NCBI RefSeq assembly: GCF_030345795.1
Contig: NZ_JAUALB010000001.1
Span: forward strand, 3,836,001 to 3,900,000
Reading direction: 5' to 3'
DNA length: 64,000 bases
Source: Micromonospora sp. WMMA1363
Lineage (GTDB): Bacteria > Actinomycetota > Actinomycetes > Mycobacteriales > Micromonosporaceae
Positions 1 through 64,000 of this stretch are shown piece after piece. A model generated the notes under the pieces. The model searched no databases. It was not told the DNA's origin and saw nothing but the letters and a program-made list of their open reading frames with translations. Position 1 is the first letter of the stretch. Each line of letters opens with the position of its first letter. The translations under genes and the position numbers were made by a program.

Positions 1-1
1 C

Positions 2-583
2 ACGGTGGCGCGGTACCTGTTCGCTCTCGGCCGCAAGCGGGTGTTGCCCCCGGCTCTGGGGCGGACCAGCACCCGCACCCGCGCCCCGAAGGTCGGCTCC
101 ATCACGCAGTCCGCGCTCGCCGCGATCGTCCTCGTCGTCTACGCGGCGATGGGCTGGGATCCAATAGTCCACCTGTTCTTCTGGCTCACCGTCGTGGGCG
201 GTCTCGGCGTGCTGATCCTGATGGCCGGCACCTCGGTCGCGGTCATCGCGTACTTCGCCCGCCCGGGGAACCGCGACGGCATCAGCGGGTGGCGGTGGCT
301 CATCGCCCCCGCGCTCGCGTCGGCGGCGCTGCTGTGGATCCTGTGGGCCACCATCGACCAGTTCCACACCCTGCTCGGTGTCGAGGCGACCAACCCGCTG
401 CGGTGGATCTTCCCCGGGGCGTTCGCGGTCGCGGCCGTTCTCGGCGTGCTGTGGGCGCTGGTGCTGCGGGCCGCCAAGCCGGACGTGTACGCCGGCATCG
501 GGCGCGGTGCGAACAGCGTCACCACCGAGGCGGCCGAGGCGCTCGGCCGGACCAACCCGGCGCCGGCTGGGAGCGGGTGGTGA
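2..583 (+). CDS. APC-family amino acid permease, C-terminal part (cut by window edge)
   Basis: The reading frame is open to the left edge, so only the last 193 or so codons are visible. They contain at least four hydrophobic segments. The first visible residues (TVARYLFALGR, then a basic loop) match the cytoplasmic loop between late membrane segments that is typical of APC-superfamily amino acid/polyamine permeases. That family imports or exchanges amino acids across the cytoplasmic membrane. The stop codon lies only two bases before the ATG of the acetyltransferase gene, so this permease is probably transcribed with the following nucleotide-enzyme operon and may supply or export its substrate. 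Substrate is unknown; the family call is from local similarity only. Confidence 0.7.
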   Translation, partial: TVARYLFALGRKRVLPPALGRTSTRTRAPKVGSITQSALAAIVLVVYAAMGWDPIVHLFFWLTVVGGLGVLILMAGTSVAVIAYFARPGNRDGISGWRWLIAPALASAALLWILWATIDQFHTLLGVEATNPLRWIFPGAFAVAAVLGVLWALVLRAAKPDVYAGIGRGANSVTTEAAEALGRTNPAPAGSGW

Positions 584-585
584 CC

Positions 586-1200
586 ATGGCCCCGTTCGCA
601 CCGACGATTCGCCGCGCCACCCCGGCCGAGTCCGACACCGTGGCCGCCGTGCTCGCCGAGGCGTTCCTGCACGGCGACCTCGGCCCCTGGCTGGTCCCCA
701 ACGTCGACACCCGCGAGAAGGTGTACTGGCCGTACTTCCGGCTCCTCACCGAAGGTGCCCAGGCCGCCGGCTGGATCGACGTCACCGACGACCTCGCCGC
801 CGTCGCCCTCTGGTACCCGGTCGGAGACCGGTTCGACGTCGAGATCCCGAACTACGACACCCGCCTCGCGCAGGCGTGCGGCCAGCACCTGCACCGGTTC
901 GTCGCCCTCGACCAGGCGATGCACGAACACCACCCCACCGGTACGCCGCACCACTACCTCGCTCATCTCGGCGTGCACCCGGACCGGCAACGCCAGGGTC
1001 TTGGCAGCGCCCTGCTGGAGCACCACCACACCCAGCTCGACGCCATCGGAATGCCCGCCTATCTGGAGGCCACCAGCAGCCGCCATGGCGTCCTGTACCG
1101 CCGGCATGGCTACCTTCCCCGCCCGGGGTACCGGCTGCCGAAGGGGCCGGAGCTGTACCCGATGTGGCGACGCCCGCGCCCGACCGGGGAGGCGGAATGA
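586..1200 (+). CDS. GNAT-family N-acetyltransferase
   Basis: A 204-residue protein of normal GNAT length. The acetyl-CoA binding motif A is clear: a hydrophobic strand leading to HLGVHPDRQRQGLGSALLEHH (residues about 130-150), matching the family pattern V-x-P-x-x-R/Q-x-x-G-x-G/A. The following LEATSS...LYRRHGY segment is the usual motif B. Such enzymes move an acetyl group from acetyl-CoA to an amine. The ATG at 586 is preferred; a GTG at 580 is possible. The gene begins two bases after the permease stop and its own stop overlaps the next start (ATGA), so it belongs to the operon. The acceptor is unknown; an amino-sugar, amino acid or modified nucleoside would fit the neighbours. Confidence 0.85.
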   Translation: MAPFAPTIRRATPAESDTVAAVLAEAFLHGDLGPWLVPNVDTREKVYWPYFRLLTEGAQAAGWIDVTDDLAAVALWYPVGDRFDVEIPNYDTRLAQACGQHLHRFVALDQAMHEHHPTGTPHHYLAHLGVHPDRQRQGLGSALLEHHHTQLDAIGMPAYLEATSSRHGVLYRRHGYLPRPGYRLPKGPELYPMWRRPRPTGEAE

Positions 1201-2234
1201 GGGTCGGGTATAGCTGCTGGGGGTTCCTCGGCCCCGGGGTGGTGGACACGCCGGACGGGTCGCGGGCCTACCGCCGCCCGCTGATCGACGGGCTTACCGC
1301 CGCCGGGCACGAGGTGGTACTCGTCCAGCGCAACCGGGACCTGGCCGAGGCGGGCCTGGACCTGCGCGGCCAGTACACCTTCGGCGGCCTACCCGACCTC
1401 GACGTGCTGATGCTGGAGTGGCGGTGGCCGCTGCCGGGCCGCAACACCACCCCGTGCGGCACCCCAGGCCACACCTGCGACCTGCACCGGCAAACCGAGC
1501 TGCTGGAGCACTACACCCGCGCGTGCGGCACCCCCACCGTGATCTGGGACCTCGACCGGCAGCTCCCCGCCGACGACCCGCTCCGCGCGCTTCCGAACGT
1601 GACGGTGTGCGAGTTCGCCCTGCACCCGACCCCGGGCGCCACGACCCTGCTGTGCCCGGTGCCGGACACGGCGCTGGACGCCGCCGACCCCGCCGCCCTC
1701 GCCGCGCTGACCCGGCCGCTGTCGCTGGTGTACGTCGGCAACCAGTACGACCGCGACGACGCCTTCGACCGCTACTTCGCCCCGGCCGCGCGCCACGTCG
1801 GGCACCGGGTGGCCGGCAAGTGGCCGCGCACCGAGCGGTGGCCGCACGTCACCTTCACCGGCCGCTGCCCCCTTGCCGAGGTGGCGGCCATCCACCGGCA
1901 GTCCCTCGCGACGGTGCTGCTGCTACCCGAGCGGTACAACGCGGTCGGGCACATGACGTCCCGGCTGTTCGAGGCCCTGCTCGCCGGCTGCCTTCCTCTT
2001 CTGCCGGCCGAGTTCGTGGGCGGGGAGGCGTTCGTGCCGCCGGTGCTGCGCGTCAGCGACGGGGCGGACGTGGTGCAGCGGGTCGAGCAACTGCAACGCA
2101 TGGCCGGCACGACCGAGCACGCGGACCTGATCGCGGCGTGTTTGGGCTTGCTCGAGCCGATGCGGCTGTCCCGGCAGGTCGCCGTCCTCGACGACGTCTT
2201 CACCACCCTGACCAGCCTGAGCCCCCGGAGGTAG
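1197..2234 (+). CDS. glycosyltransferase-like protein (GT-B, CgeB/group 1 style)
   Basis: 345 residues. The N-terminus (GYSCWGFLGPGVVDTPDG) looks like a GT-B N-domain glycine loop, and the C-terminal half carries the features of the nucleotide-sugar binding domain: LVYVGNQYDRDD (about 180-190), a HVTFTGRCPLAEVAAIHRQS stretch, and the RLFEALLAGCLPLLP motif (about 260-275), in which glutamate and the GCLPL turn correspond to the donor-binding E-x7-E region of family 1 and CgeB-like glycosyltransferases. Start overlaps the GNAT stop by four bases. In context it may glycosylate a nucleotide or small product of the neighbouring enzymes. The donor and acceptor cannot be read from sequence. Confidence 0.6.
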   Translation: MRVGYSCWGFLGPGVVDTPDGSRAYRRPLIDGLTAAGHEVVLVQRNRDLAEAGLDLRGQYTFGGLPDLDVLMLEWRWPLPGRNTTPCGTPGHTCDLHRQTELLEHYTRACGTPTVIWDLDRQLPADDPLRALPNVTVCEFALHPTPGATTLLCPVPDTALDAADPAALAALTRPLSLVYVGNQYDRDDAFDRYFAPAARHVGHRVAGKWPRTERWPHVTFTGRCPLAEVAAIHRQSLATVLLLPERYNAVGHMTSRLFEALLAGCLPLLPAEFVGGEAFVPPVLRVSDGADVVQRVEQLQRMAGTTEHADLIAACLGLLEPMRLSRQVAVLDDVFTTLTSLSPRR

Positions 2235-2236
2235 CC

Positions 2237-3262
2237 ATGGTCTACGGCCCCACCTACGACAGCTTCGAGCAGGCGTACCTCGCGGTGCTGCGCACCGTCG
2301 CCCGGCGCCACCAGTACGAGACGAACGGGCGCGGTAAGAAGGCCCGGGAGATCATCAACAGCAGCTTCACGATCACCGACCCAGTTGACCGCACCCCGTA
2401 CCTGGCCGCCCGGCGGACCAACATCGTGTTCAACCACGCCGAGGCGCTGTGGTACCTGACCGGCCGCGACGACCTCGACATGATCGGCTACTACGCGCCG
2501 CGGCTGCGCGACCTCGCCATCGAGGGCCGGCTCACCGGCACCGCCTACGGACCGAGGCTGTTCACCCCGAACGGTCCGGATGGGCGCAGCCAGTTCGACC
2601 GCGTCGTGTCCCTGCTACGCGAGGACCCGGACACCAAACGCGCCGCCATGGTCATCATGCGGCCCGACGAGCTGACCGACCCGACCCACCCGGACGTGGC
2701 CTGCACCCTCGGCCTGCAGTTCCTGCTCCGTGACGGCGCGCTGCACGCCGCCGCCTACATGCGCGGCAACGACGCGGTGATCGGGCTGCTGTGCGACACG
2801 TTCTCGTTCACCTTCCTCCAGGAGTACACGGCCCGCCGCCTCGGCGTCGAGGTCGGCACGTATGCCCACCACGTCGGTTCCATGCACGTCAACCTACTCG
2901 ACCTGGACCGCGTCGATGCGATCCTCGCCGAGGCCGCCGGGCCGACCGCCCGGCCGAGGTTCCCGGTTCCGTCGATGCCGGCCACCAGCCACGACGACCT
3001 TGCCCTGGTCATGGCCTGGGAGGAGAGCCTGCGCACCAACACCCGCCGCCTCGACCCGGTGCGCTTGGACCGTGTCTCGCTGCCGCTGTACTGGCAGCAG
3101 GTACTCGCCCTGTTCGAGGTGTACCGGCAGATCGTCCACGACCCGGACGGCACCGTCGGCCCGGACGCCATGGCCGCGTTGCATCCCGGCCACCGGTGGC
3201 TGGTGGCCCGCCGCTGGCCGGACCGGATGCCCGCCACGATCCGGGCCGGGTGGCCGTCGTGA
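2237..3262 (+). CDS. thymidylate-synthase-like pyrimidine C5 (hydroxy)methyltransferase
   Basis: 341 residues with a thymidylate synthase fold signature. The catalytic cysteine lies in DVACTLGLQF (Cys156), followed by the phosphate-binding region YMRGNDAVIGL. In canonical ThyA the residue eight after the conserved Asp is Asn177, which binds uracil N3/O4; here that place is Asp187 (codon 2795-2797, in LLCDTFSF). Asn-to-Asp at this site is the known signature of cytidylate hydroxymethylases (phage dCMP hydroxymethylase and CMP hydroxymethylases of nucleoside antibiotic clusters). I infer a cytidine-type substrate and a 5-hydroxymethyl product. The gene starts two bases after the previous stop and overlaps the next start (GTGA). 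A housekeeping ThyA role is unlikely given this context. Confidence 0.75.
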   Translation: MVYGPTYDSFEQAYLAVLRTVARRHQYETNGRGKKAREIINSSFTITDPVDRTPYLAARRTNIVFNHAEALWYLTGRDDLDMIGYYAPRLRDLAIEGRLTGTAYGPRLFTPNGPDGRSQFDRVVSLLREDPDTKRAAMVIMRPDELTDPTHPDVACTLGLQFLLRDGALHAAAYMRGNDAVIGLLCDTFSFTFLQEYTARRLGVEVGTYAHHVGSMHVNLLDLDRVDAILAEAAGPTARPRFPVPSMPATSHDDLALVMAWEESLRTNTRRLDPVRLDRVSLPLYWQQVLALFEVYRQIVHDPDGTVGPDAMAALHPGHRWLVARRWPDRMPATIRAGWPS

Positions 3263-3783
3263 CCCCGCCGCCCGGGGTGGACTGGTCGGACTGGACCGTG
3301 ATCATCCTCAAGCCCGACTGCCTGGCCCGTGGCCTGCGTGAACCGGTGCTCGTCTGGGTCCAACGCGAGGTCCAGGTGGTCGACGTCCGCACGGTGTGGC
3401 CCACCGAGGCGCAGATCTTCGTGCACTACTCCGACATGTTGCCGCTGTCCGCGAAGATCGGCCGCGACGTGCCCGCCGAGCTGCGGCGCATCTTCGTCGG
3501 CCAACCCACCGGCCTCGCGCTGGCCTACGGTCCCAACGCCGCACCGAGGCTGCGTGAGCGGCTCGGCCCGACCGACCCGGCCACCGCGCCGGCCGACACC
3601 ATCCGGGGCCGCTTCGGCATCGACAGCCTGCGCGCCGCGATGGCCGAGGGCCGCCTGGTCGACAACCTGATCCACAGCTCCGACACCGTCGAGGTCGTAC
3701 CCCGCGACTTCGGCATCTGGTACGGCCCCGGCGCCGCGCACCTGCTCCGCGCCCCTGCGACCCCTTCCGGAGGTACCCGGTGA
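3259..3783 (+). CDS. nucleoside-diphosphate-kinase-like protein
   Basis: 174 residues with NDK landmarks in order: the start strand TVIILKPDCLARG, the ADTIRGRFG segment that follows a G-P-T-D-P turn, and the active-site region NLIHSSDTVE in which the histidine is kept. Classical NDK (about 135-145 residues) has N-x-x-H-G-S-D; here Gly is Ser, and the protein has an expanded middle, so it is a divergent paralogue. NDKs pass a gamma phosphate through a phosphohistidine to (d)NDPs. Next to a cytidylate-type synthase, it could raise a modified nucleotide to the triphosphate, an inference. Overlaps both neighbours by four bases (GTGA at each end). Confidence 0.75.
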   Translation: MTPPPGVDWSDWTVIILKPDCLARGLREPVLVWVQREVQVVDVRTVWPTEAQIFVHYSDMLPLSAKIGRDVPAELRRIFVGQPTGLALAYGPNAAPRLRERLGPTDPATAPADTIRGRFGIDSLRAAMAEGRLVDNLIHSSDTVEVVPRDFGIWYGPGAAHLLRAPATPSGGTR

Positions 3784-5027
3784 CCAGCACCGCCGCACCG
3801 ACCTTCACGTCCGGCCCCCGGCTGCTGCCGGTCATGCCCGCCGACCAGCAGGCCGACCTGGACCCCTACATGGCGCAGGTCGTCGGCTACCGCAAGTCTG
3901 GGCTGAGCCTCAACCACATCATCGGCTGCCCCCTGGAGTGCGGCTACTGCGTACGGCACTTCTGGGGCAACTTCGAGGTCAAGGTCCCGCACCTGCTGAT
4001 GCCCACCGACGAGGCGATCGACCGGCTCGTCGGACACGAGGCGTTCCGCCCCGACGTCACCCCGATCCAACTGTTCAACAAAGCCACCGACCCGTTCCTG
4101 CCCGGCGTCAAACCGCACCTGTTCCAGGTCCTGCGCGCCATGGACGCGAGCGGCTTCACCAATCACGTCCTGCTGATCACCCGGTTCAAGGTCACCGAGG
4201 CGGACATGGCCGCGCTGGAGAAGCTGCGGCACCTGCGGGTCACGCTGCTGTTCACCTACTCCGGGATCAGCGACCCGCGCGTGGAGCCGATCTCCAAGAG
4301 CGAGATCACGGTGACGTCGATCCGCACCGCCGCCGCGCACAAGCGCCGTACCGGGGTGGTGCTGTACTGGCGGCCGATCGTGCCCGGCTGGAACGACGCC
4401 CCCGACACCATGGCGCACGTGCTCGACATCGGCCGCGATGCCGACGCGATCGTGTTCACCGGCTACTACCACAAGCCCGAGAACGCCGACTACCTGCGCG
4501 GACTCGGCGTGCCCGTGCCGTTCGGGGAGGACTACCACCGGCGCAAGACCATGCCCGCCGACCTCGACGCCGCCGTGGTCGCCGCCTGGCGTGCCTCCGG
4601 GATCAGCACGCCGCTGTTCCGCAAGACGAGCTGCGGCGTCGCCTACGCGCACGAGGTGGCCGACTACAACGGCCACTGGGGCGTGCGCGAGCTGTGCGAC
4701 ATCTGCCCCGCCGCCCAGCAGCGGCGCTGCGCCGACGACCACACCCAACCCACCCCGGCCAGCATGGACCGCATCCTCGGCCAGCTCGGCTACCAGACGC
4801 AGTACGTAATCGAGGACGGCCACGTGTGGACCCACGGCCTCGGCGAGCAGCGCCGCTACGCCATCCAACACGGCCTGCGGTACCAGATCTGGGAACTCGA
4901 CCAGCCCCACCACCTGCACGCCCACGGCCGATCCCTCACCGGACACGGCACCGACGCCACGCAGGTCGAGGCGTTCACGGCGGTGCGCCGGCAGTTCGAG
5001 CAGGAGGCGCGGTATGAAGATGACTGA
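3780..5027 (+). CDS. radical SAM enzyme (spore-photoproduct-lyase-like)
   Basis: 415 residues. The [4Fe-4S]/SAM motif C-x3-C-x2-C is at Cys50, Cys54 and Cys57 (GCPLECGYC), in a (beta/alpha) barrel of about 250 residues. A second group of cysteines follows the barrel at Cys285, Cys306, Cys309 and Cys317, spaced as if to bind an auxiliary cluster or metal. The overall look is closest to the SPL-like radical SAM group that acts on nucleic acid bases, but I cannot fix the subfamily. It is translationally coupled to the NDK-like gene (GTGA) and its end overlaps the exonuclease start by 14 bases. In this operon it is the likely chemistry-defining enzyme acting on a nucleotide. Confidence 0.8.
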   Translation: MTSTAAPTFTSGPRLLPVMPADQQADLDPYMAQVVGYRKSGLSLNHIIGCPLECGYCVRHFWGNFEVKVPHLLMPTDEAIDRLVGHEAFRPDVTPIQLFNKATDPFLPGVKPHLFQVLRAMDASGFTNHVLLITRFKVTEADMAALEKLRHLRVTLLFTYSGISDPRVEPISKSEITVTSIRTAAAHKRRTGVVLYWRPIVPGWNDAPDTMAHVLDIGRDADAIVFTGYYHKPENADYLRGLGVPVPFGEDYHRRKTMPADLDAAVVAAWRASGISTPLFRKTSCGVAYAHEVADYNGHWGVRELCDICPAAQQRRCADDHTQPTPASMDRILGQLGYQTQYVIEDGHVWTHGLGEQRRYAIQHGLRYQIWELDQPHHLHAHGRSLTGHGTDATQVEAFTAVRRQFEQEARYEDD

Positions 5028-5688
5028 CCCCGACACCCGGCAGGACGGACCCGTGACCGGCACCGACGCCTGGCACCAGGCCGACCTCGTCGCCCTGGAC
5101 CTGGAAGGCAGCGGCGCCCAGGACCGCGACCACGAGGCCATCCTGGAGATCGCGCTCGTCCCCCTTGCCGCCGGGCAGCCGGCCCTCGCCGATGCGTACG
5201 CCACCCTGGTCAACCCGGGCCGCCCCATCCCCGCCCGGGCATGGATCGCGCCCGGACTGACCAACGACGTACTCAGCCGCGCCCGGCCGTTGACCGCGAT
5301 CGAGCCCGAGCTGGCCGGCCGCATCACCGGCCGGTGGCTCGTCGGGCACAACATCGGCGTCGACTGGCGCCTGCTGCACCGCCTTTGCCCCTCCATCGCG
5401 CCGGCCGGGCTCATCGACACACTGCGCCTTGCCCGCGCCTGCCGCATCGACGCCGGCGGGAACAGCCTCACCACGCTGCTCGAACACCTCGACCTCACCG
5501 CCACGGTCACCCAGGCGGTGCCCGACGGCCAGCCACACCGAGCCCTGTGGGACGCCACCGGGGCGGCCATCCTCGTTGGCGGCCTCGTCACCCGACGGTG
5601 GCCCGCCGGTGTCGCACTAGCCGGCCTGTGCGCGGTGGCCGCCCTGCCGGACCTCGTACCGACGCAGGCACCGGACACGTTGTTCTGA
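5014..5688 (+). CDS. DnaQ-like 3'-5' exonuclease
   Basis: 224 residues with the DEDDh exonuclease motifs in order: ALDLEGSG (Exo I, Asp and Glu metal ligands, about residue 30), GHNIGVDWRLL (Exo II Asp), and PHRALWDATGA (Exo III His and Asp). These enzymes release nucleoside monophosphates from 3' ends with two metal ions. The final 40 residues are hydrophobic and unlike a polymerase subunit. As the last gene of a tightly overlapping operon of nucleotide enzymes, it may supply NMP substrate from nucleic acid or remove modified residues; this is inference. A housekeeping proofreading role is unlikely here. Confidence 0.8.
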   Translation: MKMTDPDTRQDGPVTGTDAWHQADLVALDLEGSGAQDRDHEAILEIALVPLAAGQPALADAYATLVNPGRPIPARAWIAPGLTNDVLSRARPLTAIEPELAGRITGRWLVGHNIGVDWRLLHRLCPSIAPAGLIDTLRLARACRIDAGGNSLTTLLEHLDLTATVTQAVPDGQPHRALWDATGAAILVGGLVTRRWPAGVALAGLCAVAALPDLVPTQAPDTLF

Positions 5689-5828
5689 CCCCAGCTCAGT
5701 ACGTAGGTCAGCCGAAATGAACCAACCGTGACGCGGCGAGTCGAGTCGCTAGCCGCGGTGTTGACCTGAACAGCGAGAAGGCCGGGCCATCCAACCGGGC
5801 GGCCCAGATGAAAAGGAGAGTGCAACCA

Positions 5829-7070
5829 GTGAGCGTCGACACGGTGAGCGCCGAGGGCCTACATGCCGCCATGGTCGATCAGCTCGTCGCTGATCACGCC
5901 GACAAGGGGCTGACGATGCGGCCCGAGGTGGAGGCGGCCCTTCGCGCCGTCCGCCGCCACCTGTTCACCCCGGATGCGCCGCTGGAGGAGGCGTACCGCG
6001 CCGACCAGGCCGTGATCACCAAGCGACGCGGCGACGAGGCCGTCAGCTCGGTGTCGGCGCCCTGGCTGATCGCGGAGATGCTCGGTCAGGCGGCCGACGC
6101 CGTCGACGGCGGACTACGCGACCGGCACGTGTTGGAGATCGGCTCCGGCGGCTACAACGCGGCGCTGCTGCGCGAGCTGGTCGGGCCGGCGGGCTCGGTC
6201 ACGACCGTGGACATCGACCGCGACGTGACCGACCGGGCCACGGCGTGCCTGGCGGCGGCCGGCTACGACGACGTGACCGTCGTCTGTGCCGACGCCGACC
6301 AGCCGATCGGCCACGACCGCTCCTACGACCTGATCATCGTGACGGTCGGCGCGTGGGACATCCCCCCGGCCTGGACCGGACAGCTCGCCGCGACCGGCAC
6401 CCTGGTCGTGCCGCTGCGCACGTTCGGAATGACCCGCTCGTGGGCGCTGCGCCGGACCGGTAACCGGCTAACCAGCCACAGCCAACGCCTGTGCGGCTTC
6501 GTGTCCATGCAGGGCTCCGGCGCCCACGAGATGCGCTACGTCGACATCGCCGACGGCGTGCACCTGCGGCTGGACGAACTCGGGCAGCAGGTCGATCCGG
6601 AGGCCATCGGCGCGCTGCTGTCGCAACCGCCGGCGCAGGAGTGGGCCGGGGCGAGCCTGCCGCCGCGCACCGTCCTGGCCGACCTCGACCTGTGGCTCGC
6701 GGCGCGCATCACGCAGGCGGGGCAGCAGTTCGTGGTGCTCACCGCCCAGCAGGAGGCCATCGACGCCGGCCTCGTGAACCCGGCGTGGCGCTACGGCACG
6801 CCCGCCGCCCTGCACGACGGCACCTTCAGCTACCGCTCGGCGCTCAAGTGGACGGGCGACCTGTTCGACGTGGGCGCCCGCGCGCACGGCCGCGACGCAG
6901 GCGCGGCGGCCGAACGGATGGTCGAGCACATGCGCGCCTGGCTGGACGCGGGCAGCCCCTCGCCGATGCTGCACGTCCTGCCCGCTGGAACTCCCGACGG
7001 CGACCTGCCGGCCGGGACGGTGCTGGACAAGCGGCACAGCCGCGTCGTCCTCACCTTCAACCCCTCGTAG
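5829..7070 (+). CDS. PIMT-like methyltransferase of FxLD lanthipeptide system
   Basis: 413 residues. The N-terminal half is a protein-L-isoaspartate O-methyltransferase domain: it begins with a PIMT-like substrate region (RRHLFTPDAP, then the AYRADQAVITK stretch) and has the SAM-binding loop VLEIGSGGYNAALL (about residue 100) followed by the acidic VDID strand. The C-terminal half of about 200 residues is the extension seen in FxLD-system methyltransferases. The start GTG at 5829 is chosen because AAGGAG lies 11 bases upstream; an ATG at 5808 lies before that site. Such enzymes O-methylate Asp in RiPP precursors, leading to succinimide or isoaspartate. The precursor gene follows 12 bases later. 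Confidence 0.85.
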   Translation: MSVDTVSAEGLHAAMVDQLVADHADKGLTMRPEVEAALRAVRRHLFTPDAPLEEAYRADQAVITKRRGDEAVSSVSAPWLIAEMLGQAADAVDGGLRDRHVLEIGSGGYNAALLRELVGPAGSVTTVDIDRDVTDRATACLAAAGYDDVTVVCADADQPIGHDRSYDLIIVTVGAWDIPPAWTGQLAATGTLVVPLRTFGMTRSWALRRTGNRLTSHSQRLCGFVSMQGSGAHEMRYVDIADGVHLRLDELGQQVDPEAIGALLSQPPAQEWAGASLPPRTVLADLDLWLAARITQAGQQFVVLTAQQEAIDAGLVNPAWRYGTPAALHDGTFSYRSALKWTGDLFDVGARAHGRDAGAAAERMVEHMRAWLDAGSPSPMLHVLPAGTPDGDLPAGTVLDKRHSRVVLTFNPS

Positions 7071-7082
7071 AAAGGCACGCCC

Positions 7083-7250
7083 ATGAACGAAACGGTCGTC
7101 CCCACGGTCGCCCCTGAGTTCACCCTGGACGTCACCCTCGTCGACGCCGGCCCCGCCGCGACCGGCTACGCCACCGGCACCGACGACAACTGCGGCTCGG
7201 GCAACACGGGCTCCAACGCCTGCACGACCCGCTGCGACGCCGGCAACTGA
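7083..7250 (+). CDS. FxLD-family lanthipeptide precursor peptide
   Basis: 55-residue peptide. The leader has the family-defining FxLD box at residues 13-16 (FTLD). The C-terminal core region (about residues 28-55) is rich in Thr, Ser, Gly and Asn and carries three cysteines at 37, 47 and 51. These allow up to three lanthionine or methyllanthionine rings with the Ser/Thr residues at 31, 33, 39, 42, 44, 48 and 49. Asp34, Asp35 and Asp52 are possible targets of the PIMT-like enzyme encoded just upstream. A good ribosome site (AGAAAGG) precedes the ATG. It sits between the methyltransferase and the LanB gene, with a strong hairpin behind it. Confidence 0.92.
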   Translation: MNETVVPTVAPEFTLDVTLVDAGPAATGYATGTDDNCGSGNTGSNACTTRCDAGN

Positions 7251-7272
7251 CCCGACCGCTCCCCGCACATCC

Positions 7273-7300
7273 AGGCCCGGCGTCGCACGGCGCCGGGCCT
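7273..7300 (+). terminator. hairpin between lanthipeptide precursor and LanB gene
   Basis: A perfect 10-bp stem (AGGCCCGGCG / CGCCGGGCCT, 8-base loop) lies 23 bases after the precursor stop, with no T-run. Such hairpins after RiPP precursor genes usually act as partial terminators or mRNA stabilisers that give excess precursor over enzymes. That function is inferred. Confidence 0.6.
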
Positions 7301-7323
7301 GCCGACCCCCTCGGTGGTGCAGC

Positions 7324-10068
7324 ATGATTCCCGCGCCTGGTGCGGCGCTGATCAGAGTCGCCGCGTACCCGAGCGATCTCAACCTGCCCGGCTGGCCCGA
7401 CCTGGCATCCGACGAACCGGAACAGTGGCGCACCTGGCTGGACACGGTGTGGAAGCTGCCACGGTTCGCGGAGGCCGTCACCTCGGCAGCGCCCGAGCTG
7501 GCCGGGCAGATCGCTCGGGCGGTAGCCGGCGAGCCAATCGCGGAGCAGCGGCTACGCCGCCTCGTCGGAGCAGCGGTCAAGTACCTGCTGCGGTGGACCA
7601 CCCGCGCGACTCCGTTCGGCACGTTCGCCGGGGTCGCCCCGGTCCAGTTCGGTGCCCACGCAGCGGTCCGCCTGGGCGAGGCCCACCACGCGGTCGCCCG
7701 CCCGGACGGAGCATTCATCGCCGAGCACACCGCGCGGGCCGAACAAGACCTCGCCACCCTGCGCACCGTAGAGGTGGTCACGAACTCGCTCGGATTCCAG
7801 CGCGGCGCCACATGGGTGCTCCCATGTGCCCGTGCAGAGGGCGACCGGCGGTGGGACGCCGAGATTCGCCTCACCGGCCCCGTCCAGGCTGCGATCCAGG
7901 CGGCACAGTCGCCGATCGGCTTCGCCGACCTCGCCGCGAAGATCGCCGGTACCGCCGAGGTCGCCGCAGCCGAGCGGCTGCTGGCCGAACTGGTGCAGGT
8001 CGGGGTGCTGCTGTCGGCGCTGCGGCCGGCGATGACGGTCACCGACCCGGCCGCGCACGTAGCCGGCCGCTACGCCGTACCGCATCCCGGCCATCGGATC
8101 GCGGTCGACCTGCGCGCCGACGTCGCGGTGACGCTTCCCCCGGCGGTGCTACGCGAAGCGGGCCGAGCAGCGGCGACGCTGGTAGCAGTGGCGCCACCGC
8201 TGCCTGGGTGGGCCGAGTACCACCGCGCGTTCATCGAGCGGTGGGGTCCGGGAGCGGCCGTGCCGGTCCGCGACGTGCTCAACGTGCTGGGGTACCCAGC
8301 CGGCTACCGAGGATCGACCCGCCGCGCCCCGGCGGGCTTCACGGCCAGGGATCGGCTGCTCGGGCAGCTCGCGCAGCAGGCCGCGCTGGACGGCTGCGCC
8401 GAGGTGGTCCTCGACGACGCGCTGATCGAGCGGCTGCGCGCCGATGACGACCGGCCGCCGGTCCCGCACACCGAACTACGGTTCACCCTCGCCGCCGACA
8501 CGCTTCGGGACCTGGACCGGGGCGCGTTCACCCTGACGGTGCTCAGCGGGTCACGGCACGCCGGGGTTTCCGCCGCCCGGTTCCTGCACCTGCTCACCCC
8601 CGCCGAGTTCGCCTCCTTCCAGCGGATCTACCAGGACTTGCCGACCGCCCAACCGGGTGCGGCCACCGTGCAACTGTCCGGCCCTCCGCTGGACGCCCGC
8701 CTCACGGCGGTGGCCCGCGTACCCGAGCTGCTGCCGGTGCTTCCGCTCGGCGACTATCATCCCGCCCCACCGTGGAGGGTGGAGGATCTGGCCGTGACCG
8801 GCGACGGCGAGCGGCTGTGGCTGGTGTCGCAGAGCAGCGGCCAGCCCGTCGAGCCGCTGTTGTGCAACAGCGTCCTGCTGCCCTCCCTGCAGCAACCGCT
8901 GATGCGGCTCCTCGCCGAAGTCTGGACCGCGTGGAGTGCGCCGTGCAGCCGGTTCGAGTGGGGCCACGCGGCCGGTCTGCCGTTCCTGCCCCGCCTGCGG
9001 CGCGGACGCACCATCGTGCACCCGGCCCGCTGGGTCATCGACCGCGCCGCGCTGCCCGGCCGGACCGCCGGATGGGCGCAGTGGCGCGACGCCTGGCAGC
9101 GGCACCACCGCCAGCGGTATCTTCCGCAGCACGTCCTTCTCGGCGGCGACGACGTGCGGCTGCGCCTCGACCTGGACGAACCCGCGCACCTGGCGGTTCT
9201 GCGCGAGCACCTCGGCCGGCACGCCCGCACCGTGATCACGGAGGCGCCCGGCCCGGCGGGCTGGATCGACAACCGACCGGCCGAGCTGCTGCTCACCCTC
9301 ACCCACCCGGCACCGGCCACCCGGCCAGCTCGACCGGCCCGGCCCGTCTGCACCATCCAGCACCGGCCCGGCCGGTCGCGGTGGCTGGAGGCACGCCTGT
9401 ACGGACGGCTCGATGCCCTCCTGGCCGACCTCGCCGGCCGGCCCGCCGACCACCTATCGGCCGGCTGGTGGTTCGTGCGCTATCCCGACCCCGAGCCCCA
9501 CCTGCGGCTGCGCATCCCGCTTCCGGACGTCGACCGGTTCGCCGAGACCGCGCGCCACCTCGCCGACTGGGTGACCGATCTCCATGACGGCGCCCTCGTA
9601 CACGACTACAGCCTGCACCCCTACCGGCCCGAAACCCGCCACGGCGCCGGGGCCACCCTCGCCGCTGCCGAAGCGGTGTTCGCCGCCGACTCCCGCGCTG
9701 CGATGCGCCGGCTGACCGGTGACCGGCAGGCGGCCACCGCCGCCGGCATGATCGCCATTGCCGACGGGTTCACCGGCGACGGCCTGGGCTGGTTGGCCGC
9801 CCATGTTCCCCAGCTCACCGGTTCCCGCCTGGACACGGCGCAGCTCGACCTCGCCCGAATGCCGTTCCGTGACGAGCAACTGGCCGCAGCGTTGGGCGCC
9901 TATCGGACCTTGGCCGAGAGGGACGGACTCGACCCGGACCGGGTCCTCGGCGACCTGCTGCACCTGCACCACGCCCGGATGATCGGCGTCGACTCCACGT
10001 CGGAGCGGCACTGCCTGCGGCTGGCCCGGACCGTCGCCCGTACCGCGCACGCCCGGCAGGCGGCATGA
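7324..10068 (+). CDS. class I lanthipeptide dehydratase LanB
   Basis: 914 residues. The N-terminal part (about 1-620) is the lantibiotic dehydratase glutamylation domain, including the family signature RWTTRATPFGTFAGV near residue 90-105. The last 260 or so residues are a SpaB-C/thiopeptide-type elimination domain (GWWFVRYPDPEPHLRLRIPL, followed by a helical region). Full-length LanB uses glutamyl-tRNA to glutamylate Ser/Thr in the precursor and then eliminates glutamate to give Dha/Dhb. Its stop overlaps the LanC start (ATGA). A separate protein similar to its C-terminal domain is encoded two genes on, so the elimination domain seems to be present twice. Confidence 0.92.
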   Translation: MIPAPGAALIRVAAYPSDLNLPGWPDLASDEPEQWRTWLDTVWKLPRFAEAVTSAAPELAGQIARAVAGEPIAEQRLRRLVGAAVKYLLRWTTRATPFGTFAGVAPVQFGAHAAVRLGEAHHAVARPDGAFIAEHTARAEQDLATLRTVEVVTNSLGFQRGATWVLPCARAEGDRRWDAEIRLTGPVQAAIQAAQSPIGFADLAAKIAGTAEVAAAERLLAELVQVGVLLSALRPAMTVTDPAAHVAGRYAVPHPGHRIAVDLRADVAVTLPPAVLREAGRAAATLVAVAPPLPGWAEYHRAFIERWGPGAAVPVRDVLNVLGYPAGYRGSTRRAPAGFTARDRLLGQLAQQAALDGCAEVVLDDALIERLRADDDRPPVPHTELRFTLAADTLRDLDRGAFTLTVLSGSRHAGVSAARFLHLLTPAEFASFQRIYQDLPTAQPGAATVQLSGPPLDARLTAVARVPELLPVLPLGDYHPAPPWRVEDLAVTGDGERLWLVSQSSGQPVEPLLCNSVLLPSLQQPLMRLLAEVWTAWSAPCSRFEWGHAAGLPFLPRLRRGRTIVHPARWVIDRAALPGRTAGWAQWRDAWQRHHRQRYLPQHVLLGGDDVRLRLDLDEPAHLAVLREHLGRHARTVITEAPGPAGWIDNRPAELLLTLTHPAPATRPARPARPVCTIQHRPGRSRWLEARLYGRLDALLADLAGRPADHLSAGWWFVRYPDPEPHLRLRIPLPDVDRFAETARHLADWVTDLHDGALVHDYSLHPYRPETRHGAGATLAAAEAVFAADSRAAMRRLTGDRQAATAAGMIAIADGFTGDGLGWLAAHVPQLTGSRLDTAQLDLARMPFRDEQLAAALGAYRTLAERDGLDPDRVLGDLLHLHHARMIGVDSTSERHCLRLARTVARTAHARQAA

Positions 10069-11141
10069 GCGCCGGACAGTCCCTCGCTGACGGTGCGGCT
10101 GGCGTCGCCCTGTTGCACCTGGAGACCGGCAACTGGCCGGCAGCGTGCGAGGCGCTGCGTCAGTCCACGGCCGGGGGCGTCAGCATCGCGGACGGTGCGA
10201 GCCTGTTCTATGGCGCCCCCGCGCTCGCGTTCGTCCTCGCCGCCACCGACCAGCCAGGGCTCGCGCAGGCCAGGGCGATCACCGCCGAGGGCACCGTCAC
10301 GGTGACCCGCCACCGGCTCGACGCCGCGCACCGCCGCATCGACCGCAACGAGCAGCCGCACTTCGCCGAGTACGACCTGATCCGCGGGCTGACCGGCCTC
10401 GGCGTTGCGCTGCGCAGGCTGGGCGATAACGACCCGCTCCGCGAGGTGCTGGACTACCTCGTCCGGCTGACCGAGCCGCGAGGCTCCCTGCCCGGCTGGT
10501 GGTGCTGGAACGGCCCCGAGCGCCAGCAGGCGGCGCCGATCGGCGGCCACGCCAACCACGGCATCGCCCACGGCATCACCGGCCCGCTCGCGCTGCTCGC
10601 CCTCACGATGCGCGACCGCATCACGGTCGACGGGCACGCCGAGGCGATCACCCGGATCTGCGAGTGGCTAGACACTTGGCAGCAGCAGACGAACGGCACG
10701 ACCTGGTGGCCGCAGACCGTCACCCTCACCGACCTACGGCGCGGCGCCCCAGCGCAGCAAGCCCCGCTACGGCCATCCTGGTGCTACGGCACCCCCGGCA
10801 TCGCCCGCGCCCAACAGCTCGCCGCGCAGGCCCTGCGCGACACCCAACGGCAGCACCTCGCCGAGGTCGCCTTCGCCGGCTGCGTCACCGACCCGGCGCA
10901 GATCGAGCTGCTCAGCGAGCACGGGCTGTGCCACGGCACTGCCGGGCTTCTGGCCACCGCCCGGCGCATCGCCGCCGATGCGCTCACCCCGACACCACTC
11001 GCCGCTATCGAAGACCTCCACCGGCAGGTCATCCCGGGTACCGACGTACCCGAGGGGCTGCTCGTCGGCACCACCGGAGCCGATCTCGCCGCCGTCGCCA
11101 GCACCGCAACCTCCTGGGACGCCTGCCTCCTGCTCGCCTGA
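10065..11141 (+). CDS. lanthionine synthetase C-like cyclase LanC
   Basis: 358 residues, slightly short for LanC (about 400). The zinc ligands are in place: Cys240 in SWCYGTPG, and Cys289-His290 in GLCHGTAG; the catalytic-type His lies in HGIAHGITGP. LanC binds zinc, activates precursor cysteine thiols and adds them to Dha/Dhb, forming lanthionine rings. It is translationally coupled to LanB by an ATGA overlap. Expected to act in the cytosol on the FxLD precursor. Confidence 0.9.
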   Translation: MSAGQSLADGAAGVALLHLETGNWPAACEALRQSTAGGVSIADGASLFYGAPALAFVLAATDQPGLAQARAITAEGTVTVTRHRLDAAHRRIDRNEQPHFAEYDLIRGLTGLGVALRRLGDNDPLREVLDYLVRLTEPRGSLPGWWCWNGPERQQAAPIGGHANHGIAHGITGPLALLALTMRDRITVDGHAEAITRICEWLDTWQQQTNGTTWWPQTVTLTDLRRGAPAQQAPLRPSWCYGTPGIARAQQLAAQALRDTQRQHLAEVAFAGCVTDPAQIELLSEHGLCHGTAGLLATARRIAADALTPTPLAAIEDLHRQVIPGTDVPEGLLVGTTGADLAAVASTATSWDACLLLA

Positions 11142-11155
11142 CGAAAGGGTCCGCC

Positions 11156-11947
11156 GTGGATGACAGCCCCTGGCAACAGATCAACATCAGCTACCCCGGC
11201 GATACCCCGCAGGAACGCGAGCAGCGCGCGGTCGACCACCTCGGACGGGTGCTTCCCGCTGCCGAGGCTGCCGGGCTGATCACCTCGTGGTGGGTCATCC
11301 GCAAAGGCGCCTGGCGGGTCCGCTACCTGCCCACCGGGCAGCAGCGCAGCCGAGAACGAGCACGCGAGCTGATCACCGACGGGGTGAGCTGGACCCCCGA
11401 CATCTACGAATCCGAGACGCACGCCTTCGGCGGCGTGGACGCCATGTCCGCCGCGCACGCACTGTTCCACCACGACAGCCGCCACCTCCTCGCCTACCTC
11501 CACCGGCACCCGACCGATCGCCGGGAACGCTCGCTCGTTCTGTGCACCGCGCTCATGCGTGCGGCAGCGCTCGACCTCAACGAGCAGGGCGACGTCTGGG
11601 CACGAGTCGTCCAGCACCGCGCCGGCCACCTGCCGCCCGTCCCCGACCACCGCACGTGGGAAGGCTTCACCGACAACGTTCGCCACCTGCTCACCGGCAC
11701 CGCCCGCACGACCGACGACTGGTACGCCGCTTTTGCCGACGCCGGCACGAGTCTCCAACGCCTACGCGAGACCGGCCGTCTCACCCGTGGACTCCGTGCC
11801 GTCATCGCACTCCACGTGATCTTCCACTGGAATCGGTTCGGGCTGTCCGCCCCCACCCAAGCCACCCTCGCGCAGGCGGCCACCGAAGCGATCTTCGGCG
11901 CCGCCCCCACTCCATCGGGCCGGCACGCGCCAGCGGTGAGCACCTGA
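11156..11947 (+). CDS. thiopeptide-type bacteriocin biosynthesis domain protein (stand-alone SpaB-C-like)
   Basis: 263 residues. The beginning (WQQINISYPG, then VLPAAEAAGLITSWWVIRKGAWRVRYLP) is typical of the stand-alone thiopeptide biosynthesis domain found beside LanB genes; this domain is related to the glutamate-elimination half of LanB. The rest is helical with HHDSRHLLAYL and later HVIFHWNRFGL. Starts 14 bases after LanC with AAAGG as ribosome site. Because LanB already has a C-terminal copy, this one could be a second elimination enzyme with another substrate site, or a partner; which one is unknown. Confidence 0.8.
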   Translation: MDDSPWQQINISYPGDTPQEREQRAVDHLGRVLPAAEAAGLITSWWVIRKGAWRVRYLPTGQQRSRERARELITDGVSWTPDIYESETHAFGGVDAMSAAHALFHHDSRHLLAYLHRHPTDRRERSLVLCTALMRAAALDLNEQGDVWARVVQHRAGHLPPVPDHRTWEGFTDNVRHLLTGTARTTDDWYAAFADAGTSLQRLRETGRLTRGLRAVIALHVIFHWNRFGLSAPTQATLAQAATEAIFGAAPTPSGRHAPAVST

Positions 11948-12011
11948 ACTCGCCTGCGAGGTTGCTCCGTTGCAGGACTCCGGGCTCCGCTGACGACAAG
12001 GAGTGTTCTTC

Positions 12012-13985
12012 GTGCCAACGCCCCGCACCAACAACGCCGGTCCCGACGATCCCGCGCCCGTGAACGTCCCTCGCCAGGCCAGCCGCGCCGCCGACGCCTC
12101 CGTGCTGCCGGAACTGCGCAGCATGTGGTGGGAGACCGGCATCCGGGCACGCGCGGAAACCGGGCTGCTCGGGGTGTTTGCCGAACTACCCGGCCTGGTC
12201 GCCGAGGCGCTCCGGATCAGTTGGCGCGCCGATCGAACCCGTACCTCGGTCGTCGCCGTGGCGACCGTCGGCGCGGCCGTGATGTCCACGCTCGGGCTCC
12301 TCGCCACTCAGCGGGTGCTGATCGAGCTGTTCGCTGGCGGCCCGACCCCGCAAAAGGTATGGGCGGCAGCGCCCGCGCTGGCGGCCCTGGCGGCGGCCAT
12401 CGCCGTACGCGCCGGTGCCGGCATCGCCACCGGGTACGCGCTCAACGGACTGACCCCCAGAGTCAACCAGCAGGTAGAGCGGGTCCTCTTCGAGGTCACC
12501 ACCGCCGTGCGCCTCGACGCGTTCGACGAGGACGCGTTCGCCGACGACATGGAACGCGCCTCGCGCGGCAACGAATCCGTGGTCGAGCTGGTGCAGGGCT
12601 CGATGAATCTCCTCGCGGGCCTCGCCGGGCTACTGGCCGTCACCGTGGCGGTCGTGGTGATCCACCCGCTGCTGCTCGTCGCCCTGCTGGTCGCCACCAT
12701 CCCGAACGCCTGGGCATCGCTGCGCGCCGGCCACCTGCGATACCAAACGTTCCTGGCCGGCTCCGTGCGCCGCCGCCGACGCTGGCTACTGCACCGACTC
12801 ATGGCCGAGCGATACTCCGCCGCCGAGCTGCGCTCCTACGGGCTCCGGCGGTTCCTCCTCGACCAGTACGACCGCGTCATGGGCGCCGAAACCGACGTCC
12901 AGCTCGCCCTGGCCCACCGGGTCACCACGACCACCAGCATCGGCTCGGTGATCAGCGGACTCGCCACCGGCGGCGTCTACGTGCTACTCGGCGCGCTGCT
13001 GCTGGACGGGCAGATCCCGCTCGCCGCCGCAGCCACCTGCGTGATCGCCGTGCAGGCCGCCCAGCGGGCACTATCCACCGTCACGCTGCACATCGACCGG
13101 GTGTTCACCGAGGGCCAGCACTTCGCCGACTACACCGGCTTCATGAGCCGCGCCGCCGACTACCTACCCGCCGACACCGATCCAGCCGTGGCCACCGAGG
13201 CCGCCCCGCTCGCCGAACTGGCCGTCAAGGGCGCCACCCTGACCTATCCGGACCGCGACACCCCGGCCGTCGCCGGTGTCGCCCTGACCATCGAGAAGGG
13301 GCAGACCGTCGCGTTCGTCGGCGAGAACGGCTCCGGCAAGACCACCCTCGCTGCCATGATCGCCGGACTGCGCACCCCCAGCGCCGGGACCATCACCTGG
13401 AACGGCCAGCCGCTGCACGACTACGACCAGCCCTCGCTAAGAGCGCGGATCGCCGTCGTGACGCAGGAGTACCACAAGTGGCCCTTCACCGCCGCCACGA
13501 ACATCGCCCTCGGCGACGCCGACGGCGAACCCGACTCAAACCGGATCCAGGCCGCCGCCGTCCGCGCGGTGGCCCACGGCATGATCACCGAACTGCCGGA
13601 CGGCTACGAGACCCTGCTCGACCGGACGTTCGCCGGTGGGCAGGACCTCTCCGGCGGGCAATGGCAGCGCATCACCGCCGCTCGAGGCTTCTACCGCACC
13701 GCAGACCTGCTCATCATGGACGAGCCGTCCTCAGCCCTCGACCCGCGCGCAGAGGACGCCCTGTTCCAAGCCATCCGGGACCGGCAAGGCCGGGCCACCA
13801 CCATCCTGATCACCCACCGGCTCGCCAACGTCCGCCACGCCGACCGGATCTTCGTTCTGCACCACGGGCACCTGATGGAGGCCGGCAGCCACGACGAACT
13901 CATCGCGGCCGACGGCCTCTACGCCGAGCTGTACAACCTCCAGGCCGCGGGCTACCACGGCTCGGCCGAAGAAGCGGACAAATGA
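12012..13985 (+). CDS. ABC exporter with fused membrane and ATPase domains
   Basis: 657 residues. The N-terminal 330 residues hold about six membrane segments (first near 75-100). The ATPase domain has Walker A VGENGSGKTT, signature LSGGQWQRI, Walker B LLIMDEPSSALD and an H-loop in ILITHRL. This is the half-transporter arrangement that works as a homodimer and exports peptides or lipids. There is no N-terminal C39 peptidase, so leader removal must be done by another protein. Start GTG 12012 is chosen because AAGGAG ends about 8 bases upstream; a GTG at 12003 lies inside that site. As the last gene of the lanthipeptide cluster, it probably exports the product or gives self-protection. Confidence 0.88.
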   Translation: MPTPRTNNAGPDDPAPVNVPRQASRAADASVLPELRSMWWETGIRARAETGLLGVFAELPGLVAEALRISWRADRTRTSVVAVATVGAAVMSTLGLLATQRVLIELFAGGPTPQKVWAAAPALAALAAAIAVRAGAGIATGYALNGLTPRVNQQVERVLFEVTTAVRLDAFDEDAFADDMERASRGNESVVELVQGSMNLLAGLAGLLAVTVAVVVIHPLLLVALLVATIPNAWASLRAGHLRYQTFLAGSVRRRRRWLLHRLMAERYSAAELRSYGLRRFLLDQYDRVMGAETDVQLALAHRVTTTTSIGSVISGLATGGVYVLLGALLLDGQIPLAAAATCVIAVQAAQRALSTVTLHIDRVFTEGQHFADYTGFMSRAADYLPADTDPAVATEAAPLAELAVKGATLTYPDRDTPAVAGVALTIEKGQTVAFVGENGSGKTTLAAMIAGLRTPSAGTITWNGQPLHDYDQPSLRARIAVVTQEYHKWPFTAATNIALGDADGEPDSNRIQAAAVRAVAHGMITELPDGYETLLDRTFAGGQDLSGGQWQRITAARGFYRTADLLIMDEPSSALDPRAEDALFQAIRDRQGRATTILITHRLANVRHADRIFVLHHGHLMEAGSHDELIAADGLYAELYNLQAAGYHGSAEEADK

Positions 13986-14167
13986 TCATTGACCGCAGCC
14001 GGGCGGCTGACGATCGTCGGCACAACCGAGACCGTCGAGCGCGTCTTCCGCCCGCTGCGCATGTCACCGCTGTTCCCCAGGCCGGAATACCCACCGCACC
14101 CCGGATAGCCGCCCACGCGGCGGTCGGCGTACCGGAACGCCGTTGCCGGCGACAGCCTGGCCGACGA

Positions 14168-14470
14168 TCAGACCCCCGGCGCCGATGGTCGACGAACCGG
14201 CCGCCAGTTTTCGCCCCACGGCGGGAGGTCGGGCGGGCGCGGAAGGTCGCCACAGCCGGGACCGTACGGCGGCAGTACGACCGGCGGACAGGCTCGCCCC
14301 CGATGTTCCCAGCGACGGTGCCCGCCACAGGTGCAGTCTTGGTCGTGTACTTCGACGGGCACCCACCGCGTCCCGCACGTCGGACACGAAGGCGGATCGT
14401 CGGCCGCGTCCCACTCGCGGATAGACCAGTAGCGGTAACTTTCGATCAAGACGTTTCGACGTGCAGCCAT
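14168..14470 (-). CDS. small putative zinc-ribbon protein
   Basis: 100 residues from the internal ATG at 14470; the frame is open upstream to 14590. It contains two cysteine pairs (SCPTCG and DCTCGG about 15 residues later), which could form a zinc ribbon, then a Pro/Gly-rich tail. I do not recognise a family. It lies convergent to the lanthipeptide exporter, with no clear operon partner. It may be a real small gene or chance coding. Confidence 0.4.
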   Translation of the reverse strand: MAARRNVLIESYRYWSIREWDAADDPPSCPTCGTRWVPVEVHDQDCTCGGHRRWEHRGRACPPVVLPPYGPGCGDLPRPPDLPPWGENWRPVRRPSAPGV

Positions 14471-14688
14471 GACGGCCGCGCGTAGGGCTGCCGCGCTCGT
14501 CGCGGTGATGATGGCCTCCGAGGCGCCCGAAGGCGAGCCGCCCGGAACCCACCGAGCGGCAACACGCCAGGTCAACGGCCACCCCGCCACGTGGCGTGAT
14601 CATACGCCTGATCGAACATCCGTTCGAGGAAGATCGGGGGCGTTCGAGTCAAGGCCGAACTGTCCTACCCGGCTGGCAACATGTGCGC

Positions 14689-15132
14689 ATGTCGATCCCG
14701 CAGGCTCCACGGACGACCGGAACGCTGATGCTGCAGGTTCTGGGGAGGGTGGCGCCTTGTCCTCGCTGCGCGCACCAGATGCTGTGGGTCCTAGCCCTCT
14801 TGCCCGTAGCCCGGCCGAGGCCCGGTGAGTTCGTGAAGGTCGACCAGGAGGGCGCATTGGCGCTCGCCGAAGAGATCCTTCGGGGCGCCGACCAGGACAT
14901 CGTGGCCCGGAGGTTGCAACCCCGGCCATCCGGTTCCCGAGGCGCCAGCTTCAACCCGAACACGTGCACCGGCTGCGGCGCGCAGGCGGACTGGCACGAC
15001 TTCGATGCCGTCGTAGATGCATCGATCTACCACGGACAGGTCGAGGTGGCGCGCGGACGCGTCGGCGTACGCGATTGGCGCCGCGCCGTCGCCGCACAGC
15101 ACACGGTCATCTGCTGGCTTCCGGAACGCTGA
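14689..15132 (+). CDS. hypothetical protein with two Cys pairs
   Basis: 147 residues from ATG 14689. Visible features are a CPRC pair near residue 25 (APCPRCAHQML), a CTGCGAQADWHDFD pair near residue 100, and a helical middle with LALAEEILRGADQDIVARRL. The paired cysteines suggest zinc binding. No family recognised. It is alone between the lanthipeptide cluster and the tRNA-derived site, and may be cargo of the mobile zone. Confidence 0.5.
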   Translation: MSIPQAPRTTGTLMLQVLGRVAPCPRCAHQMLWVLALLPVARPRPGEFVKVDQEGALALAEEILRGADQDIVARRLQPRPSGSRGASFNPNTCTGCGAQADWHDFDAVVDASIYHGQVEVARGRVGVRDWRRAVAAQHTVICWLPER

Positions 15133-15360
15133 CCATGACGCGCGTGACCCGTGTGCCGTCACTGCCCTGATTCCGACCCGGGGGCGGTGATGGCTATTCC
15201 GCGTCGTGGATGCCGCGCGTCGCCCCCCGTTTACCCCCCGAAAACCCCTTCCAAGTGTCGACCATTAGCGACGAACGTTGATCACCAGTCGGTCGCGTTC
15301 GTGCAGGTCAGTGACAGGTTTTGACGATCAGCGACATACCCCCGGCCGCTTTGGTTGTCA

Positions 15361-15398
15361 AGAAGAGGTCGTCGGTTCAAATCCGGCCACCCCGACCA
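15361..15398 (+). repeat. copy of a tRNA 3' end (probable attachment-site remnant, tRNA-Pro-like)
   Basis: The bases GGTTCAAATCCGGCCACC and the following CCGACCA have the T-psi-C arm, acceptor strand and encoded CCA of a tRNA 3' end; CACCCCGACCA is what tRNA-Pro genes of this group end with. No matching 5' half is found upstream, so this is not a working tRNA gene. Integrating elements with tyrosine recombinases leave such 3'-end copies at one junction, and an integrase remnant begins about 60 bases downstream. Inference: attR/attL of a decayed element. Confidence 0.65.
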
Positions 15399-15401
15399 GA
15401 G

Positions 15402-15441
15402 TTAAGGGCCTGACCAGCAGGAAATGCGGTCAGGCCCTTAA
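15402..15441 (+). terminator. strong intrinsic-type hairpin, 14-bp perfect stem
   Basis: Stem TTAAGGGCCTGACC (15402-15415) pairs with 15428-15441 across a 12-base loop, followed by GTTTAT. It lies just beyond the tRNA 3'-end copy, where a tRNA terminator would be, so it may have been copied with it. It can serve both directions, including the end of the integrase remnant. Confidence 0.75.
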
Positions 15442-15458
15442 GTTTATCTATGCGTTTT

Positions 15459-16015
15459 TCAATCCCCCCGGAAACGCCGGAGGGCAATCAGATTCGCCGG
15501 GTGGGCGCGGGCCGTACGACGGTTCGTCTGGGCGGCCTGGGACTGCCCAGGGTCGCTTGCCGCCTGGCCGGGACCGAGCCTCTCGAGGATGTGGGGGCTG
15601 TCGGGGGCAACGGCCGGCTTGACGATGTAGTGCTTCTTGGTGATCACCTCGTCCTCATGGCCGAGTTGACCGGCGGCGTTCCTGGCGTCGGCCTCCTTGT
15701 CGATGAGGCTGGCGACGGTCTTGCGGGCAGTGTGCGGCGTGACCCATTCGAGGCCGGTGTCGACACGAGCTTGACGCCACTGACGCCGCACGTTCTGCGG
15801 CGACAGCCAGGTGCCGCGCCGGGACGCGAAGATCGCATCGTGAGGGTTGTTGGCTGCGGTGAGCTTGCGTGCTATCAACATGCCAACCGCGAAGCGAGGA
15901 AGCACGACGGTCCGATAGCCGGCGCCGGTCTTCGTCCACGCCTTGCCGGACGAACCCCTTGCCCTTCACATAGGCGATCGTGCCGCAGATGGTCAGGGTC
16001 GGCTCGGCTCTCGTA
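15459..16015 (-). pseudogene. tyrosine recombinase (integrase), C-terminal remnant
   Basis: The minus strand encodes the catalytic C-terminus of a phage/ICE-type integrase: an ATP-free SAM-like region RTVVLPRFAV, then WLSPQNVRRQWRQAR, the catalytic His-x-x-Arg in TPHTARKTVASL, LGH, and the nucleophile Tyr in TKKHYI. Upstream the match continues in another frame (TICGTIAYVKGKGFV), so there is a frameshift near 15945, and the first 200 or more residues are missing. Codon use is otherwise like neighbours. Its place beside a tRNA 3'-end copy fits the usual att-int arrangement. It should be inactive. Confidence 0.8.
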
Positions 16016-16026
16016 AGAGTCCGGTC

Positions 16027-16138
16027 GGCGAGAACCGGCGCCGCAGCGCCGAGGCCGCCGAGTTGGAGCGGCTGCGGCGGCGCGACGAGCGCCTTGAGGC
16101 GGACTTGGCGCGGACGAAGACCGCCCCTGCCCTCCTGC
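16027..16138 (+). pseudogene. fragment of transposase-type coiled coil (IS3-like), weak
   Basis: The plus strand reads through a short basic coiled coil (AELERLRRRDERLEADLARTKTA), the kind found in helper or N-terminal regions of IS3-like transposases ahead of the catalytic domain. No start, catalytic domain or repeat ends are seen. Overlap with toxin/immunity remnants suggests several rounds of decay. Low confidence because coiled coils with this composition can arise by chance in GC-rich DNA. Confidence 0.3.
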
Positions 16139-16149
16139 AGGGTCGGGTT

Positions 16150-16757
16150 GCGCAGTCAGTCGCGACCCACCGACGGTCCTCGGGCGCAACCTCTTCCGGG
16201 CCAGCATCGCGTCGACGGCCGCGTCAAGGGACTCCGGAGGGGCCGGCACGCGCAGCCGTTCGAACAACTCCAGCGGGGGGTTCATCCGCTCATCGGACAG
16301 GTAGCCGGACTCGTCGATCACCTCTCCGCCACCGCACTCGGCTAGCGCAAGCGTGGCGGCGATGGCCATCACCTGCGAGATCCGAGTCCGCTCGGCCGTC
16401 ACCCAGGCGAACAATCCCGTATCCGGATCCGCCCGAACGCGGCTCGCTCTGGCAAACGCTCACGAGGGTCGAGGCCGAGTGTTCGATGACTTCGAAGATC
16501 ATCTCCGCGACGACGGTGAGATATTCGCCGGGCGGAGGGGGCGCCACTCGATACGGATCGATGGTTTGCCGCAGGATTGACTTCGGCACCGGGTCACTGG
16601 GCTCGCCTCGACGCCGGGCGGCGGTAGCCTCCCGCGCCTCAACACTCCCCCGCAGACCCGGCTGGCCGAGCAGGCCGGCCAGCCGGACGTCCGTCAGGTC
16701 GAGCGCGTCCTGAAGGGTGAACGGACGGTTGACTCTGCTGATCCACTCGATCGCCAT
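16150..16757 (-). pseudogene. putative immunity-type protein, frameshifted
   Basis: From ATG 16757 the frame reads MAIEWISRVNRPFTLQDAL and continues for about 120 residues to a segment ending VSVCQSEPRSG near 16435. The coding signal then continues in another frame (FAWVTAERTRISQVMAIAA, then GYLSDERMNPPLELFERLR), so one frameshift near 16410-16440 breaks it. Total would be about 190 residues. It starts 12 bases after the stop of a toxin-like fragment, the gene order of toxin and immunity pairs in polymorphic toxin loci. Family not recognised; the immunity role is inferred from position only. Confidence 0.45.
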
Positions 16758-16768
16758 CGCTGTCGATC

Positions 16769-16970
16769 CTAGCTGCAGTCGCCCCCGAAGCAGCGGATCC
16801 AGCCGGTCTTGGTCTTGATGTGGATCTCCTTGATGTAGCCCTGGGTGGGGATGGCCCGCAAGGCTCCCTCGCCCTTCGCGAAATTGAGCATCCTTGCGTG
16901 GTCCATATTCGGTGCCTCGACGTAGAGGATGACGCCGCGGTGCGGCGTACCTGCTGATCCGGCTCAACCA
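16769..16970 (-). pseudogene. C-terminal fragment of a toxin-like protein
   Basis: About 64 residues are open from a stop at about 16973 to TAG at 16769-16771. The protein-like part reads GVILYVEAPNMDHARMLNFA, then IPTQGYIKEIHIKTKTGWI and a C-terminal CFGGDCS. The style is that of C-terminal toxin domains of secreted polymorphic toxins, but I cannot name the family. No start codon or N-terminal delivery part is present, so it is an orphan tail. The putative immunity gene follows directly. Confidence 0.4.
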
Positions 16971-17123
16971 GATCATGCACGGCTGGGACATCTTGTGGGT
17001 GCGCCGGAGGCTTGGAGCTTGTCAGGCGGGGGTGCGATGGGCAGCCAGCGGGAGCCAGCGCGGGCGCCGTCACACCGGCCACAGACCACGGAGATCGAAC
17101 GGCCGGGGCGGACGTTACCCGGG

Positions 17124-18929
17124 CTACCGCTCGTCGAGCAGGTCGCGCAGCTCACGTAACGCTTCGCGGAGCTGGTCGGCAAACGTGTACATCATGCCGG
17201 CGACCGGGCGCGGGGTGCTGAGGTACAGGTTGAACCGGTCCGACAGCAGCACGTACGCGATCCCGATGCAGCGACTGCTGGTGGCCCCGAACCCGAAGTA
17301 GCGGATGCTGGTCGACGGCGCCGAGCTGGTGCTCAGGTAGTCGTCGCGCATCGTGAGCCACCCCGGCGTCTCGTACAGCCGGGACGACTCGGGCACGCCG
17401 AGCGCCGCCCCACGCCGTTTTTGGATCAGCTGCAGCTGCCACAGGTGCTGTTCGGGTGCCGCACCGGCCTGGCACTGCTTCGCGCGGTCGACATGCTTGT
17501 CGGCCGCGGCCCGGAACGCTGCCCGCCGCTCGTCGGGTGAAGCGGCAGGGTCCTCCGACGTGGCCACGAACCGCAGCACCTCGGGCGTGACGACGCGCAT
17601 CGCCTCGGTCCGCCCCCGCAGGTACTGGCGGGTGGCGATGGACTCGTACGTGGCGCCGATGAAGCCCTTGGCCCGCTTGTGCGCGAGCTGGTATGCCATC
17701 TGCACGAACGCGTCCGGCGACATTCGTAGCCGTTTGACCTCGTCCACCCCGAACTCGTCGAAGGGCAGGGTCACGGTGGCGGTGTCCGCGCCGTATTGGG
17801 CGAACGACCGTGCCGCGGCGACGATGTCGGCCCGCAGCGCGTCGTCGAGCACGAACGTGATCGCCTCGATCGCCGGCACCCCCTGCGCCGTCGCACCCGA
17901 CTGCGCGGCGTGTTCCTCGGGCGACGCGGCGAGCATCGTGTCGACGAAGCTGAGGACGGTGGTGCCGTCCAGCCCGCAGTGCTCGACGTTGATGCCGGCC
18001 GTGCCGTCGGCGAACACGATGAGCGACATTGCCTTGTCGAACCACCGGTTGCCGCTGTCGCCGTGCAGCAACTGGTCGCAGGCCGCCAGGTCGTCGGCCG
18101 GCGTCCGGTCCTCTAGGCACACGCAGAACAGTGCCGTCTCGACGGTGTCCAGAGCCGCGGCGTTGCCGGGATCCAAGGCCATCAGACGGTCCCTGGCCGC
18201 CGCCCACTCGGTCCGGGCCATCGTGGTGAGGTGACCAGCCGCGGTGGCCGTCGCGCCCCGTGCGACACCGGCCTTCTCCACCTCACGCAGGCCGGCCGCC
18301 AGGTTGTCGAGGGAGTACGGGCGCCCGTTTGGACCGACCACGTCCATCCGGAACGCGTTGCCGCGCTGGAACACCACGATGTGCCGCGCCGTCGACGGAC
18401 CTGGCATCTCGTCGCTGTACGGCGCTCGAACGGTGTCCTGCATTGGTCCCGGGATGCGGGTGGTCGAGAACAGGAACTTGTTCTGCTCCATCGACAACGG
18501 CTGCCCGCGCGTCACGATCGGCGGGATGCGCTCGTCGTCGAGCTGGGTCTTGTAGTTCACGGCGGCAGCGATGAGCCTCGCCGCGCGCTCCACCTGCGGC
18601 TCGGCGAACCCGCGCAACGGCGTGTCGCGGAACAGGAAGACAAAGTTCGCGTTCAGCGCGATCCGGTCCCGGCGACCGAGATAGCGCGCCGGCCAGAACG
18701 TGTCCAACCAGCTGTGTGTGGCTGGATCCGCGTTGTACCGAACCAGATCGGCGTGCAGTTTCGGCCCCGGACCGTCGGCGCGACCGAACTCCTGCACCGC
18801 GGCCTTGGTGTCGGCGAACTCTTCCTCCGTCAGCAGCGGCGCAGACCACTCGAGGAACCGGGCGCAGGTGTCCTCCAGCGCGGGCAACGGCACCCGCGGC
18901 AGCGTGTCCTCGTTGTGGAACGTGCTCAC
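17124..18929 (-). CDS. choline/carnitine O-acyltransferase family protein
   Basis: 601 residues, the usual length of carnitine acyltransferases. Family landmarks: PRVPLPALEDTCARFLEW at the N-terminus, the Asn/His region around INVEHCGLDG with the catalytic His followed by Gly, and the C-terminal STSxxP-type motif (YLSTSSAP, then a GFGATSSRCIGIAY stretch) that binds CoA and the carnitine carboxylate. These enzymes reversibly transfer acyl groups between CoA and an alcohol such as carnitine or choline. Start GTG 18929 is chosen because AGGAGA lies about 6 bases before it; an ATG at 18956 lacks a ribosome site. It lies downstream of a broken 2OG-oxygenase gene on the same strand; the pair may have made a hydroxylated, acylated amino acid product, which is inference. 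Confidence 0.85.
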   Translation of the reverse strand: MSTFHNEDTLPRVPLPALEDTCARFLEWSAPLLTEEEFADTKAAVQEFGRADGPGPKLHADLVRYNADPATHSWLDTFWPARYLGRRDRIALNANFVFLFRDTPLRGFAEPQVERAARLIAAAVNYKTQLDDERIPPIVTRGQPLSMEQNKFLFSTTRIPGPMQDTVRAPYSDEMPGPSTARHIVVFQRGNAFRMDVVGPNGRPYSLDNLAAGLREVEKAGVARGATATAAGHLTTMARTEWAAARDRLMALDPGNAAALDTVETALFCVCLEDRTPADDLAACDQLLHGDSGNRWFDKAMSLIVFADGTAGINVEHCGLDGTTVLSFVDTMLAASPEEHAAQSGATAQGVPAIEAITFVLDDALRADIVAAARSFAQYGADTATVTLPFDEFGVDEVKRLRMSPDAFVQMAYQLAHKRAKGFIGATYESIATRQYLRGRTEAMRVVTPEVLRFVATSEDPAASPDERRAAFRAAADKHVDRAKQCQAGAAPEQHLWQLQLIQKRRGAALGVPESSRLYETPGWLTMRDDYLSTSSAPSTSIRYFGFGATSSRCIGIAYVLLSDRFNLYLSTPRPVAGMMYTFADQLREALRELRDLLDER

Positions 18930-19313
18930 GTGGTCTCCTGGAAACTCGCTGCTCATCGGGCGGCCTTCCGGGTCAGTGACTGGTCCACGTCAGGTCAAGG
19001 GGTCGGGAGCGCCGATGGGCCGGGAAACACAGCGCTGAGCGTACGCCGTCGGTCTCCAGACCGTCCGGATCAACGCCGGCGGCGGACGTCGTCTTCAGCA
19101 CCTGCCACTGTTCCCGGTCGGCCGCGAAACGGCGCTGCCGGAACAGCCCGGTCCACCCGCACCGTGTCGCATCCGAGGGCCGCGAGGGCTGTCGGTGATC
19201 GGTGCGAACGGGAACATCCACAGCGGGAAGTCCGCCGTCCACGGCAACCCGTCGGAATTCAATGGTCGAGCTCACGCAGGGTGGTGAGATAGGCGCGGGG
19301 ATCGTATTGCGTG

Positions 19314-20971
19314 GGGTGCGGCTCTGGTGAGGTGCGGCGACACGCTGTGTGGCCTGGGGATGTGTTACTGGTTGTGATGGTGAAAGGGATCCTCCCGCTA
19401 TGTTCGTCGGTTGCGAGACACGAACATCAGCAAAGAGGGAGCCCGGTGCAAGAGTACGCATCCGAGACGGCGGACGATGCTTTCGCCGGCTCATCCGTGC
19501 GGTTCGGCGCGATGGTGGACTTCCTGTCCGGTGAGCATGCGGCGGGGATGACTCACGCCGAACTGGAGGAGCGGCTGCATACCGATGGCATGCGGTTGCT
19601 GTGTCAGTTGTTGCAGGACAGTCTGGATCTTCGTGCCAGTCGGGAGGAACGGCTCGACGAGGTGACCGACGCCGATAGCCATCTGCGGGGGTGGGCCGAG
19701 CGGGGGCGGCAGCGGACGCTGGCCACCCGGTTCGGTGAGGTGGTGGTGACGCGTATCGCCTACCGGGCGCGGGCGCGGGCCGATCTGAACCCGGCGGACG
19801 CGGTGTTGAACCTGCCCGTGGAGAAGCACTCGCATGGACTGCGCCGGTTGGCCGCGGCCGAGGCGGCCCGCGGCTCGTTCACCGACGCGGCGGCCGCGAT
19901 TGAGCGGGCCACCACGGTGCGTATCGGGAAACGGCAGGTCGAGGCGTTGGCCGCCGCAGCGGCGATAGATGTGGATGCCTTCTACACCGCCCACGCCCCG
20001 GACTGGTCGGCCGATGATGATGTGCTGGCGTTGTCCTTCGACGCCAAAGGGGTGGTGATGCGCCCCGACGGGCTCCGCGCGGGCACCGCCAAGGCCGCGG
20101 TCAGCCAGAAACTGGCCGGCCGCCGGTCCAAGGGCGAGAAACGCAACCGCAAGCGGATGTGCGAGGTCGCCGCGGTCTTCGACGTGACCGGCAAGCCGCG
20201 CACCATCGCCGACATCCTGCCCGAGGACCCCGAAGCGGCCCAAACTGCTACCCCGGCGCCGGTCACCTCCGGCAAGTGGCTGCACGCCAGCGTGACCGAC
20301 GACGCCGCGGCGGTGATCGCCGCCGGGTTCGCCGAGGCCGACCGCCGCGACCCCGACCACGCTCGGACCTGGATCGCCCTGGTCGACGGCAACACCCACC
20401 AGATCGACCGGATCCACGCCGAGGCCAAAACCCGCAAGATCACCTTGCCGGTTGTTGTGGACTTCATCCACGTCATCGAGTACCTCTGGAAGGCCACCTG
20501 GTGTTTCCACCCGGAGGGCGACCCGAACGCCGAACGGTGGGTCCGCGCCCAGGCCCGGCAGGTGTTGGCCGGACGGGCCGGCATAGTCGCCGCAGCCATC
20601 CGACGCAAGGCCACCTACCACGGCCTGGACCCCGGCAAACGCAAACCCGCCGATGTCGCCGCCGCCTACCTGCTGGCCAAAAAACCGTACCTGGACTACC
20701 CGACCGCGCTGGCCAACGGGTGGCCGATCGCCACCGGGGTGATCGAAGGCGCCTGCCGCCACCTGGTCAAAGATCGTATGGACGTCACCGGCGCTCGCTG
20801 GGGCCTCGACGGCGCCGAAGCAATCCTCAAACTCCGCACCCTGATCAGCAACGGCGACTTCGACCAGTACTGGACCTGGCACCTGGCCCAGGAACAACAA
20901 CGCATCCACAACAGCCGCTACCTCGGCGGTGCCATCCCACAATAGACGATCACCTCAGAGGAGCCGCACCC
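19314..20971 (+). mobile_element. ISKra4-family insertion sequence, 1658 bp
   Basis: Ends are imperfect inverted repeats (GGGTGCGGCTCTGGTGAGGTG at left; GGGTGCGGCTCCTCTGAGGTG as reverse complement of right). A perfect 9-bp direct repeat, TATTGCGTG, flanks it at 19305-19313 and 20972-20980, as expected for ISKra4 elements. It holds one transposase gene. Intact ends, gene and duplication point to a recent insertion. Confidence 0.92.
19446..20945 (+). CDS. ISKra4-family transposase
   Basis: 499 residues from GTG 19446, with GGGAG about 5 bases before it. Recognised by the N-terminal helical region (LDLRASREERLDEVTDADS), the RTLATRFGEVVVTRIAYRA beta segment and the DDE-type core including LSFDAKGVVMRPDGL, VVDFIHVIEYLWKA and TGVIEGACRHLVKDRM (Asp, Asp and Glu of the catalytic triad probably in these segments). 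It moves the surrounding element by cut or copy. The frame is intact. Confidence 0.9.
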   Translation: MQEYASETADDAFAGSSVRFGAMVDFLSGEHAAGMTHAELEERLHTDGMRLLCQLLQDSLDLRASREERLDEVTDADSHLRGWAERGRQRTLATRFGEVVVTRIAYRARARADLNPADAVLNLPVEKHSHGLRRLAAAEAARGSFTDAAAAIERATTVRIGKRQVEALAAAAAIDVDAFYTAHAPDWSADDDVLALSFDAKGVVMRPDGLRAGTAKAAVSQKLAGRRSKGEKRNRKRMCEVAAVFDVTGKPRTIADILPEDPEAAQTATPAPVTSGKWLHASVTDDAAAVIAAGFAEADRRDPDHARTWIALVDGNTHQIDRIHAEAKTRKITLPVVVDFIHVIEYLWKATWCFHPEGDPNAERWVRAQARQVLAGRAGIVAAAIRRKATYHGLDPGKRKPADVAAAYLLAKKPYLDYPTALANGWPIATGVIEGACRHLVKDRMDVTGARWGLDGAEAILKLRTLISNGDFDQYWTWHLAQEQQRIHNSRYLGGAIPQ

Positions 20972-21766
20972 TATTGCGTGTGGCTGCCGCCGAGCGAACT
21001 TTTCCAGTCCGGTCGAAACGCACGGGGCGACTCCTCGCGATTACTAATCCAGCAACTGGTCGACTCGCACGGCATTGCGCTCGGCGTCGCGGTGCGCGGG
21101 CAGGACCCGGCCGAACAGCTGCCGCGTACGGGCGGCGCTGCCCGTCACGCCGGGGCGTTCGGAGTAGGCGAAGATCGCCGAGTGCCGGGCGGTGGAACCG
21201 CGCACCGCGCTCACCCGGTGCAGCGCGTACCGGCCTTTGAACAGCTGGAGGTCACCAGGGCGCAGGGCCAGGGCCCGCACCGGTGAGCGGTCGGCGCCGG
21301 TGAGCACCGAACGGACGGCGCCGAAGTTCTCCGCGCCCGCCGAACGGATGTTCGGGCAGTACTCGAAGACGCCGCCCTCCTCCGGTTCCTGGGTCAGCAT
21401 GCTGACGGTGAACTCGTTGGTGTCGAAGTGCCACGGGTGCTCCATGCCGGGCTGCACGACGTTGAGCACCAGGCCGGACAGCGGGTCGGCGAGCTCGTGC
21501 AGGTCCGGGAGTTCGAAGCAAGCGGCGACGAAGCGCACGAACGACGGGTCGATGTAGAGCCGGTGGATGACACTGTCGGTGGGGATCCGGTCGCGCGGGA
21601 CGAACGCGTTGCCGCGATGCATGACGATGCGGCCTGGGTGCTCGGCCGGCAGGTCGTCGATCTCGATGTTGTAGACGTTGGTTTCCTCAACGTCGTAGTA
21701 CGCCAGTGGGGCAACCCCGACGCCCTCCCGCCGCAGCGCCTCCCGTCTGCTCGGCACAATGAGCTG

Positions 21767-22746
21767 ATCTCAGCGACGCGAATGTGTTGATTGGTACGAC
21801 ACGGGCGAACCGGGTCACGCCGGACGGTGCTGGAAGTGGGCGTGGAGCCATCGATAGACAGGTCTTTGCGACAAGATCCACGTCTTCGAGAGGGCTCCAC
21901 GTGATTGCCTATCGTGCCATGGTCGACGTCCCCAGGGAACTCGTGCAGTACCTCGGCCGGCTGCTTGCCGCGCAACGCCGAGCCAAGGGGACACGGCGCG
22001 ACACCCGCGCGTTGACCTGCTTCTACCAGGCACTCCTGGTGCTCGTCTGGTTCCGCAAAGGCGAGGACGCGACCCTGCTGGGCGCCGGGTTCGGCATCTC
22101 CCGGGCCACTGCGTACCGGTATATGGCCGAGGGTGTCGCAGTGTTGGCCGCGCAGGCCCAGGATCTACACACAGCCCTGCGCCGGGTCGCCGACGACGGC
22201 TGGTCGTACGTGATCCTGGACGGAAAGCTGTTCGACTGCGACCGGGTGGCCGAGACCACCCTCAGCGTCAAGGGCGACACGATCGACGCCTGGTATTCCG
22301 GCAAGCATCGTGACTTCGGCGGAAACGTTCAAGCGGTCATGCGCCCGGACGGCCTGCCGGTGTGGACCTCCGCGGCGATGCCGGGGCATCTGCACGATCT
22401 GACCTGCGCCCAACAGCAGGGCATCACGGCTGCCCTGAACTGGGCCGCCTCCGAACTCGACCTGCCTACCCTGGCCGACTCCGGTTACGAAGGCGCAGGT
22501 CAAGGCGTCAAAGTCCCGGTCAAGCAGCCCACCGACGGGCAGCGGCTCGCTCCCGACAACCGCGCCTACAACCGGCTGCTACGCGGACTGCGCTGGCAGG
22601 GCGAACGCGGCTTCGCGATCCTGGTCGGACGCTGGAAAACCCTCCGGCATACCACCGCCAGCCCACACCGGATCAGCGACATCCTCGCCGCCGCACTCCA
22701 CCTGACCCATTTCGAGTACAAGTACCTACCGCAAAGTCGCTGAGAT
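21767..22746 (+). mobile_element. IS5-family insertion sequence, about 980 bp
   Basis: Bounded by an 11-bp perfect inverted repeat, ATCTCAGCGAC (21767-21777) and GTCGCTGAGAT (22736-22746). One DDE transposase gene lies inside on the plus strand. I see no clear target duplication, and the interrupted oxygenase frame is restored with no duplicated base, so true ends may differ by a base or two. The inserted gene reads against the oxygenase. Confidence 0.85.
21901..22743 (+). CDS. IS5-family transposase (HTH plus DDE_Tnp_4)
   Basis: 280 residues from GTG 21901. N-terminal helix-turn-helix region (LLGAGFGISRATAYRYMAEGV), then the catalytic core: VILDGKLFDCDRV, GKHRDFGGNVQAVMRPDGLPVW and LADSGYEGAGQGVKVPVKQP, typical of DUF4096-DDE transposases of the IS5 family in actinobacteria. 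Ends within the right inverted repeat. The frame is intact. Confidence 0.9.
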   Translation: MIAYRAMVDVPRELVQYLGRLLAAQRRAKGTRRDTRALTCFYQALLVLVWFRKGEDATLLGAGFGISRATAYRYMAEGVAVLAAQAQDLHTALRRVADDGWSYVILDGKLFDCDRVAETTLSVKGDTIDAWYSGKHRDFGGNVQAVMRPDGLPVWTSAAMPGHLHDLTCAQQQGITAALNWAASELDLPTLADSGYEGAGQGVKVPVKQPTDGQRLAPDNRAYNRLLRGLRWQGERGFAILVGRWKTLRHTTASPHRISDILAAALHLTHFEYKYLPQSR

Positions 22747-22911
22747 TACTTCAATGAACTCCGCCAGCACGCTGCATCCGAGTTCGCGCAGTTCGGTGCG
22801 CGTTCGGGAAACGATGCGCTCCCATGCGTCGCTTCCCGGGTCGGCCAGTGGATAGCGCGCGGTGTCCACGATGTCCATTTGGACGGATCCCTTCTTCAAT
22901 GGTGGCGACAT

Positions 22912-23443
22912 GAAGAATCGTGGAATCCTAACAAGATTGACCCGCGGCTAGCTCGATGATGGTTACGTTCTTCACAGCGCCGCGGCCCGCTGGACCAGCC
23001 CGGCTACCGGTAGTCCGCCCCGGGACCGGCCCCGTCAGCAGGTCAACGTGGGCTCACCTCCACAACTGACGTGTCATCGATGGTCGATGTCTTGGAGCAA
23101 CATGTTCCAGACATGTGCTACCTTCCCGCCGGCGCGCTCTGGGAGCTGCTTCCAATGGGGGTCCGCGAGCCCCGAGGGGCCCGCGAGTACCGCTGCGTCG
23201 CCGTCAACGCTGCATCGCCATCAACGTGGGCTCCAGGCCCGCGGTCGTGGTGAGCGACCACGCCCGGCAGACGAGGGCCAACCACCCGGCCATCTACCCG
23301 CACGCGGCGTCAACAGACGTGACCGGGCCTGGAACCAGATCCAGGCCACCATCCCGTACCAGGTCCCGGCCGGCCCCACCGTGATCGACGGCATCACCCG
23401 CGGCCCGCATCAGAGCTTCGGGCGAACTCGAACGGCTACCTGC
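22912..23443 (+). other. non-coding or decayed region
   Basis: No convincing gene. A plus-strand stretch near 23079-23240 reads MVDVLEQHVPDMCYLPAGAL and WELLPMGVREPRGAREYRC and then falters; it may be the start of a lost gene. An inverted repeat-like GAGCAACATGTTCCAGACATG (a near-palindrome around ACATGTTCCAGACATGT) lies at about 23095-23118 and might be a regulatory site. Confidence 0.3.
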
Positions 23444-24229
23444 TCAGCGCCCCAGGTCGCGATATCGCCGCACCGCCAACGGCAGGAAGATCGCAGTTAG
23501 TACCGCTGGCCAGACGAGCGCGAGGAGCACCGAGTGCCCCACGGCCCAGCCGTCGGCATTCCAGGTCGGGTTGCCGAACAGCTCCCGGATTGCCGTGGCG
23601 GTGGCGGACAGCGGGTTCCACGTGCTGATGGCGCCGAGCCAGCCCGGCATCGTGTCCGGCGATACGAACGCGCTGGATAGGAATCCGACCGGCCACACCA
23701 GGACCTGGACTGCGACGGCCGACTCCGGGGTCTTCAACAGCAACCCGAGGTAGATGCCAACCCAGGTGAAGGCGATCCGCAGCCAGAGCAGCAGACCGAG
23801 GCCCGCCAGCGTGAGCGGTAGGCCGCGGTGAGTTGTCCAGCCCACCAGGAGCCCGGTCATGATCATCACAGCGAGACCGGCCGTGGCGTTGAGCAGGTCG
23901 GCCGCACTGCGCCCGGCGAGGATGGCTGGGGTTGTGACCGGCATGGCCCTGATCCGTTCCGTGACGCCCTTCGCGGTATCGGTCGTGACGGCCACGACCA
24001 TGCCCTCCAGCCCGAAAAGCATGGTCATCGCGAGCGTGCCGGGGATGAAGAAGTCCATGTAGTGCCCGTCCGGTACGGCCATGGCGCCGCCGAAGAGGTA
24101 ACCGAACATGAGGACGACGAGGACCGGGAACAGCAGCCCGAGGGCGATCGAGACCGGTCGGCGTCGCCAGTGCCGCAGGATGCGTCCGGTCAGGGTGGCG
24201 GCGTCGCGTGCCGTCGACAAGGTGGTCAT
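23444..24229 (-). CDS. ABC-2 type transporter permease (DrrB-like)
   Basis: 261 residues with six predicted membrane segments, starting with LGLLFPVLVVLMFGYLFGGAMA. The ABC-2 hallmark follows segment five: LVWPVGFLSSAFVSPDTMPGWL, then NPLSATATAIRELFG. Such permeases pair with a separate ATPase to export drugs or lipids, as in daunorubicin resistance DrrAB. Its ATG overlaps the stop of the ATPase gene, so the two are one operon, controlled by the divergent TetR gene. Confidence 0.9.
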   Translation of the reverse strand: MTTLSTARDAATLTGRILRHWRRRPVSIALGLLFPVLVVLMFGYLFGGAMAVPDGHYMDFFIPGTLAMTMLFGLEGMVVAVTTDTAKGVTERIRAMPVTTPAILAGRSAADLLNATAGLAVMIMTGLLVGWTTHRGLPLTLAGLGLLLWLRIAFTWVGIYLGLLLKTPESAVAVQVLVWPVGFLSSAFVSPDTMPGWLGAISTWNPLSATATAIRELFGNPTWNADGWAVGHSVLLALVWPAVLTAIFLPLAVRRYRDLGR

Positions 24230-24987
24230 GACGTGCGCTCCGGCGTCTGGGTGAGGTGAAGGAAGACCTCGTCGAGGGTTGGCTTGCGGGTGACGGTTTC
24301 GACCCGATCGGGTCCAACTTTGGCTTTCAGCTCGTCTGGCGTTCCGTCGGCTACGACGCGGCCGGCGTCGATGACGGCGATCTGGTCGGCCAGTTGGTCT
24401 GCCTCCTCCAGGTACTGGGTTGTCAGCAGAACGGTGGTCCCGGCACCGACGATGGACGTGATGGTTGCCCAGACCTCGATGCGGGCGCGGGGATCCAGGC
24501 CGGTGGTCGGTTCGTCGAGGAACAGCACCGGCGGGGAGAGGATGAGGCTGGTAGCCAGGTCCAGGCGTCGACGCATGCCACCGGAGTACCCCGAGACCGA
24601 CTGGTCGGCGGCAGCGGTCAGGTCGAACTGCTCAAGGAGTTCGGCGGCCCGCTCGCGGGCTGTGCCCGTGGGCAGGTGATACAGCTTGCCGAACAGCACC
24701 AGGTTTTCTCGGCCACTGAGGATCTCGTCCACGGAGGCGTTCTGGCCGACCAGGCCGATCCGGTAGCGCACGGACGCGGGATCGGTCAGGACGTCGCGGC
24801 CAGCCACGCTGATCCGGCCGCGGTCCGGATGCAGCAGGGTCGTCAGGACCCGTACCGCCGTGGTCTTTCCGGCGCCGTTCGGCCCGAGTAGCCCGCAGAT
24901 GGTGCCGGCCCGAACGGTGAGGCTGAACCCGTCGAGAGCTGCCTTGTCTCCGTAGTGCTTGTGTACATCTTCGGCTCGGATGGCCAT
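24226..24987 (-). CDS. ABC transporter ATP-binding protein (DrrA-like)
   Basis: 253 residues from ATG 24987 (an in-frame ATG at 25002 lies inside the operator). Walker A GLLGPNGAGKTT, Q-loop GLVGQNASVDEIL, signature YSGGMRRRLDL, Walker B LFLDEPTTGLD and the switch region LLTTQYLEEAD are all present, in the style of DrrA-type drug-export ATPases. The C-terminal extension (VETVTRKPTLDEVFLHLT) is also typical. It energises the neighbouring ABC-2 permease. Confidence 0.92.
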   Translation of the reverse strand: MAIRAEDVHKHYGDKAALDGFSLTVRAGTICGLLGPNGAGKTTAVRVLTTLLHPDRGRISVAGRDVLTDPASVRYRIGLVGQNASVDEILSGRENLVLFGKLYHLPTGTARERAAELLEQFDLTAAADQSVSGYSGGMRRRLDLATSLILSPPVLFLDEPTTGLDPRARIEVWATITSIVGAGTTVLLTTQYLEEADQLADQIAVIDAGRVVADGTPDELKAKVGPDRVETVTRKPTLDEVFLHLTQTPERTS

Positions 24988-24989
24988 AT

Positions 24990-25040
24990 CTTCGTACGCC
25001 ATACGAAGAAGCGTAGCACAAATTCCGTACGGCGTACGAC
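24990..25040. promoter_or_regulatory. TetR-type operator palindromes in divergent promoter
   Basis: CTTCGTACGCCATACGAAG (24990-25008) has perfect 7-bp arms CTTCGTA / TACGAAG, and a second related palindrome with CGTAC / GTACG arms lies at about 25024-25038, followed by a half site CTTCGTA at 25046-25052. They lie between the divergently transcribed exporter operon and the TetR gene; the first overlaps the exporter start. Binding by the adjacent TetR protein would repress both, which is inference. Confidence 0.75.
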
Positions 25041-25051
25041 ACAGGCTTCGT

Positions 25052-25840
25052 ATGATGGTGGTCATGGAGATCAGCGGCAGTGACGATCCGGCGCGGACGG
25101 TCGAGATGCTGTGGGGCACCCGGCAACTCCCGCGGCGGGGGCCCAGGCACGCGCTGACCAGCGCGCAGGTGATTGCCGCCGCGGTGGAGATCGCCGACGG
25201 GGACCAGGACCTCGCCACACTGTCGATGCGCCGGGTCGCGGAGTCACTCGGCGTGGGCACGATGTCGCTGTATACGTATGTCACTTCGCGAGAGGAACTC
25301 GTCCAAGGCATGCTCGACGCTGTATACGGGGAAGCGGTCCGCGAACTGGGCGACCGGGGAGACCAGCCCTGGGCGGACGCGCTACGTCGGGTCGCGCACG
25401 TCAACTGGGACCTGAGTATGCGTCACCCGTGGGTCCTGCAGGTATTCACCGGCCGCCCACCGCTGGGACCGAACACGATAGCCAAATACGAGCGGGAGCT
25501 GGCTGCAGTCGACGGGATAGGCCTGACCGACATCGAAATGGACGCGGTCGTCACGCTCGTGCAGACCCACGTCGAGGGAATCGCCCGCCGCAGAATCGAG
25601 GCGGAGCGGGCTGTGCGGCGCACTGGCATCACCGACCAGCAATGGTGGGAAAGGGTCCAGCCAACCATGGCGGAAGTCTTCACCCCGGCCGACTTCCCGA
25701 TCGCGGCGCGCGTCGGCCAGGCCGCCGGCGAGGCACACCAGGCGGCCCACAGCCCTGAGCACGCGTACGCCTTCGGCCTGGACCGGCTCATCCAGGGAAT
25801 TGCCGAGCTGGTCAACGACGAGGATCGCCCGAGAGCCTGA
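25052..25840 (+). CDS. TetR-family repressor (TetR_C-type) of the drug exporter
   Basis: 262 residues from ATG 25052; ATG 25064 is an alternative, and neither has a clear ribosome site, so the transcript may be leaderless. The DNA-binding domain is LTSAQVIAAAVEIADGD, then LSMRRVAESLGVGTMSLYTYVTSREEL with the usual helix-turn-helix. The C-terminal ligand domain is of the TetR class C type (RHPWVLQVFTGRPPLGPN). Divergent from the ABC exporter operon with shared palindromes, so it most likely senses the exported drug. Confidence 0.88.
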   Translation: MMVVMEISGSDDPARTVEMLWGTRQLPRRGPRHALTSAQVIAAAVEIADGDQDLATLSMRRVAESLGVGTMSLYTYVTSREELVQGMLDAVYGEAVRELGDRGDQPWADALRRVAHVNWDLSMRHPWVLQVFTGRPPLGPNTIAKYERELAAVDGIGLTDIEMDAVVTLVQTHVEGIARRRIEAERAVRRTGITDQQWWERVQPTMAEVFTPADFPIAARVGQAAGEAHQAAHSPEHAYAFGLDRLIQGIAELVNDEDRPRA

Positions 25841-25998
25841 GAGGACCAGCCCTTCGGGTCGATGCCACCGTCACCGCCGCGACCGAGTCACTCCTCGATG
25901 GTGGTAGTGGGCGACCCGAAATGAGCGCCGTGACCTGACAGCAATTCTCACGGCTCGCCATATTCACGGTGATCCAGAAACGGCAACCTGGAGGTAGC

Positions 25999-26929
25999 GT
26001 GTCAAGGATTTCCCGGATGGTCGGCTGCGCGTTGGGCGGGGGGATGTCCCTGCTGCTGATCGCGGCGTCGCCGGCGTCGGCGTCGGTGGTCATCACCGAC
26101 CTCAACTCCACCCTCGAAACACAGCTTCGGCACATACTGACGAAGCCAGCAGCAGCGGGCTTTCAAGTCGATTGATGCCAAACCGACGATGAGCGGGACC
26201 GCGGTCACCCCGGTCGGCAAGCCGAACGTCAACCAGGTCACGCCGTTCTTCGTGGGCACGGCAGCACTGGACAACCCCGACGACATCAAGCAGCTGCTGA
26301 CGAGTCAGCCCATGTCGAAAGAACTCACTACCGGCACCACCACCGTCACCACGGGCTTCTCCAGCTCCGCCAAGGTGTCCGTGACGTTGAAATCTCGGAG
26401 GTGGTGGGCCTCGGCGCGGACGTCACGAACACGATCTCCTACTCGGATGCGGTCTCGAGGACCGCTACGACGAAGGACACCTGCACCCTCCCCTCGCAGA
26501 AGATCGAGGTTCCGGCGCGGACGCGCGCCTGCGTCTACGGCAGCCTCGTCGGCAAGCGGGCCGTCGGGAACCTGGCCTTGCACACCAAGATCACGGGAAA
26601 CGCGGACGTCCTTACCCGACCCCACGTCGTCGCCAATCTTCAACATCGTCGATGTAGCCCAGTCGCGGGGCGGCCCCGCGCTCTCGCCGGGATTCTCACT
26701 GAACCGCTCCACCAAGTCCCTGGACTTCACGGGTAACGCCACGTATGACTCGATATACGGCACGCACTACGACCTGACCTGGAAGTATTTCCCGCTCGGG
26801 ACCCTCTGCCCGGAGACGGCACCGTCCGTCACCACGTCCGGGGACGCACCGGCCGACGCGTCGGCGGAGGCACCGGGCGCGGGAGTGGTCCACCGGTACA
26901 CGATCCCGCTGGACGGCACGGTCCACTGA
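25999..26929 (+). pseudogene. secreted ETX/MTX2-type (aerolysin-like) pore-forming toxin, frameshifted
   Basis: GTG 25999 (GGAGG five bases before) starts a signal peptide: basic start, LGGGMSLLLIAASPASA, cleavage near ASA. The coding signal then changes frame at least three times, near 26137-26165, near 26392 and near 26618. The restored protein, about 300 residues, has the MTX2-like pattern: N-V-N-Q-V-T-P with alternating polar strands rich in Thr/Ser (TTGTTTVTTGFSSSAKVSV), the ISYSDAVSRTATTKDTC insertion-loop style and a KIEVPARTRACVYGSL strand. Members form beta-barrel pores in membranes. As it stands it cannot make full protein unless some shifts are sequencing errors. Confidence 0.65.
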
Positions 26930-26998
26930 CGGAGGCGTCGGACCGGCGGTGACTCCGGCAGGATCCGCACAGCTGATGGAACAGTCACCGGCGGACAG

Positions 26999-27031
26999 AA
27001 CCCCGGGCGTCCGCCACGACGGCCCGGGGTT
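26999..27031 (+). terminator. intrinsic-type hairpin
   Basis: Perfect 10-bp stem AACCCCGGGC (26999-27008) / GCCCGGGGTT (27022-27031) followed by TCC. It lies 70 bases after the toxin pseudogene stop and before the two-component operon, and would isolate the two. Confidence 0.7.
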
Positions 27032-27100
27032 TCCGCATCCTGGTGTCTCACCGGAGATCAGGATGAGGTGGCTCCGGTCAGACGAGTGTGGCAAGGTCCC

Positions 27101-27802
27101 ATGGTGCCCATGCCCACGATCCTCGTCGCGGAGGACGACCCCGCCATCCGCCGCGCAGTCGAGCAGTCCCTGCTGCTTGAGGGTTACCAGGTCGTCGCCG
27201 CGGGTGACGGCCTTGAAGCCGTCGCCGCGGTCCGCCGGGACAACCCGGATCTGCTCGTTCTGGACATGATGATGCCCGGTCTTGACGGCCTCGCGGTGTG
27301 CCGGGTCCTGCGGGCGCAGGGGGACCGGACGCCGATTCTCGTGCTCACCGCCCGAACCCTGGTCTCCGACCGCGTGGCTGGACTCGACGCCGGCGCCGAC
27401 GACTACCTCGTCAAGCCCTTCGAGCCGGAGGAACTCCTGGCCAGGCTGCGCGCCCTGCTGCGCCGGGCGGCCCCGGGCGTCGGCCCGGACAACCCTGCCG
27501 GAGATCAGCTGGAAACAGCCGGTGTGCGGCTCGACCCATCCGCGCGCCGGGCGTGGCGGTGCGGCGCGGAGATCACCCTGTCGCGGACGGAGTTCGACCT
27601 GCTTGAGTTGCTGATGCGCAACCGCGGGGTGGTGCTGGACCGCGCCACGATCCACGAACGCATCTGGGGCTACGACTTCGGCGCCGGTTCGAAAAACCTG
27701 AGCGTCTTCATCAGCTACCTGCGACGTAAGCTGGCCCACCCGAACGCACCCGAGATCATTCACACCGTCCGGGGCGTCGGATACACGATCCGCGCGTCGT
27801 GA
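27101..27802 (+). CDS. OmpR/PhoB-type response regulator
   Basis: 233 residues from ATG 27101 (AAGG just upstream; ATG 27110 is also possible). Receiver domain with acidic pocket AEDD, phosphoacceptor Asp55 in LLVLDMMMPG, Thr/Ser switch in VLTAR and Lys in LVKPFEP. The C-terminal winged helix has LSRTEFDLLELL and the recognition region (SKNLSVFISYLRRKL, then TVRGVGYTIR). The histidine kinase gene overlaps its stop by four bases, so the two are partners. Targets are not evident. Confidence 0.93.
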   Translation: MVPMPTILVAEDDPAIRRAVEQSLLLEGYQVVAAGDGLEAVAAVRRDNPDLLVLDMMMPGLDGLAVCRVLRAQGDRTPILVLTARTLVSDRVAGLDAGADDYLVKPFEPEELLARLRALLRRAAPGVGPDNPAGDQLETAGVRLDPSARRAWRCGAEITLSRTEFDLLELLMRNRGVVLDRATIHERIWGYDFGAGSKNLSVFISYLRRKLAHPNAPEIIHTVRGVGYTIRAS

Positions 27803-29193
27803 CTCCCCGCTACCTGGCCAGACCCAGTCTGCGTCTGACCTTCTCCCTACTGTTCGCCTCGGTAGCGGCACTGGTCGCCGTCGGCGTGGGCGCCCTGAGC
27901 TACGGTCTGGCGTCCACGTTGATCTGGCGGGAGACCGACGACCACTTCGACCGCGCGGCCGAGACCGTGGCGGAATTGACGATCGACGCCGGCGATCTGA
28001 CGCCGGAGGACCTGGCCGAGCCGGACGAGTACGAGGTCAATCTCGGTGACCTCCTCGCCGGATCCGACACACTGATCGGCCAGATCCTGGGCCCCGGAGG
28101 GCAGGTGGTCGACGAGGGCTACCCCCGGCCGCTTCCGGTGTCGTACACCGATCGAACGGTGGCCGCGTCCGAGGAACCGGGGCGTACCAGGATCAGCGAG
28201 GCAGAAGTTGACGGCACCCGGGTACGGATCATCACGGTCTCACTCGGCGGGGGGCGCGGAGCCATCCAGGTGGCACAGCAGCTGAGCGAGGTGGACGGGC
28301 TGCTCACGAGCCTCAGGACCAGAATCATGGCGGTCGGCGTCGCGGTCTCGGTGGCGGCCGGGGTGTGCGGCTGGTTCGTCGCGGGTCGGGTGACCCGTGG
28401 GCTCGTCCGGCTGACCCGGGTGGCGGAGGAGGTGGCCCTCACCGGACGGCTGGACCTTCCCGTGCCGGCGGGCGGGCGGGACGAGGTCGGCCGCCTCGGT
28501 GCGGCCTTCGACACGATGTTGGGTCAGCTCGCCCGGTCCAAGGACGCCCAGCAGCGGCTGGTGCAGGAGGCGGGCCACGAGCTGCGTACCCCGCTGACGA
28601 GCTTGCGGACCAACATCGCTCTGCTGCACCGCTTCGACGAGTTGCCGCTCGCCGCCCGCGGTCCGCTGCTGACCGACCTCACCGTGGAGTCCCGGGAACT
28701 GATCAATCTGGTCAACGAGTTGGTGGAGCTTGCCACGGACACCCGGGAACTGGAGGCGGCCGAGCCCGTCGACCTCACGGAAATCGCGGAGAAGGTTGCT
28801 CAGCGGTTTCGAACCCGCTCCGGCCGGGAGATCATCGTACGGGCCGACGCCGCCGCCGTCACCGGCCGGCCACAGGCCCTGGAACGAGCCCTCGCCAACC
28901 TGGTGGAGAACGCCACCAAGTTCGATTCCTCCGGAGGCCCGGTGGAGATCGTGATCCGCAGGGGTCGCGTCGAGGTGCGGGACCGTGGCCCCGGGGTGCC
29001 GGATCTGCCGGAGGGCCGGCTCTTCGACCGCTTCTACCGCGCTCCCGAGGCCCGGCGCATGCGAGGCTCGGGGCTGGGGCTGGCGATCGTACGGGATGTG
29101 GTGACAGCACACGACGGAACGGTGTTCGCCCGCAACCGCGAAGGCGGAGGCGCCGTGATCGGCTTCGAGCTGCCGGAACGCTGGCCCGACTGA
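27799..29193 (+). CDS. two-component sensor histidine kinase
   Basis: 464 residues. Membrane segment at about 15-40, an extracellular sensor of about 120 residues with no named fold, a second membrane segment near 175-200, then a HAMP domain. The phosphoacceptor His is in EAGHELRTPLTSLRTN. The ATPase domain shows the N box LVENATKF, G1 RDRGPGVP and G2 GSGLGLAIV. It is coupled to the response regulator gene (GTGA). The sensed signal is unknown. Confidence 0.93.
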   Translation: MTPRYLARPSLRLTFSLLFASVAALVAVGVGALSYGLASTLIWRETDDHFDRAAETVAELTIDAGDLTPEDLAEPDEYEVNLGDLLAGSDTLIGQILGPGGQVVDEGYPRPLPVSYTDRTVAASEEPGRTRISEAEVDGTRVRIITVSLGGGRGAIQVAQQLSEVDGLLTSLRTRIMAVGVAVSVAAGVCGWFVAGRVTRGLVRLTRVAEEVALTGRLDLPVPAGGRDEVGRLGAAFDTMLGQLARSKDAQQRLVQEAGHELRTPLTSLRTNIALLHRFDELPLAARGPLLTDLTVESRELINLVNELVELATDTRELEAAEPVDLTEIAEKVAQRFRTRSGREIIVRADAAAVTGRPQALERALANLVENATKFDSSGGPVEIVIRRGRVEVRDRGPGVPDLPEGRLFDRFYRAPEARRMRGSGLGLAIVRDVVTAHDGTVFARNREGGGAVIGFELPERWPD

Positions 29194-29285
29194 GCCCGAC
29201 CGCTCGTGGTGCCGGCTTGCCGGTCGCCGACCACGCTGTGGCCCGTGTGGAAAGGGACTCCCGATCCGGTCGGCCCGCGAGCCCC

Positions 29286-30491
29286 TCACCCGCGTGCCGG
29301 GTGCAGCTTCCGGCCCCCGCCCAGCAGCGACGGACGCCTGCGGGCAGCGAGATCCTCGACCCACCCGAACGCGCACGCCGCGACCAGGACCAGCAAGAAC
29401 TCCACGCAGATCAGGGCCACCGCCGCCGGCATGGGCCATCCGGCGAACACGCCACCCTCGGCGAGCGACCAGACCAGGGGCAGCAACGGGTAGTGCCAGA
29501 GATAGACGGTCACCGCACGAGCATTCACCCGGTCGGTCAACGCGCGGAGTCGAGGAGACCGGTCGACCAGCCCGGCACCCGGCCGGAAGCGCAGAAGCAC
29601 CACCGCGAACGCGAGGGAGAGCAGGGTGTTCAGCACCAGGTTGTCGTAGAGGCTGAGGGAGCCGAACTCGATCTCTTCCGCTGCCCGGTACGTCCACCAC
29701 AGACCGGTGGCCGCCAGCGCGGCGGCCAGGAGCACGGTTACCCGGCCGTTCATCCGGGACAGCAGACCGTCGTGGTGGGCGAACCCGATCAGCCAGCAGG
29801 CCAGATAGACGACGAAACTGCTCAGCAGCCCCTCCGAGCCGCCCAGCATCGAGCTCAGGACCCCCTCGGAACTCAGGACCCCCTCGCCTTCGGCGGCCCA
29901 CAGGTCGAGGACAACCACCCCGCACACCGCCACGGCCAGCACCGCCCAGGGGCTCAGCCGGAACACGCGCAGCAACACGGGTGAGAGCAGCACGAACCAC
30001 AAGTACGCGCGCAAGTACCACAGGACTCCGGTGAAGGCGTCGCCCAGCTCGGACCCGTTGGAGGGCGGATCACCGACCGGAAGGATCCAGTAGAGGTACT
30101 GCCACGTCGGGAGGAAGGGCTCGTCCGTCCCGCGCGCCTCCCACCACATCAAGGGTACGGCGATCAGCGCCACCATCCACAGTGGCGGCAACAGCCGGCG
30201 CAGCCTCCCGCGAATGACCCGTGTGGTTCCCTTCCGGCGATCGAGGGACGCGGCCATCAACGATCCGCCGAGCGCGAACATGATTCCCATGGACGGGAAG
30301 ACCAATGTCATCCAGGGAGCCCCGACGGTGTGCAGCACGACCACGCGCAGGATGGCGACGCCCCGCAGGAGGTCGAGGTAGCGGTCACGTCCCACCGCTG
30401 ACGCGGGGACCGGAGGGGTGGACGCGTCCTTCCCCTCGTCGCCGGTCAGCGGGGAACCTTTCCCGGTGTAGAGCACAGAAGTCTTCCTCAC
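29286..30491 (-). CDS. membrane acyltransferase (Acyltransferase_3 family)
   Basis: 401 residues from GTG 30491 (no strong ribosome site). About ten membrane segments and the AT3 start motif RDRYLDLLRGVAILRVVVLHT, where Arg and the later His are the conserved pair. The soluble N-terminus is short. Such proteins acetylate or otherwise acylate sugars, antibiotics or wall polymers using cytoplasmic acyl donors. It is convergent with the two-component operon. A repeated GVLSSEGVLSSMLGG stretch near residue 210 is a small tandem duplication in a loop. Substrate unknown. Confidence 0.82.
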   Translation of the reverse strand: MRKTSVLYTGKGSPLTGDEGKDASTPPVPASAVGRDRYLDLLRGVAILRVVVLHTVGAPWMTLVFPSMGIMFALGGSLMAASLDRRKGTTRVIRGRLRRLLPPLWMVALIAVPLMWWEARGTDEPFLPTWQYLYWILPVGDPPSNGSELGDAFTGVLWYLRAYLWFVLLSPVLLRVFRLSPWAVLAVAVCGVVVLDLWAAEGEGVLSSEGVLSSMLGGSEGLLSSFVVYLACWLIGFAHHDGLLSRMNGRVTVLLAAALAATGLWWTYRAAEEIEFGSLSLYDNLVLNTLLSLAFAVVLLRFRPGAGLVDRSPRLRALTDRVNARAVTVYLWHYPLLPLVWSLAEGGVFAGWPMPAAVALICVEFLLVLVAACAFGWVEDLAARRRPSLLGGGRKLHPARG

Positions 30492-31063
30492 TCGGTGAAT
30501 CCCACAGGGGCAGCGCCCCCACGATGGCCGCGCCAGGTGAAGGCACGTTTGGAGGAAGTCAAGAAGTCGGTAAGAACCCCGACCGCAGCGGGCGGCGCTG
30601 CCCGATGCCCCACCGCCGCGGGACGTTCCCGGCGGCACCCGGCCGTCGATACGGCCCCGAGTCATCTTCCCCGCACGCCGACGGGACAGCGCTCGGCGAC
30701 GATCCTGGATACCGTGACGTCGCGGGCTGGAGCCCAGCGCCCACGGATTGTCCACGACGGCGGTATTCCTGGCAGGAATAAATATGCGTGGCCGGAATAC
30801 CGCTCGAGGACGGGTGCCCCAACATGACCAAGGGTGATCGGCAGTCCGCACCGGAAGCCGCACGTCGTGCCGCGGCGCGACCACCTACCAGCCACGCTGT
30901 CGCCACGGGGCGCGACGCGGGCCCGGCCCCGGGGAACGCACCGGCCGGCCACGCCAGAGATCGCACGTGTGTACGAACTGGGCAGCACCCGCGCCGCGCT
31001 CGCTACCCTTGGTCTCGCGACCCGGCACCCGCCGGGCCCCTGCCGACCTGGGACGACGTACGA
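30492..31063. other. 572-bp intergenic region
   Basis: No supported gene. It separates divergently read genes (acyltransferase and GGDEF protein) and should contain both promoters. The GGDEF frame is open from 30788, but the residues before 31064 are Arg/Pro-rich and do not look like protein. A palindrome-like TTCCTGGCAGGAA lies at about 30766-30778 and might be an operator. Confidence 0.35.
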
Positions 31064-32482
31064 GTGGATCACCAGCGAGTCATCCGTGACGTCACGGTCC
31101 GACTGCCGATGGCGTCGACCGCTGCCGAGGCGTGCCAATGGACCGTCACCGCACTGGCCCGGTACACACCGGCCACCATCTCAGTGCTACTCCAGGTCCA
31201 CGACAGGCTACGCTGCATCGCGGCCACCGGATCCTGGCAGGTCTACTCGACCGTCCCGCCGGCCACCGGCATCGTCGGGCGGGTCTACGCGTCCGGCCGC
31301 GCCGCTGTCATTCCGGCCGTGACGGCGGACCCGGGCTCCATCCCGGTACACCCCGACGCCAAGAGCGAGCTCTGCGTACCGGTCCCGGATCCGAGCGGCC
31401 GTTCGATCGGCGTCCTCGACCTCCAGTGGAGCGGGCCGGCCGACCTGGCAGCCTGGCGGGACACGGCGGAACGTCTGGCGGCCCGGCTCGGGGCACGGAT
31501 CGTCGCGCTCGGCGGGCCGCCGGCCGAGAGCCGCAGCGAGAAACTACTCCGGCATGCCGCCGCGCTGGCCTCCGCGCCCACCGAGTGGGACCTGATGCAC
31601 GCGGCGATCACCGCCGCCCGGGAGGTCTCGACACTCTCCGCAGCCGTCCTGGTCCTGGCCGACCAACGCGGCCCCCGGCTGGGCGCGCCCACGGCCGCGC
31701 CGGGCGAGTTGGAGTCCCGCATCCGGGCGGAGCTGGCCGAGTCCGGCCCCGATGCGCTCGGTCGGATGACCAGTCTCGCCCACCGGTACGGCGCCGGCTA
31801 CACCCTCGGAGAGGCCGGCCACCCGCCGACCGCGGACCACACCCCGCTCACCCGTGCCGGGGCCCGCACCCTGGTGGTGGTGCCGGTGGGCCCACCCGAC
31901 GGCGGCGGGCTGCTGCTGGTCGCCGATGAGCGGCTGCTGCGCCCCGACCCGACGACGGTCAACCTGGTGGAACTGCTCGCCAACCAGGCATGGAGCGCCC
32001 TGGACCGGCTGCGCGCGCTGGCCCGGCTCCGGGAGCAGGCCAGCTCCGACCCGTTGACCGGCTTGCGGCACACCGGGCCGTTCGGTCAGCGGATCGCCGC
32101 GGCGATCCCGGGGCGTACGGCCCTGCTCGCGATCGACGTGGACGGGTTCAAGAGCGTCAACGACACGTACGGTCACCAAGCCGGTGACCGGGTGCTGGTC
32201 GGCCTGGCCCGGGCGTTGGAGGGGGCGCTGCGGCACGGCGATGAGCTGTACCGGATCGGCGGCGACGAGTTCGTGGCGGTGATCGAGGTGAACCGTCCCG
32301 AGGAGGCCATTCGGATCGCCGAACGCCTGACCGTGGCGGCCCGGCGGATCGGCCGGACGATCAGCGTCGGCGTCGCCCTCCCCCACCCGGGCGAGTCACC
32401 CGACCGCACCCTCCGCCGCGCGGATCAGGCCCTCTACGCGGTCAAACGGTACGGCCGCGACGGTGTCCGCCTCGCCGCCTGA
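31064..32482 (+). CDS. GAF-domain diguanylate cyclase (GGDEF)
   Basis: About 472 residues from GTG 31064; an earlier start (ATG 30824) is possible. The N-terminal half holds a GAF-like sensor (SVLLQVHDRLRCIAATGSW, then GIVGRVYASGRAAVIPAV and SELCVPVPDPSGRSIGVLDL) and a second GAF-like region (about 170-310). The C-terminal GGDEF domain has LAIDVDGFKSVNDTYGHQAGD and the active site YRIGGDEFVAV intact, so it should make cyclic di-GMP from two GTP. No EAL domain and no membrane segments; cytosolic. Confidence 0.88.
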   Translation: MDHQRVIRDVTVRLPMASTAAEACQWTVTALARYTPATISVLLQVHDRLRCIAATGSWQVYSTVPPATGIVGRVYASGRAAVIPAVTADPGSIPVHPDAKSELCVPVPDPSGRSIGVLDLQWSGPADLAAWRDTAERLAARLGARIVALGGPPAESRSEKLLRHAAALASAPTEWDLMHAAITAAREVSTLSAAVLVLADQRGPRLGAPTAAPGELESRIRAELAESGPDALGRMTSLAHRYGAGYTLGEAGHPPTADHTPLTRAGARTLVVVPVGPPDGGGLLLVADERLLRPDPTTVNLVELLANQAWSALDRLRALARLREQASSDPLTGLRHTGPFGQRIAAAIPGRTALLAIDVDGFKSVNDTYGHQAGDRVLVGLARALEGALRHGDELYRIGGDEFVAVIEVNRPEEAIRIAERLTVAARRIGRTISVGVALPHPGESPDRTLRRADQALYAVKRYGRDGVRLAA

Positions 32483-32543
32483 ACGTGGCGCGCGGTGCGG
32501 CCCGTAGGGCCGTTCATGCCTCGGACCGCAGCCAGGTCCGCCG

Positions 32544-33128
32544 TCAGTCGGCGGACCCGCGCCGGGCGGCCCGCCACCGCTCCGGGTCCAGGGTCCGGCG
32601 GACTCCGGACATCGCCACGTGCGCGAGGTCGCCGCCCTGGGCCGCGCGGTCGAGCCGGCCGGCCGGCTCGAAGCCCAGTTTTTCCAGCACCCGGACGGAC
32701 GGGTCGTTTTCCGGCACGGCGTCCGCCCGGATCTCCCGGATACCCGGCTGGGCGACGATGTGGTCCAGCAGCAGGGCTGCCGCCCGGGTAGCCACTCCCC
32801 GGCCCTGCCAGGCCGGCAGGACGGTGAAGTAGATCTCCACCACACCGGGTGTCTCGGTCGGGGCGGCGCCCAGCGATCCGAGGTAGCTGTCGTCGGCGGC
32901 GTCGGCGATCGTCAGGGAGACGACCTCCTCGTTCGTGCCGTACGACGAGATGACGTAGTCGAGCATGACCCGAGCGCCCTCGACCGTTTTCTGCTCCGGC
33001 GTGAATGCCATGTAACGGGTGGCATCGGGATCAGTCAGAAACCGTGCGAAGGCGGCCAGATCGGCAGGCTGGTGCGGTCGGATGACGATGCCACCGTCAC
33101 GCGTCGGTGGCGGGCAGGTGAGGTGCAC
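32544..33128 (-). CDS. GNAT N-acetyltransferase (RimJ/RimL-like)
   Basis: 194 residues. Pattern of the RimJ/RimL-type acetyltransferase_3 group: IVIRPHQPADLAAFARFL at the start, VVEIYFTVLPAWQGRGVATRAAALLLDH as the acetyl-CoA loop (Q-G-R-G-V-A), and NDPSVRVLEKLGFEPAGRL as motif B. Substrate could be an amine on a protein N-terminus or small molecule. It lies alone, convergent with the GGDEF gene and before asd. Confidence 0.88.
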   Translation of the reverse strand: MHLTCPPPTRDGGIVIRPHQPADLAAFARFLTDPDATRYMAFTPEQKTVEGARVMLDYVISSYGTNEEVVSLTIADAADDSYLGSLGAAPTETPGVVEIYFTVLPAWQGRGVATRAAALLLDHIVAQPGIREIRADAVPENDPSVRVLEKLGFEPAGRLDRAAQGGDLAHVAMSGVRRTLDPERWRAARRGSAD

Positions 33129-33190
33129 CTTCGCGGCTCCCGTTCGTTCGGTTGTACGAATAGCGGAGATCGTCCCCGCACCAGGAGCCG

Positions 33191-34252
33191 TCAGGCCCGG
33201 GCCAGTTCCGTGGCCAGGAGTTCGGCGATCTGGGCGGTGTTCAGAGCGGCGCCCTTGCGCAGGTTGTCGCCGGTGACGAAGAAGTCGAGGGCGCGGGGAT
33301 CGTCGAGGGCGCGGCGGATTCGGCCGATCCAGGACGGGTCGGTGCCGACGGCGTCGATCGGCATCGGAAACTCACCTGCCAGCGGGTCGTCCACGAGGAT
33401 CACGCCGGGCGCGTTGCGCAGCACCTCGCGGGCGCCCTCCGCGTCGACCTCGGTGGCGAAGACCGCGTGCACGGCCACCGAGTGCCCGGTCACGACCGGC
33501 ACCTGGACGCAGGTCGCGGAGACCTTGAGGTCGGGCAGCGCGAGGATCTTGCGCGACTCGTCGCGCAGCTCCATCTCCTCCGACGAGGATCCGCCGTCGC
33601 CAGGCGATCCGGCCCAGGGCACCACGTTCAGCGCGAGCGGCGCGGGGAACGGGCCCAGTTCGTCGCCGACCGCCTGCCGGACGTCACCGGGGCGGGAGCC
33701 GAGCCCACGATCACCGGCGATCTTGCTGAGCTGGGTGTGCAGAGCATCCACACCGGCTTGACCGGCCCCGGAGACCGCCTGGTACGACGACAGCACCAAC
33801 TCGCGCAGGCCGTACTCGCGGTGCAGCGGGGCGACCGCGACAATCATGGCGAGCGTCGTGCAGTTCGCGTTGGCGATGATGCCCCTGGGCCGGTTGCCGA
33901 CCTGCTCGGGGTTGACCTCGGGGACGACCAGCGGGACGTCGCGGTCCAGCCGGAACGCGCCCGAGTTGTCCACCGCGATGGCACCCCGGCGCACCGCCAC
34001 CGGCGCCCACTCGGCGGACACCTCGTCGGGCACATCGAACATCGCCACGTCGACGCCGTCGAACACCTCCGGGGTCAGCGCCTGGACGGTCAGCTCCTCG
34101 CCCCGGCAACGGATCAGCCGACCGACCGACCGGGCGGAGGCGATGAGCCGAATCCCTCCCCAGACGTTTCGGCGCCCGGTGAGCAGCTCGCACATCACCG
34201 TACCGACGGCACCCGTCGCCCCGACCACAGCCAGGGTGGGCAGCGACGCCAC
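33191..34252 (-). CDS. asd: aspartate-semialdehyde dehydrogenase
   Basis: 353 residues. NADP-binding start VVGATGAVGTVMCELL, active-site Cys in ANANCTTLAM, the substrate region SYQAVSGAGQAGVDAL, and the catalytic His region within VPVVTGHSVAVHA. It reduces aspartyl-4-phosphate to aspartate semialdehyde, the branch point to lysine/diaminopimelate and to threonine/methionine. Its start is four bases after the aspartate kinase stop, the usual ask-asd operon. Confidence 0.96.
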   Translation of the reverse strand: MASLPTLAVVGATGAVGTVMCELLTGRRNVWGGIRLIASARSVGRLIRCRGEELTVQALTPEVFDGVDVAMFDVPDEVSAEWAPVAVRRGAIAVDNSGAFRLDRDVPLVVPEVNPEQVGNRPRGIIANANCTTLAMIVAVAPLHREYGLRELVLSSYQAVSGAGQAGVDALHTQLSKIAGDRGLGSRPGDVRQAVGDELGPFPAPLALNVVPWAGSPGDGGSSSEEMELRDESRKILALPDLKVSATCVQVPVVTGHSVAVHAVFATEVDAEGAREVLRNAPGVILVDDPLAGEFPMPIDAVGTDPSWIGRIRRALDDPRALDFFVTGDNLRKGAALNTAQIAELLATELARA

Positions 34253-34256
34253 CGCG

Positions 34257-35522
34257 CTACCGCCCGGTCCCCGCGTACACCACCGCCTCGGTGTCGCCGC
34301 TGAGGTCGAAGGCTTCGTGGATGGCGCGCACGGCGGCGTCCAGGTCGGTGTCGCGGCACACCACGGACACCCGGATCTCCGAGGTGGAGATCATCTCGAT
34401 GTTCACCCCGGCTTGGCCGAGCGCCGCGAAGAAGCCGGCGGCCACCCCGGGGTGCGATCGCATGCCGGCGCCGATCAGCGAGACCTTGCCGACGTGGTCG
34501 TCGTAGAGCAGACCCTTGAACTTGACCACGTCCTGGATCTTGCTGAGCGCAGCCATGGCGGTGGGGCCGTCGGTCTTGGGCAGGGTGAAGGAGATGTCCG
34601 TCCGGCCGGTGCCCTCGGTGGAGACGTTCTGCACGATCATGTCGATGTTGATCTCAGCCGCGGCGACCGTGTCGAAGATCCGCGCGGCCGCACCCGGCTC
34701 GTCGGGCACACCGACAATCGTGATCTTGGCTTCGCTGCGGTCGTGGGCGACCCCGGTGATCAGCGCCTGTTCCACGGAAAGGTCCTCCATCGATCCGGTG
34801 ACCATCGTGCCGGTGTTGGTCGAGTATGACGAACGGACGTGGATCGGCAACCCCGCTCGGCGGGCGTACTCCACGCTTCGCAGGTGCAGGATCTTGGCGC
34901 CGCAGGCGGCCAGCTCCAGCATCTCCTCGTAGGTGATCTGCTCGATGTGCCGCGCGTTCGGCACGATGCGCGGGTCGGCGCTGAACACTCCGTCGACGTC
35001 GGTGTAGATCTCGCAGACATCCGCGTTCAGCGCGGCGGCCAACGCGACCGCGGTGGTGTCCGACCCACCGCGCCCCAGCGTGGTGACGTCCTTGGTGTCC
35101 TGTGAGACGCCCTGGAAGCCGGCGACGATGACCACCGCGCCCTCGTCGAGCGCGCCCTTGAGCCGCCCGGGCGTGACATCGATGATCCGCGCCCTGCCGT
35201 GCACCGAGGTGGTGATGACGCCGGCCTGCGAGCCGGTGAACGAGCGGGCTTCGTACCCCAGGTTGTGGATCGCCATGGCGAGCAGCGCCATGGATATCCG
35301 CTCCCCCGCGGTGAGCAGCATGTCCAGCTCGCGGCCCGGCGGCAGCGGGCTGACCTGGTTGGCCAGGTCCGTCAGCTCGTCGGTGGTGTCCCCCATCGCG
35401 GAGACCACCACCACGACGTCGTCGCCGGCCTTGCGGGCGGCGACGATCCGCTCGGCCACCCGCTTGATCCGCTCGGCGTTGGCGACGGAGGACCCGCCGT
35501 ACTTCTGCACCACGAGTGCCAC
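34257..35522 (-). CDS. lysC: aspartate kinase
   Basis: 421 residues. Kinase domain with KYGGSSVAN (ATP/aspartate binding), GFQGV and [11 protein letters not shown]; two C-terminal ACT domains (from [17 protein letters not shown] and from [19 protein letters not shown]), which bind lysine/threonine for feedback control. It phosphorylates aspartate, the first step of the aspartate family pathway. Other actinobacteria translate a beta subunit from an internal start; here a Met in [16 protein letters not shown] lies at the corresponding place, so the same may occur. Followed by asd. Confidence 0.96.
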
Positions 35523-35744
35523 GACGGCGCACTCCCCTCCCAGTGACCCTGAGCGTGCCGACGCCGCCGGATGGGGGCCGGCGGCGCATGTCAGCTACGT
35601 TCAGCCTATCGGGCGGGCCGGTCTGCCGGGTCGGGTGATCCCACCATCCGGCCGAGGTGACAGGGGTCCGGTGGCGTACGACACGCCGGCCCGACCCCGC
35701 GGGCGGGAGCCCGAACCCGGGCCTGCACACCCGAGAATGGGCGG

Positions 35745-36554
35745 GTGCCCGTCCGCCTCCGCCCCGCCGTGCCCAACCGACACCCGGCGACGCCGCCCTG
35801 CCGGCGACTGACCGGTCCGCTCGCCCTGGCACTGCCGGCGCTCCTCGTCGTCTCCTGCGCCGCCGACCGGTCGGCTGCCCCACCGACGCCGGCGGCGCCG
35901 CTGCCCGGGGCGGGCGGGGCGGACACGGCGCGGGACGAGCTGGCCGCCCGGGCGGCGGCGGCCCAGGACCGCCATCTGGTCGCCAGCTACACGCTGCGTG
36001 CCCCGGGGGCTCCGGACCGGACGGTCCTGGTGACCACCGCCGCCGACGGCGGATGGCGGGTCGACGTGCCGGGGGGCGTGTCGGGCGGGGAAGTTGACGT
36101 ATCACTCGCCGCGACCGGGGATGGACTTTTCCAGTGCGTCCTGCCGTCGGCCGGTCGCCCCGAGCCGGCCGGCTGCGTCCGGCTCGGGGACCCTGACGAG
36201 CCTGTGCCACACCGACTGGACCCCTGGGTCCAGCACCCGTTCACCGACTGGCTCGACGTGCTGACCGACCGCCGGTCGCCGTTGTCGGTGTCCTCCGCGC
36301 AGCCTCCGGCCGGCGCGGCCGGGAGCTGCTACTCGGTGGAGACCACCTCCGCGTCCGTGAACGCACCGCTGGACGTGGGGATCTACTGCTACGACGCCGA
36401 CGGGACGCCCACCGCGGTCCATACGGCCGCCGGGGCGCTGACGCTGGCCGGGGCGCCCGCGCCCGGCCCGGTCAGCGTCCAGCTTCCGGGCCCGACGGTG
36501 GAGGGTGGACCCGCGGGGACGGCCGCGCCCGGGGCGAGCAACGGAACGCTCTAG
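35745..36554 (+). CDS. putative secreted lipoprotein
   Basis: 269 residues. Signal peptide with basic start, hydrophobic core (LALALPALLVVSC) and a lipobox ending at Cys about residue 38, so it is probably a membrane-anchored lipoprotein. After an Ala/Pro linker comes a domain of about 200 residues with three further cysteines and no known signature (start ASYTLRAPGAPDRTVLV). Convergent or unlinked to neighbours. Family not recognised. Confidence 0.7.
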   Translation: MPVRLRPAVPNRHPATPPCRRLTGPLALALPALLVVSCAADRSAAPPTPAAPLPGAGGADTARDELAARAAAAQDRHLVASYTLRAPGAPDRTVLVTTAADGGWRVDVPGGVSGGEVDVSLAATGDGLFQCVLPSAGRPEPAGCVRLGDPDEPVPHRLDPWVQHPFTDWLDVLTDRRSPLSVSSAQPPAGAAGSCYSVETTSASVNAPLDVGIYCYDADGTPTAVHTAAGALTLAGAPAPGPVSVQLPGPTVEGGPAGTAAPGASNGTL

Positions 36555-36637
36555 CACTCTATCCGTTACGGGTGGTTCCGCCCACATTCATCCCCACCGT
36601 CACGGCCAGAAACCGCCTATAGGGGATAGTTAGCCCT

Positions 36638-37202
36638 ATGCCCGACCTCACTCCGTTGCTCGCCTTCCGGTGGAGCCCCCGTTCCTTCGACCCGCGCACC
36701 GACCTCAATCCCGCCGAGATCGGTGTCCTTCTCGAGGCGGCCCGGTGGGGCGCCGTCGGCAGGCAACCGGCAGCCCTGGCGGTTCGCCGTCGGCCATCGG
36801 GACGACGAGACATGGAAGCGGATCATGGCCAACCTGTCGGAGCGCGACCAACGATGGGCCGGCCGCGCGTCGGCGCTGCTGCTCGCGGCGCACATCGCGC
36901 CGGATGCCGAGTCGTCCGGGTACGGGGCCTACGACCTCGGCCACGCGGTGGCGCACCTGACCGTGCAGGCGACCGCCCTCGGGCTACACGTGTGCCAGCT
37001 ACGCGACCTGAACCGGGCTGGCCTCGCGGCCGACCTCGACCTGCCTGGGGACGTCCGGCCCGCCGTCGTGGTGGCGGTGGGTCGGCTCGGTGATCCGCTC
37101 AGCCTCCCCGCCGACCTGCTGGACTCGGAGTCCGGCCTGCGCCGCCGCCACCCCGTCGCCACGCTGCTGCTCTCCGGCGCCACCGCGAACTCGGTCTCAT
37201 AG
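36638..37202 (+). pseudogene. nitroreductase family protein with one-base frameshift
   Basis: From ATG 36638 the frame reads MPDLTPLLAFRWSPRSFDP to EAARWG, then the match continues in the next frame as APSAGNRQPWRFAVGHRDDE to a stop at 37202. The run of four G at 36747-36750 has one G too many; three would give the usual nitroreductase ARWAPSAGNRQPWRF. The restored protein is about 187 residues with FMN-binding features (RSFD near the start, AGNRQPWRF, ALGLHVCQLRDLN). Either a real recent frameshift or a sequencing error. Upstream, TATAGGG and CCCTAT form an inverted repeat that abuts the ATG. Confidence 0.8.
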
Positions 37203-37252
37203 TGCGGACGATCCCTCCCGAAGGCCGCCCCACCACGTAGGGTGAGTCTGTC

Positions 37253-37297
37253 ATGTGGCAGGCGCTTCTTCTCCTTGGTCGCCGCGACGAGGCCTGA
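37253..37297 (+). CDS. leuL: leucine leader peptide of leuA attenuator
   Basis: A 14-residue peptide, MWQALLLLGRRDEA, with four Leu codons in a row (CTT CTT CTC CTT, 37265-37276), three of them CTT, rare in this GC-rich genome. GGGTGAG precedes the ATG. The stop overlaps a strong hairpin. It is the standard arrangement for transcription attenuation: slow translation at Leu codons when leucyl-tRNA is short changes RNA folding and lets leuA be read. Similar leaders are known upstream of leuA in streptomycetes. Confidence 0.85.
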   Translation: MWQALLLLGRRDEA

Positions 37298-37317
37298 CGG
37301 CCGGCACCTCGTCGCGG
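37282..37317 (+). promoter_or_regulatory. attenuator hairpin overlapping leuL stop
   Basis: Perfect 11-bp stem CCGCGACGAGG (37282-37292) / CCTCGTCGCGG (37307-37317) with a 14-base loop that includes the leuL stop codon. A ribosome ending at the stop would block it; a ribosome stalled at the Leu codons would leave it free. It probably acts as the pause/antiterminator hairpin of the leuA leader. A T-run terminator is not evident before leuA. Confidence 0.7.
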
Positions 37318-37393
37318 GGTCGAACCGCGCGCCGCCCAGCACTTCCGATCTCTTCGGCACCACCGCGAACACTCGACTGCTGACGTCACATGA

Positions 37394-39166
<1,773 letters not shown>

Positions 39167-39175
39167 GCCGAGGGA

Positions 39176-39216
39176 AAGGGTCCCCGGTCAACGCCTGGCG
39201 TACCGCAGGGACCCTT
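39176..39216. terminator. bidirectional hairpin between leuA and the small minus-strand gene
   Basis: Perfect 9-bp stem AAGGGTCCC (39176-39184) / GGGACCCTT (39208-39216), 23-base loop, followed by CCCC on plus and by TCCC on minus. It lies between convergent genes, so it can end both transcripts. Confidence 0.65.
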
Positions 39217-39227
39217 CCCCGCACTCG

Positions 39228-39431
39228 TCAGGCGGGCGCCACGCGTGGCTCGGCCGCACCGTCCCACACCACCGCCTGGGCGACGACCACCCGGTGGCCG
39301 TCGGTGGCCACCGACGGCGACCCGTGCAGTCGGTAGCCCTCGGCCAGCGCCTCGCTCACCCGGCGGCAGAAGTCAACGTCGTCGGGCCCGGTGAGCAGCC
39401 GGTACCGGAGCCGCTTGTCATGATCACTCAT
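39228..39431 (-). CDS. DUF1737-type small protein
   Basis: 67 residues, complete, with LRYRLLTGPDDVDFCRRVSEALAEGY then RLHGSPSVATDG, the pattern of DUF1737 family proteins (short soluble, function unknown). It is convergent to leuA and 100 bases downstream of the MFS gene end on the opposite side; no operon partner. Role unknown. Confidence 0.75.
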   Translation of the reverse strand: MSDHDKRLRYRLLTGPDDVDFCRRVSEALAEGYRLHGSPSVATDGHRVVVAQAVVWDGAAEPRVAPA

Positions 39432-39543
39432 CAGACGACGGTAGCACCCACCCGGTGTGTTCGCCGCCCGGTGTGTTCGCCGCTCGCCGCTCGGGAGTGT
39501 CGACAGCGGACCCTTACGCTACCGCGGGCATCGATCCTGTCAA

Positions 39544-41025
39544 TCACCTCGGCGGGGTGGACGCGGGGAGGGTGTGGCAGGGCTGGGAGGCGGGCGCCGC
39601 GCGGGGTGGCCGGTGGATGAGCAGGACGGCCAGCGCGGCGCCCGCCAGCAGCAGCCCCGCGCACCACACCATCGCGGACCGGTAGGCGCTGGTCAGCTCG
39701 GCCGGCTGCTCGTAGTCGGTGCCGGAGAGCCCGACCAGCAGCGGCAGTGCGGCCACCGCGAGCAGGCTACCGGCGCGCGAGGCCGCGTTGTTGAAGCCGC
39801 TCGCCACCCCGGCGAAACGGTCCCCCACCGCGGCCAGCACCGAGGCGGTCAGCGGCGCGACCACCAGGGTCAGCCCGACCCCGAAGAGGGTCACCCCGGG
39901 CACCACGTCCCACCAGTACGACGCGTCCGGCCCCGCGCCCCGCAGCAGCAACAGTCCGGCGGCGGCGATCGTCGGACCGACGGTCAGCGGCAGCCGCGGC
40001 CCGATCCGCGCCGACAGGGCGCCGGCCCTCGGTGACCCGATCAACAGCAGGATGGTCATCGGTAGAAGTGCGATCCCGGTGCGGAACGCCGACCAACCGA
40101 CCACGTTCTGGAGGTAGACGGCGAGGAAGAACGTGAAGCCGCTGAGCGCCGCGTAGACCACCACCGTGAAGACGTTCAACACCGAGAAGAGCCGGCTGGT
40201 GAACAGCCCGGTCGGAAGCATCGCGGTGTCTCCCCGGCGCCGCTCCACCAGGACGAAGACCACCGCGCCGAGCACCCCGGCCAGGGCCGCCGACAGCACC
40301 GGCACCGAGCCGAAGCCCCGGGTGGGCGCGTCGATCAGGGTGTACGCGACGCCGGCCAGGGCGATCGCCCCGAGCAGCGCGCCGAGTACGTCGAAGCGAC
40401 GCCGTCGACGACCGGTCCCCTCGGTCCGCGAGACGTCCTCGTCCCGACTCTCCGGCACCCACCGCATCGCGGCCAGCACCACCAGCACCGCCAACGGGAC
40501 GTTGAGAAAGAAGATCCAACGCCAGGAGAGTGCGTCGATCAGCCAGCCGCCGACGAACGGGCCGAGCGCGGTGGAGACGCCGGAAAGCCCGGACCAGGCA
40601 CCGATCGCCTTCCCCCGGTCGTCCGGATCGAAGCTGGCCTGGAGCACCGACAGCGATCCCGGGGTGAGCAGCGCGGCGCCCGCGCCCTGAAGGATCCGGG
40701 ACGCGACCAACTGCCCGGTGTCCTGAGCCAGCCCGCAGAGCAGCGACGCGATGGTGAACCAGGCAACCCCGAGCAGGAACACCCGCCGCCGCCCGAAGCG
40801 GTCGCCGAGCGCGCCGCCGAGCAGGACGAACGCGGCGAGCATCAGCAGATACCCGTTGATCGTCCACTGCAGACCGGACACGGTGGCACCGAGGTCGGCA
40901 CCGAGTCGGGGTAGCGCCACGTTGACCACGGTGGTGTCCAGGAAGACCATGCCTGAGGCGAGAACCGCCGCGAGCAGTGTGCCACGGCCTGGGGCGGTGC
41001 CCATCCGAAGGGCGGGTGCTGTCAT
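39544..41025 (-). CDS. MFS drug exporter (EmrB/QacA, 14 TM)
   Basis: 493 residues from ATG 41025. Fourteen predicted membrane segments. MFS motif C is in MVFLDTTVVNVALPRL (motif D1 of the DHA2 group), motif A in GALGDRFGRRRVFLLG, and motif C in WSGLSGVSTALGPFVGGWL. DHA2 proteins export hydrophobic drugs or siderophore-like compounds by proton exchange. No regulator gene is adjacent, only the divergent HNH gene. Substrate unknown. Confidence 0.92.
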   Translation of the reverse strand: MTAPALRMGTAPGRGTLLAAVLASGMVFLDTTVVNVALPRLGADLGATVSGLQWTINGYLLMLAAFVLLGGALGDRFGRRRVFLLGVAWFTIASLLCGLAQDTGQLVASRILQGAGAALLTPGSLSVLQASFDPDDRGKAIGAWSGLSGVSTALGPFVGGWLIDALSWRWIFFLNVPLAVLVVLAAMRWVPESRDEDVSRTEGTGRRRRRFDVLGALLGAIALAGVAYTLIDAPTRGFGSVPVLSAALAGVLGAVVFVLVERRRGDTAMLPTGLFTSRLFSVLNVFTVVVYAALSGFTFFLAVYLQNVVGWSAFRTGIALLPMTILLLIGSPRAGALSARIGPRLPLTVGPTIAAAGLLLLRGAGPDASYWWDVVPGVTLFGVGLTLVVAPLTASVLAAVGDRFAGVASGFNNAASRAGSLLAVAALPLLVGLSGTDYEQPAELTSAYRSAMVWCAGLLLAGAALAVLLIHRPPRAAPASQPCHTLPASTPPR

Positions 41026-41125
41026 GGCTCCCAATCTGCCGTGCACCATGAAGGGAGACGCTACGAAACGCCGAAACCTTCCCGGGGTACTGTGCGGGAT
41101 CGCCGGGAGCCGCCAAGCTGGAGGG

Positions 41126-41785
41126 GTGTCGTCTGTGCGTACCAGATCAGGACCGGGCGCGGTGGTGCTCGTGGCGGCGCTGGCGCTCGGCGCGACCGGC
41201 TGCGTCCCGGTGGACGAGCCCGGCGCGGCGCCGACGAGCGACGGTGGGACCGCGGCCGAGATGCTGGCCGAGCTGACGGTGGCGAGCGCCGGGTCGATGC
41301 GGGGCTACAGCCGCAGCCGTTTCCCGCACTGGCGAAACACCGGCAAGAACTGCGACGTCCGGGACACGGTGCTCAAGCGTGACGGGGAGGACATCAAGCT
41401 CTCCGGTTGCAACGTGGTCGGAGGGCGCTGGACGAGCGTGTACGACGGCCGCGTCCTGACCGATCCATCCGACGTGGACGTCGACCACATGGTGCCACTC
41501 GCCAACGCGTGGCGATCCGGCGCCGACGAGTGGACCGACGCGAAGCGGGGCGACTTCGCCAACGACACGGAGCAACCGCAACTCTTCGCGGTTTCGCAGA
41601 ACTCCAACCGGGCAAAGGGTGACCAGGATCCGTCCCAGTGGAAGCCGGCGAACCGCTCGTACTGGTGCCGCTATGCGGAGAGCTGGGTCGCGGTCAAGCA
41701 CCACTGGCAACTCACGGTGACCAGCGCCGAGAGGGGTGCCCTGGCCGACATGTTGGAGGGCTGCACATGGGCGAGCAAGCCGTGA
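41126..41785 (+). CDS. secreted/lipoprotein HNH nuclease (DUF1524 type)
   Basis: 219 residues from GTG 41126 (GGAGGGG before it). Hydrophobic signal VVLVAALALGATGC with a lipobox Cys at about residue 25. The domain has Cys-pair NTGKNCDVRDTVLKRDG and the HNH-type core VDVDHMVPLANAWRSGADEW, then FAVSQNSNRAKGDQDPSQW, the usual DUF1524-like extracellular nuclease of actinobacteria. It probably degrades external DNA/RNA. It overlaps the next gene by 19 bases. Confidence 0.88.
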   Translation: MSSVRTRSGPGAVVLVAALALGATGCVPVDEPGAAPTSDGGTAAEMLAELTVASAGSMRGYSRSRFPHWRNTGKNCDVRDTVLKRDGEDIKLSGCNVVGGRWTSVYDGRVLTDPSDVDVDHMVPLANAWRSGADEWTDAKRGDFANDTEQPQLFAVSQNSNRAKGDQDPSQWKPANRSYWCRYAESWVAVKHHWQLTVTSAERGALADMLEGCTWASKP

Positions 41786-42258
41786 CCGGACCCGGGGCGG
41801 GCCCGGCGCCCGAGGGGATGCCGGGTGTCGGCGACGACGGGTCGGCGGCGACCGGCGACCGCGCCCCGAGCACGGCCGGCATGACCGTGGACGGCGCGGC
41901 CGGCGCCGCCCTCCCGGGGGCGGGCATGAGCGCCGACACCCCGACCGCCACCGCCAGCGGGACGTTGGGCGCCGGGATGAGCGCCGACGCCGAAGGACCG
42001 GCCGGTGGGCCGCGAGCCCGGACCACCGACATCGTCCCGGGGCCGGGCGGGGTGATGACCGACGAGGTCGGCGTGGTCACCGGGGACCTGACGCTCCGCA
42101 CGGAGCACGCCGACGGTCAGGTCACCCTCCGCGTGCAGTACCGGGAGGCCGACGAGTGGTACGCGGTGACCGGCGCTCGGGCGGTGCTCGCCGACCCGGC
42201 CGGCGTGGACGCCGTGCACACGATCGCGGTCGCGCTCCTGCACCGCCCCGAGGGCTGA
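41767..42258 (+). CDS. hypothetical protein with Gly/Ala/Pro-rich N-terminus
   Basis: 163 residues from ATG 41767, overlapping the nuclease gene. The first 90 residues are low complexity (repeated PGAGMSADT and GAGMSADAEG units). The last 70 form a conserved-looking small domain (VVTGDLTLRTEHADGQVTL, then YREADEWYAVTGARAVL and VHTIAVALLHRPEG). No family recognised. The repeat region may be a linker. Confidence 0.6.
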   Translation: MGEQAVTGPGAGPAPEGMPGVGDDGSAATGDRAPSTAGMTVDGAAGAALPGAGMSADTPTATASGTLGAGMSADAEGPAGGPRARTTDIVPGPGGVMTDEVGVVTGDLTLRTEHADGQVTLRVQYREADEWYAVTGARAVLADPAGVDAVHTIAVALLHRPEG

Positions 42259-42303
42259 GACGACGCCGTTCAACACCAGTTGGCTACGCCGGCTCACCGT
42301 CGA

Positions 42304-43407
42304 CTAGACGTACGAGCCGGGCTCGCTCGGGGTGGCGACGGTCTGCGGGTCGTCGCCGTCGTCGAGCGGGTGGGTGACCCGCACGTCGACCTTGTGCGGG
42401 CGTAGTTCGCCGCTGGCGATGTGCTCGGCCCAGTGGCAGGCCACCCGGCTGCCGCCGACTTCCCGCAGCGCCGGCCGCTCGTCGGCGCAGCGGGTCGGCT
42501 GCGCCCACGGGCAACGGGTGTGGAAACGACAGCCCGCTGGCGGGTTGGCCGGCGACGGCAGGTCACCGGCGAGCAGGATGCGCTCCCGGCGGTCCTCCAC
42601 GTCCGGGTCCGGCACCGGCACCGCGGACATGAGCGCCCGGGTGTACGGGTGCAGCGGCTCGGTGTAGAGGCGGTCGCTCGACGCCTCTTCGACCAGCGCG
42701 CCCAGATACATCACGCCGACAGTGTCGGAGATGTGCCGGACGACGGCCAGGTCGTGCGCGATCACCAGGTAGGTGAGGCCGAGGCTCTCCTGAAGCTCGT
42801 CGAGGAGGTTGACCACCTGGGCCTGGATCGACACGTCGAGCGCGGAGACCGGCTCGTCGGCGACGATCAGCTCGGGCCCGAGGACCAGCGCCCGGGCGAG
42901 GCCGATACGCTGCCGCTGCCCGCCGGAGAACTCGTGCGGGTAGCGCGACAGCGCCCAGCGGGGCAGCCCCACCTTGTCGAGCGTCTCGCCGATGATCGTC
43001 CGCCGCTCGTCCCGGTTGCCGCCGATACCGTGGGTCTGCAGGCCCTCGGTGAGGATCGACTCGACGTTCTGCCGAGGGTCCAGGCTCGACATCGGATCCT
43101 GGAAGATCATCTGCATCCGGCGGCGCATCGACCGCAGCCGGCCCGCCGGCAGCCTGGTCAGCTCCACGCCGTCGAAGACGACCTCGCCCCCGGTGGGCGG
43201 GGTCAGCTGGAGCAGTGCCCGGCCGAGCGTGGACTTGCCGCACCCGGACTCGCCCACCAGGCCGTACGTCTTCCCGCGCGGGATCCGCAGGTCGACCCCG
43301 TCGACCGCCTTGACATGGCCGACCGTCCGGTCGAAGAGCACCCCCCGCTTGATCGGGAAGTGCACCGTGAGGTCGCGTACCTCGACGAGGACGTCGTTCT
43401 CGCTCAC
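42304..43407 (-). CDS. oligopeptide/dipeptide ABC transporter ATPase (OppF/DppF)
   Basis: 367 residues. Walker [12 protein letters not shown]-loop [12 protein letters not shown], signature [15 protein letters not shown], Walker [13 protein letters not shown], and the C-terminal oligo_HPY region ([18 protein letters not shown]) with [15 protein letters not shown], whose cysteines suit an Fe-S cluster. It powers peptide uptake with the partner OppD-type ATPase, two permeases and the binding protein encoded upstream in the same operon. Confidence 0.95.
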
Positions 43408-43474
43408 GCCGCCACTCCGCTTCGCTCGGCACCAGCGCGAGGCATGACGCGCTCGGGCCCGACGGTTCGCTCGC

Positions 43475-44590
43475 TCACTGGTCCTCCTCCTCGCTGGGCG
43501 CCGGACTTTGGCCCGGTACCGCGGGTGGGTCGTTCTGGGCGGCCTGCGCCCGCACCGGGCCGGGCTCGGCGTCGGTGGACACCGCTGCCCGAGTCTCCTC
43601 GGGCGGCGTCGTCCCGGGCAGCGGTGCCGGGTTGACGCACCGGTAGCTGCGACGGTCGTGGGTGAGCACCAGGGCCGGTGGCTCGCCCACGCAGGCGTCG
43701 ACCCGCCGGGAGCAGCGCGGGGCGAAGGCGCAGCCGTCCGGCCAGGGCAGCACGTCGCGCACCGAGCCGGGGATCGGGGTCAGCCGCTCGCCGCGCCCGC
43801 TGTCCAGGCGCGGCACCGAGCCGAGCAGACCCACCGTGTACGGGTGGTGCGGCTCCCGGAAGAGCGGACGCCGCCGGGCCGTCTCCACCACCCGGCCGCC
43901 GTACAGCACGTTGATCGTGTCGCACAGGCCGGCGACCACACCCAGGTCGTGTGTGATCATCACCAGCGCGGTGCCCGATTCCCGGACCAGTTCCTTGAGC
44001 AGTTCCAGGATCTGCGCCTGGATGGTGACGTCCAGCGCGGTGGTCGGCTCGTCCGCGATCAGCAGCCGGGGCCGGCAGGCCACCGCCATGGCGATCAGGG
44101 CGCGCTGCCGCATGCCGCCGGAGAGCTGGTGCGGGTACTCCTTCAGCCGGCGCCTCGGGTCCGGGATGCCGACCCGGTCCAGCAGCTGGGCGGCCTCCTT
44201 CTGCGCCGCCTCGCCCTTCATTCCGCGGTGGCGGGCCAGCACCTCGGTCACCTGCAACCCGATCGGGATCACCGGGTTCAGCGACGAGAGCGGATCCTGG
44301 AAGATCATCGCAACGTCCCGGCCGCGGATGTCGCGGCGGGACCGGTCATCGAGCTGGAGCAGGTCGGTGCCGTCGAAGACGGCCTTGCCGCCGACGCGGG
44401 TGCCCGGCTGCTTGGGGAGCAACCCCATGATCGCCAGCGAGGTGACGCTCTTGCCGCAGCCGGACTCGCCGACCAGGCCGACGATCTCACCGGCGTCGAC
44501 GGAGAACGAGACCCCGTCGACCGCGTGCACGGCGCGCTGGCCACGCCGGGCGAAGGTGATGGAGAGGTCTTCAACATCAAGCAGCGCCAT
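43475..44590 (-). CDS. oligopeptide/dipeptide ABC transporter ATPase (OppD/DppD)
   Basis: 371 residues from ATG 44590. Walker [12 protein letters not shown]-loop [12 protein letters not shown], signature [15 protein letters not shown], Walker [13 protein letters not shown], and a C-terminal [14 protein letters not shown] with Cys-rich [14 protein letters not shown]. Partner of the OppF-type ATPase downstream (67-base gap). A Pro/Ala/Glu-rich tail ends it. Confidence 0.95.
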
Positions 44591-44653
44591 GCTGTGCCGC
44601 CCTTTCGATCGCGACTGCGGGGCTCGCAAGCTCACTTCTCGCGCTCACCGGAC

Positions 44654-45619
44654 CTACTTCCGCAGTTTCGGGTCGAGGGCCTCGCGCATCGCCTCACCGA
44701 GCAGGGTGAAGCCGAGCGCGGTGATGATGATCGCCACCGCGGGCAGGATCGCCAGCCGGGGCGCGGCGTCGAGGTAGCGCTGTGCGTCAGCGAGCATCAC
44801 GCCCCACTCCGGGATGGAGGCGTCGTTGTTGCCGAGTCCGAGGAAGGACAGGGCCGCGGCCTCGATGATCGCGGTCGCCAGGGTCAGGGTGGCCTGCACG
44901 ATGACCGGAGCGAGCGAGTTCGGCACCACGTGGGTCAGCGCGATCTTCGGCCGACGGACACCGAGCGAGGTGGCCGCGAGGACGTAGTCGCTGTTCGACT
45001 GGGAGATCATCGAGCCGCGCAGCAGCCGGGCGAAGACCGGAACCGACACCACACCAACCGCGATCATGACGGTGGTCAGACCGGCGCCGAGGAGCGCCGC
45101 GATGCTGATCGCGAGCAGCAGGCTCGGCATCGCCAGCAGCATGTCGACGAAGCGCATCAGCACGTTGTCGACGGCCCGGCCCATCTGGCCGCCGAGCCCG
45201 GCGGCGGCGCCGGCGACGCCACCGATCAGCGAGCCGACGGCGAGACCGATCAACGTGGCGACCACGCCGACCAGCAGGGTCTGCCGAGCGCCGACGACCA
45301 TCCGGCTGAACTCGTCGCGGCCGATGTGGTCGACGCCGAACCAGTTCTCCGCACGCCAGCCCGGGATGAAGCCGATGTTCTCCCGGACCTCACCCTTCCA
45401 GAGCTGGGCGTCCGGGGCGTACGGGACGAAGAGCGGCCCGATCAGTGCCACCAGGACGAAGACCGTCAGGACGCTCGCGCCGACGATCGCCGCGGGGTTG
45501 CGGCGCAGCCGGCGGAACGCCTCCTGCCAGAGGCTGACGCCGCGCTCGTCGTCCCGGGCGGCCAGTTCGGCGAGCCGGTCGATCTGCTCCTTCTTCCGCC
45601 GGCCAGTGATGATCGTCAT
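44654..45619 (-). CDS. peptide ABC transporter permease (DppC)
   Basis: 321 residues with a cytoplasmic N-terminus of about 40 residues (the OppC-N region WQEAFRRLRRNPAAIVGASVL) and six membrane segments. The EAA loop is EAAALSFLGLGNNDASIPEWG. It overlaps the DppB gene end by four bases (ATGA). Confidence 0.95.
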   Translation of the reverse strand: MTIITGRRKKEQIDRLAELAARDDERGVSLWQEAFRRLRRNPAAIVGASVLTVFVLVALIGPLFVPYAPDAQLWKGEVRENIGFIPGWRAENWFGVDHIGRDEFSRMVVGARQTLLVGVVATLIGLAVGSLIGGVAGAAAGLGGQMGRAVDNVLMRFVDMLLAMPSLLLAISIAALLGAGLTTVMIAVGVVSVPVFARLLRGSMISQSNSDYVLAATSLGVRRPKIALTHVVPNSLAPVIVQATLTLATAIIEAAALSFLGLGNNDASIPEWGVMLADAQRYLDAAPRLAILPAVAIIITALGFTLLGEAMREALDPKLRK

Positions 45620-46620
45620 CGGACCCTCACTCTCGGGTCGATCAGGCTGTAGGAGAGGTCGACCATGAGGTTCACCAGCACGTACACCACCGCGATGATC
45701 AGGATGAAGCCCATCAGCACCGGGTAGTCGCGCTGGCTGATCGCCTCGGCGACGAACGCCCCGATGCCGCTGAAGGCGAATACGGTCTCGGTCAGCACCG
45801 CGCCGGAGAGCAGGCCGCCGGTGAGCAGGCCGATCGAGGTCACCACCGGGAGCAGCGAGTTACGCAGCACGTGGCGGCGTCGCACGGTCGGCTCGGTGAG
45901 GCCCTTGGCCTCGGCGGTCCGGACGAAGTCCTCGTTGAGTACTTCCAGGACGCTGGCCCGGGTGATCCGGACGATGATCGCCAGGGGGATGCTGGCCAGC
46001 GCGACGCCGGGCAGCACGAGGTGCCAGATGGCGTCGGCGGCTGCGTCCCACTCCCGGGTCATCAGTCCGTCGAGGACGAAGAAGTTGGTTATCCGGGTGG
46101 CGTCGATGGTCGGGTCCTGGCGCCCGCTGGACGGGAACCAGCCGAGGTTCTCCGAGAAGATCGCCTTGAGCACGTACGCGAGGAAGAAGACCGGGATGCA
46201 GATCCCGATCAGCGAGCCACCGACCGAGAGATGGTCCAGCAATCGGCCGCGGCGGCGGGCGGCCAGGTAGCCCAGCGGGATGCCGACACCGATCGCGATG
46301 ATCATCGCCGTCGCGGTCAGCTCGACGGTGCCGGGGAAACGCTCCACGAACTCGGTGATCACCGAGCGTTTGGTCGAGGTCGAGGTACCGAGGTCGAGCC
46401 GGACCAGCCGCCGGACGAAGCGGCCGTACTGCACCAGGATCGGCTCGTCGAGCCCGAGATTCCGCCGGATCGCGGCGCGCATCTCGGGAGTGCCGCGCTC
46501 GCCCAGGATGGCGGTCTCGGGGCCGCCGGGCAGACGGCGCAGCCAGATGAAAAGCAGGAGGGAGAGCCCGAACAGCGTGGGTATCAGCTGGAGCAGGCGT
46601 CTGACGATGAACCGGAACAC
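45616..46620 (-). CDS. peptide ABC transporter permease (DppB)
   Basis: 334 residues, DppB start MFRFIVRRLLQLIPTLFGLSLL with the typical first membrane helix, five further membrane segments and the EAA loop (DFVRTAEAKGLTEPTVRRRHVLRN). It forms the membrane channel with DppC. Confidence 0.95.
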   Translation of the reverse strand: MFRFIVRRLLQLIPTLFGLSLLLFIWLRRLPGGPETAILGERGTPEMRAAIRRNLGLDEPILVQYGRFVRRLVRLDLGTSTSTKRSVITEFVERFPGTVELTATAMIIAIGVGIPLGYLAARRRGRLLDHLSVGGSLIGICIPVFFLAYVLKAIFSENLGWFPSSGRQDPTIDATRITNFFVLDGLMTREWDAAADAIWHLVLPGVALASIPLAIIVRITRASVLEVLNEDFVRTAEAKGLTEPTVRRRHVLRNSLLPVVTSIGLLTGGLLSGAVLTETVFAFSGIGAFVAEAISQRDYPVLMGFILIIAVVYVLVNLMVDLSYSLIDPRVRVR

Positions 46621-46646
46621 GGTGACCTCGAAGGGGTGCGGAGGGG

Positions 46647-46682
46647 CGCGGGCGGACGCTGATCTCCCAGCGTCCGCCCGCG
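46647..46682 (-). promoter_or_regulatory. 15-bp perfect hairpin between binding-protein and permease genes
   Basis: CGCGGGCGGACGCTG (46647-46661) / CAGCGTCCGCCCGCG (46668-46682), 6-base loop, lies in the 77-base gap between the solute-binding protein gene and dppB. There is no T-run. It is probably an intercistronic stem that protects or partly ends the upstream mRNA, giving more binding protein than permease; an inference. Confidence 0.7.
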
Positions 46683-46697
46683 GTCCGTTGCGTCAGG

Positions 46698-48362
46698 TCA
46701 GGACTTGAACTCGGCGGTGGCGTACCGCTCGTCGGTGAGCGGGCTCGCCTTGATGCCGGTCACGTCCTTGCCGAACACGATCGCCGGCGGCGAGTGCGAG
46801 ACCGGCACACCCGGCAGGAAGTCCATGATGGACTTGTTCAGGGCCTTGTACTTCTCCACCCGGGCCGCCGCGTCGGCGGTCGAGTCGGCGTCCTTGAACT
46901 GGGCGAAGAGAGCCGGGTTGGTGAAACCCCACTCGTCCTTCGGCCGGTCGAAGAAGGTGCCGATGAAGTTGTAGGCGTCGCCGTAGTCGCCGGTCCAGCC
47001 CAGCATGTGCAGGTCGTGCTTGTCGCCGGAGGTGGTGGCGTTCAGGTAGTCCGGGCTCCACTTCAGCGGGATCTGCTCGACGGTGATGCCGACCGCCTTG
47101 AGGTCCGCCGACAGCAGTTCGAAGATGTCCTTCGGGTTCGGCATGTACGGGCGGGTGACCTCGGTCGGGTAGTGGAACCGGAGGGTCAGGTTCTCCGCAC
47201 CAGCCTCCTTGAGGAGCTGCTTGGCCTTCTCCACGTTGTACTCGTACTTGGTGACGTCACCGTTCCAGCCCTCGACGGTGTCGGGGATGAAGTTCTCGGC
47301 CACCTTGGCGCCCGGGGGCAGCTTCGAGTCGACCAGGGCCTGACGGTTGAGCGCGTGTGCGATCGCCTGCCGAACCTTGATGTCGGCCAGCTTCGGGTTC
47401 CCCTTCTGGTTCATCGCCAGGTAGAGGATGTTGAAGGCCGGACGGGTCAGGACGTTGAAGCCCTCGTTCTTCAGCGGCTCGACGTCGGCCGGGCCGACCA
47501 GGTCGTAGCCCTGGATGTCGCCGGAACGCAGCGCCTGCTTGCGTGCGTTCTCGTCGGAGATGGTCTTGAAGATGATGGTCTTCAGCCTGGCCTTGTCGCC
47601 CCAGTAGTCGTCGTTGCGCTCGATGGTGAGCGTCTTGTTGGCGACATCCCAGGCCTTGAACCTGAACGGACCGGTGCCGGTCGGGTGCGCCGTCGCGTAC
47701 TCCGGGTACTTGATGTCCTCGGCGGTGCCGCCGACGTTGCTGGCGTCGTACTTCTCCAGCGCGGTGGGGCTGTGGATCGAGAACGACGGCAGCATCAGGG
47801 CGGCCGGGACCTTGCTGGAAACCCGGGTGAAGGCCAGGTCGACGGTGGTCGCGTCCTTGGCGGTGCAGGACTTGAAGAGGCTCTCCGGCAGGTCGGCGCT
47901 CTCGTTCTTGGCGAAGCCGCCCATGACGTCCTGCCAGTACGCGGTCACGTCGGGGCTCTGCATGAGGCCCGTGGCGTTGTACCAGCGGTCGAAGTTCGTG
48001 CAGACCGCCTCGGCGTTGAAGTCGGTGCCGTCGTGGAACTTCACGCCCGAGCGGAGCTTGAAGGTCCAGGTGGTGCCGGCGTCATCCGGCGTCCAGGACT
48101 CGGCCAGACCGGGAGTGACCTTGGTGCCACCCTCCTCCGGACGGACCAGGGTCTCGAAGACCTGACGGGCCACGCGCAGCGACTCACCGTCGCTGGCGAA
48201 GCTCGGGTCGAGCACCTTCGGATCTCCGGCGACGCCGAAGACGAGGGTCTCCTTCTTGCTACCGCCGGAACTGTCGTCGCGGTCGCTCTCGGCGCAGCCG
48301 GCTACCGCGAGCGCCGCGACCGTCACGGCCGCGAACGCGGCCTTCGGCCTGGATGCACGCAT
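46698..48362 (-). CDS. peptide ABC transporter solute-binding lipoprotein
   Basis: 554 residues. Signal peptide ending in the lipobox VAALAVAGC (Cys about residue 24). SBP_bac_5 family pattern: VLDPSFASDGESLRVARQVF, SWTPDDAGTTWTFKLRSGVKFHDGTDF, and VRQAIAHALNRQALV. It captures peptides outside the membrane and delivers them to the DppBC permease. First gene of the five-gene operon. Confidence 0.95.
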   Translation of the reverse strand: MRASRPKAAFAAVTVAALAVAGCAESDRDDSSGGSKKETLVFGVAGDPKVLDPSFASDGESLRVARQVFETLVRPEEGGTKVTPGLAESWTPDDAGTTWTFKLRSGVKFHDGTDFNAEAVCTNFDRWYNATGLMQSPDVTAYWQDVMGGFAKNESADLPESLFKSCTAKDATTVDLAFTRVSSKVPAALMLPSFSIHSPTALEKYDASNVGGTAEDIKYPEYATAHPTGTGPFRFKAWDVANKTLTIERNDDYWGDKARLKTIIFKTISDENARKQALRSGDIQGYDLVGPADVEPLKNEGFNVLTRPAFNILYLAMNQKGNPKLADIKVRQAIAHALNRQALVDSKLPPGAKVAENFIPDTVEGWNGDVTKYEYNVEKAKQLLKEAGAENLTLRFHYPTEVTRPYMPNPKDIFELLSADLKAVGITVEQIPLKWSPDYLNATTSGDKHDLHMLGWTGDYGDAYNFIGTFFDRPKDEWGFTNPALFAQFKDADSTADAAARVEKYKALNKSIMDFLPGVPVSHSPPAIVFGKDVTGIKASPLTDERYATAEFKS

Positions 48363-48642
48363 GGTGCTTCACCTCGTCCTTAGGGGTGCGGACAGACTGG
48401 TGACCGGGGTCACCGATGGCCGGAACCATAGCTCCCGGGTCGACGGTGCGGAAACTGCCGGATAGGCGGTTGGTATCGGATCGTGTCTTGTCCGCGATCT
48501 GGCCGACGATTCGAAGGCAAATGGACGGATCTACCGAATGATCCGCATCCGCGATGCCAAACTGTTACGTCGAATCGACCTTTGAGGCCGCCAGGTGTCA
48601 CGGCTGTCGGCCCAGCTCAGCGAGGAGACACGGCGGCCGGCA

Positions 48643-49236
48643 TCAGACCGCCCGGCGGCCCTCGAAGGCACGGCCGAGGGTGATCTCGTCGGCGTACTCC
48701 AGGTCGCCGCCCACCGGCAGGCCGCTGGCCAGCCGGGTCACCGCGATCCCCATCGGCTTGACCATCAGCGCCAGGTAGGTGGCGGTCGCCTCGCCCTCGG
48801 TGTTCGGATCGGTGGCCAGGATCAGTTCCCGTACCGCGCCCCCGCCCAGTCGGGTCAGCAGCTCCCGGATCCGCAGGTTGTCGGGACCGATCCCCTCCAA
48901 CGGATTGATCGCGCCGCCGAGCACGTGGTACCGGCCGCGGAACTCACCTGTCCGCTCGATGGCCACCACGTCCTTCGGCTCCTCGACCACGCAGAGCACC
49001 TCGTCGGTGCGACGCGGGTCGCGGCAGATCCGGCACTGCTCGGACTCGGCCACGTTGTAACAGCTGGTGCAGAACCGCACCAGCTCCTTGACCTTGCGCA
49101 GCGCGCCGGCCAGCCGGTTGACGTCGACCGAGTCGGCGGACAGGACGTGGAAGGCGATTCGCTGGGCGCTCTTCGGGCCGACACCCGGCAGCCGGCCCAG
49201 CTCGTCGATCAGGTCCTGGATGGCGCCCTCGTACAT
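48643..49236 (-). CDS. recR: recombination protein RecR
   Basis: 197 residues. HhH region ([21 protein letters not shown]), four-Cys zinc finger ([16 protein letters not shown]), and a Toprim domain ([25 protein letters not shown], then [17 protein letters not shown]). It loads RecA at gaps with RecO. Lies downstream of ebfC, the common dnaX-ebfC-recR gene order, although here a DUF2332 gene is inserted on the other strand. Confidence 0.97.
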
Positions 49237-49243
49237 CGGCTAC

Positions 49244-49576
49244 TCAGAAACCCGACAGGCCGAGGCCGCCCATGCCCCCCGCGACCGGGCCCATCTTCGT
49301 CTCGGTCAGCGCCCGGGCCGCCTCCGCCGCGTTGTGCACGGCCGCGACCACCAGATCCTCCAGGGTCTCGACGTCCTCCGGATCGACCGCACCCGGATCG
49401 ATCTTGACGGACTTGAGCTCCCCGGTGCCGGCGACGGTCGCGGTGACCAGACCCCCACCCGCGGTGCCGGTCAGCTCAGCCTCGGCGAGCTCGGCCTGCG
49501 CCTTGGCGATCTGCTGCTGCATCTTCTGCGCCTGCTTCAGCATCTGCTGCATGTTCGGCTGTCCACCTGGGCGCAC
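49244..49576 (-). CDS. YbaB/EbfC nucleoid-associated protein
   Basis: 110 residues from GTG 49576 (AGGAG about 6 bases upstream; a longer frame exists but its start is unlikely). Family pattern: [19 protein letters not shown] coiled helix, then [20 protein letters not shown] and [22 protein letters not shown]. It binds DNA as a dimer. Starts directly before recR (gap of 7 bases). Confidence 0.95.
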
Positions 49577-49711
49577 GGATGGCTCCTTCTCGCACTCGTC
49601 TGCACGGCCGCCGCCCAGCCTAGCCGTTGTGGCCGACCTCGCCCCGCCCGGTGCTTCCCACGCCGCCACGCGCCACCCATGATCGGGACAGTCCAGCGAG
49701 GGGAGCGACGG

Positions 49712-50785
49712 ATGCCCTATGACCAGGCGGCCGCGGCCATGGAGAAGCAGGCGCAGGCGTGCCGGAACATGGACGCCGGCCTCTACGCGGACCTGCTGGT
49801 CCGGGCCGCCGACGACGTCCGCGCCGCCGGTCCGTGCGCCGACGTCGTCGAGGGGTACGCCGACGCGCCCGTCTCCGCCGTCGTACCGCTACGGGTACTC
49901 GGTGGGGTGCACGCGCTCGTGCTCACCGGGCGGGCACCCGAGCTGGCCCGGTTCTATCCCAGCGCCGGTGGCGCGTATCGGGCCGGGGACGCGAACGCCG
50001 CCTGGACCGCGTTCCGGGCTGTCGTCGCCACCGAACGGGACGCCGTCCGGGCCTGGTTGCCGCGGCCGCCACAGACCAACGAGGTGGGCCGGGCAAACCT
50101 CCTACTGGCCGGGCTACTGCACGCCGTCGCCGAGACTGGGCAGCGGCCGGTACGCCTGATCGAGCTCGGCGCCAGCGCCGGGCTGAACCTGCGCGCCGAC
50201 CGGTTCCGAATCGTCTCCGGAGACTTCGCGTGGGGCCCGGTCGACTCACCCGTCGTGCTGCCCGACGCGTGGCGGGGCGGCGTACCCGGCTGGCTGCGGG
50301 ACACGACGCACACCGTCCCCGAGTTGACCGTGGTGGAACGTCTCGGCTGCGACACCACTCCGCTGGACCCGGAAAGCGCCGCCGGCGCACTGGCGCTGCA
50401 CGCGTACGTCTGGCCGGAGCACACCGCCCGCGCCGCCCGGCTGGCCGGCGCGCTGGATCTTGCCGCCCGTATGCCGGTGGAGGTGGTCCCGGCCGGCGCC
50501 GCGGACTTCCTGGCCGGGATACGGCCGGAGGCCGGGACGCTCACCGTGGTGTGGCACTCGGTGATGCGGCAGTACGTGCCAGCGCAGGAGTGGGCTCGGG
50601 TCATCGACGAATTGGCCCGGCTCGGTGCCGCAGCCACCCCCGACGCCCCGGTGGCGCACCTGCTGTTCGAGCCGTATCCGAGGGCCGGCCGGTACCGGTT
50701 CCAACTACGCGCTCGGCTCAACACCAGACCGGAGCGGCTGCTCGCCGAGGCCCACCCGCACGGCCTACCCGCCAGAGCGATCTGA
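49712..50785 (+). CDS. DUF2332 family protein
   Basis: 357 residues from ATG 49712 (GGGGAG upstream). The DUF2332 pattern is clear: the N-terminal aromatic/helical part ([22 protein letters not shown]), [25 protein letters not shown] with an internal nucleotide-like GASAGLNL loop, and a C-terminal [16 protein letters not shown]. Function is unknown; the glycine loop and surrounding strands suggest a Rossmann-type methyltransferase fold. Inserted between the recR/ebfC genes and dnaX, on the opposite strand. Confidence 0.88.
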
Positions 50786-50893
50786 GATCTCTCCCTGCCG
50801 GCCCACACGGACGGTCTCGCTCCACCGGACGCCGGCGGCATCGTGGCATCCCGCCGGCCCCGCGACGACGCGGCAGGGCGGACCGTTCGGCTG

Positions 50894-53737
50894 TCAGGCG
50901 TCGACCTCGTTGATCGTCTCGGCACCGAACGCCTCGCGGAGCAACTGGACCGCCTGCTCCTCGCTGGACTGCCGGGCGGTTCGCTCGTCGATCACCTCGT
51001 CCAGCGGCTCGTCACCCGGATCGAAGCCCTCGTAGACCGGGGTCGCCGTCGGGGCGGCGCGCGCGCCGCCCCGACGCGCCGCCCCGTCGTGGTCCGGGTC
51101 GTAGGGCGGCTCGCCGGCCCAGTTCGGGTCGGCCGTCCTCCGCGCCGGAACACCCGCCCGCTGTCCTTTGCCCGCCCCGGCGGCAGCCGCTGCCGCCCGG
51201 GCAGCAGCGATCGCGCTGCTCACCGACGCACCGCCGGTCTGGGCCGCAGCCGGTCCGGCCAGCCGAGGCACGGCGGACAGCGCGGCTGCTCCGCTCCGGT
51301 CCGCCGAAGCACCACCCCCGCCGGGCCCAGCCACCGGGTCCGCTGCCGCCGAGCCACCCCCCGACCAAGCCACGCCCGCGTCGGCTGCCGCCGTGGCGCC
51401 ACCGGGACGGGCCGGCTCCGGCCAGTCGCCCGCACCACCCGCGTCACCACCGGCTCGGGCCGGCGCCGGCCAGTCCTCGTCGTTCCCGGCAGCACCGCCC
51501 GGTCGGGCCGGTTCCGGCCAGTCCGTATCGTCGCCGGACGCCGACCCGTCGTCGGATCCAGCGGCCCGACCGCCCAACCCGTGCCCGGAACCATCGCCCC
51601 GACCGGCCGCGCCACCGGGGTGATCCCCCGCACCACCACCGGCACCCCCCGGTCCCGGCGCCCGGTCATGACCAGCTCCGTCGTTTGCGTCCCCCGCGCC
51701 CCCGGTCGTGTCACGACCGCCGGTGGAGCCGTTCGCACCACCGGCCGCGTCGCGACCAGGACTGCCCTCGGCGCTACCGGACAGGACGGAAGACCCGCTT
51801 CGGGCGGGCGATGAAGCGGGGCGGGACGCGCCGCCGCGCTCGCCAGCCACCTCGCAACGGATCTGCCAGCGCCCGCCCAGCTCCTCGTACAGGGCGTCGG
51901 TGAGCACTACGGCGTGGTCGGCCACCATCCGGGCCAGCACCGACGACTTGACGGTCAGAACCAGGGTGTCCCCGTCGAGGTCGCGGACCACCGCGTCGCG
52001 CATCAGCGCCGCGATCCGCTTGTTGGTCCGGTTGACCTTGCTCACGACCTCGGGCCACGCCCGTCGCACGGCGACCGCGTCCAGCGCCCCCGGAGCCACC
52101 GCGCCAGGCCGCGGCGGAGCTGGCGTCGCCGGGTCCGGCATCACCGCCGGCGGGGGGGCGGACCGACGGCCGGGACTCCCCGGGTCGGCCGGTGCCACGG
52201 GACCGCGGGTGGCGCCAGCCGCCTCCGGCGTGGTCCGGCCGCCCAGCTCGCCCCCACCGCCCGGCCCGCCCACGCCATCGGATACGGCGACGTCGGTCGG
52301 CCCGGAGTCCGCAGCGGTGGCTGCCCGCACCCGCACCGGCGTGTCGTGGGCGGCGGCCGGCTCGTCGGGACCAGCCCCCGACGCGGCGGTCGACCGGGCG
52401 CCGGCCCGGACGCTGGCGTTGGCGGCGGCGACACGGGCGGCGGCCACCCCGGACGGGCCCGCTGGGTCGCCCGTGGCCGCGGCGGGAGCCACACCCGCGG
52501 CGGGAGACGCCGGGCGGACCTCCGGGTGGTCAGTGGTCGGCACGGAGCCGGCGGCGGCCGGCACGTCGGTGCCAGCGAGGGCGAGCCGACGCTCCATGCG
52601 CTCCAAACGCTGAAGGAGGCCGCCGGCCGAGTCGTCGACACCCGGCAGCAACATCCGGGCGGAGATGAGCTCCAGCAGCAGGCGCGGCGCGGTGGTGCCG
52701 CGCATCTCGACCAGCCCGTCGTGCACGATGTCCGCGCACCGGGACAGGGTGCCAGGGCCGAGCCGCTGGGCCTGGCTGGTCATCCGCTCGACCTGATCGT
52801 CCGGCCCGTCGATGAGTCCCTTGGCCACGGCGTCCGGCACCTGCTGGAGCACGATCAGGTCGCGTAGCCGCTCCAGCAGATCGGCGGCGAACCGGCGGGG
52901 ATCGTGCCCGGCCTCGGCGACCCGGTCGACGGTGACGTACGCCGCCGCGCCGTCCCCGGCGGCGAGTGCGTCGCACATCTCGTCGATCAGGGCCGAGTCG
53001 GTGACGCCGAGCAGGGCGGCGGCCCGGACGTAGGTGACGCCCTCCGGGCCTGCGCCAGCGATGAGCTGGTCCAGCACGGAGAGGCTGTCCCGGGCGCTGC
53101 CGCCGCCGGCGCGCACCACCAGCGGGAAGACCGCCGGCTCAACCTGGACGTCCTCAGCCTGGCAGAGCTGCTCCAGGTACGGCCGGAGCACCTTCGGCGG
53201 AATCAGCCGAAACGGGTAGTGGTGGGTCCGCGACTTGATCGTGCCGAGGACCTTCTCCGGCTCGGTGGTGGCGAAGACGAACTTGACGTACTCCGGAGGC
53301 TCCTCGACCAGCTTGAGCAACGCGTTGAAGCCGGCTGACGAGACCATGTGCGCCTCGTCGATGACGTATATCTTGAAGCGGCTCTGCGCCGGCGCGAAGA
53401 ACGCCTTCTCGCGCAGCTCGCGGGCATCGTCGACACCGCCGTGGCTGGCCGCGTCGATCTCGATGACGTCGATCGAGCCGGCGCCGTCGGTGGCCAGCGC
53501 CCGGCAGGAGTCACAGGTGCCGCAGGGCTCCGGGGTCGGACCATGCTCGCAGTTGAGCGAGCGGGCCAGGATGCGGGCACTGGAGGTCTTGCCGCAGCCT
53601 CGCGGGCCGGAGAAGAGGTACGCGTGGTTGAGCCGCCCACCGCGCAACGCCCGCGACAGCGGCTCGGTGACGTGCTCCTGACCGATGACCTCGGCGAAGG
53701 TGCGCGGCCGGTACTTGCGGTAGAGCGCCAGCGCCAC
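50894..53737 (-). CDS. dnaX: DNA polymerase III gamma/tau subunit
   Basis: 947 residues from GTG 53737, where ALYRKYRPRTFAEVIGQEHV begins. AAA+ clamp-loader core: Walker A FSGPRGCGKTSSARILARSL, zinc-binding Cys in CEHGPTPEPCGTCDSC, Walker B IDEAH, sensor residues further on. The region about 380-620 is a long Ala/Pro/Gly linker, then a tau domain and a further low-complexity tail with three copies of a DWPEPARPGG-like unit. It loads the sliding clamp. No programmed frameshift is visible; only tau is expected. Confidence 0.96.
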   Translation of the reverse strand: MALALYRKYRPRTFAEVIGQEHVTEPLSRALRGGRLNHAYLFSGPRGCGKTSSARILARSLNCEHGPTPEPCGTCDSCRALATDGAGSIDVIEIDAASHGGVDDARELREKAFFAPAQSRFKIYVIDEAHMVSSAGFNALLKLVEEPPEYVKFVFATTEPEKVLGTIKSRTHHYPFRLIPPKVLRPYLEQLCQAEDVQVEPAVFPLVVRAGGGSARDSLSVLDQLIAGAGPEGVTYVRAAALLGVTDSALIDEMCDALAAGDGAAAYVTVDRVAEAGHDPRRFAADLLERLRDLIVLQQVPDAVAKGLIDGPDDQVERMTSQAQRLGPGTLSRCADIVHDGLVEMRGTTAPRLLLELISARMLLPGVDDSAGGLLQRLERMERRLALAGTDVPAAAGSVPTTDHPEVRPASPAAGVAPAAATGDPAGPSGVAAARVAAANASVRAGARSTAASGAGPDEPAAAHDTPVRVRAATAADSGPTDVAVSDGVGGPGGGGELGGRTTPEAAGATRGPVAPADPGSPGRRSAPPPAVMPDPATPAPPRPGAVAPGALDAVAVRRAWPEVVSKVNRTNKRIAALMRDAVVRDLDGDTLVLTVKSSVLARMVADHAVVLTDALYEELGGRWQIRCEVAGERGGASRPASSPARSGSSVLSGSAEGSPGRDAAGGANGSTGGRDTTGGAGDANDGAGHDRAPGPGGAGGGAGDHPGGAAGRGDGSGHGLGGRAAGSDDGSASGDDTDWPEPARPGGAAGNDEDWPAPARAGGDAGGAGDWPEPARPGGATAAADAGVAWSGGGSAAADPVAGPGGGGASADRSGAAALSAVPRLAGPAAAQTGGASVSSAIAAARAAAAAAGAGKGQRAGVPARRTADPNWAGEPPYDPDHDGAARRGGARAAPTATPVYEGFDPGDEPLDEVIDERTARQSSEEQAVQLLREAFGAETINEVDA

Positions 53738-53898
53738 GGCGTCCGCCTCCTCTCGACCGAGCCATTCTGCGCCGGTCCGGCCCGGGTGACCACCCACCAC
53801 CCCGGTCCGCGTGCGGAAGGCCCCCATTGCTGACACCTGCGGCAGCGGAAGGGACCCTGTCGACGCTCACCGTCAGGCGGTCGCCAGGGGCAGAAAGG

Positions 53899-53982
53899 CC
53901 CCCCGTGCACCCGTCAGAGCCCGTTTATCCTTGCTGCCTTCCGGCCCTGGGGAGGTTCACGAGATGCACGCCGCACGGGGGG
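53899..53982 (-). ncRNA. ffs: signal recognition particle RNA (small bacterial type)
   Basis: On the minus strand the folded core holds CCAGGGCCGGAAGGCAGCAAGG, the conserved GGAAG tetraloop-like and asymmetric loop region that binds Ffh, and the two ends (CCCCCC / GGGGGG, with CGTGC / GCACG inside) pair to close a long stem. About 84 nt, typical of actinobacterial SRP RNA. It lies upstream of dnaX, as in many actinobacteria. Confidence 0.9.
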
Positions 53983-54066
53983 TAAGCCCAGCGTACCCGA
54001 CCCGGCGGTGGATCTTCAGGGGGTGGTGGGCTAGGCAGTCCCGACCGGACCTGTATCCTGTTCGGC

Positions 54067-54151
54067 GGAGGATTCGCCTAGAGGCCTAGGGCGCACGCTT
54101 GGAAAGCGTGTTGGGTTCACACCCTCACGAGTTCGAATCTCGTATCCTCCG
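54067..54151 (+). tRNA. tRNA-Ser (anticodon GGA)
   Basis: 85 nt. Acceptor GGAGGAT (54067-54073) pairs with ATCCTCC (54144-54150), discriminator G; anticodon stem CACGC/GCGTG with loop TTGGAAA (anticodon GGA at 54101-54103); long variable arm TTGGGTTCACACCCTC, which marks serine; T-psi-C arm GAGTTCGAATCTC. It reads UCC/UCU. tRNA-Ser genes are frequent integration sites, and accessory DNA follows. Confidence 0.96.
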
Positions 54152-54177
54152 CTCGCGGTGACAGCGCAGAGAAGCAG

Positions 54178-54207
54178 GTCAGGCCCCGGTTTCCGCCGGG
54201 GCCTGAC
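54178..54207 (+). terminator. tRNA-Ser terminator hairpin
   Basis: Perfect 12-bp stem GTCAGGCCCCGG / CCGGGGCCTGAC with a 6-base loop, 26 bases downstream of the tRNA. It probably ends the tRNA transcript. Confidence 0.8.
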
Positions 54208-54831
54208 GATCTTCAGGGGACTCGTAGGGGAGATCATCCAGCAGGCTCGCCACTCCCCCGCGACGGCCGCTTCAACACTCCGGTCACCTACCCCCCTCGC
54301 GTCAACCTCCCGCCGCGCCTCCTCCACTTCGGCGGCGAGCTGGTCACGAAGACGGACCTCCATCAGGCGCCGCTGATCGACGGCCACCGCATGCCCTACC
54401 CGCCGGTAGGGAGATTCGGAGGCCAACTCCACAAGGCGAACCATCGAGTCGACGACATCGTCGTGACACCGCACCTCCTCCCGAAGCAACTGCACCTCCC
54501 CTGGAGTTGTTGGGTCTCCTGCTGATACCGGCGTTCCCGCCTGCCGGCCGTGGCCGCCTTCGCCGCGCGCTGGTAAACGGCCGTGGCGAAATATCAGATC
54601 CGACGACCGGGCAGCAAAGTTTGTCAATGAGATTCGCGTCTGATGTGGAAGCCTGTATATCCGACACCTATCCGCAGAAGTCCCATGACCGAATTCTCCC
54701 GCAGCTAGGGATTGCGCTTCCATGTTATTGCGCGCGCGTAAGCACCGAGAATACGGCTCTGCCGGTAGGTGGCAGCGCGACGGAGGAGTATCGTCATAGG
54801 TACATCGTGTACCCAGCGTGCGAGGTGCCCC
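54208..54831 (-). other. region with possible minus-strand gene remnant
   Basis: On the minus strand, about 54500 to 54220, a helical stretch looks protein-like (EVQLLREEVRCHDDVVDSMV, then RLVELASESPYRRVGHAVAV and VRLRDQLAAEVEEAR), but the frame runs on across the tRNA gene with no stop, so it is not a normal gene. It may be the decayed end of a mobile-element gene. The 300 bases before the regulator carry AT-rich promoter-like sequence. Nothing firmer can be said. Confidence 0.35.
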
Positions 54832-56040
54832 ATGGTTGATCAGCAACCCACCCCCGGCCAGCGCGTTGAACGGCTTCGTCGAGCAGCCGGCCTGTCCCGC
54901 GAACGCCTCGCCGGTCTCGCGGGACTCAGCGCAACCACCGTCAAGTTCATCGAGAACGGCAGGCGTTCACTGACCTTGAGGGCGGCGCAGCAACTCGCCC
55001 CGCACCTCGGCGTACACGACCTCGGCGACCTGTTCGGCCCTCAGGTGTCCCTGTCATTGGATGGCCGGCCCAGTCACCCCGCCGTTGACGACGTCCGTAG
55101 GGCGCTTACCACCTGGCAAGTCATCGTCAGTGGCGAACCCGAGTCCACTGACTACCTGCGTGGCGCGATCGACTCCGCCTGGCAGACGTGGCACACCAGC
55201 CGTCACCAGCGCACCGAAGCCGGTCACCTGCTACCGGGGCTGCTCGAGGCGACCCAACGCGCTACCAGATTGCACCGCGGCGAGGACCGGCGCACCTCAC
55301 TGGCGCTGCTCGCCCAGGCATACCACCTTGCCCAGGCGTTCCTAGCATGGCACGGTGACCGCGAGCTGTGCTGGCTGGCCGTTGACCGGGGCATGACTGC
55401 CGCCCTAGACGCGGACGACCCGCTAGCGATCGCCCAGTCCATCTGGTATGTGGCACATGTCTTGCGTGCAACCGGCCGCGGCGGCGACGCCTTGGAGCGG
55501 CTGGGCGAGGCGCGAGCGTTGATCGAGCCCCACGTGACTGACGGCGGTGTCGAGTGGGCGGAGATGCTCGCCGATCTACACCTGTGCAGCGCCTTGACAA
55601 GGGCGCGAATGGGAGATCAGAGCGCGTGGTCCGACTGGGACACCGCTCGGCGCGTCGTCGAGCGGGCGCTGCCCGATGGGTTTGTCGGGCTACGCACCCG
55701 CGTATCCCGCCCGCTGGTTGACGTGTACGCGGTGATGTGTGCCGTAGACCTAGGCGACCCGGACGAGGCGCGGCGGCGCGCTCACGCTCTGGATCCCGCT
55801 CTGATTCCGTCAACCGAACGTCGCGGACGCCACTATGTGGAACTTGCCCGGTCGGCTGACCTTGAAGGGGCGCGTGAGGCGACCCTGCATCTGTTGACCA
55901 AGGCAGAGGCTACAAGCCCGGAAACCGTGCGGTACTCCCCGGCAGCGCAGGACATGCTGGCACGGTTGACACGAGAGGCACCGGCCTCTGTGAGGGCTGA
56001 AGCGGTGGACCTAGCCCGCCGCGTGGGCGTAGCCAACTAG
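54832..56040 (+). CDS. XRE-family regulator with TPR-like C-terminus
   Basis: 402 residues. The N-terminal helix-turn-helix is QRVERLRRAAGLSRERLAGLAGLSATTVKFIENGRR. The rest is helical, TPR-like (repeats around LARSADLEGAREATLHLLT and earlier WYVAHVLRATGRGGDALERL), the pattern of Rgg/PlcR-like or actinobacterial peptide/ligand-sensing regulators. It lies upstream of the graspetide genes in the same direction and is the likely regulator of that cluster (inference). Confidence 0.85.
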   Translation: MVDQQPTPGQRVERLRRAAGLSRERLAGLAGLSATTVKFIENGRRSLTLRAAQQLAPHLGVHDLGDLFGPQVSLSLDGRPSHPAVDDVRRALTTWQVIVSGEPESTDYLRGAIDSAWQTWHTSRHQRTEAGHLLPGLLEATQRATRLHRGEDRRTSLALLAQAYHLAQAFLAWHGDRELCWLAVDRGMTAALDADDPLAIAQSIWYVAHVLRATGRGGDALERLGEARALIEPHVTDGGVEWAEMLADLHLCSALTRARMGDQSAWSDWDTARRVVERALPDGFVGLRTRVSRPLVDVYAVMCAVDLGDPDEARRRAHALDPALIPSTERRGRHYVELARSADLEGAREATLHLLTKAEATSPETVRYSPAAQDMLARLTREAPASVRAEAVDLARRVGVAN

Positions 56041-56187
56041 GTACGCCCTGTTACCAGGTACGGCACGTACCCCTTCGCTTTCCCTGTTGCGACTTAACGT
56101 CCCGGAGGTGGCCGCAGGGAGTCGCACGGCCTAGGACGGCGCTGCTCGTCCCTGCCTGCCACGTCTACAGACGAGGGAGGCGACATC

Positions 56188-56439
56188 GTGACAATCATCC
56201 GCAACGCCTGGCGGCGGCTTACGGGCCGACCCGTACCCGTCCCGCCTGGCCCCGGACAACGCCGTCGTCGCCGCCGGTCCGTGCCGTTGGACGTGGTCGG
56301 TCCTGCCACCTGCTACGGGCGGCGGGTCGGCGGGCACGCGGGCGCCGGCTCGCCGACGTGGGACGGACCGACCTTCGTCTATGACGTGGCGCCGTTGCTG
56401 ACTCGTGGGCAGCGGTACCGGTCCGGTGGCCGGCGGTGA
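56188..56439 (+). CDS. small basic protein, first of the pre-graspetide chain
   Basis: 83 residues from GTG 56188 (GAGGGAGG upstream). N-terminal half is Arg/Pro-rich (PGPGQRRRRRRSVPLDVVG), the rest contains YGRRVGGHAGAGSPTWDGPTF. No family recognised. It overlaps the next start by four bases, so it is likely translated as part of a chain leading to the graspetide precursor. Confidence 0.55.
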   Translation: MTIIRNAWRRLTGRPVPVPPGPGQRRRRRRSVPLDVVGPATCYGRRVGGHAGAGSPTWDGPTFVYDVAPLLTRGQRYRSGGRR

Positions 56440-56624
56440 CCGGGCGCGGTGAGACCGGCGCCCCGGACTCGGCGGTCGCGTGGGCGGTCATCGACCGGCA
56501 TGACAGCGGCGGTACCTGCGGGTCGTGTCGGCCGGAGGAGTGCGAGACCCTCGGGTGGGCGCGGCGTGTGCTGGCGGAGCACCGTGCCGCCCGTGCCGCC
56601 CTCCTCGACGGGCCGGTGTGGTGA
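56436..56624 (+). CDS. small protein, second of the chain
   Basis: 62 residues. Contains CGSCRPEECETLGWARRVLAEH; the CxxC pair and further Cys could bind a metal. Overlaps both neighbours (GTGA), which supports real translation. Function unknown. Confidence 0.5.
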   Translation: MTGRGETGAPDSAVAWAVIDRHDSGGTCGSCRPEECETLGWARRVLAEHRAARAALLDGPVW

Positions 56625-56833
56625 TGGACCTGACGGCGGTGCAGGTGCGCAACCGGATGGTCCTGTCCGCCCGACTGATCATCACCGATCACTGGCCACG
56701 CGTCGGCCGGTCGGGCTGGTGCCCGGTCTGCCGGTACCGGTGGCCGTGCTCGGCGACGAGCACCGCGTACGCCTACCTGACCGTGGTTGGTCAGGGTTTG
56801 TGGGTGCCGTCGGATCGGCGGGGCCGGCGGTGA
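56621..56833 (+). CDS. small CxxC protein, third of the chain
   Basis: 70 residues from GTG 56621, 69 if ATG 56624 is used. A CPVCRYRWPC motif near residue 35 (Cys pair with a third Cys) suggests a zinc-binding or WhiB-like small protein, and RMVLSARLIITDHWPRVG precedes it. Overlaps the previous gene. Function unknown. Confidence 0.5.
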   Translation: MMDLTAVQVRNRMVLSARLIITDHWPRVGRSGWCPVCRYRWPCSATSTAYAYLTVVGQGLWVPSDRRGRR

Positions 56834-56906
56834 GCCCGGTACCCGAGGCCATCGGCTGGCCCCGATCCTGTCCCCGTGTTTCCGAACGATCTGAAGGAGA
56901 CCCGCC

Positions 56907-57062
56907 GTGTGTGTCCGGTTCTGGCGCTGCGATCGGCCGTCGTTGCCCCGGCGGGTCCGGGGCGCGAGCCTGCCGGAGCGCGTGAACAGGCCGACCGGGC
57001 CTGGTCGTCTCGGGTGGCTTGCCCCGGGTGCGTGGTGGCCGGTGAACAGGGACCGGTCGTGA
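56907..57062 (+). CDS. small protein, fourth of the chain (51 aa)
   Basis: GTG 56907 has AAGGAG 8 bases upstream, the best ribosome site of the chain. The 51-residue product begins VCVRFWRCDRPSLPRRVRG and is Arg/Pro/Trp-rich. It is too short to classify. Its stop overlaps the next start (GTGA). Real translation is likely, function unknown. Confidence 0.45.
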   Translation: MCVRFWRCDRPSLPRRVRGASLPERVNRPTGPGRLGWLAPGAWWPVNRDRS

Positions 57063-57388
57063 GCGACCGCACCCTGAGGGCCGGGGATGTCGTGCGTCTG
57101 GACCGACGTTCGTCTCCGCAGTTCGCCCGCCCGATCGTGGTTCGGGTGATCCGGGAGATGACCGGCCAGCACCCGTACGAGGGTTGGGTGTGGTTCGAGG
57201 GCTACGAGTTGAGCCCTTGCGGTGAGGCGGTCCGCCGGCGCGAGTTGTACGCCAGACGCGACGGGATCACCCGGCCGGCGGTGCACGCATCGGCGCCGCG
57301 AGCCCAGCCGTCGGATTTCCCACGGGCCGCACCCGTGGGTTCAACCGAAGCAAGGCAATGCAAACCCCTCAATGATGGAGGTCAGTAG
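57059..57388 (+). CDS. small protein, fifth of the chain (109 aa)
   Basis: 109 residues from GTG 57059. A compact domain, VSDRTLRAGDVVRLDRRSSP then IVVRVIREMTGQHPYEGWVW and FEGYELSPCGEAVRRREL, reads like a small beta-barrel (SH3-like) protein; family unknown. Its stop TAG overlaps the start of the graspetide precursor gene (57388), so it is directly coupled to it. Confidence 0.55.
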   Translation: MSDRTLRAGDVVRLDRRSSPQFARPIVVRVIREMTGQHPYEGWVWFEGYELSPCGEAVRRRELYARRDGITRPAVHASAPRAQPSDFPRAAPVGSTEARQCKPLNDGGQ

Positions 57389-57687
57389 TGAGTACGTTCG
57401 CCCCGGACCGCTGCCTGTTGCCGTTGTACGACGCCACCACCGAGCAGGGACGGGCTACCGCTGCCCGTCCGTTCGGTCTGAGTCTGTCCGCCCGGGTAGG
57501 CGACGGGATGCCATCGGTTGACCTGACCGGCGCGTACCTGGACCCGGTGACGCAGACCGTGGTCGGCCTCGACGGCGCCGTTGTGGCCAACAAGCCGCAG
57601 ACCACGCAGAAGGTCACCACGAACAGCAAAACCTCGTACGACCACCAGAACTTCAACGACTCCACCACGGACACCTACCAGGACTGA
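57388..57687 (+). CDS. graspetide precursor (ATP-grasp RiPP, imiditide type)
   Basis: 99 residues from GTG 57388, with GGAGG about 7 bases upstream. The leader has the ARPFGLSLSARVG and YLDPVTQTVVGLDG motifs characteristic of precursors modified by ATP-grasp ligases. The core (about residues 72-99) begins TTQKVTTNSKTSY and ends in NDSTTDTYQD: a Thr/Ser half followed by an Asp-rich half, as expected for omega-ester bonds between Thr/Ser hydroxyls and Asp/Glu side chains. An aspartimide could form at one of the Asp residues through the downstream PIMT, as in fuscimiditide. Confidence 0.88.
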   Translation: MSTFAPDRCLLPLYDATTEQGRATAARPFGLSLSARVGDGMPSVDLTGAYLDPVTQTVVGLDGAVVANKPQTTQKVTTNSKTSYDHQNFNDSTTDTYQD

Positions 57688-57699
57688 CAGGGGGTCACG

Positions 57700-58656
57700 G
57701 TGACGATCCTGGTGCTGACCGAGCCTCGCGACGTGACCGCTGACCTGGTCATCGCCGCTCTTCACGACGGTGAGGCGCGGGTGCACCGCGTCGACACCGG
57801 AGACTTTCCCCAGTCCCTCGCCGTGGCCGCCACCCTCGGCGGCCACGGCGGCTGGTCCGGTGTCCTCACCGACGCGCACCGGCTGACTGGTCTGGAGGAC
57901 ATCACCGCGGTCTACTACCGGCGGCCGAGCCCGTTCCGATTCGCCGGCGGTCTCGACGACTACGAACGGCGTTGGGCCGCGCAGGAGGCCCGGATGGGTT
58001 TCGGTGGTCTGCTGGCGTCGTTGCCGGTGCGGTGGGTCAACCATCCCCACCACATGGCGTCCGCGGACTACAAACCCCGGCAACTCGCTGTCGCCGCCCG
58101 CTGCGGCCTGACAACTCCCGAAACGTTGATCACCAACGATCCGGAGACGGCGCGGTCCTTCGTCGCTGCCGCCCCCGACGGGGCGATCTACAAACCGTTC
58201 CACGTGCGCCCCTACCTCGACGCCGACACCGGGCACCTGATGGCGTTGGCCACCACCCCCGTGACCGCCGGGCAGATCACCGACGCGGTCACCGGCACCG
58301 CCCACCTCTTCCAACACCAGGTGCCCAAGGACCACGAGCTACGCGTCACCCTCGTCGGACCCCGGGCGTTCGCCACCCGCATCGACGCGCATTCCGACGC
58401 CGCCCGCACCGACTGGCGCACCGACTACGACAGCCTGACCTACCAGCCGATCACCCTGCCCGACACGCTCACCGAACAGCTCGTGTCGCTGACATCCGCC
58501 CTCGGACTCGTATTCGCCGCGGTCGACCTGATCGTCACTCCAGACGGCGACTACGTGTTCTTGGAAGTGAACCCCGGCGGACAGTGGGCCTGGATCGAAC
58601 ACCACACGGGCCTGCCCATCGCCGCCGCTGTCGCCGAGTACCTGGAGACGCCGTGA
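57700..58656 (+). CDS. ATP-grasp peptide ligase (graspetide maturase)
   Basis: 318 residues, the usual length of this family. N-terminus VTILVLTEPRDVTADLVIAAL, then VYYRRPSPFRF, the nucleotide-binding ADYKPRQLAVAARCGL and YKPFHVRPYLD, and metal-binding LVFAAVDLIVTPDGDYVFLEVNPGGQW with the conserved Glu and Asn. It activates Asp/Glu side chains as acyl phosphates and forms esters or amides with Thr/Ser or Lys of the precursor. Starts 12 bases after the precursor stop and overlaps the PIMT gene by four bases (GTGA). Confidence 0.92.
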   Translation: MTILVLTEPRDVTADLVIAALHDGEARVHRVDTGDFPQSLAVAATLGGHGGWSGVLTDAHRLTGLEDITAVYYRRPSPFRFAGGLDDYERRWAAQEARMGFGGLLASLPVRWVNHPHHMASADYKPRQLAVAARCGLTTPETLITNDPETARSFVAAAPDGAIYKPFHVRPYLDADTGHLMALATTPVTAGQITDAVTGTAHLFQHQVPKDHELRVTLVGPRAFATRIDAHSDAARTDWRTDYDSLTYQPITLPDTLTEQLVSLTSALGLVFAAVDLIVTPDGDYVFLEVNPGGQWAWIEHHTGLPIAAAVAEYLETP

Positions 58657-59715
58657 CCCTCACCGTCGACTACCGGCAACTACGACAACACCTCGTCACC
58701 CGACTACACGCCTCGGGACATCTGACCAGCCCCACCGTCGCGGGCGCGTTCGCCTCGGTGCCCCGCCACCCGTTCGCCCCCGCCGTCTACGACGTCGACT
58801 CCCGAGGACAGGTCGGCGACGTGCTGCACGCCGCCCGACCAGACCACCACGCCGCCTACCTCGCTGCGGTGTACGGCGACGAGGCGATCGTTACTCAGAT
58901 CAGCGCGGACGGGCGCCCGACCAGCTCATCCACCCAGCCTGGGGTGATGGCGGTGATGCTGGAGGCTCTCGACCCACAGCCCGGCATGACCGTGCTGGAG
59001 ATCGGCACGGGCACCGGCTACAACGCCGCTCTCCTGGCGCACCTGGTCGGCGACCAGGCGGTCACCTCCGTGGACATAGACCCGGGCCTGGTCACCAACG
59101 CCGCCGCCGCTCTCGACCACGCCGGGTACCGGCCGACCCTGGCCGCCGCTGACGGCCTGTCCGGGTATCCGCCGCGGGCACCGTACGACCGGCTGATCGC
59201 GACGTGCTCGGTACGCAGAGTGCCGGTGGCGTGGCTGCGACAGACCAACCCCGGCGGCCTGATTCTGGCCAACCTGTCCTACGGGGTCGTGCCGCTGCGG
59301 GTCGACGACACCGGGACAGGCCACGGCCGGTTCCTACCGCAGATAGCCGCGTTCATCGAGGCCCGCCCCGCCGACGGACCGATCGGCCCGACCGTGGCAG
59401 ACATGGTGACACGGTGCATGAGCGGCACAGGCACAACATCACCAGGCAGCGAACGCGACGTCGAACTGTTCACCGACCCGGGCGGCGAGTTCTTCTGGCG
59501 ACTCACCGGACCAAGCATCTACCAATGCACCCTGCTACCCGACGGCGAAGAAGTCCACTGCCTCGTCGACGCCGACACCGGATCCTGGGCGCGAATCCAC
59601 ACCCAGGGACCGACCGTCACCGTCGTGCAGAGCGGACCACGCCAGCTCTGGCACGCAGTAGCCACAGCCTGCCGCCGCTGGGCTGACGCCGGCCGCCCCA
59701 CCCACGACCACCTAG

Positions 59716-61095
59716 TACTGCAACGGCGGGTCGTGACTTATGGCGGTTTGAGTCGTTTGCGGTAGTGGGCGGCTCGGGCTTGTTCCTGGCGGCGACGGCG
59801 GAAGTCGGACCAGCGCAGGATGTGGTCGGCTCGACGGCGGGTGGTCAGGACGAGGTGGGCGAACAGGCGGCGGATTTCGTTGCTGCTCAGCGGGATCTGG
59901 CTGCGCTCGTTTGCGGTGGTGCCCCCTTTGCGGCTTCGAGGGCGCGGGTGACGACGAGGAACGCGGCGGCGGCCATCGCGAGGGTGATGTGGGCGTACCA
60001 GGCGTCGTAGCGGCGGACCTGGTACTGGTCCAGGCCGACCTCGTTCTTCGCGGTCTGGAACGATTCCTCCACCGACCAACGGCTACCGGCGACCCGCACC
60101 AGGTCGCGTAGTCGGGTGCCGCGGGGGCCGAAGCAGACGTAGTAGGCGATGTCGCCGGGATCCGTGATCGAGCGTCGGGCCAGGACCCAGCCGCGGCGGC
60201 CGTGGGCAAAGGTGCGGCGGATCGGCAGCCGAGCCCAGTCGTAGCGGCGCGGCCCGTGCGCGCCGTCACCACACGACAGTCGTTGCCACGCGCCCGCACG
60301 CACCCTGCCGATCAGCTCGTCGACACCGGTGGTGGTGTGCAGCCCGGAGGGCACCCGATCGTCGCGTCGGGTGGCCATCACGTACGCGATGTCCCGATCC
60401 TCCAACCAGCCCCGCAGGCCAGGGTTCTGCCCGTAGGCCTCATCGGCCGTGAACCACGAAAACGGCACCCCCGCGGTGACCGCCCGCTCCAGCATGGCCT
60501 GCGCCTGCTGCGGCTTGGTCGCGAACCCGACGGCGTCCGGGATCGCCGAGCGCCGGCACCGGTCCCGATCACCGGTCCACGACTTCGGCAGGTACAACTC
60601 CCGATCGATCAACGCCCGACCCCGCGGCGTGGCGTAGCACAGGAACGTGCCGATCTGGCAGTTCTCGGTCTTGCCCGCCGTACCCGAATACTGCCGTTGG
60701 ACCCCCGCCGACGCACGGCCCTTCTTGACGAACCCCGTCTCGTCAGCGATGAGCACCCCGGCCGCATCGCCGATCTGGTCCACCACGTAATCGCGCACGT
60801 CATCGCGGACCGCGTCCCGATCCCACGCCGCGCTGCACAACATGCCCTGCAACCCGTCCGGCGACACATGCCCAGCCTGCTCCGCGAGGGTCCAGCCGTT
60901 ACGCCGCTCCAACGGTGCCAGTAGCCCCCGCACATACGCCCATGCCCGCCGCCGCGGCTCCACCCGCTCAAACCGATGCGCGAACCGGAAGAACAACTCC
61001 TCCAACCCGGCATCCCACGACCCGACCACCCGCGCATCCACCACAACCAACCAACGAATGATCAGCACCCGAAGCTACGACCCGCCGTTGCAGTA
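59716..61095 (-). mobile_element. IS701-family insertion sequence, 1380 bp
   Basis: Inverted ends TACTGCAACGGCGGGTCGT (left, 59716) and its reverse complement at the right end (61095), flanked by a CTAG direct repeat at 59712-59715 and 61096-61099, the target duplication known for IS701. It holds one transposase gene on the minus strand. It lies inside the graspetide PIMT gene. Confidence 0.95.
59887..61068 (-). CDS. IS701-family transposase (C-terminus in another frame)
   Basis: 393 residues. N-terminal region RRAWAYVRGLLAPLERRNGW, catalytic core IADETGFVKKGRASAGVQRQ and FTADEAYGQNPGLRGWLE, and RVAGSRWSVEESFQTAKNEVGL, all typical of IS701-family DDE transposases. The usual C-terminus (GTTANERSQIPLSSNEIRRL, then RRRADHILRWSDFR) is found in the -1 frame, reached by slippage at AAAGGGGG (59922-59929); as written, the protein ends AAKGAPPQTSAARSR. 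Either a frameshift mutation or programmed slippage. Confidence 0.88.
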   Translation of the reverse strand: MLIIRWLVVVDARVVGSWDAGLEELFFRFAHRFERVEPRRRAWAYVRGLLAPLERRNGWTLAEQAGHVSPDGLQGMLCSAAWDRDAVRDDVRDYVVDQIGDAAGVLIADETGFVKKGRASAGVQRQYSGTAGKTENCQIGTFLCYATPRGRALIDRELYLPKSWTGDRDRCRRSAIPDAVGFATKPQQAQAMLERAVTAGVPFSWFTADEAYGQNPGLRGWLEDRDIAYVMATRRDDRVPSGLHTTTGVDELIGRVRAGAWQRLSCGDGAHGPRRYDWARLPIRRTFAHGRRGWVLARRSITDPGDIAYYVCFGPRGTRLRDLVRVAGSRWSVEESFQTAKNEVGLDQYQVRRYDAWYAHITLAMAAAAFLVVTRALEAAKGAPPQTSAARSR

Positions 61096-61357
61096 CTAGG
61101 GCTAACCGTCGACCGCAACGGCACCCACACCCTCTGGATCGACACGCCCGACGGGTCACACACCTGGCCACTCGACACGCCCCACTAGACCGCCCACCAA
61201 CCCGAGGCGACCCGGACACGACGTGACGCCCCGCCCGGCCGTGAGGCCAAGGGCGGGGCGCTTGCTTTGGTGATCCACCCCTTCATTAACCCTTGTCTAA
61301 GGAAAGAGTTCCTGTTAGTATTTTCTTGACAGGGGCAAGGGGAGGGGGTGGGACTGG

Positions 61358-61562
61358 ATGAGTAACCGGATGGACCAGATCGTCGCAACGGCGGTACGGC
61401 AGGGCTTCAGCGTCCGCCAAACCCGCACCGGACGTGGATCTTCGCCAAGGGGATCACGACCCTGACGTTCGAGCACACGCGCCACACACCCCGAAGGAGT
61501 GGATGGACCTGCTGAACGCGCTTCGCGGCGCTGGCCTGCGGCTCCCCGCCCACCGGCGGTGA
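61358..61562 (+). pseudogene. small accessory-element gene, frameshifted
   Basis: From ATG 61358: MSNRMDQIVATAVRQGFSVRQTRTG, then the signal moves to another frame (TWIFAKGITTLTFEHT) and then another (PKEWMDLLNALRGAGLRLP) to TGA 61560-61562. The restored product, about 68 residues, resembles small conserved proteins of actinobacterial integrated elements (an F-x-K-G strand then EW-x-DL-x-ALRGAGL). It has at least two frameshifts. Function unknown. Preceded by TTGACAGG, a possible promoter element. Confidence 0.5.
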
Positions 61563-61641
61563 CCGCGTGGGGGCCGCGTAGCGGCGCGGCCCCCACCCCA
61601 TCCGGATCCGCGACAGGAACAAGGGGATGGAGGAATCCAGT

Positions 61642-62151
61642 ATGACCCAGCAACCCCAGCAGTGGCACTCCGCCGTGACCATCCGCCGCTGGACCCAGCA
61701 GCCCACCGACGACCAACTAGCCGAGATCACCCGCACCCTACCCGGCTTCGGCATCATCATCGACAACGGCGCCGACCGGGTGCGCCTGGAGATGACCATC
61801 GAGGCGCCCACCACACGACAGGCCGCCGACACCGCCACCCGCGCGGCGCGCACCGCACACAGCCAGGCCATCGGCGGCGCACCGGACATCACCGCCCTAC
61901 GCGTGATCACCGCCGAGGACCATGAGCGGGAGATCTCCCGCCCGCACCCGATGGACCTGGTCGGCAACGCCGAGATCGCCCGGATCCTCGGCGTGTCCCG
62001 GCAACGAGTCGAGCAACTCGCCCGCGAACACGACGCGTTCCCGGACCCGGTCGCCCGCCTCGCCGCCGGCCCCGTCTACACCCGCGGCAGCGTCGACGCC
62101 TTCACAAACGGCTGGCAGCGCAAACCGGGCCGCCCACCGAAAACGAGCTGA
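61642..62151 (+). CDS. HTH DNA-binding protein of accessory element
   Basis: 169 residues from ATG 61642 (GGAGG upstream). The first 95 residues form an alpha/beta domain (SAVTIRRWTQQPTDDQLAEI), unknown; the last 60 hold a MerR/AlpA-like helix-turn-helix, LVGNAEIARILGVSRQRVEQLAREHDAFP, with the VYTRGSVDAFTNGWQRKPG wing. Such proteins are frequent in actinobacterial integrative elements as excision or regulatory factors. Its partner gene upstream is decayed. Confidence 0.75.
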   Translation: MTQQPQQWHSAVTIRRWTQQPTDDQLAEITRTLPGFGIIIDNGADRVRLEMTIEAPTTRQAADTATRAARTAHSQAIGGAPDITALRVITAEDHEREISRPHPMDLVGNAEIARILGVSRQRVEQLAREHDAFPDPVARLAAGPVYTRGSVDAFTNGWQRKPGRPPKTS

Positions 62152-62192
62152 CCCAGATCGACAACAGCTACCACCCGGCCTCACCGCCAGAC

Positions 62193-63833
62193 CTGAGTTG
62201 TAGCGTTCTGGCGATCTTGTGATCGCGGGTGCCGCTGACCTCGGCGTTTGCCGGCGGATTGGCGCCGATGTGGTCACTAACGCGGCTTGGCGGCGTGGGT
62301 AGTCTCGCGGGGTGGGCGCTTTCGTGCGGCGGGTGAAGACCGCCTCCGGAGCGACCGCGGTCCAGATCGTGCACAAACGAGGCCGGCGGGTGCTGAGCAT
62401 CGAGCACATCGGCTCGGCCCATACCGACGACGAGTTGGCGCTGCTGCTGCAGGTCGCTGAGGAACGCCTGCATGGTGGGCAGTTGGCCCTGGACCTGGAC
62501 GGCGTCGGCACCGGTGCGGGCGGGGCGTCGGCGGTGGTCGAGGGCACGTCCTCGCTGATCTTGTGGGATGTCCTGAACAGCCTCTACGACGACCTCGGCC
62601 TGGATCGCCTCGGCGACGAGGCGTTTCGGGCGTTGGTTCTGGGCCGGGTGATCGAGCCGACCAGCAAGGCCGACACCGTGCGTGTGTTGACCGAGATCGG
62701 GATCGCCTCGCCGCATCGGGTGACGTTCATGCGCTGCCTCAAGCGGGTGGTCGAGCGGGACTACCGGGCCGTGATCGCGCAGGCCTGTCACCGGCACGCC
62801 ACCCGCGGCGGCGGGCTGGCGGTCGTGCTCTACGACGTAACCACCCTGCACTTCGAGGTCGAACGCGAAGACCAGCTGCGCAAGGTCGGGATGAGCAAGG
62901 AACGCCGCGTCGACCCGCAGGTCACCGTCGGGCTGCTCACCACCGCCGACGGGTTCCCGCTGGAGATAGACCTGTTCGCCGGCAACAAAGCCGAGACCAA
63001 AACCCTGATCCCGGTGCTGACCCGATTCCGCGACCGCCACCAGGCCGACGACCTGGTCGTGGTGGCCGACGCCGGGATGCTGTCCGCGGCCAACCTGCTG
63101 GCCTTGGAAGACAACGGATTCCGGTTCATCGTCGGCTCCAAGACCAGCAAAATCCCCTACGAACTTGAGGCCCACGTCGAGCGGCACGGCAACCACCTGC
63201 CCGACGGCGCGACGATCGAGACCACCCGGCGCATGGGCACCGGGACCAAGGCCCGCGACCGGCGGGTGGTCTACCAGTACACGTTCACACGAGCCCAGCA
63301 CGACAACCGCGCGATCAACGCCATGGTCGAACGCGCCGAAAAGGTCGCCGCCGGCGAACGACCGCTGAAGAAGGACCGCTTCGTCACCTTCACCGACAGC
63401 ACCACCAGCGTGAACTGGGACCTCGTCGAACGCGCCCGATCCCTGATCGGGATCAAGGGCTACGTCACCAACATCGACCCCACCGTGATGGACGGCGCGG
63501 CCGTCGTGGCCGCCTACCACGACCTCTACCAGGTCGAACGTTCCTTCCGGATGACCAAGTCCGACCTGGCCGCACGACCGGTCTTCCACCGCCTCGAAGA
63601 CAGCATCCAGGCCCACCTGACCGTCGTGTTCGCCGCCCTGGCCATCTCCCGCGAAGCCCAAGCACGCTCCGGGCTGAGCATCAACAAGATCCTCAAGACC
63701 CTGCGGCCCCTCCGCTCAGCCACCGTCACCATCAGCACCCAGCAAGTGACCGCCCAGCCACGCATCACCGCCGAGACCCGAACCCTCCTGACCACCCTCG
63801 GCTGGAGTGGTCACTAAATCGCTACAACTCAGG
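62193..63833 (+). mobile_element. IS1634-family insertion sequence, 1641 bp
   Basis: Inverted ends CCTGAGTTGTAGCG (62193-62206) and CGCTACAACTCAGG (63820-63833); a 5-bp direct repeat CCAGA flanks them at 62188-62192 and 63834-63838. One transposase gene. Both ends and the duplication are intact, so insertion is recent. Confidence 0.93.
62312..63817 (+). CDS. IS1634-family transposase
   Basis: 501 residues from GTG 62312. Pattern of IS1634 (IS4-like DDE): ASGATAVQIVHKRGRRVLSIEHIGS at the N-terminus, core AVVLYDVTTLHFEVEREDQL, DLFAGNKAETKTLIPVL and VVVADAGMLSAANLLALEDNG, and LYQVERSFRMTKSDLAARPV with the catalytic Glu. Intact. Confidence 0.92.
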   Translation: MGAFVRRVKTASGATAVQIVHKRGRRVLSIEHIGSAHTDDELALLLQVAEERLHGGQLALDLDGVGTGAGGASAVVEGTSSLILWDVLNSLYDDLGLDRLGDEAFRALVLGRVIEPTSKADTVRVLTEIGIASPHRVTFMRCLKRVVERDYRAVIAQACHRHATRGGGLAVVLYDVTTLHFEVEREDQLRKVGMSKERRVDPQVTVGLLTTADGFPLEIDLFAGNKAETKTLIPVLTRFRDRHQADDLVVVADAGMLSAANLLALEDNGFRFIVGSKTSKIPYELEAHVERHGNHLPDGATIETTRRMGTGTKARDRRVVYQYTFTRAQHDNRAINAMVERAEKVAAGERPLKKDRFVTFTDSTTSVNWDLVERARSLIGIKGYVTNIDPTVMDGAAVVAAYHDLYQVERSFRMTKSDLAARPVFHRLEDSIQAHLTVVFAALAISREAQARSGLSINKILKTLRPLRSATVTISTQQVTAQPRITAETRTLLTTLGWSGH

Positions 63834-63952
63834 CCAGACAGGGTGCTGTCGTTGTTGGTCGGCGCCGGCCGGGACGTCACCGGCGGCACCGCATCGATGA
63901 TCCTATCGGGGCAGACGCTGGTTGCTTGCCTCAGATCAGACTCCCACAAGGC

Positions 63953-63984
63953 GCACGCTGCTGCTCGTCCGAACAGCAGCGTGC
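63953..63984 (+). terminator. hairpin at window end
   Basis: Perfect 11-bp stem GCACGCTGCTG (63953-63963) / CAGCAGCGTGC (63974-63984) with a 10-base loop. No gene is seen before it in this window apart from the IS; it may terminate a transcript or be part of an element end. Confidence 0.5.
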
Positions 63985-64000
63985 ACTCGTAGTTATCTCT

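Follow-up and report, generated by a model that had tools for sequence, protein, structure and literature searches.

Seven tightly coupled genes on one strand, at positions 2–5688 of the 64-kb window (the whole stretch of DNA analysed), contain a core that we tentatively interpret, at somewhat less than even confidence, as an accessory system for the production of a modified cytidine nucleotide, coupled to excision-based self-protection and aimed at phages or competitors. The ORF map confirmed the gene order and junction lengths given in a preliminary description of this DNA. All seven genes lie on the plus strand: the C-terminal 193 amino acids of an APC-family permease cut by the window edge (2–583), a GNAT acetyltransferase (586–1200; PF13508, E 5e-9), a GT-B glycosyltransferase (GT; 1197–2234), a MilA-like CMP 5-hydroxymethylase-type protein of thymidylate-synthase fold, hereafter ThyA-like (2237–3262; PF00303), an NDK-like nucleoside diphosphate kinase (NDK; 3259–3783; PF00334, E 5.5e-15), a radical SAM enzyme (rSAM; 3780–5027) and a DEDDh 3'-5' exonuclease (5014–5688; PF00929, E 5e-8). 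The four Pfam matches named here all exceed their cut-offs. Three junctions are 4-base overlaps (at 1197, 3259 and 3780), the start of the exonuclease gene overlaps the end of the rSAM gene by 14 bases (at 5014), and 2-base gaps lie at 583/586 and 2234/2237; alternative GTG starts exist at 577 (GNAT) and 3250 (NDK). No promoter-like site was found, and terminator-like sites numbered 1 against 1.0 expected.

Assignment of the ThyA-like protein draws on near full-length homology with MilA (PDB 5jnh, E 2e-83 vs 7e-14 for the best thymidylate synthase), on its active-site columns and on a tree in which the operon rows group apart from MilB-linked rows (95/92; MilA itself is absent from the tree). 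All 44 aligned operon rows carry K134 and have G or A, never S, at position 177, a pocket matching the K133/A176 type of MilA, in which these two positions set the preference for CMP (PMC5175136). These residues would favour ribo-CMP. The Tyr218 of MilA, which hydrogen-bonds the 2'-OH (PMC5175136), is absent from the operon rows, its position being occupied by N in 36, G in 6 and A in 2 of the 44. A MilA-type CMP 5-hydroxymethylase with an altered sugar pocket is, on sequence grounds, largely supported, in line with the modified cytidine nucleotide proposed in the preliminary description. An ordinary thymidylate synthase was rejected on three observations: the protein matched six NCBIfam models but passed the cut-off of none, although it does exceed that of the superfamily-wide PF00303; its pocket is of the K134 and G/A177 type; and ThyX is encoded elsewhere in the genome. 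Neither the Arg and Ser of the housekeeping ThyA pocket nor a qualifying match to the thymidylate synthase equivalog models was found.

The residues K, R, N, H, S and D of the NDK catalytic motif, intact in the window copy, are invariant in 43/43 aligned sequences, which agrees with the phosphorylation step proposed earlier; a strong second NDK is encoded elsewhere in the genome. The GT reached 22.9 bits against PF13524, just under the 25-bit cut-off, and its best PDB fold match, by a narrow margin, is T4 DNA beta-glucosyltransferase (BGT), an enzyme that glucosylates 5-hydroxymethylcytosine. The BGT-type fold is in keeping with the glycosylation previously suggested. The rSAM matched no Pfam or NCBIfam model and gave no PDB match at a useful E-value in profile searches; it is recognized by its CPLECGYC motif (Cys 50/54/57), its predicted fold and its relatives annotated as radical SAM proteins, and it carries additional cysteines at 285, 306, 309 and 317. 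Its Foldseek list is led by PFL activase. The predicted fold fits viperin less well than spore photoproduct lyase. Spore photoproduct lyase lies outside the first 50 Foldseek matches and shows no sequence match to the rSAM in the PDB profile search, and the operon enzyme differs from it in having a Cys-rich C-terminal part. Other GT-B or rSAM families may be compatible with these structural searches.

The exonuclease displays the D-x-E and H-x4-D motifs in 39/39 actinobacterial copies, the middle Asp being replaced by E in the aligned alphaproteobacterial ones. A terminal Qxx[LMF][FWL] motif ends 28 of the 52 members of the exonuclease family, although the tail of the window copy does not fit it; in a second set the motif was found in 22/43 exonucleases vs 5/821 other genes, and a clamp-like tail also occurs in 5/43 NDK proteins. 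These tails resemble the Q-x-x-L-F-like terminal peptide of sliding-clamp clients, and about half of the exonuclease family may possibly be tethered to the replication clamp.

The homologues of these genes are not scattered; they co-occur across actinobacterial loci, and the gene order recurs in several actinobacterial families, mostly without the neighbouring FxLD genes, which answers the question of recurrence raised in the preliminary description. Among 56 actinobacterial loci with a ThyA-like protein (genes outside annotated records being called by a purpose-made codon model), rSAM is present in 41, NDK in 39, the exonuclease in 38 and the GT in 20. Core-gene distances correlate (Mantel r 0.52–0.88; in all ten pairs tested, 0/500 permutations reached the observed value), and the association exceeds chance. 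The flanks vary: across 45 loci, 34 different genes stand on the upstream side and 39 on the downstream side. A literature search of mainly open-access journals found no description of the operon. As to the genes upstream, the permease fragment alone gave no useful family match; its full-length Salinispora homologue belongs to AA_permease_2 (PF13520, E 1e-20). APC and GNAT genes occur in the same 4/56 loci, in 3 of which they immediately precede the operon, and are accessory, so that acetylation and transport drop out of the core proposed earlier. The FxLD cluster was rejected as part of the system because its methyltransferase is an occasional neighbour, found in 3/56 loci plus the window; the FxLD precursor peptide is clustered only in the window and two loci (L024, L025), and Parafrankia (L029) has the methyltransferase with neither precursor nor LanB in the mapped region.

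In the scheme that we infer, covering reaction order, product, glycosylation site, target and the role of the exonuclease, the ThyA-like protein would hydroxymethylate CMP, or a CMP with an altered sugar, at C5, and a nucleoside monophosphate kinase, perhaps the AAA_28 P-loop protein where present and otherwise a host enzyme, would phosphorylate the modified CMP before NDK completes its conversion to the triphosphate. The rSAM would alter the nucleotide or its sugar, and the GT, where present, might glycosylate it, with the 5-hydroxymethyl group as a conceivable site. Such an analogue would spoil the nucleic acids that an invader or competitor synthesizes, while the DEDDh exonuclease, possibly clamp-tethered in about half of the family, would excise it from the host's own strands. 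This retains the modified cytidine nucleotide, the phosphorylation and the glycosylation put forward earlier and drops acetylation from the core; the enzyme families, the conserved catalytic residues and the co-inheritance are established by computation. If true, the operon would represent a pathway to a nucleotide analogue that brings along its own protection by excision; it would also offer new cytidine analogues and define a CMP hydroxymethylase subfamily with an opened sugar pocket. CMP is one likely substrate, for which the expected mass shifts are simple (+30 for hydroxymethyl, +162 for hexose).

A role in defence, the alternative raised in the preliminary description, receives mixed evidence. 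A reduced core of rSAM, exonuclease and P-loop protein (AAA_28) resides on alphaproteobacterial plasmids, and 4/7 plasmid loci lie near CBASS, Shedu and QatC, Lamassu, dGTPase and ThsB genes matched by PADLOC, in a scan that covered four of the seven and whose controls were by gene name only. HD, NUDIX and MazG-like genes adjoin some modules, which would fit a harmful triphosphate product. In contrast, 0/10 neighbours of the window operon matched defence models; among six window proteins, PADLOC matched the exonuclease alone, to the generic DEDDh and part of the PDC-S48 models, and no PADLOC model matched the rSAM. Viperin and its prokaryotic relatives likewise tie a radical SAM enzyme to a nucleotide kinase, and the product may similarly be an antiviral nucleotide; a viral 3'-5' exonuclease is reported to excise the ddhCMP made by viperin (PMC9415739). 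A more specific proposal, which we consider rather unlikely, is a new class of nucleotide-based immunity wherein a non-viperin rSAM makes the antiviral nucleotide, an exonuclease that is often tethered to the clamp removes it from host DNA, and Actinobacteria have added T4-like hydroxymethylation and glucosylation, turning phage chemistry on phages. A signalling nucleotide made on infection and activating another effector would suit the plasmid-borne nucleotide-acting enzymes located close to CBASS and ThsB genes. It is the most improbable reading of all; against it, the module has no constant companion in its flanks, with 34 and 39 different neighbours at 45 loci.

The lack of defence matches around the window operon weighs on our interpretation as an accessory system acting against phages or competitors, and raises the standing of a small secreted nucleoside antibiotic, a possible if doubtful explanation in which the exonuclease, together with HD, NUDIX and MazG-like proteins, would confer self-resistance and the APC permease would be the exporter. 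The permease and GNAT genes do stand directly upstream in the window, two Salinispora loci and Micromonospora thermarum, related MilA-type genes cluster with MilB-like genes, and the distribution is patchy, plasmids included; the permease occurs, however, in just 4/56 loci, and related modules lie near defence genes at 4/7 plasmid loci. In pathways of the mildiomycin or bacimethrin type, a MilB-type hmCMP N-glycosidase stands beside MilA. The ThyA-like protein resembles MilA in the Lys and small residue at the two CMP-preference positions; the operon differs in having no MilB, with NDK and rSAM following the ThyA-like gene. Of the 15 loci lacking rSAM, 12 have a MilB-like gene (here a nucleoside 2-deoxyribosyltransferase-family protein, PF05014), compared with 0/41 of those with rSAM, which speaks against the antibiotic and led us to reject a mildiomycin-type pathway. 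Similar in logic, and likewise with varying flanks, is the 4'-thiothymidine cluster, compared here by description: thmA-C is reported to comprise rSAM, nucleoside kinase and triphosphatase and, as far as that description extends, no hydroxymethylase, GT or exonuclease (PMC12691670).

Hypermodification by a mobile element of its own DNA or RNA, in which, as in phage T4, 5-hydroxymethylcytosine nucleotides would be synthesized and then glucosylated once incorporated, is quite unlikely. Hydroxymethylase, kinase and BGT-like GT do form a T4-like set, suggesting the same pair of activities as T4 dCMP hydroxymethylase and beta-glucosyltransferase; plasmids and viral-classed contigs carry the genes, some exonucleases have clamp-like tails, and TS-fold genes are common in phages. 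The operon nevertheless differs from T4 in its apparently ribo-CMP-favouring pocket, its rSAM and exonuclease, and a GT present in 19/41 and not found in 22/41 rSAM loci; it contains no polymerase gene, and its rSAM and GT had no match among 50,697 phage records. The ThyA-like protein matched 1,529 phage records, all at <60% identity. Clean-up of damaged nucleotides, with a repair-type rSAM, exonuclease and kinases recycling lesions from nucleic acid, appears very improbable, as it leaves the CMP hydroxymethylase and GT unexplained and the system is too patchy for housekeeping, being found in 13/151 genomes of the genus, and its rSAM in 1/396 genomes of a phylum sample, namely the window's own.

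The viral-classed contigs yielded nothing to a scan with a single query sequence and 9 loci, from 42 candidate stretches, to a scan by alignment; one of these (L105) is apparently the same contig as L052, the two having equal length and identical ThyA. An apparent second operon copy on a 3-kb contig (C11) was read as an assembly chimera because NDK and rSAM pieces stand in several frames behind an apparent FtsK-type ATPase. An rSAM-exonuclease fusion at L056 was dropped, its tail being out of frame; apparent ThyA-NDK (P0072, which ends inside NDK) and NDK-rSAM (P0228) fusions were also seen. A search run without a positive control did not find AAA_28 in the window genome. One cytidylate kinase was noted among the neighbour genes, not traceable to a locus by motif. 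At L100 a thymidylate kinase (PF02223, E 5e-29) occupies the AAA_28 position, and L106 carries ThyA-NDK-rSAM-Exo-AAA_28-AKR-GT in one run, with the GT at the opposite end.

The gene map of the window bears out the preliminary description of a tightly coupled operon: the seven genes at 2-5688 (+), encoding a permease, a GNAT protein, a glycosyltransferase (GT), a ThyA-like protein related to the CMP 5-hydroxymethylase MilA, an NDK-like protein, a radical SAM protein and a DEDDh exonuclease, lie on one strand and overlap or nearly abut as claimed. The window spans C1:3836001-3900000 of a 6.5 Mb genome, and in a tree the closest kin of its ThyA-like protein are Salinispora and Micromonospora copies. 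The permease fragment, cut by the window edge, was by itself unrecognised in a Pfam/NCBIfam scan; the full-length homologue from Salinispora belongs to the amino-acid permeases. The radical SAM protein matched no Pfam or NCBIfam model. Members of the GT family share invariant C87, H92, C94 and H97 (window 1455-1493, GT residues 87-99), which may bind a metal; the loop that holds them is modelled with lower confidence (pLDDT 78-82). Every enzyme of the operon belongs to a known fold or family, and the operon would belong with the radical SAM nucleotide-analogue pathways, a known kind; our literature search found no description of this enzyme combination, of opened-pocket MilA relatives or of the radical SAM-exonuclease-AAA_28 core discussed below. 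An FxLD lanthipeptide cluster lies downstream (5808-13985), with a methyltransferase (TIGR04364), a precursor at 7083-7250 (TIGR04363) and, from sequence reading alone, LanB-, LanC- and ABC-transporter-like genes. An apparent second operon copy on a 3 kb contig (C11) of the same genome is probably an assembly chimera: its NDK and radical SAM pieces are spread over several frames and follow an FtsK-like stretch.

An alignment of the ThyA-like protein, used to scan genome contigs, picked out 56 loci. By our own gene calling, counting presence anywhere in the fetched stretch, 41 carry the radical SAM gene, 39 NDK, 38 the exonuclease and 37 all three, in the order (GT)-ThyA-NDK-radical SAM-exonuclease wherever all are called. 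No exonuclease was called in L034 (a short contig end), L048 and L056, and no separate NDK in L026 and L034. GT is found in 20 loci (19 with the radical SAM gene), an aldo/keto reductase (AKR) in 12, the P-loop gene AAA_28 in five, the FxLD methyltransferase in three, and permease and GNAT in four each; these two genes immediately precede the operon in L024, L025 and L028 but are separated from it in L033. Within the genus, 13 of 151 genomes have a radical SAM match (E 1e-20 or better), among them all seven with a strong operon-type ThyA. Pairwise distances correlate at 0.78-0.88 among ThyA, NDK and GT and at 0.84 between radical SAM protein and exonuclease; since they correlate less across the two sets (0.52-0.75), these sequence comparisons hint at two sub-modules.

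A smaller core is spread more widely. The radical SAM protein matched 39 plasmid records (23 over 80 percent of its length), with Streptomyces, Nocardia, alphaproteobacteria and Nostoc as hosts. All four Streptomyces plasmids examined carry ThyA-NDK-radical SAM-exonuclease-AAA_28-AKR, and seven alphaproteobacterial plasmid loci carry radical SAM-exonuclease-AAA_28 without ThyA, NDK or GT, followed by an HD gene in four (L085, L086, L096, L098), AKR in L084, a WYL-domain gene in L083 and none of these in L097; in Nostoc, AAA_28 follows the radical SAM gene. Of the 24 plasmid records that match the radical SAM protein at 44 percent identity or above, 23 are also among the 38 matched by AAA_28, 14 of which are absent from the best 30 of the 39 radical SAM records. 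In L100, from a relative within the genus, a thymidylate kinase occupies the place of AAA_28, which suggests that AAA_28 acts as a nucleoside monophosphate kinase. Relatives occur on nine IMG/VR contigs, seven with ThyA-NDK-radical SAM-exonuclease; L106 has ThyA-NDK-radical SAM-exonuclease-AAA_28-AKR-GT in one row, GT at the far end, and L105 is seemingly the same contig as L052 (equal length, identical ThyA). On a Streptomyces anthocyanicus plasmid (L092, 1429-7367), aldolase, EPSP-synthase/MurA-like and divergent radical SAM genes precede an exonuclease-AAA_28-AKR set, which we take to be reminiscent of nikkomycin/polyoxin enolpyruvyl chemistry.

Ten neighbours picked for defence-suggesting names, drawn from four of the alphaproteobacterial plasmid loci (seven in all), were scanned with PADLOC, and nine matched, the exception being a HEPN/Toprim protein. 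In Sinorhizobium meliloti (L086), CBASS effector, cyclase and E1-E2 genes lie some 0.8 kb upstream; SduA and QatC (S. chiapasense, L098), LmuA and LmuB (Rhizobium, L096) and dGTPase and ThsB (Agrobacterium vitis, L083) lie near the core. By annotation alone, an N-6 DNA methylase is near L085, and toxin-antitoxin, helicase or similar genes are near L084 and L097. In one displaced 21 kb stretch of each of these seven plasmids, gene names pointed to no defence system other than a helicase family protein and a VapC toxin gene. Among the actinobacterial loci, 120 of 201 neighbours at 36 loci matched 66 PADLOC families (the 25 listed include models for a type IIG enzyme, a type I methylase, LmuA, LmuC and dGTPase) and 120 of 181 at the 15 others matched nine, SduA included, counts that are suggestive only because one protein can match many families. 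No PADLOC model matched ten neighbours of the window's operon (seven upstream, three further downstream) or its own radical SAM, ThyA, NDK, GT and GNAT proteins.

We propose that the operon would make a modified cytidine nucleotide, activated to a triphosphate that would harm an invader or competitor once a polymerase uses it, while the exonuclease would remove the nucleotide from the host's own strands. There is precedent for the exonuclease role in the excision of the viperin product ddhCMP by a viral 3'-5' exonuclease (PMC9415739), and for the overall logic in the 4'-thiothymidine cluster, where a protective triphosphatase accompanies a radical SAM enzyme and a kinase (PMC12691670). The HD genes beside some modules, the NUDIX genes of L050 and L051 and the MazG-like gene of L099 (Pfam match below cut-off) are consistent with a need for protection against a toxic triphosphate. 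The same chemistry could instead, somewhat less probably, yield a secreted nucleoside antibiotic; the two readings part on whether the product is released from the cell. The ribo-type pocket of the ThyA-like protein and the frequent absence of GT make wholesale DNA hypermodification less likely.

A second family of ThyA-like proteins, with about 36-40% identity and an R/S pocket of the deoxy type (L008-L015, L022, L060), is encoded between NAD-epimerase and carbamoyltransferase genes, in what looks like another modified-nucleotide pathway. In Amycolatopsis palatopharyngis (L060, 5323-12239), operon-type ThyA, second ThyA and GT genes lie near each other, with no radical SAM gene.
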